Assembly (NCBI GenBank): GCA_024403995.1
Contig: JAKSQT010000011.1
Span: forward strand, 1 to 43,123
DNA length: 43,123 bases
Origin: Ruminococcus sp.
Lineage (GTDB): Bacteria > Bacillota > Clostridia > Oscillospirales > Ruminococcaceae
Reading direction: 5' to 3'
The notes under the pieces were generated by a model. That model made no database searches. It worked only from the letters and a program-made list of their open reading frames with translations, and was not told the DNA's origin. This document shows, piece by piece, positions 1-43,123 of this stretch (the stretch's first letter is position 1; each line of letters begins with the position of its first letter). A program made the position numbers and the translations under genes.

Positions 1-3000
1 TGAATCTTATCATCAACGAGGTGGTGGAGCTTGAGGTAGTACATATAGCCCACAGTTACACGGTTGTCGAACTTTTCACCTGTACGTCCGTCATAGAGAG
101 TAAACTTACAGTCTTCTGTAAATTCAAGAGCATTCGGATTGATAACCTTATCCATTGCATTAAGCTCGAACATATCCTCTCTGTGTTCAAGGCTGTGTTC
201 GTTAGCCATCTTGAAGCATTCACGGATATCGCCTTCGTGAGCACCATCGAAAACAGGAGTCATGATGTGCCAGCCGAGAGCCTTACAAGCCATACCGAGG
301 TGAACTTCAAGAACCTGACCGATGTTCATACGTGAAGGAACGCCGAGCGGGTTAAGAACGATATCAAGAGGAGTTCCGTCAGGAAGGAACGGCATATCCT
401 CCTCAGGAAGGATACGTGAAACGACACCCTTGTTACCGTGACGGCCGGCCATCTTATCGCCGACTGTGATCTTACGCTTCTGGGCGATATAGCATACAAC
501 ACGCTTGTTTACGCCTGCGCTGAGTTCGTCGCAGTTTTCTCTTGTGAATATCTTTACATCAACGATGACACCTGATTCACCGTGAGGAACTTTAAGTGAG
601 TTATCACGTACTTCACGGGCTTTTTCACCGAAAATAGCACGGAGAAGTCTTTCTTCTGCTGTAAGCTCGGTTTCACCCTTTGGTGTTACCTTGCCGACGA
701 GGATATCGCCTGAGTTAACTTCAGAACCGATGCGGATGATACCGTTTTCGTCAAGGTTTGCAAGAGCATCATCACCAACGTTAGGGATATCTCTTGTAAT
801 TTCCTCAGGTCCGAGCTTTGTATCACGGCATTCGATCTCGTATTCTTCGATATGAACAGAAGTGAATACATCTTCACGGACAAGACGCTCATTAAGGAGA
901 ACAGCGTCCTCGTAGTTGTAACCTTCCCATGTCATGAAGCCGATGAGAGCATTTTTACCGAGTGAAATTTCGCCTTCTGATGTTGCAGGACCGTCAGCGA
1001 GTACCTGACCCTTCTTGACAGTTTCACCAGCCTTGACGATAGGTCTCTGGTTTACGCAGGTACCCTGGTTTGAACGCTTGAACTTGATGAGGTCATATTT
1101 GCGCTCGATACCGTCGTCGCAGATCATTTGTACCTTATCTGCATCAACGTAAGTAACCTTACCGTCATATTCGGCAACGATACAAACGCCAGAGTCAACG
1201 GCAGCCTTGTATTCCATACCTGTACCAACGAAAGGACGCTCTGTCTTGAGGAGCGGAACTGCCTGACGCTGCATGTTAGAACCCATGAGGGCACGGTTAG
1301 CGTCATCGTTTTCAAGGAACGGAATCATTGATGTAGCGACAGAAACGACCATCTTAGGCGAAACATCCATGAAGTCGACCTTTTCACGTTCGCATTCGAG
1401 AATCTGATCACGGTGACGTGCATTAACTCTCGGACGGGCAAGCTTTCCTTCCTCTGTGAGAGGCTCGTTAGCCTGAGCAACAACGTAGTTATCCTCAACG
1501 TCAGCTGTCATATAAATAACTTCCTTGGTAACAACGCCTGTTGCCTTGTCAACCTTACGGTAAGGAGCTTCGATGAAGCCGTATTCATTAATTCTTGCGA
1601 AAGTAGCCAGATAGGAAATAAGACCGATGTTAGGACCTTCAGGAGTCTCGATAGGGCACATTCTTCCGTAGTGGCTGTAGTGAACGTCACGAACCTCAAA
1701 TCCGGCACGGTCTCTTGAAAGACCGCCAGGACCGAGGGCTGACAAACGTCTCTTATGGGTAAGCTCGGCAAGAGGATTGTTCTGATCCATGAACTGTGAA
1801 AGAGGTGAAGAACAGAAGAATTCCTTCATAGCCGATGAAATTGGTCTGATATTTATGAGCATCTGAGGAGTGAGAGTGTTGACATCCTGAGTCTGGATAT
1901 TCATTCTTTCCCTGATGCTTCTTTCCATACGTGCATAGCCGATACGGAACTGGTTCTGGAGAAGTTCGCCGACTGAACGGATACGTCTGTTGCCGAGGTG
2001 GTCGATATCGTCAACAGTACCAACACCCTCGCAGAGGTTGATGAAATAGCTGATAGTAGCAATGATATCATCAAGAATGATGTGCTTAGGAACGAGGTCG
2101 TCAGCCATCTTCTTTACCATTTCTTCAAGTTCATCCTCATCAGCAGCGCTTTCAATGATGCCCTTGAGCACCTTGAAGGAAACCTTCTCGTTGATGCCGT
2201 ACTTTTCAGCGTCAAAGCTGACATAGCCGCTGATATCGACCATGCCGTTGCCGATGATCTTTACGGTCTTTTCAACCATGCGGACAGCAGTTTCGCCTCT
2301 GTCGTCAACATAGTATTCCTTAGCCTCGACATTTACGAAAGCCTCGTAAACGCCTGCCTGTTCGATCTCACAGGCTTTGTCGTATGTTACGATCTCACCC
2401 TCGTCGGCAAGAATTTCGCCGGTCATTTCATTAATGATAGGCTGTGCAAGGATATGACCTGCAAGACGTGAAGCGATACCAAGCTTCTTGTTGTACTTAT
2501 AGCGTCCGAAACGGCAGAGGTCGTATCTCTTTGCATCGAAGAACAGGTTATTGAGGTGTGAAAGAGAGCTTTCTACCGTCGGAGGTTCGCCCGGACGGAG
2601 CTTCTTATAAACATCGATAAGAGCATCAGACTTGTTTTTGGTCTGGTCTTTCTGGAGGATAGTCTGCTTGAGACGGTCGTCATCGCCGAATGTAGCAAAG
2701 ATCTCCTCATCAGTACCCTCCTCGCCGAGAGCACGGATAAATGTGGTTATCGGGATCTTTCTGTTTTTATCTATACGGACATAGACAACATCGTTGGAAT
2801 CCATTTCATATTCCAGCCATGCACCACGGTTAGGGATAACTGTGGTATTGAAAAGGTCTTTACCTGTCTTGTCCTTCTCGAAGGCATAGTAAACGCCCGG
2901 TGAACGGACGAGCTGTGATACGATGACACGCTCTGCGCCGTTGATAACGAAAGTACCGCTGTCTGTCATGAGCGGGAAATCGCCCATATATATTTCACTT

Positions 3001-3326
3001 TCGCTTACAGCGCCTGTTTCCTTGTTTGCAAGGGTAGCAGTGGCTCTCATGGCTACCTGATAGGTAGCACCTCTTGATTTGCATTCTGCAAGGCTGTACT
3101 TCGGTTCTGTATCGAAGCGGTAGTCCTTGAAGTTGAGAACGAGATTGCCGTTATAGTCGGTAATAGCGGTCATATCACGGAAAACTTCACGGAGACCTTC
3201 TTCCCTGAACCACTTATACGAGTTTTTCTGAACCTCGATAAGATTAGGCATTTCAAGGGGCTCGGTAATTTTTCCGAAGCTCATTCTGACGTTTTTTCCC
3301 AGCTGCTTTGGTGTTACATTCACCAT
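1..3326 (-). CDS. rpoB: RNA polymerase beta subunit (3' end outside the window)
   Basis: Encodes the beta subunit of RNA polymerase, which forms one side of the active-site channel and the rifampicin pocket. The reading frame is open from the ATG at 3326 to the window edge, giving 1108 codons. The last residues visible (HHLVDDK) lie in the conserved C-terminal part, so roughly 100-130 residues are missing. The start [19 protein letters not shown] follows a strong AGGAGG site at 3332-3338. The rifampicin region is intact ([43 protein letters not shown]), and Q513, D516, H526 and S531 (E. coli numbering) are all wild type. Two nearby positions differ from the usual FFGSSQLSQ: here FFCSSPLSQ. 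Upstream there is no rplL; the neighbour is an ABC-F gene. Identity is certain. Confidence 0.98.
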
Positions 3327-3402
3327 AGGCGGATCCTCCTTACTGTTCGTTTATGTGAAAAGCATATCACTCCGAGTGGCAGAAAGTTTTTTCAAAAAAC
3401 TA

Positions 3403-3431
3403 TTGACAAGAGCCATTTGGTATGATATAAT
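3403..3431 (+). promoter_or_regulatory. Consensus promoter pointing away from rpoB
   Basis: TTGACA (3403-3408), exactly 17 bases, then TATAAT (3426-3431) preceded by TGA, an extended -10. It is one of the best promoter matches in the window. It points rightward, against the rpoB promoter, and no convincing gene lies downstream before the terminator at 3636-3678. Confidence 0.65.
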
Positions 3432-3475
3432 TACATGATAAATAGGGACATTATTCCATATTGATACATTATATT

Positions 3476-3504
3476 ATTATAGTACAATGTCAACAAAAAG
3501 TCAA
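3476..3504 (-). promoter_or_regulatory. Predicted rpoB promoter
   Basis: On the minus strand there is TTGACT (3499-3504), a 17-base spacer and TATAAT (3476-3481), which predicts a start near 3469 and a leader of about 140 bases before rpoB. This is the only good minus-strand sigma-A match between rpoB and the ABC-F gene, so rpoB probably has its own transcript here rather than reading through from rplJL. Confidence 0.7.
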
Positions 3505-3635
3505 GCAGATTTTGTCACTTTCATCATTTTGAACTATTTTATTTTATACTCACTTTTCTTTTTAGAGAGTTTTTCAATCAGCAAAAAAACTGCTGAAAAA
3601 ACGCCGCTAAAAAAACAGCAAATAAAAATTTTTTT

Positions 3636-3678
3636 CGCCATAGTATTTATGCTTTCTCATAAATGCTGTGGCGTTTTT
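3636..3678 (+). terminator. Intrinsic terminator, plus strand
   Basis: A 16-bp stem, CGCCATAGTATTTATG (3636-3651) with CATAAATGCTGTGGCG (3658-3673), has a six-base loop and is followed by TTTTTC on the plus strand. On the minus strand the stem is followed by A residues, so rightward termination is favoured. It ends no known rightward gene. Confidence 0.7.
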
Positions 3679-3697
3679 CATTTATCCTTCTGCTGAC

Positions 3698-3730
3698 AAA
3701 AAAAGCAGATATGCCAATTGACATATCTGC
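3698..3730 (-). terminator. Terminator of the ABC-F operon
   Basis: On the minus strand, GCAGATATG and CATATCTGC (3705-3713 and 3722-3730) form a perfect 9-bp stem followed by seven T residues (plus-strand A at 3698-3704). It lies about 60 bases beyond the ABC-F stop and ends the leftward operon. Confidence 0.8.
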
Positions 3731-3734
3731 ATAA

Positions 3735-3784
3735 GGTCATCTCTAAAACCCGTTTTTTCTCAGAAGGGTGTTTTAGAAATAACC
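3735..3784 (+). repeat. Short copy of palindromic repeat family A
   Basis: A 50-base palindrome beginning GGTCATCTCTAAAACCCG and ending in its imperfect complement (GTGTTTTAGAAATAACC). The ends match those of the longer elements at 28965-29121 and 38049-38206, but the interior is missing, so this looks like an internal deletion copy. It is flanked by ATAA on both sides, a possible target duplication, and sits between the ABC-F stop codon and the operon terminator. Confidence 0.6.
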
Positions 3785-3791
3785 ATAATTA

Positions 3792-5720
3792 TTATTCCTC
3801 ATCAAGTTCAACAAGAAGCTCAAAATCCTCGTCTATTTTCTGTTTTAGTGTTTCAATTTCGGCACATTTGCTGTTCATAAGCTCATAATCCGTATAGACC
3901 TCCTCCTTGGAAATCTCCTCGGTAAGAGCATCTATCTGTGCCTGTAGATCGTCCATTTCCTTTTCAAGACGACGCATCTCGTTTTTGCGTGCGGCATCAG
4001 CGCTTCTCTGCTGTTTGCTGCGGTATGTCTTTACCTGTTTTTCCTTTGCGGCTTCTGCGGCTTTAGCGAACTTTTCTGCATCTGCGATACGTTTCTGTTC
4101 AGCCTGTTCCTCACGCAGCACATCAAGATACTTTTCAAATCCATAGTTATGCTCACGGTAGCCGCCGTCGGTCAGTTCAATAAGCTTGTCGGCTATCTTG
4201 CTGAGAAGATAGCGGTCATGCGATACGAAAATAACAGTTCCCGTATATTCGGCAAGCGCCTCCTCGATAGCCTCCTTTGAGCTGAGGTCAAGATGGTTAG
4301 TAGGCTCATCGAGAATAAGTACATTTCCGTGTTCCTGCATCATAATAGCGAAGCAGAGTTTTGCCCTCTCGCCGCCGCTGATAACGCCTGTTTCCTTGAA
4401 AACGTTCTCACCGACAAGACGAACCTGAGCAAGCAGACTGCGGACTTCAAGCTCCGACATCAGAGGATAGCGGCTGTGGAGTTCCTCCATGACCGAAAGC
4501 TCACGGTTAAGATTGGTGCTCTCCTGTTCAAAATATGATATTTTGATATTGCTGTTCCAGCGGACAGTGCCCTTATGCGGAAGCTGTTCCTGAATAATGC
4601 GGAGCAGCGTGGATTTGCCGATGCCGTTGTCACCGATAATACCTATCTTATCGCCACGGCGCACTTCAAAATTCACCTCGTCAACAAGAGTTTTTCGTGA
4701 ACTTCCCTCACCGACAGAGATGTCAACTCCCTTGACCTTCAGTACGTCAAGCGGCGGCTCAATACCGTATGTAAAGCGTATTTTTGCGGACTTTGTATCG
4801 TGAAAAGGCTTTTCGATGCGCTCCATTTTATCGAGTTGTTTTCTGCGGCTCTGTGCCATTTTAGTTGTAGAAGCCCTGACGAGATTTTTTGCAACATAGT
4901 CTTCCATCTGAGCGATCTGTTTCTGCTGCATCTCGTATTCTTTCTCACGTCTTGCATCATTTTCCTCACGCTGGCGGACAAATGCGGTATAATTGCCTCT
5001 GTAGCGTGTAAGAGTGCCTCTTTCTATCTCGCATATCGAGGTACACAGGCGGTCAAGGAAATAACGGTCGTGTGAAACAATGAGTACAGCGCCCTTGTAA
5101 CTTCTGAGGTAGTCCTCCAGCCACATTATAGTCTTGAAATCGAGGTGGTTGGTAGGCTCATCGAGAATGAGCAGATTAGGTTCTTCAAGAAGCAGTCTTG
5201 AAATGCAGAGACGTGTTTTCTCGCCTCCGCTGAAACCTGAGACCGTTCTGTTCAGTTCATCGCCTGAAAATCCCATGCCGTTGAGCACCATGCGTATCTT
5301 TACATCGGTGTTGTAGCCGTCATTAGCCTCGACCCATGAGGATAGCTGCTGATACTCGTCTGCGGCGGAATTGTCGCCCATTTCAATTTCAAGCTCAATT
5401 TCACGCAGTCTGTCAATAGCACGGTGAATCGGCTCAAAGACGCTTCTCATCTCGTCAATGACTGTATTTTCCGAGTTGAGTCCGCCCATCTGTTCAAGAT
5501 AGCCGACTGAAGTTTTTGCGGCAAACGAAACAATGCCGTCCTTTTCGGTGAATCTGTCAGGCTCGACAGAACCGGTCAGGATTTTCAGGAGTGTCGATTT
5601 TCCGCATCCGTTATTGCCGACAAGACCGATTTTGTCAGTCTCGTCAATGGTCAGCGAAACATTGTCGAGAACCTGTTTGCCGTTATAAAATTTATTTATG
5701 TTGATAAGGCTTGCAAGCAT
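3792..5720 (-). CDS. ABC-F family ATPase (Uup/YdiF-like)
   Basis: A soluble duplicated ATPase of the ABC-F class, 642 residues, with no membrane segment. ABC-F proteins act on ribosomes, in translation quality control or in antibiotic protection. Both halves are complete: Walker A GNNGCGKST (near residue 36) and GDNGIGKST (near 360), signatures SGGEKTR and SGGERAK, and Walker B LLILDEPTNHLD and VLILDEPTNHLD. A basic, charged linker lies between the halves. The last 90 or so residues are a charged coiled coil rich in Glu, Lys and Ala, as in Uup and YdiF. This favours a housekeeping role over a resistance role, but the substrate cannot be told from sequence. It is the last gene of the leftward operon, 14 bases after the preceding gene, with AAAGGAAAG upstream. 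Confidence 0.93.
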   Translation of the reverse strand: MLASLININKFYNGKQVLDNVSLTIDETDKIGLVGNNGCGKSTLLKILTGSVEPDRFTEKDGIVSFAAKTSVGYLEQMGGLNSENTVIDEMRSVFEPIHRAIDRLREIELEIEMGDNSAADEYQQLSSWVEANDGYNTDVKIRMVLNGMGFSGDELNRTVSGFSGGEKTRLCISRLLLEEPNLLILDEPTNHLDFKTIMWLEDYLRSYKGAVLIVSHDRYFLDRLCTSICEIERGTLTRYRGNYTAFVRQREENDARREKEYEMQQKQIAQMEDYVAKNLVRASTTKMAQSRRKQLDKMERIEKPFHDTKSAKIRFTYGIEPPLDVLKVKGVDISVGEGSSRKTLVDEVNFEVRRGDKIGIIGDNGIGKSTLLRIIQEQLPHKGTVRWNSNIKISYFEQESTNLNRELSVMEELHSRYPLMSELEVRSLLAQVRLVGENVFKETGVISGGERAKLCFAIMMQEHGNVLILDEPTNHLDLSSKEAIEEALAEYTGTVIFVSHDRYLLSKIADKLIELTDGGYREHNYGFEKYLDVLREEQAEQKRIADAEKFAKAAEAAKEKQVKTYRSKQQRSADAARKNEMRRLEKEMDDLQAQIDALTEEISKEEVYTDYELMNSKCAEIETLKQKIDEDFELLVELDEE

Positions 5721-5734
5721 AATATCTTTCCTTT

Positions 5735-6730
5735 TTAAAAAGTATGGTATTTTATGACGATTCCGACATCAGGGCGGCATCTGTCCTTGTCCGAGAATTT
5801 CTTCTCGCCGTCAACATACACCTCGTCTACTTCACCGTCAAAATGAAGAACACCGAAATGCAGGTCATGAACAGGCTCAACTGAAACATTTGTAAAGCCT
5901 GCCTTTTCAAACTTCTCCATGACCTCGGTATAGTTCATATCGTCTATCTTCTTGCTTGATATCGGAAGATTGATCTTTTTGAGGGTACGATAGACGATTT
6001 TTATATTCTTGCCCTTCATGAAGCGATCATCGGCATCAAAATTCTCCTTGCTGCCGAATTTAATTGATTTAACAGTATTTTCCCTGCCCTTTTCAGCAAT
6101 TTCAAGCTCCTCTGAGGGGACAGTCTCAATATCCGTGAAGCCGTTTTCTTCAAGCTGATGAACTACTTCCACATAGTTCCGGTTGATAAGATCTATAGAA
6201 TTATAGCCAACTTTTGTAAGACGGCTTAACATAATAACGGCAGCAATAAGAACCACAACTGCCGCAGTAATTCCACGGATTTTCCATATCAGCGCCATGT
6301 TCTGCTTTTTCCATGCTCTGAACCTGCGCTCTGTCCTCTCATTGAATTCTTCAAGTTTTCGTGCTTCCTCGTCAAATTCGCTGAGTTCCTCATCTTTTTT
6401 CACAGGCTCGGGCTGCACATCAACGGCTTCTGCCTTTTCGCTGCCGTCGATATCATCGTCAGGCATTATCATTTCAACGTCGGCATCCTCAATTCTGATG
6501 TCGTTTTCGGTAAACTCCTCAACGGCATCGGAGCGGATATCCTGCGGCTCTGATACTGAATCTTCAACATCATAATCATCATTTTCAGAAGCAAATCTTC
6601 CCATTTTCACAGGAACGGTACGTCCGCATTCCGTGCAGATATGCTTTGAATTTCTGAACGAAAAGCCGTTCTGTATATTGAGCTGCGATTTGCAGTAGGG
6701 GCAATAGCATTCTTTATCAAGATAGCTCAT
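5735..6730 (-). CDS. Zinc-ribbon membrane protein with two PASTA-like domains
   Basis: A 331-residue protein of unknown exact function. The N-terminus is a zinc ribbon (CPYC at 10-13 and CTEC at 32-35). A long acidic, probably disordered stretch follows, then a membrane helix (around 152-170, ITAAVVVLIAAVIMLS). Outside the membrane are two related modules of about 75 residues, each with the pattern NY-EV---LE--GFT-(I/V). These resemble the PASTA-like modules found in many clostridial membrane proteins. The layout suggests a cytoplasmic zinc domain joined to an external wall-sensing region. I chose ATG 6730, not GTG 6739, because GAGGTG lies at the right distance and overlaps the GTG. It lies between the SGNH esterase and the ABC-F ATPase. 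Confidence 0.75.
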   Translation of the reverse strand: MSYLDKECYCPYCKSQLNIQNGFSFRNSKHICTECGRTVPVKMGRFASENDDYDVEDSVSEPQDIRSDAVEEFTENDIRIEDADVEMIMPDDDIDGSEKAEAVDVQPEPVKKDEELSEFDEEARKLEEFNERTERRFRAWKKQNMALIWKIRGITAAVVVLIAAVIMLSRLTKVGYNSIDLINRNYVEVVHQLEENGFTDIETVPSEELEIAEKGRENTVKSIKFGSKENFDADDRFMKGKNIKIVYRTLKKINLPISSKKIDDMNYTEVMEKFEKAGFTNVSVEPVHDLHFGVLHFDGEVDEVYVDGEKKFSDKDRCRPDVGIVIKYHTF

Positions 6731-6760
6731 AATTTTCACCTCATGATCCCATTAATAGAA

Positions 6761-6783
6761 CACCGCACAGATGGTGTGCGGTG
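6761..6783 (-). repeat. Hairpin of repeat family B (CACCGCACA)
   Basis: CACCGCACA and TGTGCGGTG form a perfect 9-bp stem around a five-base loop between the SGNH gene and the zinc-ribbon gene. The core matches the hairpins at 17935-17980, 22184-22228, 42346-42399 and 43073 onward. On the minus strand it is followed only by TTCTATT, so it would be a weak terminator at best; it may attenuate the downstream half of the operon. Confidence 0.55.
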
Positions 6784-6793
6784 CTGATTTGTT

Positions 6794-7843
6794 TCAAACT
6801 GTTGCGTCATGTCTTTCATTGCCGTTGTTGTTATCGCTGCTGTTGTCGTCATAATAAACTATATCATCATTTCCGTCAGAACTGCCGTTGTCCTCGGGCA
6901 CATCACCGCCGTCGTTCACAGGTTCTTCTGAATCATAGACGATATCATAGTCATCGCCGCCCTCAGCTTCAGGCTCGGTCTCCTCCTCAGCCACAGTCTC
7001 TGTGGTTTCTGTTGAATGCACTTTAACGATGATCGTGTTATTGCAGAGGAATGTACACCAGTCCTGATAGTATTTACCAAGAACGTGAATGCCGTCGCTT
7101 GTGAAATCAGCGGTAAGAGCGCCGTTTTCATCATCAAAAACGTCATTGATATTGATGAAATATGTATTGTCGGTCTCCTCGGCAAGCAGATATATCTTAT
7201 AGTTCAGCTCATCTATGCCTGCATTTGTGATACTGTCAGTCTGTGCAGCCGATGAAACGTGGAGATTTGCCTGAAGCATGATAGTAGCATACGGCTGATA
7301 TTCCCTGATAGTCTCAACAAGGGTTCTGAAAGCTGCGATCGTATATTCAGTATCATTTGCGACCTCATTGATGCCGAGCATGATGTAAATTTTGCCGTAC
7401 TGATTGCTGCTGAGCTTGTCTTTAAGTGTGCAGCCATCGATATATTCATTGTTTATCTTATACGAAGCAAGTCCGACGCTGCAAAAATAATCTGCATTTT
7501 TCAGCGTACCATACTCCTTGATGCCGACTGTACGTGAGTCGCCGATAAAGAGCACATCATCAAAATATGAAGGATCGCTTGTACCGAAAACTGTTTCAGG
7601 CTGTGCTGTTGTGACTGTAGTTTCGGCAGATGTTTCCTTTGAAGCCGAAGTCGTGCCGTCAGATACAGTTGTGACAACAGGTGCTGTCGAAGACACGGTA
7701 GTTGAGAGTGCAGGTGTCTTTTTTTCTGCCTTAGCCTGTTTCAGAGAACTTGAATTCCAGATTTGCTTATAAATAAACGGCGATGCCACAAGGCAGGTAA
7801 GAATGAGAATCACCGTATACATACACTGTTTATACTTGTTCAT
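6794..7843 (-). CDS. Membrane-anchored SGNH-fold esterase or acetyltransferase partner
   Basis: A 349-residue protein with one N-terminal membrane segment (residues 8-25), a Thr/Ser-rich linker, an SGNH/GDSL domain (about 93-275) and a very acidic, Gly/Asn-rich tail of about 65 residues. Catalytic blocks are visible: FIGDSRTVG with Ser103, LGINE with Asn159, and DGIH with Asp250 and His253. SGNH proteins encoded beside an MBOAT protein usually receive acyl groups outside the membrane and transfer them to a polysaccharide, as in AlgJ/AlgX or PatB systems. The MBOAT gene lies 15 bases upstream in the same operon, which supports that role. The acceptor (peptidoglycan, teichoic acid or capsule) is not shown. 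AAGGAG precedes the ATG at 7843. Confidence 0.85.
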   Translation of the reverse strand: MNKYKQCMYTVILILTCLVASPFIYKQIWNSSSLKQAKAEKKTPALSTTVSSTAPVVTTVSDGTTSASKETSAETTVTTAQPETVFGTSDPSYFDDVLFIGDSRTVGIKEYGTLKNADYFCSVGLASYKINNEYIDGCTLKDKLSSNQYGKIYIMLGINEVANDTEYTIAAFRTLVETIREYQPYATIMLQANLHVSSAAQTDSITNAGIDELNYKIYLLAEETDNTYFININDVFDDENGALTADFTSDGIHVLGKYYQDWCTFLCNNTIIVKVHSTETTETVAEEETEPEAEGGDDYDIVYDSEEPVNDGGDVPEDNGSSDGNDDIVYYDDNSSDNNNGNERHDATV

Positions 7844-7858
7844 TGTAAACTCCTTATA

Positions 7859-9250
7859 TCAGAATCTGAAATACAAAAACGGATCGTTGAGACCTTTGTA
7901 CATACAGTAGACAGATGCCCAGAATACTGCAAGAAGCAGAATTACGCCGACAAAGCTGTTCTTTATCTTGTCATATATTTTCTTTGGAAGTCTTGTGGAG
8001 AAAAGTATTCCTGCGATGAAATATGTCTTGTAGATGCCAAGATATTTCACATAATCCTTATCAAGCACGGCGTATGTTTTCTGCGGAAGGAACGGCAGGA
8101 GCCTTTTGAAGTATATGCCAAGCTCATGGAAGTCCGTTACTGCGAAAATGAGCCATGTGACCGGAATTATCAGAATCATGTAGAGATGACCGGCAGCCTC
8201 GTGCTTGTTGAGGAATTTTCCTGTCCAGAACTTTTCAGACATGATGACTGCAAAGAGCACAAGTCCCCATATTACGAAATTCCAGCTTGCGCCGTGCCAG
8301 AGACCTGTGAACAGCCAGACAACAAATGTATTGCGTATCTGAGCAGCCTTTCCCTTGCGGTTGCCTCCGAGCGGGATATAGATGTAATCCTTGAACCATG
8401 TTCCGAGAGTCATATGCCAGCGTCTCCAGAACTCTGTCATGGTGAGCGACATATACGGATAGTCAAAGTTTTTCGGCAGATCAAAGCCCATTATCTTTCC
8501 GAGTCCGATAGCCATGAGCGAATAGCCGCAGAAGTCGAAATAAAGCTGGAAGGAATAAGCAAAAATGCCCATCCATGCAAGCGGCGATGAAATGCTTTCA
8601 AAGCCTATCATGGAAATATCGCTCCATAAGCCGCCGATCTGGTTTGCTATGAGAACCTTATAGCCGAGACCGATCGTGAAAGTTTTGAGTCCGTCCTCGA
8701 CCTTGCGGATATTGTGAGTTCTGTTTCTGAGCTGTTTTGCGACCGTATTGTAGGTTACGATAGGACCTGCGATAAGCTGCGGAAACATACTGATGTATGC
8801 ACCGTAGTTGATGATGCTTCGTTCCGCACGGGTCTGACGGCGGTAGACATCTATAATATATGACACATTCTGGAATGTATAGAAGCTTATGCCTATGGGG
8901 AGAATAATATCCTTGAGGGTAAAGCTCGTCCCAAGCAGTGCGTTGAGGTTTTCCGTGCCGAATGTCCAGTATTTGAAGAATATCAGCCACCAGAAATTGA
9001 AGGCTATGCCGAATATCAGCCAAGGCTTCTTATATTTCGGGAAATCCTCGATAAACTGCCCGACTATGTAGTTGAGCATGGTCGTGAGAATGAAAAGGAC
9101 TATATAGACAGGCTTTTTCACGCCGAGGCTATAGAAAATGACACTTCCGAGAAGTATCACAGTATTTTTCAGTTTTTTTGGAACTGCTGCGTAAACTAAA
9201 AGAAAAACAGGCAGAAAAATGAAGATGAACTCCAGACTGCTGAATACCAT
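7859..9250 (-). CDS. MBOAT-family O-acyltransferase (AlgI/DltB-like)
   Basis: A polytopic membrane protein of 463 residues that is predicted to pass acyl groups across the membrane for O-acetylation of a surface polymer. Family marks include FWRRWHMTLGTWFKDYIYIP with a conserved His near 279, and GLWHGASWNF with the near-invariant His at about 319. The first 40 residues (FSSLEFIFIFLPVFLLVY) are typical of AlgI-type members. I chose ATG 9250 because AAAGGGTG lies upstream at good spacing; an in-frame ATG at 9295 adds 15 residues without a ribosome site. It is the first gene of the operon with the SGNH partner, and the pair together suggests wall or exopolysaccharide acetylation. Confidence 0.92.
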   Translation of the reverse strand: MVFSSLEFIFIFLPVFLLVYAAVPKKLKNTVILLGSVIFYSLGVKKPVYIVLFILTTMLNYIVGQFIEDFPKYKKPWLIFGIAFNFWWLIFFKYWTFGTENLNALLGTSFTLKDIILPIGISFYTFQNVSYIIDVYRRQTRAERSIINYGAYISMFPQLIAGPIVTYNTVAKQLRNRTHNIRKVEDGLKTFTIGLGYKVLIANQIGGLWSDISMIGFESISSPLAWMGIFAYSFQLYFDFCGYSLMAIGLGKIMGFDLPKNFDYPYMSLTMTEFWRRWHMTLGTWFKDYIYIPLGGNRKGKAAQIRNTFVVWLFTGLWHGASWNFVIWGLVLFAVIMSEKFWTGKFLNKHEAAGHLYMILIIPVTWLIFAVTDFHELGIYFKRLLPFLPQKTYAVLDKDYVKYLGIYKTYFIAGILFSTRLPKKIYDKIKNSFVGVILLLAVFWASVYCMYKGLNDPFLYFRF

Positions 9251-9357
9251 TATATCACCCTTTGTTGATGCAGACTGTATAATAATCTGCCGCATAGTAT
9301 TAAGGCAAATTACGTATAAATATTTAAGTAATTTTGAGAATCAAATCATACATTACT

Positions 9358-9386
9358 ATTGTACACGCTATATTCCCAAAAGTCAA
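9358..9386 (-). promoter_or_regulatory. Predicted promoter of the MBOAT-SGNH operon
   Basis: Minus strand: TTGACT (9381-9386), 17-base spacer, TACAAT (9358-9363). The transcript would start near 9351, about 100 bases before the MBOAT start. Confidence 0.7.
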
Positions 9387-9469
9387 TAGCTTTCAAACAA
9401 CGCAGCAAAATGTAGCAAAATGTTGCAAAATTCTCTTTCAGCTTTTAAAAATATGAAAAATTTGTCAGA

Positions 9470-10135
9470 GGGTGTTTTGCAGCTGTCGGTTGTTCTGCTA
9501 CCCGTTATGCAAAAGGATAGTTTATTCTTCTATTGTTACCCTTTTCGAGAACGTCAGTTGTCCGCCAAAGAGGGGCACCTCTTGGGCAAAAGGGAGAGGG
9601 CAACGCAAAACTGGTACAAAATCTGACATTTCCCTCTCCCTTTTTCCCAAACGGTTCCCCTCTCTGGACTCTCCCTTCCCTCAACCCTTTTTTCCATACC
9701 CTTTGTCAGATTTTGACTGTGCTCCGCAAAACACTTACGTGTTTGCTCTCATACAATGTGTGAACTGTAACTTTTTATTATCGTATATTACAAACTATCA
9801 GCGCAATATTTGTGGATATGACCATAAATGTAGGGGATGCCGTCCACGGCATCCCTCGGCTGTTCCCGAAATTAAAAGCAAAAGTCGGCAAAAAGGGGGG
9901 AGGCAAGGGGAAAGAGAGTGCAGAGGGAAAACCGCATGGAGGGGGGAGAAATGCCGACTTTTACTGCGGTTTTATCGTTCTCCCCCCTCCGTGAGGTTGT
10001 CCCTTTGCATTTCGGGGAGCAGAACGACTGACAGTTTCGTAAAGAGTAACATAGAACGAAATTCCCCTCTTTGGTGGACAACTGACGTTCCCGAAAAGAA
10101 TAACAATAGGAAAATTTCAAGCAGTCCGCACTATT
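9470..10135. repeat. Gene-free island of inverted, pyrimidine-rich repeats (family F)
   Basis: No gene is supported between 9387 and 10304. The island holds diverged copies of three modules in both orientations. Module y is at 9530-9575 and inverted at 10064-10109 (shared core AACGTCAGTTGTCC). Module x is at about 9480-9516 and inverted at 10001-10039. Module z is a tract ending in its own inverted repeat: 9618-9714 (AAAATCTGACA ends) and, inverted, 9880-9962 (AAAGTCGGCA ends). Z is pyrimidine-rich on the plus strand in the first copy and purine-rich in the second. The module order differs between the two halves, so this is not one simple inverted repeat. A separate perfect 10-bp hairpin, GGGATGCCGT/ACGGCATCCC, sits near 9835-9856. 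Confidence 0.65.
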
Positions 10136-10218
10136 AACAAATTGAGTTTTCGACTTGCTGAATATTTCGTAAAAACACACAAAATGCTCTGCAAGTTCCA
10201 AAATAACCGCTTAAAGCC

Positions 10219-10247
10219 TTGAAATCTCGGCTCTGCGGTGATATAAT
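10219..10247 (+). promoter_or_regulatory. Predicted gdhA promoter
   Basis: TTGAAA (10219-10224), 17-base spacer, TATAAT (10242-10247) preceded by TGA (extended -10). The start would be near 10254, giving a leader of about 50 bases. Confidence 0.75.
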
Positions 10248-10271
10248 CTATATGAGCTGTCTGAAATTTAA

Positions 10272-11651
<1,380 letters not shown>

Positions 11652-11682
11652 TCATTGCTGCTGAATAATCAGTTAATCATTA

Positions 11683-11720
11683 ATCTCTCACTGTATTTTT
11701 ATACGGTGGGAGATTTTTTT
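11683..11720 (+). terminator. gdhA terminator
   Basis: ATCTCTCACTGTAT pairs with ATACGGTGGGAGAT (14 positions, two G-T pairs) around TTTT, followed by seven T residues. Confidence 0.85.
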
Positions 11721-11760
11721 GCAGAAATTTCATTTTTCTATGGTAATTTCAGAAATAATA

Positions 11761-11769
11761 TGATATAAT
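11761..11769 (+). promoter_or_regulatory. Extended -10 before yfmF
   Basis: TGATATAAT, with no clear -35 hexamer 17 bases upstream. This is the likely promoter for the yfmF-yfmH-lgt-folD run. Confidence 0.5.
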
Positions 11770-11820
11770 AGATTTTGTGTAGTCAATGCCGCATATTATC
11801 ATTTAGGAGTATATGGTCAG

Positions 11821-13089
11821 ATGAAATATAATCGAACCGAAATCAGCGACGGAATCGGCTTTTCAACCATTATCGACGAAAAGTTCAAATCATGTCTGCT
11901 TACAGTTAAATTCATTACCAAGCTTGACAGGAGCACTGCTGCGGAAAATGTTCTCGCAATAAGTGCCCTTACGGATACAAGCTCGGATTACAATACCATA
12001 GCCGCCATGAGCGAAATCCTTACCGAACTGTACGGTGCAGGTCTTTCTTCATCTGCCCGGAAACGTGGCGATCTACAGATACTCTCTGTAAATTCATCAT
12101 GGCTCGCTGACAAATATGCCCTTGACGGCGAGGATATAAGCGGCGAAATGCTCCGTATTTTCAGCGGCTGCCTTTTCAGACCGAACGTCATAAACGGTGA
12201 ATTTGAAGCTGAATCCTTTAAAATAAACAAAATGGAGCTTATCGACAGAATCGATGCCGAACTCAACAACAAAAGCGGCTATGCGCTTTCAAGGGCACAG
12301 GAAGTCGCATTCTGCGGAGAACCTGCCGAAAATTCATGCTATGGTTTCAGGGATACTGCCGAAGCCGCAGATGCTGCCTCGGTATATGCCGCATACAAGC
12401 GTATTCTGAGCACTTCACAGATAGAGGCTTTTTTCGTTGCGCCGACAGATGATCCCGCTGTTGAAAAAATGCTCCGTGACGGTTTTTCTGCCGTCAGCCG
12501 CAAGCCTGAGATTTGTACTTTCAAGTCGCCGAGTCCGTTGAAAAACGAACTTATGGACGTTGAGGAGGAATTTGACGTTCTCCAGTGCCAGATGGTCATG
12601 GCATTCAAGTCAGACTCCGATGACATCTACGCAATGCGTATGATGAGCCTTATCCTCGGCGAAACACCGGTTTCAAAGCTGTTTGCGAATGTCCGTGAAA
12701 AGCTTAGTCTCTGCTATTACTGCTCATGTCAGCTCTCTCTGACTAAAAATACTCTTTTCGTTGACTGCGGAATAAAACGCTCGAATATCGAAAAGACAAA
12801 GGCTGAAATTAACCGTCAGATAAATGAGATAAAAAACGGAAACTTCTCCGATGAGGATATAAGAAGCGCTGTTCTTTTCATTCAGAACAGTATCGAACAG
12901 ATCGGCGATACCATGTCATCATATACAGGCTGGTATTTTGAACGTTTCTGCGACGGAAAGATCATCACTGCCGAGGAAATGACTGAAGCTTTCAAAAATG
13001 TCACAAAAAAACGTATTATAGCCGCCGCAAAGTCATTCTCCATTGACAGCATATATATAATGCTCAATAAGGAGGACAACAATAGTTGA
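11821..13089 (+). CDS. M16 peptidase-like protein without zinc site (YfmF-like)
   Basis: A 422-residue relative of the M16 (pitrilysin-like) peptidases. It lacks the HxxEH zinc motif, as expected of the non-catalytic partner of an M16 pair. The C-terminal half keeps the family R/Y segment (FANVREKLSLCYYCSC). The next gene, overlapping by four bases, encodes the active type with HFLEH, so the two probably form a heterodimer like B. subtilis YfmF/YfmH. No signal peptide is seen, which suggests a cytoplasmic enzyme. Substrate unknown. The ATG at 11821 is preceded by TTAGGAGTATATGGTCAG, which has AGGAG 11 bases upstream. Confidence 0.85.
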   Translation: MKYNRTEISDGIGFSTIIDEKFKSCLLTVKFITKLDRSTAAENVLAISALTDTSSDYNTIAAMSEILTELYGAGLSSSARKRGDLQILSVNSSWLADKYALDGEDISGEMLRIFSGCLFRPNVINGEFEAESFKINKMELIDRIDAELNNKSGYALSRAQEVAFCGEPAENSCYGFRDTAEAADAASVYAAYKRILSTSQIEAFFVAPTDDPAVEKMLRDGFSAVSRKPEICTFKSPSPLKNELMDVEEEFDVLQCQMVMAFKSDSDDIYAMRMMSLILGETPVSKLFANVREKLSLCYYCSCQLSLTKNTLFVDCGIKRSNIEKTKAEINRQINEIKNGNFSDEDIRSAVLFIQNSIEQIGDTMSSYTGWYFERFCDGKIITAEEMTEAFKNVTKKRIIAAAKSFSIDSIYIMLNKEDNNS

Positions 13090-14366
13090 ATAAGGAATTG
13101 ATAAGCTCGGAACGCACGGGCGAATGCTGTATTCATGTAAAGCATAAAAGCGGGCTCGACATATATATATGCGAAATGAACGGTTTCAGCAGCGTTGAGG
13201 CGCTTTTCGGCACAAAATACGGCTCTGTGAACAACCTGTTCAGAACCGCAGGCGACAGCGAATTTACCTCTGTTCCCGAAGGTATCGCCCATTTTCTTGA
13301 ACACAAGCTGTTTGAAAACGAGGACTGTCAGGTTTTCGACCTTTATGCAAAAACAGGCGCAAGCGGAAACGCCTTTACTTCATTTGACAAGACGTGCTAT
13401 ATTTTCAGCTCGTCAGGAAATTATCAGGAAAATCTGAGAATACTCCTCGATTTCGTCCAGAAGCCTTACTTCACTCAGGAAAGCGTTGAAAAAGAGGTCG
13501 GGATAATCGGTCAGGAGATACAAATGACCAACGATAACCCGGAATGGCGTGTTTTCTTCAATATGCTCAAATGTATGTACCACAGTCACCCCGTAAAGAC
13601 CGATATCGCAGGCACTCTTGAAAGCATTGAAAAAATCAGCGCAGAACTGCTGTATAAATGCTATGATACATTCTATAACCTTAATAATATGGTGCTGTCT
13701 ATCGCAGGCAACATCAAAGCTGACGAAGTTCTTGCCATATGCGACGAAATGCTCAGACCATGCGAGGACAAGGGGCTTGAATGTGTTTTTCCCGATGAAC
13801 CTTTGAGCATTGTATCGCCTGAATTCCGTGAGATACAGAATATCGGCGCTTCAATTTTCAGTCTTGGCTATAAATGTACGCCATGTTCAGGAAATGACAA
13901 AACACGCCGTACTACCGCTGCGGCTATTGCAGGCGAACTTCTCACCGATCCTTCCTCTGAAATGTACGTCAGACTCATGAATGACGGTATCATAAATTCT
14001 ACATTCGGATATGAGGTCTTCTGCGGAGACGGCTATTTTACCGTGATATTCAGCGGTGAGTCGGAATCCCCCGATATCGTAAAGGAAAACATCGTAAAAG
14101 AAGCTGAACGTATGCTCCGTGACGGTATTCCCGAAAAGGATTTCCGCCGTTTCAAGAAAACTCTCTATGCCTCGCTCGTCCGTGAACTCAACAACGTCGA
14201 GGTCGTGGCAAATGTCATGCTGAATGCACATATGGACGGTATCCGCCCGTTTGACAGCATCGATGTGCTCTCGGAACTTACAAGCAGTGACGTACTTGAT
14301 TTTATTCGCAGTGAGCTTAACAGCGACAGACTGGTGCTCTCTGTAGTTGAAAGGAAGGTTGACTGA
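13086..14366 (+). CDS. Zinc-dependent M16 family peptidase (YfmH-like)
   Basis: The catalytic half of the predicted M16 pair, 426 residues. The inverted zinc motif HFLEH is at residues 69-73 (GIAHFLEHKLFEN), and a downstream Glu in QESVEKEVGIIGQEI supplies the third ligand, as in the family. It begins at a TTG whose last bases overlap the upstream stop codon (TTGA), with AAGGAGG ten bases before, which indicates translational coupling. The lgt gene follows after three bases. A similar linkage of YfmF/YfmH-type genes is common in Firmicutes, but a functional link to Lgt is not established. Confidence 0.9.
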   Translation: MNKELISSERTGECCIHVKHKSGLDIYICEMNGFSSVEALFGTKYGSVNNLFRTAGDSEFTSVPEGIAHFLEHKLFENEDCQVFDLYAKTGASGNAFTSFDKTCYIFSSSGNYQENLRILLDFVQKPYFTQESVEKEVGIIGQEIQMTNDNPEWRVFFNMLKCMYHSHPVKTDIAGTLESIEKISAELLYKCYDTFYNLNNMVLSIAGNIKADEVLAICDEMLRPCEDKGLECVFPDEPLSIVSPEFREIQNIGASIFSLGYKCTPCSGNDKTRRTTAAAIAGELLTDPSSEMYVRLMNDGIINSTFGYEVFCGDGYFTVIFSGESESPDIVKENIVKEAERMLRDGIPEKDFRRFKKTLYASLVRELNNVEVVANVMLNAHMDGIRPFDSIDVLSELTSSDVLDFIRSELNSDRLVLSVVERKVD

Positions 14367-14369
14367 CCT

Positions 14370-15446
14370 ATGACTGTTGACAAAATTACCGATATTTATG
14401 AAATTTCGTTCCCGAAACTCGGCTGGACATTCCACATTGATCCGACCGCTTTCAGTATCGGAAGCTTAACTATCCAATGGTACGGCATAATTATCGTATT
14501 CGGACTTGTTCTCGCTCTGTTGTACTGTTTCCCGAAAATGCGCCGCTTCGGAATCGACTCAGACAGAGCTGTTGACGCTGTTATCGGCGGCGTTATAGGC
14601 GGCATAATCGGCGCTCGTCTCTACTATGTCATATGGAAATGGGACGAATACAAATGGGACTTCAAAGCCATCATCAACACCAGAAACGGCGGACTTGCCA
14701 TATACGGCGGAATTATCGGCGCTCTGACAGTCGGTCTTATAATATGTAAGATACGCAAAGTAAGATTTCTTCCGATGCTTGATGTTACCGTACTCGGTTT
14801 CCTTATCGGTCAGGGCATAGGACGCTGGGGCAACTTCGTAAATCAGGAGGCTTTCGGTACAAATACCGACTCATTCCTCGGCATGACAGGCGGACGTGTA
14901 CAGCTTTATCTCTCAAATCTCGGTGATCCGTCAGTTGCATGGGACAAAACCGTTCACCCGTGTTTCCTCTATGAATCGCTCTGGTGTATTCTTGGTTTCC
15001 TCATTCTTTCAGCATGGTCAAAGCGCAGAAAGTATGACGGACAGATATTCCTGATGTATCTTGCATGGTACGGCTCTGAAAGATTTGTAGTTGAGGGACT
15101 CCGTACTGACAGCCTTATGATGGGAAATGCCCGTGTTTCACAAATTCTCTCAGCATTAATATGTGTGGCTTCAATAATCATCCAGATCGTTATGTTCTCA
15201 AAATACAGACGTGACCCCGAAAGCTGCATCCTCTATGCACATACTGAGGAATCAAGGCTTCTAATCGAGGAAACACGCAGAAAAAATATGGGTATGTCTG
15301 CGGAAGATGCAAAAGTCAATGACGATGACGATGACGGCGGTATCTTCGATGACAGCGATATGCCCGACAATGACACAGCCGTTGCGGCTGAAAATTCAAA
15401 CGCTTCAGACGGCGAAAATGCCGATGATAATAAGGAGGAAAACTAA
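14370..15446 (+). CDS. lgt: Prolipoprotein diacylglyceryl transferase
   Basis: Transfers diacylglycerol from phosphatidylglycerol to the lipobox cysteine of prolipoproteins, the first step of lipoprotein maturation. The signature GRWGNFVNQEAFG is at residues 151-163 and several membrane helices are clear. At 358 residues it is longer than typical (about 270-290). The extra C-terminal part of about 70 residues is hydrophilic and very acidic, with a DDDDD run. The lipoproteins encoded here (31028-31699 and the GerC-type protein at 22229-22696) are expected clients. It lies three bases after yfmH and directly abuts folD. Confidence 0.95.
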   Translation: MTVDKITDIYEISFPKLGWTFHIDPTAFSIGSLTIQWYGIIIVFGLVLALLYCFPKMRRFGIDSDRAVDAVIGGVIGGIIGARLYYVIWKWDEYKWDFKAIINTRNGGLAIYGGIIGALTVGLIICKIRKVRFLPMLDVTVLGFLIGQGIGRWGNFVNQEAFGTNTDSFLGMTGGRVQLYLSNLGDPSVAWDKTVHPCFLYESLWCILGFLILSAWSKRRKYDGQIFLMYLAWYGSERFVVEGLRTDSLMMGNARVSQILSALICVASIIIQIVMFSKYRRDPESCILYAHTEESRLLIEETRRKNMGMSAEDAKVNDDDDDGGIFDDSDMPDNDTAVAAENSNASDGENADDNKEEN

Positions 15447-16304
15447 ATGGCACAGATTATCGACGGAAAAGCAGTTTCCGCAGCAGTTAAGAATGAGGTT
15501 GCTGAAGAAGCAGCAAAGCTCAAGGATGAAAAGGGACTCAAGGTTGGTCTTGCAGTTGTTATAGTAGGCAATAACCCTGCATCAAGAGTTTATGTAAACA
15601 ACAAGAAAAAGGCTTGCGAGGCTGTCGGCTTCCAGTCATTCGAGTATGCTCTTGACGAAAATACAACTCAGGAACAGCTTCTTGACCTTGTAAACGTACT
15701 TAACCGTGACGACAGAGTAAACGGTATCCTCGTTCAGCTCCCGCTTCCTGCACATATCGACGAAAAGGCTGTTATCAACGCTATTTCGCCTGAAAAAGAC
15801 GTTGATGCATTCCACCCTGTAAATGTCGGCAAGATAATGATAGGCGAATATGCATTCCTGCCATGCACACCGGCAGGCGTTATGAGACTTATCGAGAGCA
15901 CAGGCACAGACATCACAGGCAAGCAGTGTGTAGTAATCGGCAGAAGCAATATCGTCGGCAAACCGCAGGCTATGCTCCTTCTCCAGAAAAACGGCACTGT
16001 AACTATCTGCCACTCAAAAACAAAGAACCTCAAGGAAATATGCCTTGGCGCTGATATACTCGTTGTTGCCATCGGCAGAGCAAACTTCGTTACAGGCGAT
16101 ATGATAAAGGAAGGCGCTGTTGTTATCGACGTTGGCATGAACCGTCTTGAAAACGGCAAGCTCTGCGGCGATGTTGAGTTTGAATCAGCTGAAAAGAAGG
16201 CTTCATTCATCACTCCTGTACCGGGCGGCGTAGGACCTATGACCATTGCAATGCTCATGAAAAATACTCTTACCGCTGCTAAACAGCAAGCCGGTATTGA
16301 ATAA
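15447..16304 (+). CDS. folD: Methylenetetrahydrofolate dehydrogenase / cyclohydrolase
   Basis: A bifunctional one-carbon enzyme converting 5,10-methylene-THF to 10-formyl-THF. At 285 residues it is full length. Marks: [12 protein letters not shown] with the catalytic Tyr-x3-Lys, VQLPLPAHI, the GRSNIVGKP nucleotide-binding turn, and [10 protein letters not shown] near the end. The ATG immediately follows the lgt stop, and AAGGAGG lies within the lgt end. A strong terminator follows. Together with folC at 36752-38002 it supplies folate metabolism. Confidence 0.97.
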
Positions 16305-16312
16305 TAATCACG

Positions 16313-16355
16313 AAAATCCCCGTATGAGTCAATTGTTGCTCATACGGGGATTTTT
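16313..16355 (+). terminator. Terminator after folD
   Basis: AAAATCCCCGTATGAG pairs with CTCATACGGGGATTTT in a perfect stem around a ten-base loop, with T residues at the end. A second perfect 8-bp hairpin, CGTGGAGA/TCTCCACG, lies downstream near 16424-16446 with no T tract on either strand. Confidence 0.9.
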
Positions 16356-16495
16356 CTGAAAGGATAGGAATGAAATGCTGTACAAATCTATATTTTCAAT
16401 CAACTCTCACAGCCTGATTATTCGTGGAGAGCTGTAATCTCCACGAAAATCAAGTGCAAATATGTAATTTGGAGAGTATTGTAAAGGAATAATCA

Positions 16496-17905
16496 TTATT
16501 CATCAATGCTGTTTGCATCATCAAGAATAACCGGCTCCTCTTCACTGAGAACCACCTTAACAGTTTCTTCCTCACCGTGTCTGATATAGGTGATCTCGAC
16601 CTCATCGCCTGCCTTATGCTTGTTCTTTTCGGCGTTGAGTTCAGTTGATGTCTTTACTTCCTTGCCGTCAAACTTAGTGATAACATCACCTGTTGTAAGA
16701 CCTGCCTTTTCAGCAGCGCCGCCCTTTGTAACATCGGTAACGTAAATACCAACAGGGAGATTATACATTTCAGCGATAGTATCGGTAACGTTCTGACAGC
16801 TTATGCCAAGCTGAGGTTTGCCTGTAACATGACCGTATTCCATGAAGTCTTCAACAATTTTTGCAACGTCATTTGACGGAATGGCGAAGCCTATGCCCTC
16901 GATAGAAGCCCCTGACGAAGAATAGCTTGATGACATTTTTGATGAGTTTATGCCGATCACCTGACCGTATTTATTGATAAGCGGACCGCCTGAGTTGCCT
17001 GAGTTGATAGCGGCATCTGTCTGGAGAAGGTTCATTGACTTGTCATTTATAGTTATCTCACGGTTAAGACCTGAGACAATACCGCTTGTAACTGAGTTCA
17101 TAAGATCAAAGCCGAGAGGATTTCCGATAGCCACAACAGGTGCGCCGAGCTTTAGATCGTCACTGTCACCGAATTCTGCGAAAGTAAGTCCTTTTTCATC
17201 GATTTTAAGAACTGCAAGGTCGCAGTCCGGATCACAGCCGATGACCTCTGCATCATATTTAGTTTCATTGTCTATAACAACTGATATCTTTTTAGCACGG
17301 CCTGCACCGTACTCGGTGTCATAGATAACGTGAGCATTTGTAGCGATATAGCCGTCTTCTGTGATGATAACGCCTGTACCGGTAGCAGTAGCCTCACGGG
17401 TAGTCGGCTCGGAATTTCCGCCGCCGAAGCCTCCGAATCCGCCAAAGCCTCCAAAACCGAAATCAAAGAAATCATCACCAAACATACTTCCGCTGTTCTG
17501 GACAGTGATTTCAAATGTTGACTCAATTCCAACTACTGCCGGGAGAACCTTTTCAACTATCTCCTCTGTTGTCAGGACATTTCCGTCGCTTTCCTTTGGC
17601 TTGACGATGCTGACTGTTTCGGCTTTGAGCTTTTTCTTTTCAGCTTTTGTAGTTTCTTCCGTAACGGAAGCCGTTACTGTTTTGCCTGGAGTATCATCAG
17701 ACTTTTCGCCGAACTGTTTGTATGCAAATATCGAACCGCCTGAAACACATCCCATTGCAAGAAGAAATGCAAGTATCTTTGCGCCTGTATGCTTCTTCGG
17801 CTTTTTGGGAGGAATATCTCCGCCGTTCATATTGCCGTTATAATAATTATTGTTCATATTGTTGTTTTCACTATCATCATGTACTGTGTATTCATATTCG
17901 TTCAT
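16496..17905 (-). CDS. Membrane-anchored HtrA/DegP-type serine protease
   Basis: A trypsin-fold protease with a C-terminal PDZ domain that handles misfolded proteins outside the membrane. The N-terminus is a 40-residue Asn-rich cytoplasmic region, then one membrane helix (KILAFLLAMGCVSGG). The catalytic triad is visible: TNAHV (His192), CDLAVLKID (Asp229) and NSGNSGGPL (Ser305), numbered from ATG 17905. A Gly/Phe-rich insertion (FGFGGFGGFGG) sits between the stalk and the protease domain and is not part of the usual fold. The start is uncertain: GTG 17914 lies very close to AAGGAAA, while ATG 17905 is about 12 bases from it. A family B hairpin lies in its leader. Confidence 0.93.
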   Translation of the reverse strand: MNEYEYTVHDDSENNNMNNNYYNGNMNGGDIPPKKPKKHTGAKILAFLLAMGCVSGGSIFAYKQFGEKSDDTPGKTVTASVTEETTKAEKKKLKAETVSIVKPKESDGNVLTTEEIVEKVLPAVVGIESTFEITVQNSGSMFGDDFFDFGFGGFGGFGGFGGGNSEPTTREATATGTGVIITEDGYIATNAHVIYDTEYGAGRAKKISVVIDNETKYDAEVIGCDPDCDLAVLKIDEKGLTFAEFGDSDDLKLGAPVVAIGNPLGFDLMNSVTSGIVSGLNREITINDKSMNLLQTDAAINSGNSGGPLINKYGQVIGINSSKMSSSYSSSGASIEGIGFAIPSNDVAKIVEDFMEYGHVTGKPQLGISCQNVTDTIAEMYNLPVGIYVTDVTKGGAAEKAGLTTGDVITKFDGKEVKTSTELNAEKNKHKAGDEVEITYIRHGEEETVKVVLSEEEPVILDDANSIDE

Positions 17906-17934
17906 GAAGATCACGTTTCCTTTCTTTCACTGAG

Positions 17935-17980
17935 GGCAACACCGTACAAAGTTGTCAGACGTGCTTTATGCGGTGTTGCC
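17935..17980. repeat. Family B hairpin in the htrA leader
   Basis: GGCAACACCG pairs with CGGTGTTGCC at the ends, and an inner ACAAAG/CTTTAT part encloses a TTGTCAGACGTG loop. It shares that loop (GTCAGACGTG) and stem with the hairpin at 22184-22228. It lies 30 bases upstream of the htrA start, inside the predicted leader. Confidence 0.65.
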
Positions 17981-18162
17981 TGAGGTTATTTAGCCTCTTT
18001 CTGTTGCTGTGATTATATTATATTTGGTTTATGTGACACACATTTGCATTGAATGTTACATTTGTGAGAAAGTTTTGTGTCAGAGTTTTCACATTCACAG
18101 CGGTACCGCCTCACGCATATTATAAAAATGTACCACATACTGCGCTGTAACGCATAGTTCTC

Positions 18163-18298
18163 AGAGCTTGTTCAGTATCTGTCTGCATTCAGATTTTTGA
18201 GCATGATTTTGTTGAGGACAAGGAAAAATCATGCAGGAATACTTTCGTGTTTCAAGTGATTTTAAAAGCTGTGTGCTGACAGATGCTGAACAGGCTCT
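18163..18298. repeat. Palindromic repeat family D, long copy
   Basis: The ends AGAGCTTGTTCAGTATCTGTC (18163-18183) and GACAGATGCTGAACAGGCTCT (18278-18298) are inverted copies matching at 19 of 21 positions. A second inverted pair, GCATGATTTT/AAAATCATGC, is nested inside. The end matches that of the 86-base element at 22094-22179 (AGAACTTGTTC), and both contain TTTTTTGAGCATRATTT. It ends eight bases before the ribosome site of the DUF3343 gene, so it lies in that operon's leader. Confidence 0.6.
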
Positions 18299-18318
18299 TA
18301 CAGACGGGAGGTATGATA

Positions 18319-18540
18319 ATGACGTTTCTGACTGCTGAAATGCCCTCATATACCTATGCAGTCAAAGGTGAAAAACTGCTGAGATCAGGAGGGTGTGAAT
18401 GCATGATAGCAAGAAAGGAAAAAACATCATCTGAAAGCTGCGGATATCTGCTGAAAATAAGCGGGAAATGCCGTGACGCTCTGAAAATTCTTGACAGATA
18501 TGCAGTTCCGTACAAAGTGATATCTGACGGAGGTGCATGA
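18319..18540 (+). CDS. Small DUF3343-type protein (putative Se/S carrier-like)
   Basis: A 73-residue protein resembling the DUF3343 family, which is often encoded beside cysteine desulfurase-like genes and proposed to help carry sulfur or selenium. It shows the family pattern: PSYTYAVKGEKLLR, then a conserved SESCGYLL segment with Cys, then a C-terminal repeat of the fold. Three cysteines are present (CECM and SCGY). The start at ATG 18319 is seven bases after GGGAGG; ATG 18313 is too close. It ends one base before the next gene, so the two are translationally linked. The function is inferred from family and context only. Confidence 0.7.
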   Translation: MTFLTAEMPSYTYAVKGEKLLRSGGCECMIARKEKTSSESCGYLLKISGKCRDALKILDRYAVPYKVISDGGA

Positions 18541-18541
18541 T

Positions 18542-19669
18542 ATGATTAACTTTGACAACGCTGCAACCACTTTCCCAAAGCCTGCCGCAGTAAGACGGGC
18601 AGTATCCGTGGCAATGCGTAAATTCGGCGGAAATTCGGGCAGAGGAGGACATGAGCTTGCAATGCTTACATCTGCGGCGCTCTATTCCGCCCGTGAAACA
18701 GCCGCAGAATTTTTCGGCGCACAGCCTGAAAACGTTATCTTCACAATGAACTGCACCCATGCGCTGAATATGGCTATAAAGGGAATAATGGCGGACGGCG
18801 GTCACATGATAATCAGCAGCATGGAGCATAATTCATCGGCAAGACCTGCGGCGGCACTTGCGCTGAAAAATAAGATAAGTCTCTCAGCCGCAGAGGTTTT
18901 CCCCGAAAATGAACGTACTGTTGAAAGCTTCCGTTCACTGATAAGAAAGGACACAAAAGCTGTGGTCTGCACTATTGCAGGCAATGTCACAGGTCAGCTC
19001 CTGCCTTTCAGAGAGATAGGTCAGCTTTGCCGTGAACACGGAATATGCTTCATTGCGGACGGCGCTCAGGCGTGCGGAATAATTGACGTGAAAATGAGCG
19101 ACGGAATAAATATCCTCTGCACGTCAGGTCATAAAGGACTCTACGGCATTACCGGCACAGGTATGCTGATCACAGACGGAAAATTCCCGATAACACCTAT
19201 CATTCAGGGCGGTACGGGAAGCGGCTCTCTAAGCCTTTTCCAGCCCGATATACTGCCTGACAGCCTTGAAAGCGGAACTCCTAACATCATCGGTGCCATG
19301 TCGGTAAAGGCAGGCATCGAATTTGTCAGAAGCATCGGCACAGATAAAATTTTCAGACACGAATCGGCACTCTGTCAGAAATTCATCACGCTCATCGAAA
19401 AAAATGACGATATAATTGTTTACCGTTCGCCGTCAGCAGAATATGTCCCGATAGTTTCATTCAATATACGTGGAATGCCATCGGAAAAAACAGCGGCACT
19501 CCTTGCTGATAAGGGATTTTGTCTCCGTGCAGGCTTTCACTGCGCCGCACTTGCACACGCATCTCTCGGCACGGAAAACGGTACTGTAAGATACGCACCG
19601 TCAGTTTTCAGCACTGAAAATGACACTGTTAGTCTCGTTTTACAGTTAACAAAATTAAAAAATTACTAA
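18542..19669 (+). CDS. Class V aminotransferase, cysteine desulfurase-like
   Basis: A PLP enzyme of 375 residues in the SufS/CsdA/selenocysteine lyase group. It should release sulfur from cysteine (or selenium from selenocysteine) as an enzyme-bound persulfide. Visible residues: INFDNAATTFPKP at the start, SMEHNS (His96), IADGAQ (Asp173), SGHKG with the PLP lysine Lys198, and RAGFHCA with the probable catalytic Cys334. I chose ATG 18542, eight bases after GGAGG, over GTG 18533, which overlaps the site. The paired DUF3343 gene suggests a stand-alone sulfur or selenium relay; no iscU or sufBCD gene is nearby. Confidence 0.88.
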   Translation: MINFDNAATTFPKPAAVRRAVSVAMRKFGGNSGRGGHELAMLTSAALYSARETAAEFFGAQPENVIFTMNCTHALNMAIKGIMADGGHMIISSMEHNSSARPAAALALKNKISLSAAEVFPENERTVESFRSLIRKDTKAVVCTIAGNVTGQLLPFREIGQLCREHGICFIADGAQACGIIDVKMSDGINILCTSGHKGLYGITGTGMLITDGKFPITPIIQGGTGSGSLSLFQPDILPDSLESGTPNIIGAMSVKAGIEFVRSIGTDKIFRHESALCQKFITLIEKNDDIIVYRSPSAEYVPIVSFNIRGMPSEKTAALLADKGFCLRAGFHCAALAHASLGTENGTVRYAPSVFSTENDTVSLVLQLTKLKNY

Positions 19670-19684
19670 ATTGTATAAAAACTA

Positions 19685-19712
19685 TTGAAATTATCTGAAT
19701 TTGTGGTACAAT
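19685..19712 (+). promoter_or_regulatory. Predicted cdaA promoter
   Basis: TTGAAA (19685-19690), 16-base spacer, TACAAT (19707-19712). The transcript would start near 19719 and leave a leader of about 155 bases. Confidence 0.65.
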
Positions 19713-19718
19713 AGAATA

Positions 19719-19873
19719 TGACGGAACTGTGCTTACAGCATTGTTGCCTATAAGCAATAATGCTGTGCCGCCGTAATGTGAAAAATATATAATATGTGTA
19801 GAAGCCTGTTTCAAAGTCTGATACTGTACAGACAAGTCCACAGGTTCAGCTATCCACGAAGGGATGTGGAATA
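19719..19873 (+). promoter_or_regulatory. Structured leader of cdaA
   Basis: Three hairpins can be read. ACAGCATT-TTGC pairs with GCAA-AATGCTGT (about 13 bp, near 19736-19767). Then CCTGT/ACAGG encloses GTCTG/CAGAC (19805-19843). Last, TCCAC (19853-19857) pairs with GTGGA (19866-19870), holding the ribosome site AAGGGA in its loop just before the ATG. The order resembles an expression platform that could hide or expose the ribosome site. It does not match the ydaO c-di-AMP riboswitch sequence that I know. Function is inferred. Confidence 0.4.
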
Positions 19874-20758
19874 ATGCCATCTAAATTCAGCGAGTTTTTT
19901 GACGGACTGCTGAGTATACTTAGTACCATTAAATTTATAGATATAATCGATGTTCTTATCCTTGCATATGTCATTTACCTTATTCTCAAACTCGTCCGTG
20001 AGACCCGTGCCGGTCAGCTTCTTAAAGGTATCCTTCTGCTCATTATCGGATATGGTGTCAGCAAGGCAATACATCTTACCGCAGTTACCTACATACTGAA
20101 ACAAACTCTCAGCATCGGCATACTTGCCATGATAATCCTGTTTCAGCCCGAACTGCGCCGTGCCCTTGAAAAGGCAGGACGTACCCAGTTCGGAATAAAG
20201 CTCCTCGGTCTCGGACAGAACTCAAGCGAAATGAAACAAAAATGGGAGCCTGCCATCGCAGCTATCTGCGATTCATGCGTTGAACTTTCGGCAAGCTGTA
20301 CTGGTGCGCTCATTGTCGTTGAACGTCAGGTACGTCTCGGAGAACAGATCGAAACCGGTACTGTAATGAACGCTACCCCAAGCAAGGAAGTTTTCGGCAA
20401 TATCTTCTATCCGAAAACTCCGCTCCATGACGGTGCTGTTATCATGCGTGACGGCATAATCCTTGCCGCCGCCTGTTTCCTGCCAAAGCCGCAGAAAGAT
20501 GAACTTATCAATAAAAAGCTCGGTTCAAGACACCGTGCAGCTATCGGAATGAGTGAAAATTCCGATGCCGTCGTTATCGTAGTTTCCGAAGAAACAGGTC
20601 AGATATCTGTCGCCATGAACGGAAACCTTACAAGAGACTTTACCCGTGAAAAGCTCGAAAGACTCCTTAACGAGGAGCTTTTCGGCGAAAAATCGGATAT
20701 TTCCATCGGCGGCAAAAAGCTTTTCTCCATGCTCTCTGAAAAGGAGGACAAGGAATGA
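19874..20758 (+). CDS. cdaA: Diadenylate cyclase, CdaA type
   Basis: Makes the second messenger c-di-AMP from two ATP, controlling potassium and osmolyte balance and wall homeostasis. The 294-residue protein has three N-terminal membrane helices (roughly 22-40, 48-65, 75-92) and a cytoplasmic DAC domain. The DGA motif is at 186-188 and RHRAA at 219-223, so the active site is complete. It overlaps ybbR by four bases (ATGA), the standard cdaA-ybbR pair. The third usual member, glmM, is absent: a repeat and a terminator follow ybbR directly. Confidence 0.96.
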   Translation: MPSKFSEFFDGLLSILSTIKFIDIIDVLILAYVIYLILKLVRETRAGQLLKGILLLIIGYGVSKAIHLTAVTYILKQTLSIGILAMIILFQPELRRALEKAGRTQFGIKLLGLGQNSSEMKQKWEPAIAAICDSCVELSASCTGALIVVERQVRLGEQIETGTVMNATPSKEVFGNIFYPKTPLHDGAVIMRDGIILAAACFLPKPQKDELINKKLGSRHRAAIGMSENSDAVVIVVSEETGQISVAMNGNLTRDFTREKLERLLNEELFGEKSDISIGGKKLFSMLSEKEDKE

Positions 20759-22095
20759 AAAAACTGCTCAAAGAACTAAAAAAACGCCTTCTCGGCAGTA
20801 TGCAGAACAATATGAGCCTTGCCCTTACTTCTCTGATACTTGCTGTTGTGGTGTGGTTTTCTATCGCAATGACGCAATCACCGTCCGAATCGACAATGAT
20901 AGAGGGCATAAAGCTCTCCATTGATACAGTCGGCTCTCCCATCGACGAAAATGAGCTTTCTGTTGTTGACTGCGATGTTCAGAATGTCAAGGTCAAGATA
21001 AAGGCAAGCCGTACCCAGATAAGAAATATTACTCCGGATACGCTCAGAGCATATATTGATTTCAGCAGTATTTCATCATCAGGCGAAAAAACACTGCCTA
21101 TAAAAGTCGAAGGCATATCGTCAGACGTGAAATTTGAACTTGAAGGCGTGTATCCTTCAAATGCAAAGGTGAATATCGATAAGTACAGCACAATTGAGCT
21201 TCCTGTTTCCGCAAAACTGCCGAATATCACCTATGCAGAGGGAAAAACTCCTGATGAATATGTCTGTGAGCCAAGCTTCATTTCGATAACAGGCCCTTCG
21301 ACACAGCTTGACATGATATCTGAATGCTATGCATATTCGGATAAAACAATGGAAAACAAGGATTCATCATTTACCGTGAATACCAATTCTGTCGTATTAT
21401 ATACATCCGACGGAGTTGAAGTTGACCAGTCAAAACTGACGCTCAGCAATACAGTATTTACTGTCACTGTACCTGTCCTCACACAGAAAACCGTCACACC
21501 TCATGTCGAGATAATGAAAGCGCCGACAAGCTTTAACAAGGAATGGCTGAAAAAGCGGCTGAAGCTCTCATCCGAGTCACTTACTATCGCCTCAAACAAT
21601 ATCCTCGGTGAAATATCCGATGAACTTGAAATAGGAAAAATCGCTCTTAATGATATCGATTTAGGCTATTCTGCTTCATTTGACATCGAAGCTGTTCTCG
21701 AAAATGCTGGTCTTATCAATAAATCGGGCATAGATTCTGTCACAGTCTCACTTGACGATACGGGACTTGCACGTAAGGAGATAACGCTCGATTCCAAGAG
21801 CATACGGCTCAGCAATATCCCGAATGACGGGTATGATTACAGTGTCCTGACTCAGAAACTAACCATTTCCGTTGTCGGTCAGGAGGATATCATCAATGAC
21901 CTTACCTCCGAGGATTTCGTCGCAGATGCAAGTCTGCTGAATGTCGATACCTCACAGCAGAAACTGAATATAGACGTTATAGTTTCATGCCTTACGCATG
22001 ACAACGTGTGGTCAGTCACCAAGGTCAAAGTCCCCGTCCACAAGACCGAAAAATCATACGAGGACGCTACAACAGAAACAAATCACAGTAATTAG
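20755..22095 (+). CDS. YbbR-domain protein (CdaR-like regulator of CdaA)
   Basis: A 446-residue protein with one N-terminal membrane helix (SLALTSLILAVVVWFSIAM) and an extracytoplasmic region made of repeated YbbR modules. Recurrent pieces such as VKVKIKASRTQIRNI, FISITGPSTQLDMI and LTISVVGQEDIINDL show at least three repeats. In Bacillus and relatives CdaR binds CdaA and modulates its activity. The four-base overlap with cdaA supports joint synthesis. Its stop codon is overlapped by a family D repeat. Confidence 0.9.
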   Translation: MKKLLKELKKRLLGSMQNNMSLALTSLILAVVVWFSIAMTQSPSESTMIEGIKLSIDTVGSPIDENELSVVDCDVQNVKVKIKASRTQIRNITPDTLRAYIDFSSISSSGEKTLPIKVEGISSDVKFELEGVYPSNAKVNIDKYSTIELPVSAKLPNITYAEGKTPDEYVCEPSFISITGPSTQLDMISECYAYSDKTMENKDSSFTVNTNSVVLYTSDGVEVDQSKLTLSNTVFTVTVPVLTQKTVTPHVEIMKAPTSFNKEWLKKRLKLSSESLTIASNNILGEISDELEIGKIALNDIDLGYSASFDIEAVLENAGLINKSGIDSVTVSLDDTGLARKEITLDSKSIRLSNIPNDGYDYSVLTQKLTISVVGQEDIINDLTSEDFVADASLLNVDTSQQKLNIDVIVSCLTHDNVWSVTKVKVPVHKTEKSYEDATTETNHSN

Positions 22096-22179
22096 AACTT
22101 GTTCGCATAGGGAATGAAAGTGATTTTTTGAGCATAATTTGCCAAAAAGGCACTTCATTTTCCTATGTGAACAAGTTCT
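22094..22179. repeat. Palindromic repeat family D, short copy
   Basis: AGAACTTGTTCGCATAGG at the left end is complemented by CCTATGTGAACAAGTTCT at the right, and the pairing continues inward (GAATGAAAGTG with CACTTCATTTTC). The element is 86 bases and includes the last two bases of the ybbR stop codon. The end motif and the inner TTTTTTGAGCATAATTT link it to 18163-18298. Confidence 0.65.
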
Positions 22180-22183
22180 CAAT

Positions 22184-22228
22184 AAAACACCGTACAAAGC
22201 CGTCAGACGTGCTTTGTACGGTGTTTTT
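22184..22228 (+). terminator. Terminator after ybbR (family B hairpin)
   Basis: AAAACACCGTACAAAGC pairs perfectly with GCTTTGTACGGTGTTTT over 17 bp around CGTCAGACGT, followed by further T residues. It sits between two convergent units, and on the minus strand it is followed by TTTTATT, so it may end both. Stem and loop match the hairpin at 17935-17980. Confidence 0.8.
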
Positions 22229-22696
22229 TCAGCATTTATTCAGCATTTCAGACAGCACGGCTACTATCGTGCATTTTTTTATCATTCCCTGTTTTTCGGC
22301 TTCATGAACCGCACCTGTAATAAGCTCAGGATAATGTTTTCTCAGAAGTCCATCGCTTTGCTGACCTTCGATAACAATACACGACGGTGAAACCTTCCAG
22401 TCATTCAGCATATATTCAAGCACCTCTGCACCATTGCATTCACCAAGAATTATCAGCTCAGTAAAACCTGTAACTATCGGCTTTCCTGTTTTTATCTCTG
22501 CAAGTTCAACAGCCGAATCGATGTCTTTGCCCTGTGTCTCAATAATTTCATCATCGGAAAAGAAAACAAGCGTCATTTCGTTGTTTTTGCCGATATATAC
22601 CGCACGCAGATAGCTTTTGTCATGTACGAGACCTGTCTGTGTACAGCCTGTCAGCATAATTCCAGCCGCAAAAATGATCATGAGCATTTTTTTCAT
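22229..22696 (-). CDS. Shortened GerC-type germination lipoprotein
   Basis: A 155-residue lipoprotein with signal and lipobox (IMLTGC). It occupies the place of the GerAC/GerKC subunit of a spore germinant receptor, directly after a GerAB-like permease gene with a four-base overlap. The visible region (YLRAVYIGKNNEMTLVFFS, IVTGFTELIILGE) resembles the N-terminal domain of GerC proteins. Normal GerC proteins have about 370 residues, so the middle and C-terminal domains are missing. The stop codon is followed at once by a terminator hairpin. Either it is a decayed gene or a compact receptor type. Confidence 0.6.
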   Translation of the reverse strand: MKKMLMIIFAAGIMLTGCTQTGLVHDKSYLRAVYIGKNNEMTLVFFSDDEIIETQGKDIDSAVELAEIKTGKPIVTGFTELIILGECNGAEVLEYMLNDWKVSPSCIVIEGQQSDGLLRKHYPELITGAVHEAEKQGMIKKCTIVAVLSEMLNKC

Positions 22697-23685
22697 CGCT
22701 TTCTCCTCCGTATGAGCATGACAAGCGGTACTGCAAATTCAGCCGTGAGCGTCAGAAATGCCGTAAATACGCCGTATACAGACATTCCGGACAGCAGTAC
22801 CGCAGCGGCAATGATAATGAATATCATCGCCGTACTGCGCCATTTTCTGAATTTCGGGAATATTTCGCCAAGCAGATACGAGCCTGTCATGACCTGTGAT
22901 GTTACCGAAAATACGGCAAATATCGCAAAAAGTATCATAAATAATGAGTCAATGCGCTGTCTGGTGAACGGCTGTGAGAGCTGTGCCGCTGTTATGACAG
23001 GAAAATCGGTTATGCTCATTATTCCGCCTGTCACAAGCAGTGTAGTAATGAGAACCGCCGCAGACAATGCAGTTCTCAGCGAAAAATAGAGCTTTGCACC
23101 GCTACGGCAGTTGTCATGAACAAGCGGCGCAAGCACTGCACCTACAATAATACTGCCGCTCATCGAAAAACATAGAAAAAGTCCGTCAACAAAGCCTCTG
23201 CCGCCGAAAGATGCAGTAATATTGCCGAAATTCTGCCGTTTGACGGAACTTATAAGATTTACCGCAAGGAATATCACGCCGATGCCTGCCGCAATGACAG
23301 ACGAGCGTGAGACTGACTTCATGCCTGTTGACGAGATGTAGAGACAGACCAGCGATATCATACCCGTGATAAGAAGATGTCCTTTCAGACCGCCTGTTGT
23401 CTCATACGGCACGAAAATAGTATCACAGGCATTCCACAGCCGACAGAGAAGATAGCCGCCCCATAAGACTATGCAGGCAAGATAGAAGATCTCCGCCCAT
23501 TTTTCGGTTTTTCCTCCGCCGTCAGCGAAAATGACAAGCGGCAAAGCAAGAAGTCCCTGTGCGGCAATTCCAAGCATGAAGCCCGAAGCCGACCACAGCG
23601 AAAGACTGCCCTGAAAACAGAAAAGCATGAAAATATCGGTCGTCAGCAAAACCGCCGCAAGCTGATTTTTAGTTATGCTGTTCAT
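22693..23685 (-). CDS. GerAB-like spore germination permease
   Basis: A polytopic membrane protein of 330 residues with about ten hydrophobic segments, in the amino acid permease-related GerAB/GerKB family, which binds germinants. The N-terminus ITKNQLAAVLLTTDIFMLFC matches the family start, but the overall length is somewhat under the usual 360. I chose ATG 23685, which has GGAGG at good spacing and overlaps the end of the gerA gene by 17 bases; an in-frame start at 23709 lacks a site. It indicates an ability, at least in ancestry, to form spores. Confidence 0.82.
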   Translation of the reverse strand: MNSITKNQLAAVLLTTDIFMLFCFQGSLSLWSASGFMLGIAAQGLLALPLVIFADGGGKTEKWAEIFYLACIVLWGGYLLCRLWNACDTIFVPYETTGGLKGHLLITGMISLVCLYISSTGMKSVSRSSVIAAGIGVIFLAVNLISSVKRQNFGNITASFGGRGFVDGLFLCFSMSGSIIVGAVLAPLVHDNCRSGAKLYFSLRTALSAAVLITTLLVTGGIMSITDFPVITAAQLSQPFTRQRIDSLFMILFAIFAVFSVTSQVMTGSYLLGEIFPKFRKWRSTAMIFIIIAAAVLLSGMSVYGVFTAFLTLTAEFAVPLVMLIRRRKR

Positions 23686-25108
23686 TGTATTCCTCCACGG
23701 TAAAGCCACGGTCCTGCATTTTTTTCATATCCATGCGAAACGCCGTGTCAGACAACCCTGACATTTTAAACGGAGAAAGCGGCGCAGTGAACGGGAAACC
23801 ATAGTCCTCAGATGAACAGATATTCGCAAGAACGGCACAGAACAGCAGACTAACGCCCAAAAGTCCAAATGCACCGCCTGCAAGCAGAAAACCGAAACGC
23901 AGAATTGTAATCTGTGGATTCAGTTCAGGAAGTGCAAGTCCGCCGAGGACTGCAAGTGCCGTTATAGTGAGCAGTGGAGTGCTGACAAGTCCTGAACTTA
24001 CCGCAGAATCGCCAATTATCAGTCCGCTTATGATGCTGACCGCACCGCCTGACGGCTTTGGCAGACGTATTCCAGCCTCACGGATTATCTCGTACATCAG
24101 CAGTACAAAAAGTGCCTCTGTGAGTATCGAAAGCGGCGCATCCTTCTCAGAATCGACCAGTATCATCAACAGAGTGCTGTTCAGAAGTTCAGGGTGATAC
24201 ATGACAATTGCCGTATAAACCGCAGGAAGCAGCACTGCAAGAATGAATGCGCCGTATTTCAGCCAGCGAATGAAAGCAGCATACAACGGCTTTTCGGCAT
24301 AGTCGTCAAGCGTCTGAAAACTTTCGCAGAACAGCTTGGGAATGACCACGGCGTAAGGCAGACCGTCTATCAGAATTGCGGCACGTCCCTCGATAAGCTT
24401 GGAGCAGAGCACATCAGGGCGCTCCGTCGTACCTGTCGTGCTGAACAGTTCAAAGCGCCCGTTTTCCACAAAAGGACGGATATATCCCGTAGTCAGGAGC
24501 GCTTCTGTCCTGATTTTGTCAAGAGATTTTCTTATTTTATCCATAAGCTGTTTCGGAACACGGTCTTTCATGTAGCACAGGCAAATGTTCGTCTGGCTCT
24601 TTTCGCCTTTGACCATAATTTCCATGACAAGAAGCGGAGTTTTGAGCCGCCTGCGAATCTGCGACATATTCATCGGCAAAGTTTCGGTAAATCCCTCATG
24701 AGCGCCCATTATATTGCCCTCTGAGGACGGCTCCTGAACACTTCGGGCGGCAAATCCCTGAACGCCGAAAGCAAGCGCAAAGTCTATCTTATCAGCGATA
24801 AGCACGGCAAATCCTGAATTCATCAGTCGGAAAAGCTCATCATAATCGGAGATTTTTGGTCGGTCAGTGGACAAAAGCAGTTCCTCATCGATATAATGGA
24901 ACAGCTCATGGGCATCTTTTTTCTGCGGAATTGACGTAATTGGCTCAAAAACAAGCTCCGTGATAGTTGAAGCCGAAACCATGCCGTCACAATTCAACAA
25001 AGCGCAGTGGATTCCGCCTGTGACAAATTCATTTATCAGAACATCGGACGAACCGCCTGAAATACGCTTTATCTCGGCGATATTCCGTTTAAGTTCACTG
25101 TACAGCAT
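23669..25108 (-). CDS. GerA-family spore germination protein (GerAA-like)
   Basis: The A subunit of a germinant receptor, 479 residues. The soluble N-terminal part includes LIEGRAAILIDGLPYAVVIP, a recognised GerA segment, and is followed by several membrane helices (from about residue 283) with the conserved region REAGIRLPKPSGGAVSIISGLIIGDSAV. ATG 25108 follows GAGAGGTGATG; a longer reading from 25156 has no site. It is the first gene of gerA-gerB-gerC, all overlapping. No promoter was clearly seen; a short family C repeat lies upstream. Confidence 0.93.
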   Translation of the reverse strand: MLYSELKRNIAEIKRISGGSSDVLINEFVTGGIHCALLNCDGMVSASTITELVFEPITSIPQKKDAHELFHYIDEELLLSTDRPKISDYDELFRLMNSGFAVLIADKIDFALAFGVQGFAARSVQEPSSEGNIMGAHEGFTETLPMNMSQIRRRLKTPLLVMEIMVKGEKSQTNICLCYMKDRVPKQLMDKIRKSLDKIRTEALLTTGYIRPFVENGRFELFSTTGTTERPDVLCSKLIEGRAAILIDGLPYAVVIPKLFCESFQTLDDYAEKPLYAAFIRWLKYGAFILAVLLPAVYTAIVMYHPELLNSTLLMILVDSEKDAPLSILTEALFVLLMYEIIREAGIRLPKPSGGAVSIISGLIIGDSAVSSGLVSTPLLTITALAVLGGLALPELNPQITILRFGFLLAGGAFGLLGVSLLFCAVLANICSSEDYGFPFTAPLSPFKMSGLSDTAFRMDMKKMQDRGFTVEEYNEQHN

Positions 25109-25196
25109 ATCATCACCTCTCGGATTATTATGCCGCATATCGGTTAAAAAATACAAAAAAGAGACAGCATAATGACAGTGCTCTTACAGAAGTTTT

Positions 25197-25244
25197 GCTC
25201 TTTATCGGGATAACCCTTTTTCAAAAGGGTTTCCCTCAATATAA
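25197..25244. repeat. Short copy of palindromic repeat family C
   Basis: GCTCTTTATCGGGATAACC at one end and GGTTTCCCTCAATATAAG at the other correspond to the two ends of the 194-bp element at 32017-32210, joined by AACCCTTTTCAAAAGGGTT, a perfect hairpin. The interior of the long element is missing. TACAGA occurs on both sides (25185-25190 and 25245-25250), a possible target duplication. It lies between the CDF gene and the ger operon. Confidence 0.6.
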
Positions 25245-25296
25245 GTACAGATTTTCTATAAGAGTACCGCCGTTAAGCTATCAAAAATTGCGGTCG

Positions 25297-26394
25297 TCAG
25301 TTCAGATCAAGAGTGACTTTTACAGCATAATCAGGGTATTTTTCCTGAATTTCGCTGCATATCACATCATGAACAGCTTTAACATCTTCAACCGTAAAAT
25401 CAATGATAATATCAAAGTTTATTGTCTGAGTCTCATCATCAAGAAAAAAACCGTGGAACTGAATAACCTGTTCGTGGGACATGACTGTACGTCTGATATC
25501 GCTGTATATCTCGGATTTTCGGTCATTTGTCGTATTCATGGAGTACACGCTTATGCCTGCAAGAATCACTCTGTGCTTTGCAAGAACCTTGTCTGCGATT
25601 TTCCGCTCAAGCTTATCAAGGGCACTGACCGTCATAGTATCTGGGACTTCAATATGTACCGAACCGATGTATGTCTGAGGTCCATAATTGTGCAGAACAA
25701 GGTCATATGCGCCCTGAACACCCTCAAAAGCCTCAATCGTACTGCGAACCTCGTCTGCAAAACTGCTCTCAGGCGACTGACCAATAATTGCTGAAAAGCT
25801 TTCTCTTAACATATTGATACCTGACTTTATGATAATTGCAGATATTACAGTTCCGAGCCATGCTTCAATGTTCAGACCTGATACCATAAAGAAAATTGCG
25901 GCAGCAAATGTTGAAAATGAGATTATCGAATCCATCAGGGCATCTGTTCCTGAAGCCTGTAAAGATGACGAATTTACGGCTTTTCCTGTTCTTCTGAAGT
26001 ACATTCCGAGCAATATTTTTACTACGACCGCCGAGCCTGTTACTATAAGCGTCAGTGCGGAATGGTCGGGAGTTATCGGCGAAATGATTTTTTTGACTGA
26101 TTCTGCAAACGATGCAAAGCCCGCATACAGAACAAGAAACGCAATAAGTACAGTACTGATATATTCGATTCTTCCATGACCGTATGGATGCTCCTTATCG
26201 GGCAGCTTTCCTGCGAGTTTTGCGCCTATTATCGTGATAAGCGAGGACATCACATCGCTCAGATTATTGACGGCATCAAGCACGATCGCAATTGACGACG
26301 ACAGAAGACCAACCACAGCTTTGAAGGATGCAAGCAGAACATTGGCAGCAATGCCGATAATGCTGGTTCTGATAATTATTTTATCCCTGTTCAT
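25297..26394 (-). CDS. Cation diffusion facilitator (CDF) family metal exporter
   Basis: A proton-coupled divalent metal efflux transporter, 365 residues. TM2 carries LDAVNNLSDVMSS and is followed by HPYGHGRIEY, both family marks; TM5 has SGTDALMDS, with the Asp pair of the transport site. In TM2 the motif is D-x3-LSD; the Asn following Val in DAVNN resembles the manganese type (N-x3-D), though metal choice cannot be fixed. The cytoplasmic C-terminal domain (HNYGPQTYIGSVHIEVP) is longer than usual by one extra ferredoxin-like segment (about residues 290-365). GGGGTG precedes ATG 26394. Confidence 0.92.
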   Translation of the reverse strand: MNRDKIIIRTSIIGIAANVLLASFKAVVGLLSSSIAIVLDAVNNLSDVMSSLITIIGAKLAGKLPDKEHPYGHGRIEYISTVLIAFLVLYAGFASFAESVKKIISPITPDHSALTLIVTGSAVVVKILLGMYFRRTGKAVNSSSLQASGTDALMDSIISFSTFAAAIFFMVSGLNIEAWLGTVISAIIIKSGINMLRESFSAIIGQSPESSFADEVRSTIEAFEGVQGAYDLVLHNYGPQTYIGSVHIEVPDTMTVSALDKLERKIADKVLAKHRVILAGISVYSMNTTNDRKSEIYSDIRRTVMSHEQVIQFHGFFLDDETQTINFDIIIDFTVEDVKAVHDVICSEIQEKYPDYAVKVTLDLN

Positions 26395-26425
26395 ATAATC
26401 ACCCCATTTGCAGATATTTTATTCT

Positions 26426-26454
26426 ATAATAGCATATGAACAGCAAAATGTAAA
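26426..26454 (-). promoter_or_regulatory. Predicted promoter of the CDF gene
   Basis: Minus strand TTTACA (26449-26454), 17-base spacer, TATTAT (26426-26431). It is arranged back to back with the promoter of the DUF3810 gene. Confidence 0.55.
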
Positions 26455-26498
26455 TATTCTTTTGTAAGCATTGTATAACAAACAGCACATAATTTCCA

Positions 26499-26527
26499 TT
26501 GAATGTTCACTGAATATGTGATATAAT
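26499..26527 (+). promoter_or_regulatory. Predicted promoter of the DUF3810 gene
   Basis: TTGAAT (26499-26504), 17-base spacer, TATAAT (26522-26527) preceded by TGA (extended -10). Confidence 0.65.
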
Positions 26528-26556
26528 GATGTATATTGATAACAGGAGGCGATATT

Positions 26557-27657
26557 TTGAAAAAAAGATTTCTTATACCATTTATTATATGTGCTGTAAT
26601 GCTTATTGTAAACATAATCGCAAGATTCAGTCGGTCATTTTCTGACTTTTATGTGCAGAAAATATTTCCGTATGTCTCAGGCTTTCTGTCACGCATAAGC
26701 GGTCTTGTAAGCTTCTCGGTAGGCGAAATAATGGTATTTATCGGCATTATCATAATTACTGTAAGTATTCCCCTTTTCATTGTGCTGATGATAATACGCA
26801 AAGGCAAACGAAGAAAAACTGCCGCCTCTTTTGCTTGTGTTTTTCTCTGGATATTTACTTTTGTATTCTCGTCCGAAACTATGAACTGCTTTGTCATGTA
26901 TCGCTGTACACCACTTTCTGAGCGATATTTCAGCAACGGAGCAGAACGTTCAGACGAACAGCTTACCGAGCTTTATTCCATGCTTATTGAGAAGTCCAAT
27001 GAGCTTTCCCAGAAAGTTCCTCGTGATAGCAATAATCGATTTTACATATCATGCGATTATATGAATGAAGCTAAAAAGGCAATGGCAAAATCTGCACAGA
27101 ATTTTGAACAGTTATCAGGCAATTATCCGGATGCCAAGCCTCTGAAATGCTCATTTTTTATGAGTCAGGCAGGACTTCTCGGCGTGTATTTCCCGTTTTC
27201 GATGGAGTCAAACTACAACAAAGATGCCGTGGACACGAATTTTCCGTCAACTATCTGCCATGAATATGCCCATCTTAAAGGCATAATTCAGGAGGATGAG
27301 GCTAACTTCTTATCATTTATTGCGACGACAGGAAGTGATAATTCAGAATTTCAGTATTCAGGTTATCTAAATGCCCTTGAATACGTCCACAATGAAATAT
27401 ACTCGCAGGATATTATCAGTGCTTATCCCCTGACCGATACAATTTCGGACGAAGTGCTTAATGACTGGTTCAGATTTCTGCCCGACAACTACTGGGAGGA
27501 CAACAGTTCCAAAGAGATATTATCTACAGAAACAGTTGAAACAGCGACATCTGTGGCTATTGACACCAACATCAGGCTGAACGGCCGTGAGGATGGTGAA
27601 CGTGCCTATTCTATGGTCGTAAATCTTCTGCTTGACTACTATTTCACACAAAAATAA
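26557..27657 (+). CDS. DUF3810 membrane protein with a zinc-protease-like HExxH motif
   Basis: A 366-residue protein with three N-terminal membrane helices (roughly residues 5-20, 45-80 and 88-105) and a large domain outside. That domain carries CHEYAHLKG (His235, Glu236, His239), the HExxH of zincin proteases, followed by EDEANFLS, whose Glu may be the third zinc ligand. This is the pattern of the DUF3810 family, whose members have not to my knowledge been assigned a substrate. The start is TTG 26557, seven bases after AGGAGG; the upstream ATA-rich frame has no site. A bidirectional terminator separates it from aroC. Confidence 0.82.
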   Translation: MKKRFLIPFIICAVMLIVNIIARFSRSFSDFYVQKIFPYVSGFLSRISGLVSFSVGEIMVFIGIIIITVSIPLFIVLMIIRKGKRRKTAASFACVFLWIFTFVFSSETMNCFVMYRCTPLSERYFSNGAERSDEQLTELYSMLIEKSNELSQKVPRDSNNRFYISCDYMNEAKKAMAKSAQNFEQLSGNYPDAKPLKCSFFMSQAGLLGVYFPFSMESNYNKDAVDTNFPSTICHEYAHLKGIIQEDEANFLSFIATTGSDNSEFQYSGYLNALEYVHNEIYSQDIISAYPLTDTISDEVLNDWFRFLPDNYWEDNSSKEILSTETVETATSVAIDTNIRLNGREDGERAYSMVVNLLLDYYFTQK

Positions 27658-27681
27658 AGGACGGCAAGCACCGTCCTTTTT
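27656..27681. terminator. Bidirectional terminator
   Basis: AAAGGACGG pairs with CCGTCCTTT around CAAGCA, with T residues on both strands. It ends the DUF3810 gene and the convergent aroC gene. Confidence 0.8.
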
Positions 27682-27696
27682 ACATATTGTAATATT

Positions 27697-28785
27697 TCAG
27701 AAGTTCATATCCGTGCCATAACGGAGAGCAAGCTGGTCGCAAAGCGCAAGAGCCGTCACACTGTCAATGACCACCCTCGCCCTGTGAATTATTGCGGGAT
27801 CATGTCTGCCCTTGATTTGCAGCGTTGTGTTCTCATTCGTCCGCATATCGATAGTTTCCTGTTCCTTGTATATCGACGGAGTAGGTTTTATTGCCGTGCG
27901 GAAAATAATCGGCATACCATTTGTTATACCGCCTGTAATACCTCCGTTATGATTTGACGTGGTTACGACCCTGCCGTTTTCGGAACGGTAGCAGTCATTC
28001 GCCTCACTTCCACGCATATCCGCAAGTGCAAAGCCGTCACCGAATTCAACGCCCTTGACTGCCGGAACACTGAACAGAATATGTGAAATCACACTTTCAA
28101 CTGTATCGAACCACGGTTCTCCGACTCCTGACGGGAAGCCATATACCGCTGTTTCAAGCCTGCCCCCGACACTGTCTCCGTCATTCTTTGCGGCTTCGAT
28201 CTTTTCTGTCATAAGCTCACGTACACTATCGTCAAGAACTGCAAATTCCGCATTTGCAAGCTTTTCAATATCACTTGGGATATCTCCGAAACTTCGGTCG
28301 GATACTCCCGCACAAGTGAGAATATGTGTACCGATAGTAATATTTTTTGTTTTAAGCGCTGAAATTGCAACTGCACCTGCGGCAACGAGTCCGGCTGTTA
28401 TCCTGCCAGAAAAATGACCGCCGCCACGGAAATCCTGATAACCGTGATACTTCATTTCTGCCGGAAAATCCGCATGACCCGGACGTGCCTTATACGCAAG
28501 TTCACCATAGTCTCTGCTTCGTGTATCCTCGTTCTCTATTATAAAAGTGATCGGCGTTCCCGTCGTCCTGCCGTTGAAAACTCCGCTCACTATCTTCACT
28601 CTGTCCGCTTCATGACGTGGCGTAGAGATCGCTCCGACCGACTTTCTCAAATTCATCTGGTGAGCGATAAATTCCTCGTCAACAGGCACTCCTGAAGCCA
28701 TTCCGTCAAGAACCGCACCTATCGCACAGCCGTGACTCTCTCCGAAAATAGTTACTGATACGCTTGAACCGAATGTATTTTTCAA
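27697..28785 (-). CDS. aroC: Chorismate synthase
   Basis: Converts EPSP to chorismate, the last step of the common aromatic pathway, using reduced FMN. Signatures are all present: TIFGESHG, RPGHAD, RGGGHFSGRITA, SNHNGGITGGITNG and KGRHDP. Length 362 residues, as usual. The start is a choice: ATG 28794 touches its ribosome site, while TTG 28785 is nine bases after GGAG and yields M-KNTFGSSVSVTIFGESHG, the usual clostridial N-terminus, so I prefer 28785. It stands alone between a terminator and its own promoter. It makes the precursor of phenylalanine, which the T-box at 38862-39096 senses through its tRNA. Confidence 0.96.
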   Translation of the reverse strand: MKNTFGSSVSVTIFGESHGCAIGAVLDGMASGVPVDEEFIAHQMNLRKSVGAISTPRHEADRVKIVSGVFNGRTTGTPITFIIENEDTRSRDYGELAYKARPGHADFPAEMKYHGYQDFRGGGHFSGRITAGLVAAGAVAISALKTKNITIGTHILTCAGVSDRSFGDIPSDIEKLANAEFAVLDDSVRELMTEKIEAAKNDGDSVGGRLETAVYGFPSGVGEPWFDTVESVISHILFSVPAVKGVEFGDGFALADMRGSEANDCYRSENGRVVTTSNHNGGITGGITNGMPIIFRTAIKPTPSIYKEQETIDMRTNENTTLQIKGRHDPAIIHRARVVIDSVTALALCDQLALRYGTDMNF

Positions 28786-28817
28786 CCTTAACATCTCCTT
28801 TACCTTGCCATGCTGAT

Positions 28818-28846
28818 ATTATATCACCAATAGGGCATCTTGTCAA
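28818..28846 (-). promoter_or_regulatory. Predicted aroC promoter
   Basis: Minus strand TTGACA (28841-28846), exactly 17 bases, TATAAT (28818-28823) with TGA before it. A near-perfect extended promoter, with a leader of about 25 bases. Confidence 0.8.
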
Positions 28847-28928
28847 ATTATTGCTCCGCCAACTAAATCTTGAGGCAATAGCGGCAAAATCACCAAAAGA
28901 AACCTCATAATTTGTACTTTCATAATAG

Positions 28929-28957
28929 TTGAAATAGATGAAAAATGGTGGTATAAT
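28929..28957 (+). promoter_or_regulatory. Predicted nnr promoter
   Basis: TTGAAA (28929-28934), 17-base spacer, TATAAT (28952-28957). The predicted start (28964-28965) coincides with the first base of the repeat at 28965-29121. Confidence 0.7.
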
Positions 28958-28964
28958 ATATATA

Positions 28965-29121
28965 GGGCATCTCTAAAAACACGTTTTGAGTAAGAAAAAG
29001 CAGATAGGTACAGTAGATGCAAGAAAAGCCATCGAAGGCGTGCTTTCGCACTACGAGAGGGCTTGACGCAGCAGATGCTGTGTATAGCTGCTTTTTTCAG
29101 AAGGGGTTTTTAGAGGTGTCC
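28965..29121 (+). repeat. Palindromic repeat family A, copy 1, in the nnr leader
   Basis: A 157-base element with ends GGGCATCTCTAAAAAC and GTTTTTAGAGGTGTCC. Inside, AAAAGCAG pairs with CTGCTTTT, AAAGCC with GGCTT, and GTGC/GCAC form a tight apical hairpin. It is about 95% identical to 38049-38206. It is flanked by TATATA on both sides and occupies the first part of the predicted nnr transcript. It has no open frame of note and no transposase, which fits a MITE-like element moved in trans. Confidence 0.75.
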
Positions 29122-29227
29122 TATATATTGTCGGCAGATCATTGCAGACACTTCACAGGAGTCACGGAAGCCTGTGCAGTGAGGGTATGTGTAGAACATC
29201 AGTGCCGAAGGTCAGGAGGGCAAATTT

Positions 29228-30934
29228 ATGCAGATAGTTACACCAAAACAAATGAGCACGATCGAAGAAAACTCCGAAAAAATAGGCGTGAGCCGCCGAC
29301 AGCTCATGGAAAATGCCGGCAAAGCTCTTGCAGGGCTTATCGATGAATACTGCCGTAAAAATACCTCGGCTCTCCCCGAAGAGATGTCCATTGTTTTTCT
29401 CGTAGGCAAGGGAAATAACGGCGGCGACGGCTATGCAGCAGCAAATATTCTCGTTTACCGTGGCTATAAGATCACCGTTATCAGCGTCTGCGGTCAGCCC
29501 GAATCCGAGCTTGCAAAAGAAATGTACCTCCGTCTGCCAAGAGAACGAATCACCTTTATCGACGGATACAGAAGCAAAAACGTTGAAGCTGCCATAGAAA
29601 CTGCCGAACTTAATTATAAGTCAAATTCAGATGTTTCGGATATCGCCGAACTTGAAAAGAAACCGAACCGCAACCCTATCGAAAATATTCTGCTGAAAGA
29701 AAAAAAGCGAATGGTGACGGTAAAGAATGCCATTGTTGCCGCAGATGTCCTTATCGACTGCGTTTACGGTACGGGTTTTCACGGTCAGCTTGACAGGAAT
29801 ACCGCTTCAATGTTCTCTATCGGAACAAGCGCCTACTGCATCTCTGCTGATGTTCCAAGCGGCGGCAACTGCGTTTCCGGAACTGTCTCAAACGGTATCT
29901 TCAAAGCAGATGAAACTCTTGTTTTCGGCTATATCAAGACTGGTATGACGCAATTTCCGCTCAAACGCTACTGCGGAAAAATCACCATCGCCGACATAGG
30001 CATACCTAAAGAGGCTATCGCTGCTATCAAAGACGAAAGGCAGTATTTCAGGATAGAACGCAACCATCTCGCTGCATTTCCGCCTAAACGTGCAATCGAT
30101 GCTCATAAGGGCATTTTCGGACGTGTACTTTTCATCGGCGGCAGTTCATCAATGAGAGGCGCTGCGGCATTTGCTGCTCTCGGCGCACTAAGATGCGGCA
30201 CAGGTCTTGTCTCGGTGGCTTCGGTTGAAAAGTGCATAGATACCGTTTCAGTGCTTGTGCCTGAGTCTACATTTGTTGAACTGAAAAGCGACAGTTCAGG
30301 CTTTATCTCGTTCAGCTCAAACCGTGAAAAACTGCTTGAAGCCATGAATAAGGCTGATTCCATCGTCCTCGGCTGCGGCATGGGCGTTACTCAGGATACC
30401 ATAGAACTTACGGAATTTGTCGCTGAAAATGCAAAATGTCCTGTTGTTATCGATGCAGACGGAATAAACTGCATATCAAACAACATAGATATATTAGTGA
30501 AGAAAGGTTCAGACATCATCATTACTCCCCACGCAGGCGAAATGGCAAGAATTCTCGGCTGTGAAACAGGTTTCATTCTTGAAAACCGTATCATTGCGGC
30601 TGAAAAGTATGCTGAAAAATACGGCATCACAGTCGTTCTCAAGGGTGCGGGCACTATTGTCGCAAACAACAGGTGTACTGCGGTAAACCATACGGGCAAT
30701 CCCGGAATGAGCGTCGGCGGAAGCGGCGATATACTTGCAGGCATGATAGGCTCAATAATCGCACAGGGCTGTGAGATATTCGACAGTGCGTGTGCAGGTG
30801 TCTATATGCACGGACTTGCAGGTGATTCTGCGGCTGAAAAGCTCGGAATGGAGGCTATGCTGCCAAGGGATATTCTTGATAATCTGTCTGATTCATTCAG
30901 AATTTTAAAGGAAAAACAACAGATTGGGAAATAA
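29228..30934 (+). CDS. nnr: Bifunctional NAD(P)H-hydrate epimerase / ADP-dependent dehydratase
   Basis: Repairs damaged NADH and NADPH hydrates: the N-terminal domain epimerises R and S forms, and the C-terminal domain dehydrates the S form using ADP. It is 568 residues. The N-terminal half has GKGNNGGDGYAAA (from about 59) and ADVLIDCVYGTGFHG. The C-terminal half has GGSSSMRGAAAFAA, VVIDADGIN, ITPHAGEMARILG and NPGMSVGGSGDILAGMIG, the active-site loop. Residues about 115-165 hold a charged insertion (AELNYKSNSDVSDIAELEKK) not expected in the fold, so the protein is somewhat long. GGAGGG precedes ATG 29228. The leader contains the family A repeat. Confidence 0.95.
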   Translation: MQIVTPKQMSTIEENSEKIGVSRRQLMENAGKALAGLIDEYCRKNTSALPEEMSIVFLVGKGNNGGDGYAAANILVYRGYKITVISVCGQPESELAKEMYLRLPRERITFIDGYRSKNVEAAIETAELNYKSNSDVSDIAELEKKPNRNPIENILLKEKKRMVTVKNAIVAADVLIDCVYGTGFHGQLDRNTASMFSIGTSAYCISADVPSGGNCVSGTVSNGIFKADETLVFGYIKTGMTQFPLKRYCGKITIADIGIPKEAIAAIKDERQYFRIERNHLAAFPPKRAIDAHKGIFGRVLFIGGSSSMRGAAAFAALGALRCGTGLVSVASVEKCIDTVSVLVPESTFVELKSDSSGFISFSSNREKLLEAMNKADSIVLGCGMGVTQDTIELTEFVAENAKCPVVIDADGINCISNNIDILVKKGSDIIITPHAGEMARILGCETGFILENRIIAAEKYAEKYGITVVLKGAGTIVANNRCTAVNHTGNPGMSVGGSGDILAGMIGSIIAQGCEIFDSACAGVYMHGLAGDSAAEKLGMEAMLPRDILDNLSDSFRILKEKQQIGK

Positions 30935-30958
30935 TATTAAAATTACAGATGTATAAAA

Positions 30959-31013
30959 GGCAGTACCGCACAGAATGTATAACGTTTTTGTGCGATACTG
31001 TCATATTTTTTAA
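30959..31013 (+). terminator. Terminator after nnr
   Basis: GGCAGTA-CGCACA pairs with TGTGCG-TACTGTC (13 bp with one mismatch) and is followed by ATATTTTTT. The core again reads ACCGCACA, so it may be a distant family B copy. Confidence 0.75.
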
Positions 31014-31027
31014 TCGGGAGAGATAAT

Positions 31028-31699
31028 ATGAAAAAAATTATTGCATCTGTAATGCTCGGAATGAGCATGATAAGCTTTGCTTCATGCAGTTCACCAATGA
31101 AAAATTCAGGCAGTTCACGGGAAAATTCGCTGAATACTTCTTTTGAAACAAATGTCAGCATTGCCCTTGACAGACTTGAAGCAAATGGAAATATCAGCCG
31201 TATCGGTGACGGAATGTGGAGCGTGGAATTTGAGTCGCCCAATACTCTCAGCGGAATAAAGCTCGATTTTATTGACGGCGATGTGAAAGCCTCATACAAA
31301 GGACTTGAATTTTCCGTGCCGCAGTCGGCTATCCCCGTCAAGGCGATGATGCTCAACTTCATACGTGCTGTTGACGAAAATGCAAAGGCCGATGAGCTTT
31401 CAGGCAAGGAAAATGGCGGAAAATTCACCATAAGCGGCAGTCTGGAGGGCGGCAGCTATGACCTTACACTTGACAGGAACGGACTTCCGCTCTGCTTTGA
31501 AATGCCGAATAATAAGCTGAAAATGGACTTCACTGAGCTGAAACTGTCTGAAAATCCCACTCTTTCAGAGGAGACCGCCGCCTGTACCTCAACAACAGAG
31601 ATAATGACCACCGCTGTCTTTGCCGGACAGGATACGGAAGAAGTTTTCGGGGAGCAAACAGTTGATTTTGCTGAAACTCCCGCCCAACTTGCCGACTAA
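31028..31699 (+). CDS. Predicted lipoprotein of unknown function
   Basis: A 223-residue protein with a signal peptide and lipobox (MISFASC, Cys20), so it should be anchored to the membrane by Lgt. The mature part (about 40-185) is rich in beta-strand patterns with alternating hydrophobic residues (GMWSVEFESPNTLSGIKLDF, GSYDLTLDRNGLPLCFEM), reminiscent of LolA-like lipid-binding folds, but this is only a resemblance. The C-terminal 35 residues are acidic and Thr-rich, probably disordered. GGGAGAG precedes the ATG. It lies between the nnr terminator and the valS promoter, so it probably has its own weak promoter or relies on read-through. Confidence 0.7.
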   Translation: MKKIIASVMLGMSMISFASCSSPMKNSGSSRENSLNTSFETNVSIALDRLEANGNISRIGDGMWSVEFESPNTLSGIKLDFIDGDVKASYKGLEFSVPQSAIPVKAMMLNFIRAVDENAKADELSGKENGGKFTISGSLEGGSYDLTLDRNGLPLCFEMPNNKLKMDFTELKLSENPTLSEETAACTSTTEIMTTAVFAGQDTEEVFGEQTVDFAETPAQLAD

Positions 31700-31715
31700 T
31701 TCATGATTTTGTCTG

Positions 31716-31744
31716 TTGACAAAAAATTCCGCATATGCTATAAT
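31716..31744 (+). promoter_or_regulatory. Predicted valS promoter
   Basis: TTGACA (31716-31721), 17-base spacer, TATAAT (31739-31744): a consensus promoter just upstream of the T-box leader. Confidence 0.8.
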
Positions 31745-31754
31745 ACTTTCATAC

Positions 31755-32247
31755 GTAAAGGCAATGAAGATGAGGAGTATGTGCAGGTCGGATGCAAAGA
31801 GAACTGTCGGTCGGTGTGAGACAGTGTGACGGCGGCACAGAAGTAGCATCGGAGCTGTATGTGCAAACGGCAAATCACCAAGTAGTGCATAACGTGTTCC
31901 TCACGTTACAGAGGGAGAGGCTGCATGGCTTCGCAGAGTGCGGAGATATCTCCGAATTCAGGTGGTAACACGGACTAAAGTTCGCCCTGAACCTTGACGT
32001 GATACTTTTATAGAAGATGCTTTTTATTGAGGGAAACCCTTTTGAAAAAGAGTTCTCCCTCAAACTCCCTTCCTAAAACTTTTGGGTGTTTAGCGTATCT
32101 GATATGGGGCAAATGTCCCATATCAGATACGCCATAATACTAAAAGTCTTTGGAAAGGGGTTCGGGGAAGAACCTTTCCTCAGAAAGGTTTGCCCCGATA
32201 AGGAGCGTCATTTATAGAAGTACACACATTATGGTTCGGGGCGTTTT
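31755..32247 (+). promoter_or_regulatory. Valine T-box leader, terminator split by a repeat
   Basis: A T-box riboswitch binding uncharged tRNA-Val. Stem I includes the distal AGAGAACTGT...GGTGTGAGACAGT part. The specifier reads AGAA-GTA-GCATCGGAGC, so the codon is GTA (31843-31845), valine, matching the downstream gene. Stem III is CGGAGA/TCTCCG (31941-31954). The T-box motif AGGTGGTAACACGG is at 31960-31973, and TTCAGG/CCTGAA closes the antiterminator. The terminator 5' arm CGCCCTGAACC (31983-31993) finds its partner GGTTCGGGGCG plus TTTT only at 32233-32247, because a 194-bp repeat (32017-32210) lies in the loop between them. Confidence 0.85.
32017..32210. repeat. Palindromic repeat family C, full copy, inside the valS terminator loop
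   Basis: A 194-base near-perfect palindrome. The centre is GCGTATCTGATATGGG/CCCATATCAGATACGC around GCAAATGT (near 32096-32135). The outer arms read inward from GCTTTTTATTGAGGGAAACC on the left and, in complement, GCTCCTTATCGGGGCAAACC on the right. It is flanked by perfect 10-base direct repeats, TTTATAGAAG (32007-32016 and 32211-32220), as expected of target duplication. It codes for nothing. A shortened copy is at 25197-25244. Confidence 0.85.
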
Positions 32248-32285
32248 CATATCTCGGACCAAAACATACAAAAGGAGAAAAGACA

Positions 32286-34907
32286 ATGGCAAAGGAACTT
32301 GCAAAGTCCTATAATCCTAAGGATTTTGAGGACAGAATTTATGCTGCATGGAACGACAAGGGTTGTTTCAGAGCAGAGGTTGACCCGAAAAAAACACCGT
32401 ACACTATCGTGATTCCGCCTCCGAACATAACCGGACAGCTTCACATGGGACACGCTCTTGACGAAACACTTCAGGATATCCTTATCCGCTGGAAGCGAAT
32501 GAGCGGATATTCGGCACTCTGGCTGCCGGGTACCGACCATGCTGCTATCGCTACCGAGGCTAAGATCGTTGAGGCTATGCGCAAGGAAGGCATCAAAAAG
32601 GAAGACCTCGGACGTGAAGGCTTCATGAAGCGTGCATGGGAATGGAAAAAGCAGTACGGCGGACGTATCGTTGAACAGCTCAAAAAGCTCGGTTCTTCAT
32701 GCGACTGGTCGAGAGAACGCTTCACTATGGACGAGGGATGCTCAAAGGCTGTCAAGGAAGTATTCATCAAGTACTATGAAAAAGGTCTCATCTACCGTGG
32801 CGAGCGTATCATCAACTGGTGCCCTAAATGTAAGACATCTCTTTCAGATGCAGAGGTTGAATATGAGGATCAGGCAGGTCATTTCTGGCATCTCCGCTAC
32901 AAGATAAAGGATACTGACGGATATCTCGAACTTGCTACAACACGTCCTGAGACTCTCCTCGGCGATACCGCTGTTGCAGTAAATCCTGCCGACGAAAGAT
33001 ACAAGGATTTAGTAGGAAAAACTGTCATCCTCCCTATCGTTCACCGTGAAATTCCTATCGTTGCTGATGATTATGTTGAGATGGATTTCGGTACAGGCGT
33101 TGTTAAGATAACTCCTGCACATGACCCTAACGACTTTGAAGTTGGTCTGCGCCATAATCTCCCTGTTATCAACGTTATGAACGACGATGCTACAATCGTT
33201 GACGATTATCCGGCATATGCAGGCATGGACAGATACGATGCACGTAAAAAAATCGTTGAAGACCTCGATGCTGAGGGCGCACTCGTTAAAATCGAGGATT
33301 ACAGCCATAACGTTGGCACTTGCTACCGCTGCGGCACAACTGTTGAGCCAAAGGTTTCAACACAGTGGTTCGTAAAGATGAAGCCTCTTGCACAGCCTGC
33401 AATAGATGCTGTAAAGAACGGCGATACAAAGTTCGTTCCTGAGCGTTTTGACAAGACTTATTTCCACTGGCTCGACAATATCCGTGACTGGTGTATTTCC
33501 CGTCAGATATGGTGGGGACATCAGATACCTGCATTCTACTGTGATGAGTGCGGTGAAATGGTCGTTACCAAGGAAAGCAGCGCAGTATGTCCTAAGTGCG
33601 GCAAGCCTATGAGACAGGACCCTGATACACTTGATACATGGTTCAGCTCTGCACTCTGGCCGTTCTCAACACTCGGCTGGCCTGAAAAGACTGCTGACCT
33701 TGACTACTTCTACCCGACAAATACCCTTGTTACAGGCTATGATATCATCTTCTTCTGGGTTATCAGAATGATGTTCAGCGGTCTTGAAAACATGGGCAAA
33801 GTTCCGTTTGATACCGTTCTCATTCACGGTCTTGTACGTGATGCACAGGGACGCAAGATGTCCAAATCTCTCGGAAACGGCATCGATCCTCTTGAAGTTA
33901 TCAACGAATACGGCGCAGATGCCCTGAGATTTATGCTTGCAACAGGCAACTCACCGGGAAATGATATGCGTTACATCGATGACAAGGTCAAGGCTGCACG
34001 TAACTTTGCAAACAAGCTCTGGAATGCTTCACGTTTCATTATGATGAATCTCCCTGAGAATTTCGAGTTCAAGGGACTTCCGTCAGAACTTGAGCTTGAG
34101 GACAAGTGGCTCGTTAACAAGTTCAATCAGCTTGCTAAGGAAGTAAACGAAAACCTCGACAAATATGAGCTTGGCGTTGCTTCACAGAAGATCTATGACT
34201 TTATCTGGGATGTTTACTGCGACTGGTACATCGAGCTTACAAAGCCGAGAATTCAGGCAGGCGGCGAAACTATGGCTAAGGCACAGGCTGTTCTCGTATG
34301 GGCAATGCAGGGTATGCTGAAGCTTCTCCATCCGTTCATGCCGTTCATCACTGAGGAGATATGGCAGGTTCTCACAAACGAGAAGTCCATGATAATCCTT
34401 GAAACTTACCCGACATACGATGCTTCTATCGACTTCAATGCCGAGGAAAAGGCTTTTGAAAAGATAATTTCAGCTATCAAGGCTGTAAGAAATACACGTA
34501 CAGAAATGAACGTACCTCCGTCAGTAAAGGCTAAGCTTTTCATTGAAACTGCCGAGCCTGAGCTGTTCAGCAGCTGTTCACTGTTCTTTGAGAAGCTTGC
34601 TTCTGCATCAGCAGTAGAGACAGGCGCTAAGTTCGATATTCCTGACTCTGCAAACGCAGTAACCGATTCTGCAAGAATTTTCATTCCTATGGACGAGCTT
34701 GTTGACAAGGAAAAGGAAATTGCAAGACTTGAAAAGGAAAAGGAAAAAGTTCAGAAGGATATCGACTTCCTTAGCGGAAAGCTCAATAATCAGGGATTTA
34801 TCGCTAAAGCTCCTGAAAAACTTATCGAAGCTGAAAAAGCTAAGCTTGCAAAGGCTGAGGAGAAAATGGCTAAGATAAATCAGTCTATCGAGGCTTTCAA
34901 AAAGTAA
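32286..34907 (+). CDS. valS: Valyl-tRNA synthetase
   Basis: A class I aminoacyl-tRNA synthetase that charges tRNA-Val, 873 residues. The HIGH motif is NITGQLHMGHALDETLQD (about residues 39-55). The editing domain follows (TTRPETLLGDTAVAVNP), and KMSKSLGNG contains the KMSKS loop. A zinc-binding insertion shows CDECGEMVV and CPKCGKPM. The anticodon-binding region and the C-terminal coiled coil (ELVDKEKEIARLEKEKEK), typical of ValRS, are complete. AGGAG precedes ATG 32286. It is controlled by the Val T-box upstream. In Bacillus valS is followed by folC; here three genes and a GC-rich repeat lie between. Confidence 0.98.
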   Translation: MAKELAKSYNPKDFEDRIYAAWNDKGCFRAEVDPKKTPYTIVIPPPNITGQLHMGHALDETLQDILIRWKRMSGYSALWLPGTDHAAIATEAKIVEAMRKEGIKKEDLGREGFMKRAWEWKKQYGGRIVEQLKKLGSSCDWSRERFTMDEGCSKAVKEVFIKYYEKGLIYRGERIINWCPKCKTSLSDAEVEYEDQAGHFWHLRYKIKDTDGYLELATTRPETLLGDTAVAVNPADERYKDLVGKTVILPIVHREIPIVADDYVEMDFGTGVVKITPAHDPNDFEVGLRHNLPVINVMNDDATIVDDYPAYAGMDRYDARKKIVEDLDAEGALVKIEDYSHNVGTCYRCGTTVEPKVSTQWFVKMKPLAQPAIDAVKNGDTKFVPERFDKTYFHWLDNIRDWCISRQIWWGHQIPAFYCDECGEMVVTKESSAVCPKCGKPMRQDPDTLDTWFSSALWPFSTLGWPEKTADLDYFYPTNTLVTGYDIIFFWVIRMMFSGLENMGKVPFDTVLIHGLVRDAQGRKMSKSLGNGIDPLEVINEYGADALRFMLATGNSPGNDMRYIDDKVKAARNFANKLWNASRFIMMNLPENFEFKGLPSELELEDKWLVNKFNQLAKEVNENLDKYELGVASQKIYDFIWDVYCDWYIELTKPRIQAGGETMAKAQAVLVWAMQGMLKLLHPFMPFITEEIWQVLTNEKSMIILETYPTYDASIDFNAEEKAFEKIISAIKAVRNTRTEMNVPPSVKAKLFIETAEPELFSSCSLFFEKLASASAVETGAKFDIPDSANAVTDSARIFIPMDELVDKEKEIARLEKEKEKVQKDIDFLSGKLNNQGFIAKAPEKLIEAEKAKLAKAEEKMAKINQSIEAFKK

Positions 34908-34920
34908 AAAAACTAAAAAA

Positions 34921-35063
34921 CGCCGAAGGCGCATACTGCGGGGGTCTGGGGAGCAGCGTCGCTCCCCGGCGGAGAGTGTACGAGGGAGGCAGAGCCTCCC
35001 TGAAAAGCAGTAAAGCAAGCGCAGCAATGCTTTACGGACTGTCCGCAGTCGTATGCCTCGGCT
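34921..35063. repeat. GC-rich multi-hairpin element (family E)
   Basis: A 143-base stretch richer in G and C than its surroundings, between valS and the acetyltransferase gene. The outer inverted repeat is CCGAAGGCGCATACTGCGG (34923-34941) with CCGCAGTCGTATGCCTCGG (35043-35061). Inside are successive hairpins: GGGGAGC/GCTCCCC, AGGGAGGC/GCCTCCCT and GTAAAGC/GCTTTAC. A further GGGGACG/CGTCCCC hairpin follows near 35098-35121. No gene is seen in 34908-35144. Confidence 0.6.
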
Positions 35064-35144
35064 TGACCGACGAAATAATTGCAGAAAATCAATTCTGGGG
35101 ACGTCGAGGACGCCGTCCCCTACAAAAGAATAAAGGAGGGCACT

Positions 35145-35675
35145 ATGAGCATTTTCAGTATACCGACAATTGAAACGGAGAGACTTATTCTCCGTCCGCT
35201 GACAGTTGATGATGCAGAAGCAGTTTTTGCATGGACAGGTGATGAGCGTGTCGCAAAATATATGCTGTATACTGTCAACCCTGATGTTAATGCTGCAAGA
35301 GAATGGCTTGGTTCGCTTGAAAAGCTTGAAAATGAGTATACATGGGGCATAGTCAGGAAATCCGACAGTCTGCTCATAGGTGCATCATCCATAAGACTGC
35401 ATACCGACGACGGAAGCTGGTCATTCGGCTATAATATCCGTTACGACTGCTGGAATAACGGATATGCTACAGAAGCAACGTTACGCATGATGGAGTACGT
35501 CCGCAGAAATCATAATGCAAAACATTTCACAGCCGAACACGCCGCTGAAAATGCAGCATCAGGCAGAGTAATCGAAAAATGCGGTCTGCACTATATAAGA
35601 GACGGCGAATATTCAAGCTTTGACGGAACAAGAACATTCAAATCAAAAATATATGTACTGAACGAAGGTGAGTAA
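35145..35675 (+). CDS. GNAT-family N-acetyltransferase (RimJ/RimL-like)
   Basis: A 176-residue acetyltransferase of the group with the motif IETERLILRPLTVDDAEAVFAW, as in RimJ/RimL and related enzymes that acetylate protein or small amine N-termini. The acetyl-CoA region is visible as NNGYATEATLRMMEYV, and the late ENAASGRVIEKCGLHYIRDG segment is standard. The true start is ATG 35145, with AAAGGAGGG upstream; the longer reading from 35079 begins in the repeat. It ends two bases before the Dabb gene. The substrate is unknown. Confidence 0.88.
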   Translation: MSIFSIPTIETERLILRPLTVDDAEAVFAWTGDERVAKYMLYTVNPDVNAAREWLGSLEKLENEYTWGIVRKSDSLLIGASSIRLHTDDGSWSFGYNIRYDCWNNGYATEATLRMMEYVRRNHNAKHFTAEHAAENAASGRVIEKCGLHYIRDGEYSSFDGTRTFKSKIYVLNEGE

Positions 35676-35677
35676 AA

Positions 35678-35980
35678 ATGATAAAGCATATCGTAATGTT
35701 CAAACTGAAAGACACTGACGGAAAGACAGAATACGAAAACGCTCTTGAAGCAAAAAAGCGTTTTGACAATGTTATCGCAAACGTTAAAGAAATGAAAAAG
35801 GGCGAACTGGTCATTAATTCAAAAGACGCTGACCGTTCAAACTATACTATTTCACTTTTATGCGATTTTGACAGCATTGACGACCTCAACGCATATCAGG
35901 TCCACCCTGCACACGTTGAATTCGGCAAGTTTATCGGCACAGTAAAAGAGACAAGAGCCTGCATAGACTACGAATATTAA
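35678..35980 (+). CDS. Dabb-domain (stress-responsive A/B barrel) protein
   Basis: A 100-residue protein with the Dabb layout: MIKHIVMFKLKD at the start, a helix with paired charges, and AYQVHPAHVEFGKFI with the characteristic HP-H segment near the end. Dabb proteins form dimeric ferredoxin-like barrels; their roles vary and are mostly unassigned. It starts two bases after the acetyltransferase stop, so the two genes are coupled. Its function here is unknown. Confidence 0.85.
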   Translation: MIKHIVMFKLKDTDGKTEYENALEAKKRFDNVIANVKEMKKGELVINSKDADRSNYTISLLCDFDSIDDLNAYQVHPAHVEFGKFIGTVKETRACIDYEY

Positions 35981-36002
35981 TAATTATTGAGAGGGAAAAA
36001 TT

Positions 36003-36746
36003 ATGGTTAATGTAAAAGGAAAATGGGCACTCATTACAGGTGCAAGCCGTGGCATCGGCTATCTTTCGGCAATCTTTATGGCAAAACTCGGATGCAACCT
36101 CGTTCTCCACAGCAGAAATGCACAGCACTGCGAAAAAGTCCTCAATGAAGTCAAGGCACTCGGCGTTGAGGCTTACACTGTTGAAGCTGAACTTTCCGAC
36201 ATGGAACAGGTTGAAAAAATGTGCTGTGAAATAGACAAAAACGGCACAAAGCTCGATATCATCCTCAACAATGCAGGCTTGCAGATAGCCTACAGAACCG
36301 AATATCTCACCACACCTGCAAGCGATTACGACATCAGCTTCAAGGTAAACACTACCGCACCGATGATGATATGCTACCACTTCCTCCCCGGCATGAAAGA
36401 GAGAGGCTTCGGACGTATCGTCAACACAACAAGCGGCATCGACCTTGAACCAGAACAGGCAGGCTACTCAGGCGCAAAAGCCGCTCTCAACAAAGTAACA
36501 AGAGACCTCGGACTGAAATATGAGGGTACTGACGTTATGATGAACCTCACAGACCCGGGCTGGTGCAGAACAGACCTCGGCGGCCCTAAAGCTCCGAATT
36601 CACCTGAAAGTGCACTTCCGGGCGTACTTGTAGGCGCATTTGTTGACGATAAGAAGAACGGACGTATCTTCTCTGCACAGGAATTCAGCGGCATGACTCT
36701 TGAAGAAGCTGTTGCCAAGGCTGAAAAACAGAACGGAGTATATTGA
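36003..36746 (+). CDS. Short-chain dehydrogenase/reductase
   Basis: A 247-residue NAD(P)-dependent oxidoreductase of the classical SDR type. The cofactor motif TGASRGIG is near residue 13, NNAG near 89, the catalytic Ser in VNTTSGI, and YSGAK gives the Tyr-x3-Lys pair. The residue after the first strand (HSRNAQHCEK) includes an Arg that suggests NADP preference. The substrate cannot be told. It follows the Dabb gene by 22 bases with GAGAGGGA upstream, and its stop overlaps a possible TTG start of folC. Confidence 0.9.
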   Translation: MVNVKGKWALITGASRGIGYLSAIFMAKLGCNLVLHSRNAQHCEKVLNEVKALGVEAYTVEAELSDMEQVEKMCCEIDKNGTKLDIILNNAGLQIAYRTEYLTTPASDYDISFKVNTTAPMMICYHFLPGMKERGFGRIVNTTSGIDLEPEQAGYSGAKAALNKVTRDLGLKYEGTDVMMNLTDPGWCRTDLGGPKAPNSPESALPGVLVGAFVDDKKNGRIFSAQEFSGMTLEEAVAKAEKQNGVY

Positions 36747-36751
36747 TAATC

Positions 36752-38002
36752 ATGAATTATACTGAATGTATGGATTTTATCGGCTCTTACAGCAAATCGG
36801 GCGGCAGAATTACTGACCTTTCCCGTGCTCGGGAGCTTATGGACAGCATCGGAAATCCCGAAAAGCGTCTGAAATTCGTGCATATCGCAGGTACTAACGG
36901 CAAAGGCTCGACTCTTGAATACATAGCCGATGCTCTCCGGCTTTCAGGCTATAAAACGGGAAAATTCACCTCGCCGTTCGTACTCAGGTATACCGACAGA
37001 ATTCGTATTGACAATGATGAAATTGACGAAAGATCACTTTGCGAAATCGCACAGACAGTAAAGGAACACGTCGGCGACAGAGAATATTCGCAGTTTGAGA
37101 TTACTATGGCGATCGCAATGCTCTGGTATGAGCGTGAAAAATGCGATGTTGTGGTACTCGAAACGGGTATCGGCGGACTGCTTGACTCTACTAATGTCAT
37201 TCCGCCGCCGCTTTTGTCCGTCATAACCTCGATATCTCTCGACCACACGGCAATTCTCGGTGATACCGTTGAAAAGATAGCCGCACAGAAGGCAGGCATC
37301 ATAAAGTCAGGCTCGGCTGTTGTTCTTTCAGAGGATAATCCTGACTCTGTACGTAAAATTGTACGTGATACTGCTGAAAAGGTCGGCGCTGAATATGTTG
37401 AAAAGGCAGACTGCACACCTGCGGCTGACGGCGGATTATTCTCACCGCTGGTATATAAGGGCGTGAAATACACGCCTGCAATGCCCGGTCTGCATCAGTA
37501 TTACAACGCTGTCACAGCGCTCACAGCCTGTGTATATCTGCGTCAGAAGGGTTTTGACATATCCGACGAAAACATCGGAAAAGCCATTGAGACCACTCAG
37601 GTCAAGGCAAGAGTGCAGTATATCGACGGTAAACCGCCTGTTATCGTAGACGGCGGACATAATCCTGCGGGAGTGGGAATGCTTTCGCTTATGCTCATGT
37701 ATCTCTCAACACGCCGCAAAAAGATATATGCAGTCATGGGCATGGTCGATTCCAAGGACTATGTTGAATGCGTAAGGACTATTGCAGGAAACTGCGACAA
37801 GCTGTTTGCTGTTGACGGATTTGCACCGAATGCCGTAAAAGCGGCTGATATTGCCGAAACTGCCGATTTTCTCACGGAAACCGAATACGGTACGCTGACG
37901 GAATGTGTTGAAAAGGCAAAGGCACTCGCACTTGAAAATGACGGTATTGTGGTCGTATGCGGCTCACTTTATCTTGCAAGCGAATATCTCAATATGATAT
38001 AA
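36752..38002 (+). CDS. folC: Folylpolyglutamate synthase / dihydrofolate synthase
   Basis: Adds glutamates to folates (and may join dihydropteroate to glutamate). It is 416 residues. Marks: HIAGTNGKGSTLEYI (ATP loop), TSPFVLRYTDRI, VLETGIGGLLDSTNV (the family has GLGGRLDATN), and VDGGHNPAG in the C-terminal domain. The start is probably ATG 36752, giving MNYTECMDFI, the usual FolC opening. A TTG at 36743 overlaps the SDR stop in the same way as yfmF/yfmH and cannot be ruled out. A perfect terminator follows. Confidence 0.94.
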   Translation: MNYTECMDFIGSYSKSGGRITDLSRARELMDSIGNPEKRLKFVHIAGTNGKGSTLEYIADALRLSGYKTGKFTSPFVLRYTDRIRIDNDEIDERSLCEIAQTVKEHVGDREYSQFEITMAIAMLWYEREKCDVVVLETGIGGLLDSTNVIPPPLLSVITSISLDHTAILGDTVEKIAAQKAGIIKSGSAVVLSEDNPDSVRKIVRDTAEKVGAEYVEKADCTPAADGGLFSPLVYKGVKYTPAMPGLHQYYNAVTALTACVYLRQKGFDISDENIGKAIETTQVKARVQYIDGKPPVIVDGGHNPAGVGMLSLMLMYLSTRRKKIYAVMGMVDSKDYVECVRTIAGNCDKLFAVDGFAPNAVKAADIAETADFLTETEYGTLTECVEKAKALALENDGIVVVCGSLYLASEYLNMI

Positions 38003-38046
38003 AAATATCCCATATGGACAAAAATGTTCATATGGGATATTTATTT
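38003..38046 (+). terminator. Terminator after folC
   Basis: AAATATCCCATATG pairs perfectly with CATATGGGATATTT around a 12-base loop, followed by ATTT. It is nearly symmetrical and begins at the base after the folC stop. Confidence 0.8.
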
Positions 38047-38048
38047 CA

Positions 38049-38206
38049 GGGCATCTCTAAAAACCCGTTTTGAGTAAGGAAAAGCAGATAGGTACAGTAG
38101 ATGCAAGAAAAGCCATCGAAGGCGTGCTTTCGCACTCCGAGAGGGCTTGACGCAGCAGATGCTGTGCATAGCTGCTTTTCCTCATAAGGGGTTTTTAGAG
38201 GTGCCC
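38049..38206 (+). repeat. Palindromic repeat family A, copy 2
   Basis: A 158-base element about 95% identical to copy 1, with more regular ends (GGGCATCTCTAAAAACCCG and GGGGTTTTTAGAGGTGCCC). Relative to copy 1, one stem position changed on both arms (A to G on the left, T to C on the right), so pairing is kept. It fills the gap between the folC terminator and the stop codon of the leftward membrane-protein gene at 38208. Confidence 0.75.
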
Positions 38207-38207
38207 T

Positions 38208-38735
38208 TTACAATATCTGCTTGCTTCTGAGTTTTGCAGGCAGGAACTTCCTGATATTCTCCATCATACGGTCATCAGGCGCAAAAATAAGCCTTGTCGT
38301 GCCATATTCCGCATGGTCAAAATCAGCATAGAACTCATGCTTGGAAATACTGTCAGATGCCGAAATCACCGTCATTTCTTCAGTTTCCTTCATGTTTTCA
38401 TCATATCTGCCGAAATCGGTGAATTCCCTTACCTCTACCACTACCATTTCCGTGCGCTTACTCTGGTTGATTATCTTGTCAACGTCAAGCTCGCCGTTTG
38501 TGAATGTATATTCATACTCCACAAAGGAATTGCGGTATATGGCATATGTTCCGTATCCGCACGCCACCGCAAGCGCAAATCCAAGTATCGACACCAGAAA
38601 ATTTCCCAACTGAAGCACAGCAAGAGCTGCGATCACAGCAGTGAGCAGTATGCCGACAATAAGAAGTGAAATTCTCCTTGTTTTATCGGCTTGCGTTTCG
38701 TTCTTCTTTACAAGCTGTTCAGCAAAATTATCCAT
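38208..38735 (-). CDS. Small membrane protein of unknown function (DUF6106-like)
   Basis: A 175-residue protein beginning MDNFAEQLVKKNET, with two membrane helices close together (about residues 22-40 and 45-62) and a cytoplasmic domain that begins EYEYTFTNGELDVDKI. This pattern, a two-helix hairpin followed by a pleckstrin-like domain, occurs in uncharacterised clostridial proteins. The two proteins at 41824 and 42438 share this general plan. The start is ATG 38735 with GGAGAAA upstream; a longer reading from 38771 has no site. Its stop lies one base from the family A repeat. I cannot assign a role. Confidence 0.7.
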   Translation of the reverse strand: MDNFAEQLVKKNETQADKTRRISLLIVGILLTAVIAALAVLQLGNFLVSILGFALAVACGYGTYAIYRNSFVEYEYTFTNGELDVDKIINQSKRTEMVVVEVREFTDFGRYDENMKETEEMTVISASDSISKHEFYADFDHAEYGTTRLIFAPDDRMMENIRKFLPAKLRSKQIL

Positions 38736-38827
38736 TGCATTTTCTCCATTCTGTATTATAATGTATATCACTAAGATACAACAATTTATATGATATCATA
38801 AATTCCTGAAAATTTCAAGAAAAACTC

Positions 38828-38855
38828 TTGATTTTTTTCAAAATATCAGTATAAT
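38828..38855 (+). promoter_or_regulatory. Predicted pheS promoter
   Basis: TTGATT (38828-38833), 16-base spacer, TATAAT (38850-38855), directly before the T-box leader. Confidence 0.65.
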
Positions 38856-38861
38856 AATGTT

Positions 38862-39096
38862 ATAACCCGTTGACTGAGAGAGTAGGCTTGCAGATATGTC
38901 ACCAGAGAGGGGCGGCTTGGTGTGAATGCCCTGACTAAAGCTTTCCGAAGTTCACTCACGAGGGGCGGTCTCCAACGGCTCTGCCAAGTAAATTCCGACG
39001 TAGGTCTGCGTTAAAGACAAGAGAGTGTCGGCTCTCCTGACAATGGGTGGTTTATAAACAAGATCGTGTCTTGTCCTGTTGGGCAGGGCTTTTTTT
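38862..39096 (+). promoter_or_regulatory. Phenylalanine T-box leader
   Basis: A T-box riboswitch for tRNA-Phe. Stem I distal parts are AGAGAGGGGCGG and GGTGTGAATGCCC. The specifier context CCGAAG-TTC-ACTCACGAG puts TTC (Phe) at 38951-38953. The T-box itself is diverged: ATGGGTGGTTTATAAAC near 39043-39058. GACAA before it pairs with TTGTC after it to form the antiterminator. The competing terminator is GTCCTG/CAGGGC (39073-39089) followed by seven T residues. It controls pheS and, by position, the restriction-modification genes after it. Confidence 0.85.
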
Positions 39097-39192
39097 GTAA
39101 CCTGACGGAATTGCTTTGTGCGATGCTGCCTTAGCTTTTCCGATTACATAAAGGCGACACAAAACAATATATATTTACTATGAGGTGAAAAA

Positions 39193-40221
39193 ATGAAAGA
39201 ACAGCTCGAAACAATCGAAGTGCAGGCAAAACAAGAGCTTGAAAACTGCTCCGACATCAAGGCACTGGACGACCTGAGAATCAAGTTTCTCGGCAAGAAA
39301 GGAGAACTTACAGCAATTCTCAAACAGATGGGCAAACTTTCCGCAGAGGAAAGACCTGTCATCGGTCAGCTCGCCAACAAGGTAAGAGCAGACATCGAAG
39401 AAGCTCTCAACTCAAAGCTTGCGGCTCTCAAGGCTGATGCTCAGGCTGCAAAGATCAAGGAGGAGTCTATCGACATCACTCTCCCCGGCTCATACACTCC
39501 TTTCGGCAAGCTCCATCCGCTTACAAAGGTGGAGAACGAGATACGTGAGATATTCATGGGCATGGGATTTGACATTGCTGACGGCCCTGAGATCGATGAC
39601 GACTACCACGTTTTTGAGGCACTTAATCTGCCGCCTGACCATCCTGCAAGAGATACTCAGGATACATTCTATATCGACGGCACTGACGAAACTATCCTCC
39701 TCCGTACACAGACCTCATCTGTACAGGTACACGTTATGGAAACTCAGAAACCGCCTATCCGCATTATCTCACCGGGACGTGTATTCCGTTCAGATGCAGT
39801 TGATGCGACCCACTCCCCTCTTTTCCACCAGATAGAGGGACTCGTTGTTGACAAGGGCATCACAATGTCCGACCTCAAGGGCACTCTTGAAATGCTCATG
39901 AAAAAGCTCTACGGCAATGACTGCAAGCTTCGTTTCCGTCCTCACCACTTCCCGTTCACCGAGCCAAGCTGTGAAGTTGACATAAGCTGCTTCAACTGCG
40001 GCGGCAAAGGCTGCTCAATGTGCAAGGACGAGGGATATATCGAGCTTCTCGGCGCAGGCATGGTTCACCCGAAGGTTCTTGAAAACTGCGGCATCGACAG
40101 CAATGTTTATTCAGGCTTTGCTTTCGGTCTCGGACTTGAAAGAATGGTAATGGGACGCTATGATATCAATGACCTCCGCCTTCTCTATGAGAATGACGTG
40201 AGATTCCTTGAACAGTTCTGA
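39193..40221 (+). CDS. pheS: Phenylalanyl-tRNA synthetase alpha subunit
   Basis: The catalytic alpha subunit of the alpha2-beta2 enzyme that charges tRNA-Phe, 342 residues. It has an N-terminal coiled coil, LPGSYTPFGKLHPLT, class II motif 2 (GRVFRSDAVDATHSPLFHQIEG) split into its usual parts, and motif 3 (GFAFGLGLERMVMGRYDI). GAGGTG precedes the ATG. In most bacteria pheT follows at once. Here it does not: a restriction endonuclease gene begins 15 bases after the stop. pheT must be beyond the window or elsewhere. Confidence 0.97.
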   Translation: MKEQLETIEVQAKQELENCSDIKALDDLRIKFLGKKGELTAILKQMGKLSAEERPVIGQLANKVRADIEEALNSKLAALKADAQAAKIKEESIDITLPGSYTPFGKLHPLTKVENEIREIFMGMGFDIADGPEIDDDYHVFEALNLPPDHPARDTQDTFYIDGTDETILLRTQTSSVQVHVMETQKPPIRIISPGRVFRSDAVDATHSPLFHQIEGLVVDKGITMSDLKGTLEMLMKKLYGNDCKLRFRPHHFPFTEPSCEVDISCFNCGGKGCSMCKDEGYIELLGAGMVHPKVLENCGIDSNVYSGFAFGLGLERMVMGRYDINDLRLLYENDVRFLEQF

Positions 40222-40236
40222 TTTAAAGGAGAAATG

Positions 40237-41061
40237 ATGGATAAACAAAAAAAGGAAGCTATCGAGTTTCTTGTTGACAGCAGTATCAGGAATTTTTCCG
40301 AAAGTCTTCTGAGCCGCTATCAAAAGGAACTTGACTGTGAAACAGGCGTTATCAATATGAAAAAGAATAACTGCTTTATCGCCGAACTTGGCGGTGAGTT
40401 CATGTTCTATTCAGCATTTGTACGCAGTTTCGACAGCAGTTTCGGAAATATCCTCGAAGCGCTCGGAAATGATATTGCAAAGCTTTCTTATGAAGTAAAA
40501 GGAAATATCACCTCATTTATCCTGCCCGACCAGACTCAGAGAATTGCATCTGTTCTTGATAATTACGTAAGCCGGACATCAACTCCTGAAATTCAGCACT
40601 ACAGTGACTTCAATGTAATTTATCCTAAAAATACAGCAAGCTATGAGCGTACTCATGTTACCGACAATTATTTCTTTAATCCTGAAAAAAATGAGCACTA
40701 TATAATCGAACTCAAAGCATCAGGAGATCTTGACAACAAAAAAGCAAGAGCCGAAAAATCTGCTCTGCTTGAAGAATATTTCCTTCTGAAAAATCTGCTG
40801 AAGAACGATAAGACTGCAAAGATCAAGATCTATTTTGCAACAGCTTATAACAAATTCGGTGAAGGCAATGAATGGAAACAGGAAAGAATACGTCAGTTTT
40901 TTGCTGATGACGAACTTCTGATAGGCAAGGATTACTGGGACTTTGTCTGTGATGATAATGACGGTTTTAATATTATTTTTGAACAGTATCAGAGATCTGC
41001 TGAAAAAGTCAAGACTTCATTATCAAAAATAAAGGAAATGTATTTTAAAAATGATATTTAA
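40237..41061 (+). CDS. Type II restriction endonuclease (TdeIII/MjaII-like, tentative)
   Basis: A 274-residue protein with a PD-(D/E)xK-type nuclease core. Asp143 (THVTDNYFF) is followed after 15 residues by IELKA, giving Glu158 and Lys160. Further recognised restriction-enzyme segments are SGDLDNKKARAEK, FATAYNKFGEGNEWKQERIR and FFADDELLIGKDYWDFVC. FVRSFDSSFGN near residue 65 resembles a conserved patch of the TdeIII/MjaII family. The DNA site is not known. I chose the second ATG (40237), five bases after AAAGGAG, over ATG 40234. The methyltransferase gene overlaps its end by 11 bases. The pair is the basis of a restriction-modification system. Confidence 0.8.
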   Translation: MDKQKKEAIEFLVDSSIRNFSESLLSRYQKELDCETGVINMKKNNCFIAELGGEFMFYSAFVRSFDSSFGNILEALGNDIAKLSYEVKGNITSFILPDQTQRIASVLDNYVSRTSTPEIQHYSDFNVIYPKNTASYERTHVTDNYFFNPEKNEHYIIELKASGDLDNKKARAEKSALLEEYFLLKNLLKNDKTAKIKIYFATAYNKFGEGNEWKQERIRQFFADDELLIGKDYWDFVCDDNDGFNIIFEQYQRSAEKVKTSLSKIKEMYFKNDI

Positions 41062-41794
41062 AGGCGAAAAATTTGACCTTATAAGCGGAGACTGTTTCTC
41101 TGTTTTAAAGGATATACCTGATAATTCCATTGATCTTATTCTTACTGATCCGCCATACAACCTTGCCCAGTACAGCACAGGAAATATGTATTTCAACTGG
41201 CGTTCAGACATAAATAACGATCTGGCTGAGTGGGATCTGATAGATCTTGATCCGTCAGAACTCGCTTCCGAATTCAAGCGCATTCTTTCTCCGAAAGGCA
41301 ATATCTTCATATTCTGCTCCTATAATCTCATAGGTGACTATCACAAGGCTTTCGACTCGATCTTTGACACTTTCCAGTTCATGGTATGGCATAAGACAAA
41401 TCCTGTTCCGAATTTCAGGAAATCTTCTTTCCTGAACAGCTGTGAACTTATCATCGCTTGCTGGAACAAAGGACATACATGGAACTTTACTACACAAAGC
41501 GATATGCATAATTTCATCGAAAGCCCGATATGCATGGGAAAAGAACGCATAAAGGACGAAAACGGCAAGAATATGCATCCGACACAAAAGCCCGTTTCGA
41601 TCCTGCAAAAAATAATCAGCATCGCATCAAATGAAAATGATGTCGTGCTCGACTGCTTTAACGGTGTCGGCAGCACCGGTGAAGCTGCATTGTCGTTAAA
41701 CAGAAAGTATATAGGCGTTGAGATAGACAACAGCTATGTTGATGTATCTCTGAAACGTCTTCAGGCTGCTGAAAAGAAATTCAGCAGCAAATAA
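41051..41794 (+). CDS. Beta-class DNA amino-methyltransferase of the R-M system
   Basis: A 247-residue methyltransferase that protects the host site. Motif IV (DPPYN, 33-37) precedes motif I (DCFNGVGSTG, 201-210), the beta-class order, with HPTQKP at 176-181 and GVEID at 222-226. The region between (about 90-170) should read the DNA target. DPPYN is most typical of adenine-N6 enzymes but is also found in some cytosine-N4 enzymes. It starts inside the endonuclease gene, so translation is coupled, and endonuclease is translated first. No controller (C) gene is seen. Confidence 0.93.
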   Translation: MIFKGEKFDLISGDCFSVLKDIPDNSIDLILTDPPYNLAQYSTGNMYFNWRSDINNDLAEWDLIDLDPSELASEFKRILSPKGNIFIFCSYNLIGDYHKAFDSIFDTFQFMVWHKTNPVPNFRKSSFLNSCELIIACWNKGHTWNFTTQSDMHNFIESPICMGKERIKDENGKNMHPTQKPVSILQKIISIASNENDVVLDCFNGVGSTGEAALSLNRKYIGVEIDNSYVDVSLKRLQAAEKKFSSK

Positions 41795-41823
41795 CAGGGG
41801 TAATTTTAAAGGGGAGAAAAATC

Positions 41824-42345
41824 ATGTACAGAAGGTATTTATTGACTAAATATATCGGAACTGCATTTAAGATCATTGCTTGCGCTGTTATAGCTGCTTT
41901 CTTTATTTTTATTTGTACTGACGGAAAGAACAAGGCAGGCTTGCCGGTAATTATAATACTTTTCGGTTTGCTTATTTTTTCCTTCATCAGCATAAATATC
42001 AGAAACACTGATTTCAGCGATATGAAAGCAACACTTAACGCCATGTATCCGAAGGATGTTGACGAAATTCTGGCAGGCATGACAAAAATTGACAGTAAAA
42101 CTTTTATTTCCGACAGTTTCTTTTGCAGCTTATCGGACAGGATCGCCATTAAAATAAGCGATGTTTCCGATTTCTTAATGGATAAGGAACAACTTGTAGG
42201 AAGAAACAAAGATGCTTTTTATACGATCTATTTCCTGCAATTCAAGGAATACAACGGAAAATGCTATAAGTTTTATTCCAGAAATCCGCAGAAAGTCATA
42301 AAAGCATACGAAATATTAAAACAGGCAAAAGGTGATTTTTCATAA
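41824..42345 (+). CDS. Two-helix membrane protein, first of a related pair
   Basis: A 173-residue protein of unknown function. Two membrane helices lie at about residues 15-33 and 42-58, then a cytoplasmic domain with DEILAGMTKIDSKTFISDSFF and, near the end, YNGKCYKFYSRNPQKVIKAYEILKQ. The following gene has the same order of elements (DEILTDASKIDMLTYVSDEYLF, SGERHKLSFRSAYRLELAYSKIM), so the two are paralogues. GGGGAGA precedes the ATG. It is 29 bases after the methyltransferase, in the same direction. A family B repeat begins at the base after its stop codon. Confidence 0.7.
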   Translation: MYRRYLLTKYIGTAFKIIACAVIAAFFIFICTDGKNKAGLPVIIILFGLLIFSFISINIRNTDFSDMKATLNAMYPKDVDEILAGMTKIDSKTFISDSFFCSLSDRIAIKISDVSDFLMDKEQLVGRNKDAFYTIYFLQFKEYNGKCYKFYSRNPQKVIKAYEILKQAKGDFS

Positions 42346-42399
42346 GGCAACACCGCACAAAGATTGTGCGGCAGAAACGCAGTCAGATTTGGTGTTGCC
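42346..42399. repeat. Family B repeat after the first paralogue
   Basis: A 54-base element: GGCAACACC and GGTGTTGCC at the ends and a perfect inner hairpin, CCGCACAA/TTGTGCGG. It starts at the base after the TAA stop. It has no T tract, so termination is doubtful. Confidence 0.75.
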
Positions 42400-42437
42400 A
42401 TAATTCTCTTTTATATCTCTTTGAACGGAGAATAACA

Positions 42438-43073
42438 ATGTACAAAAAAATGTTCCTGATATGCAAGGTCATTCAATACCGTTTCATTGCCGTATCATTT
42501 CTTATCACCGCACTTCTTCTTGATACGCTTTATGTGACCGAGCACCTGAATTCTCTCATTGCCGTTGTATTCATACTTTTCAACGTGTTCATCATCTATC
42601 ACCAGATAACGAAGAAAAAGTTTGACCGCAGTATTGAGGATATGAAATCAGATGCCGATATCGACAGCGATGAGGAATTTGATGAAATTCTTACAGACGC
42701 ATCAAAGATAGATATGCTTACATATGTTTCCGACGAATATCTGTTCAATTTCGGCAAATGTGAGGCTATTTGCCTCGATGATATAAAAAGTGCCGATAAA
42801 TCGCAGGAAAGCCATGAAGCAAGCACTCACAGCGGCAGGAATATCAAGACCTTGTTCACTCTTACCATTACCGACATCTCCGGTGAAAGACATAAACTTT
42901 CATTCCGCAGTGCCTACAGACTTGAACTTGCATACAGCAAGATCATGAGAAACGGCACCGCTATTGACGAAAGTCAGTTTGCAAGTGACATAAAGGCTGA
43001 AAGAACTCAGATAATTGAAATGATAATTTCAATTGTCATTTTCCTTGCAATGATCATTTTCATTAAAATTTAG
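42438..43073 (+). CDS. Two-helix membrane protein, second of the related pair
   Basis: A 211-residue paralogue of the preceding gene product. N-terminal helices are at about 12-32 and 38-54, followed by an acidic stretch (SDADIDSDEEFDEIL) and the shared domain. It adds a third C-terminal helix (IIEMIISIVIFLAMIIFIKI) not present in the first copy. The start is ATG 42438, seven bases after GGAG; a longer frame from 42366 begins inside the repeat. Its TAG stop uses the first G of the next family B repeat. Function unknown; its neighbours are the R-M genes. Confidence 0.7.
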   Translation: MYKKMFLICKVIQYRFIAVSFLITALLLDTLYVTEHLNSLIAVVFILFNVFIIYHQITKKKFDRSIEDMKSDADIDSDEEFDEILTDASKIDMLTYVSDEYLFNFGKCEAICLDDIKSADKSQESHEASTHSGRNIKTLFTLTITDISGERHKLSFRSAYRLELAYSKIMRNGTAIDESQFASDIKAERTQIIEMIISIVIFLAMIIFIKI

Positions 43074-43123
43074 GCAACACCGCACAAAGATTGTGCGGCA
43101 GAAACGCAGTTAGATTTTTCGTC
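43073..43123. repeat. Family B repeat after the second paralogue (cut by the window edge)
   Basis: The first 45 bases repeat 42346-42390 with one change (GTTAGATTT for GTCAGATTT). The final bases diverge (TTCGTC) and the right end is outside the window or altered. Confidence 0.7.

What the first reader, a model, noticed from the sequence alone, without database searches (positions are those of the whole stretch)
31983..32247. Repeat inserted in the loop of the valS T-box terminator
Seen: the terminator arms CGCCCTGAACC (31983-31993) and GGTTCGGGGCG (32233-32243, then TTTT) form 11 consecutive pairs, one of them G-U, but are 239 bases apart. The space contains a 194-bp near-palindrome flanked by perfect TTTATAGAAG direct repeats. 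Removing the element and one repeat leaves a normal loop of about 35 bases. Known: T-boxes in Firmicutes use a terminator right after the antiterminator. Inferred: because the element folds on itself, it may extend the terminator rather than break it, so regulation may survive. This would be a mobile palindrome tolerated inside a working riboswitch.
Basis: partly seen in the sequence, partly recalled or inferred. Interest (0 to 1): 0.8.

Follow-up and report, generated by a model that had tools for sequence, protein, structure and literature searches.

The report
Mobile palindrome nested in riboswitch terminators
A short non-coding repeat fills the loop of the stop signal in the valS gene switch of a rumen-type Ruminococcus, and the same repeat family sits between the two arms of hairpins at many gene ends and in two more such switches; it likely jumps into hairpin tips, where it is predicted to lengthen the hairpin and would leave the switch working.

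Summary
The valS T-box terminator arms (31983-31993, 32233-32243) are complementary with 239 bases between; 27 other same-genus valS leaders measured have loops of 3-9. The insert belongs to a genus-wide family of self-folding repeats. In 74 of 85 scored copies the copy's own flanks are inverted repeats of each other, against 8.2% of mismatched flank pairs. At jag-mnmE one species carries a short copy at the tip of a hairpin; of 27 other same-genus loci with both flanks none has the core, and 12 show the identical stem closed by 5-8 bases. In the window's genome 3 of 8 T-boxes carry the family in the terminator loop; in three relatives 0 of 33. Folding pairs the arms and keeps the terminator-antiterminator gap at -8.5 kcal/mol. 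Corrections: TTTATAGAAG is probably no target duplication; the element is nearly the whole loop; the normal loop is about 5 bases, not 35. No transposase was found. Closest known: IS1272/TnSha1, which targets terminator hairpins but deletes part of them.

The parts
31716..31744 (+). Promoter-like TTGACA-17-TATAAT (12 of 12, extended -10) ahead of the T-box
   Evidence: consensus match only
31755..31992 (+). valS T-box leader (RF00230)
   Evidence: 121.3 bits, E 1.7e-26; GTA at 31843-31845 sits where a valine specifier codon is expected (read by eye, expected position recalled)
31957..31991 (+). Antiterminator: 31957-31962 pairs with 31986-31991; its 3' half is shared with the terminator 5' arm
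31983..31993 (+). Terminator 5' arm CGCCCTGAACC
31994..32232 (.). The insert: the 239-base loop, element plus at most a few bases of original loop
   Evidence: 27 other same-genus leaders measured have loops of 3-9; its left outer arm and core align with the insert of the second T-box, the right end only weakly
31996..32023 (.). Left outer arm of the element (relative of the TACTCATATAGAAAC motif); holds the left TTTATAGAAG (32007-32016)
   Evidence: the outer limit is approximate
32024..32198 (.). Conserved core TTATTGAGGG...CCCCGA of the family
32093..32132 (.). Central hairpin; its sequence differs between copies while its arms stay complementary in the copies printed
   Evidence: copy sequences, by eye; fold
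32199..32230 (.). Right outer arm; holds the right TTTATAGAAG (32211-32220)
   Evidence: the outer limit is approximate
32233..32243 (+). Terminator 3' arm GGTTCGGGGCG, followed by TTTT 32244-32247
32286..34907 (+). valS, valyl-tRNA synthetase, 873 aa
   Evidence: relatives at up to 97% over the first 205 residues in Ruminococcus flavefaciens

Best explanation
The loop of the valS T-box terminator is filled by one copy of a short non-coding palindromic repeat family, most scored copies of which sit between the arms of gene-end hairpins in this Ruminococcus genome and its relatives; it was likely placed there by a transposase that recognises hairpin tips rather than a sequence, and it is predicted to fold as a continuation of the stem, so that the switch would still choose between terminator and antiterminator. 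Shown: the empty and filled sites, the family, the pairing of own flanks, and the gene-end context. Inferred: insertion at a hairpin tip (as a DNA cruciform or single strand) by an enzyme acting in trans. Predicted: RNA folding, and an unchanged terminator-antiterminator energy gap. Untested: termination, tRNA response, and whether RNA polymerase's longer run between the two arms (about 230 extra bases) gives the tRNA more time to act.
For: (1) Empty sites for valS: 28 same-genus T-box terminators measured, 27 with loops of 3-9 and this one with 239; further named loci, duplicates removed: 13 measured, loops 3-17. (2) Second filled/empty pair: at jag-mnmE, species G007 carries a short (119-nt core) copy between AACAACGGC and GCCGTTGTT; of 29 other loci 27 had both flanks, 0 of 27 hold the core there, and 12 of 27 have the identical stem CAACGGC/GCCGTTG closed by 5-8 bases, the window's own genome among them. 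(3) Own-flank inverted repeats: 85 copies, own score mean 38.1 against 14.7 for mismatched flanks, 74 of 85 above the 99% shuffle level against 8.2% of mismatched pairs; the second batch, chosen without regard to flanks, gives 27 of 29. RNA MFE pairs 15 or more of the 45 left-flank bases with the right flank in 82 of 85. (4) Context in the first 56 copies (genes = my ORFs of 70 aa or more): a gene 3' end faces the element within 150 bases in 52; of the 36 with both neighbours within 150 bases 20 are convergent, 16 tandem, 0 divergent; T-rich outside an arm in 33 of 56 against 22% of random positions. (5) 3 of 8 T-boxes of this genome hold the family in the terminator loop: valS 239 bases, a 270-aa membrane protein gene 202 bases, and a gene that looks like cysE 115 bases, all with paired arms and T-rich tails. 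(6) Energy gap terminator minus antiterminator: -8.5 filled, -8.5 after the in-script join of the flanks, -5.0 to -12.0 in seven of eight natural empty leaders; -7.1 for the second T-box, -13.0 for the third.
Against: No transposase or longer copy with the same ends was found: 18 unpaired left ends in the fetched loci, most of which reach only about 1.5 kb beyond the match, had no right end 450-3200 bases away, and none of the 25 Y1-transposase loci held an element end. 11 of 85 copies do not exceed the shuffle level, and 31 loci of the second batch lacked a recognisable end and were not scored, the second T-box copy among them; of 100 first-batch loci 56 gave a scored copy, the rest being duplicates or lacking an end. 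Part of the flanking arms is a family motif, so the border between element and target hairpin is fuzzy. At jag-mnmE 15 of 27 relatives have a variant or different hairpin, or none by my rule. At rlmH, ispE and hisE many relatives have an ordinary hairpin after the stop codon, but its sequence differs and some have none, so these sites do not prove that the arms existed before insertion (output partly cut). Energies are equilibrium values; of eight natural empty leaders one (L049) gave 0.0. 0 of 33 T-boxes in three relatives that also carry many copies are occupied in the terminator loop.
Confidence: 0.72

Rival explanations
1. The element makes its own palindromic flanks: the long hairpin is extended and its arms are kept complementary by template switching or by selection on structure, so that the flanking hairpins come after insertion.
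For: Outer arms share a family motif and differences between copies are matched on the other side; the central hairpin changes sequence with its arms still complementary.
Against: At valS the arms are conserved T-box sequence present in relatives without the element; at jag-mnmE the identical stem stands in 12 of 27 relatives without it. It may explain the inner part of the arms.
Confidence: 0.15
2. Insertion is random in gaps between genes and only copies inside terminator loops survive.
For: Gene-end spacers are generally safe sites; pneumococcal BOX, RUP and SPRITE are also enriched between convergent genes (PMC3049150, passages).
Against: Loops of a few bases are a small part of such spacers, and a landing beside a hairpin between convergent genes should be as harmless, yet 74 of 85 scored copies lie between matched arms.
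Confidence: 0.1
3. The insertion has broken the valS attenuator, which now reads through or terminates constitutively.
For: 239 bases separate the arms; RNA polymerase must copy them before the terminator can close.
Against: Arms and T-run are intact, the MFE pairs the arms, the energy gap is unchanged, and two further T-boxes of the genome are in the same state. All of this is sequence or prediction.
Confidence: 0.2
4. An ordinary miniature transposon that made a 10-bp target duplication (TTTATAGAAG) in a 35-base loop.
For: The perfect 10-base direct repeat exists; 10-base repeats are rare among mismatched flanks (0.19%), and 2 of 56 own pairs have one.
Against: Direct repeats are not enriched between own flanks overall (mean 5.64 against 5.38; 3 of 56 at 8 or more), and the other 10-base case is a palindrome, its own reverse complement; the left copy resembles the family's own arm motif; no relative measured has a loop of 35.
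Confidence: 0.06

Closest known systems
IS1272 / TnSha1 (IS1182 family), PMC4923244 and PMC5678879
   Same: Targets hairpins without sequence consensus, several of them confirmed transcription terminators, and makes no target duplication (passages read).
   Different: IS1272 is an autonomous insertion sequence of about 1.9 kb and removes part or all of the target hairpin; here the element is non-coding and short, and both arms remain.
REP-targeting insertion sequences (IS1397, IS621, ISPpu9/10, ISRm22), PMC1525189
   Same: Insert into palindromes; for ISRm22 at the palindromy axis (abstract and passages).
   Different: They recognise one repeated palindrome sequence; here the target stems differ from site to site.
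Pneumococcal BOX / RUP / SPRITE repeats, PMC3049150
   Same: Short folding repeats enriched between convergent genes; one BOX lies between two T-boxes of the trp operon (passages and section 8).
   Different: That BOX separates two T-boxes; it is not described as sitting inside a terminator loop, and the passages read report no hairpin-tip rule.
Group IIC introns
   Same: Use intrinsic terminators as addresses (PMC3522654, passages).
   Different: They insert downstream of the hairpin and are ribozymes; here the insert lies between the arms.
T-box riboswitch (RF00230)
   Same: The host leader is a normal T-box.
   Different: The terminator loop is 239 bases instead of 3-9.

Membership tests
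T-box leader (RF00230) | Covariance-model match above the gathering score | tested here: met
   121.3 against 93 bits
T-box leader (RF00230) | Mutually exclusive antiterminator and terminator ahead of the regulated gene | tested here: met
   Shared segment 31986-31991; both folds scored
T-box leader (RF00230) | Response to uncharged tRNA | not testable with these tools
   needs transcription assays
MITE | Short, non-coding, multi-copy, ends inverted | tested here: met
   40 places in the own genome by my count; terminal arms complementary
MITE | Target-site duplication | tested here: not met
   Direct repeats hardly commoner in own than in mismatched flanks
MITE | Ends shared with an autonomous transposon | tested here: inconclusive
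   None among the fetched loci, which are short; the own genome is 86% complete
IS1272/IS1182-type hairpin targeting | Insertion at hairpins of varied sequence | tested here: met
   74 of 85 scored copies; filled/empty pairs with the same stem at valS and jag-mnmE
[quoted passage not shown]
   Both arms intact at valS and jag-mnmE
IS1272/IS1182-type hairpin targeting | IS1182-family transposase | not tested
REP / IS200-IS605 (PATE) | Y1 (HUH) transposase in the genome | tested here: not met
   0 PF01797 matches in the own genome (86% complete); 14 of 36 genus genomes have one, and none of the 25 loci holds element ends
Group IIC intron | Insertion downstream of the terminator stem | tested here: not met
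   The insert lies between the arms

The most novel reading that the evidence does not exclude
A mobile element that reads DNA shape rather than sequence: it inserts at the tip of any hairpin, leaves both arms and no target duplication, and grows the stem. It thereby colonises terminators and riboswitches without breaking them, and in T-boxes it stretches the time during which the RNA can still choose.
Probability: 0.4. Interest if true: 0.8.

Novelty: new variant of a known kind. Interest (0 to 1): 0.66.

Why it matters
Hairpin tips would be a safe harbour for mobile DNA: insertions there lengthen a stem instead of breaking a gene or its stop signal. The family gives natural filled and empty pairs of the same terminator and the same riboswitch, so that loop size and decision time in attenuation can be tested directly. 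It would also extend hairpin-directed transposition, known from IS1272/TnSha1, to an arm-preserving mode.

Tried and rejected
TTTATAGAAG as a target duplication: disfavoured by the own-against-mismatched test.

IS200/IS605 or RAYT transposase as driver: no PF01797 match in the own genome, and no element end at any of the 25 Y1 loci.

A known RNA family: in the window Rfam gives only the T-box above the gathering score; the low-scoring microRNA matches are what a long hairpin is likely to give. No Rfam match in 20 loci around other copies; the second T-box locus was not among those 20.

A longer autonomous copy: none among the fetched loci. An IS1182 transposase search was not made; the 12 genome searches had gone to other questions.

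Orthologous terminators at rlmH, ispE and hisE: position often agrees, sequence does not, so they are not used as empty sites (output partly cut).

Homologues of the 270-aa protein in 10 other genomes of 36 (33% identity or less): too distant to look for an empty site of the second T-box; their leaders were not read.

Literature: searches listed no paper that by title or start of abstract reports an element inside a T-box terminator loop; only open-licence papers are held. Papers opened: PMC5678879 (abstract, passages), PMC4923244, PMC10969869 and PMC3522654 (passages), PMC1525189 (abstract, passages), PMC3049150 (passages, section 8). All others were seen in listings only.

Full report
What is there. 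The window carries a valS T-box leader (RF00230, 31755-31992, 121.3 bits) and valS at 32286-34907. The nearest named valS sequences are from Ruminococcus flavefaciens and related Ruminococcus. The terminator arms 31983-31993 and 32233-32243 pair over 11 positions, with TTTT after them, and 239 bases lie between. The insert and arms fold as one long stem: MFE -142.2 kcal/mol, shuffle mean -66.2, z -14.6, with the two arms paired.

Empty sites. One search gave 30 valS loci, own genome and 29 same-genus genomes. 29 gave a T-box core by my pattern and 28 a measurable terminator stem: 27 loops of 3-9 bases and one of 239, this window. L042 gave no core; L046 failed my stem rule although arms are visible. 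Of 80 named loci, 15 further distinct sequences gave a core by the same pattern and 13 a stem, with loops of 3-17. So the ancestral loop is about 5 bases, not 35, and practically the whole 239-base space is insert.

The family. The element matches 40 places in the own genome (my count from 56 rows; 40 of 129 first-look candidates were scored; 10 places are contig ends, so some may be two halves of one copy). It matches 24 of 36 same-genus genomes, own included, and 2 of 24 other genomes of the order weakly. The conserved core runs from TTATTGAGGG to CCCCGA (32024-32198 here). Outside it conservation drops within about ten bases, apart from species-level outer motifs such as TACTCATATAGAA in the own genome (57 matches at up to 2 mismatches against 15 for the reversed control). 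Copies differ in the central hairpin while keeping its arms complementary (by eye).

Position inside hairpins. I took the copies with both ends recognisable, without looking at flanks: first 56 (from 100 fetched loci, the rest duplicates or lacking an end), then 29 more. Scoring the left 60 bases against the reverse complement of the right 60 gives a mean of 38.1 for own pairs and 14.7 for mismatched pairs; 74 of 85 own pairs exceed the 99% shuffle level against 8.2% of mismatched pairs; the highest mean in 5000 permutations was 17.5. The own right flank is the best partner in 61 of 85. The second batch alone gives 27 of 29 above the shuffle level. The mismatched control already contains the shared outer motif. 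31 loci of the second batch lacked an end and were not scored. In RNA folds, 82 of 85 pair 15 or more bases of the left 45 with the right 45. In the first 56, 52 have a gene 3' end (my ORFs of 70 aa or more) facing them within 150 bases; of the 36 with both neighbours within 150 bases 20 are convergent, 16 tandem, none divergent; 33 of 56 have a T-rich stretch outside an arm against 22% of random positions in the same loci.

Did the hairpins come first? Two sites answer with sequence. At valS the arms are ancient. At the jag-mnmE junction, one species (G007, locus L429) has a copy of 119-nt core between AACAACGGC and GCCGTTGTT. I first looked at eight relatives by hand and then at all 29 other loci fetched: 27 have both flanks, none of the 27 holds the core there, and 12, the window's own genome among them, have the identical stem CAACGGC/GCCGTTG closed by 5-8 bases. 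The other 15 have variants of it, other hairpins or, in one, none by my rule. At rlmH, ispE and hisE many relatives have an ordinary hairpin shortly after the stop codon, but not of the same sequence, and some have none, so those sites are only compatible (output partly cut).

Three T-boxes, not one. The own genome has 8 T-box matches. Besides valS, the element sits in the terminator loop of a T-box before a 270-aa membrane protein gene (contig C121, locus L365): arms CGTCCTCAGACAG and CTGTCCGGGGGCG, 12 of 13 paired, loop 202, T-rich tail. A short version sits in a T-box before a gene that looks like cysE (contig C1, loci L383 and L489; the name is my reading of the first residues): arms GCCTCCGAG and CTCGGGGGC, 9 pairs, loop 115. 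The other five are free. In G013, G031 and G009, which also carry many copies, 0 of 33 T-boxes have the core in the terminator loop (for the valS T-box of G009); one in G031 has an element further downstream, past a normal terminator.

How it probably works. The switch depends on the energy of terminator against antiterminator. Forcing each fold gives a gap of -8.5 kcal/mol in the filled leader and -8.5 when the 194-bp piece with one repeat is left out in the script. Eight natural empty leaders gave -8.4, -9.2, -10.9, -10.9, -6.8, -12.0, -5.0 and 0.0, the last (L049) because both constrained folds returned the same energy. The second T-box gives -7.1 and the third -13.0. The insert is therefore predicted to be thermodynamically neutral, because it brings the arms together by folding on itself. 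What changes is time: RNA polymerase must copy about 230 more bases before the 3' arm exists. That this gives the tRNA longer to act is inference.

How it got there. No general target duplication: own flanks share direct repeats hardly more than mismatched flanks (mean 5.64 against 5.38; 3 of 56 at 8 bases or more, against 3.1%). Two own pairs share 10 bases, which mismatched pairs do in 0.19%; one of them, GTAAATTTAC in L016, is its own reverse complement, the other is the valS repeat. TTTATAGAAG on the left resembles the family's arm motif. The most economical reading is insertion at the tip of a hairpin, seen by an enzyme as a cruciform or single-stranded loop. The enzyme is unknown: no Y1 transposase match in the own genome, and no longer copy among the fetched loci, most of which reach only about 1.5 kb beyond the match.

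What is known. IS1272 and the transposon TnSha1 insert into hairpins of varied sequence, several of them confirmed terminators, without target duplication, but remove part or all of the hairpin (PMC4923244, passages; PMC5678879, abstract and passages). REP-seeking insertion sequences recognise a repeated palindrome (PMC1525189, abstract and passages). A pneumococcal BOX lies between two T-boxes (PMC3049150, section 8). Arm-preserving insertion at hairpin tips of varied sequence, with three T-boxes of one genome occupied, was not reported in any title or start of abstract that my searches listed; only open-licence papers are held.

Limits. The genome is a draft of 179 contigs, 86% complete. T-box and valS lie in the expected order on the two sides of the insert, which argues against misassembly there. 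Folding is equilibrium prediction. Motif limits are approximate. The targeting enzyme, in vivo termination and tRNA response are untested.

Noticed in passing
window 25196-25266: A second, shortened copy of the same family lies in the window (92% identity over 38 bases of the core); it also has the outer TACTC-type motif (locus L228).
   Followed up: partly
window 38861-39081: A weaker T-box match (72.3 bits, below gathering) lies ahead of a 342-aa gene that looks like pheS (39193-40221); its terminator loop holds no element.
   Followed up: partly
L012 and L014 (own genome), near the core's left hairpin: The left part of these two element copies carries another GC-rich repeat with its own short palindromes, as if one hairpin repeat had entered another; L023 has a different interruption.
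   Followed up: no
L495 (G031 contig C24, 240700-241600): A T-box with a normal terminator is followed by an element copy further downstream, past the terminator.
   Followed up: no
L375 (G000 contig C1, 44025-44377): This T-box match is about 120 bases longer than usual; a tandem-like GGCGTGTRTATGAGTTGC repeat is visible inside it.
   Followed up: no
L250 (G020, downstream of rlmH) and L004/L241 (own genome, downstream of rlmH): Two species carry the element after the same gene with different outer arms, which looks like two independent insertions at the same gene end.
   Followed up: partly
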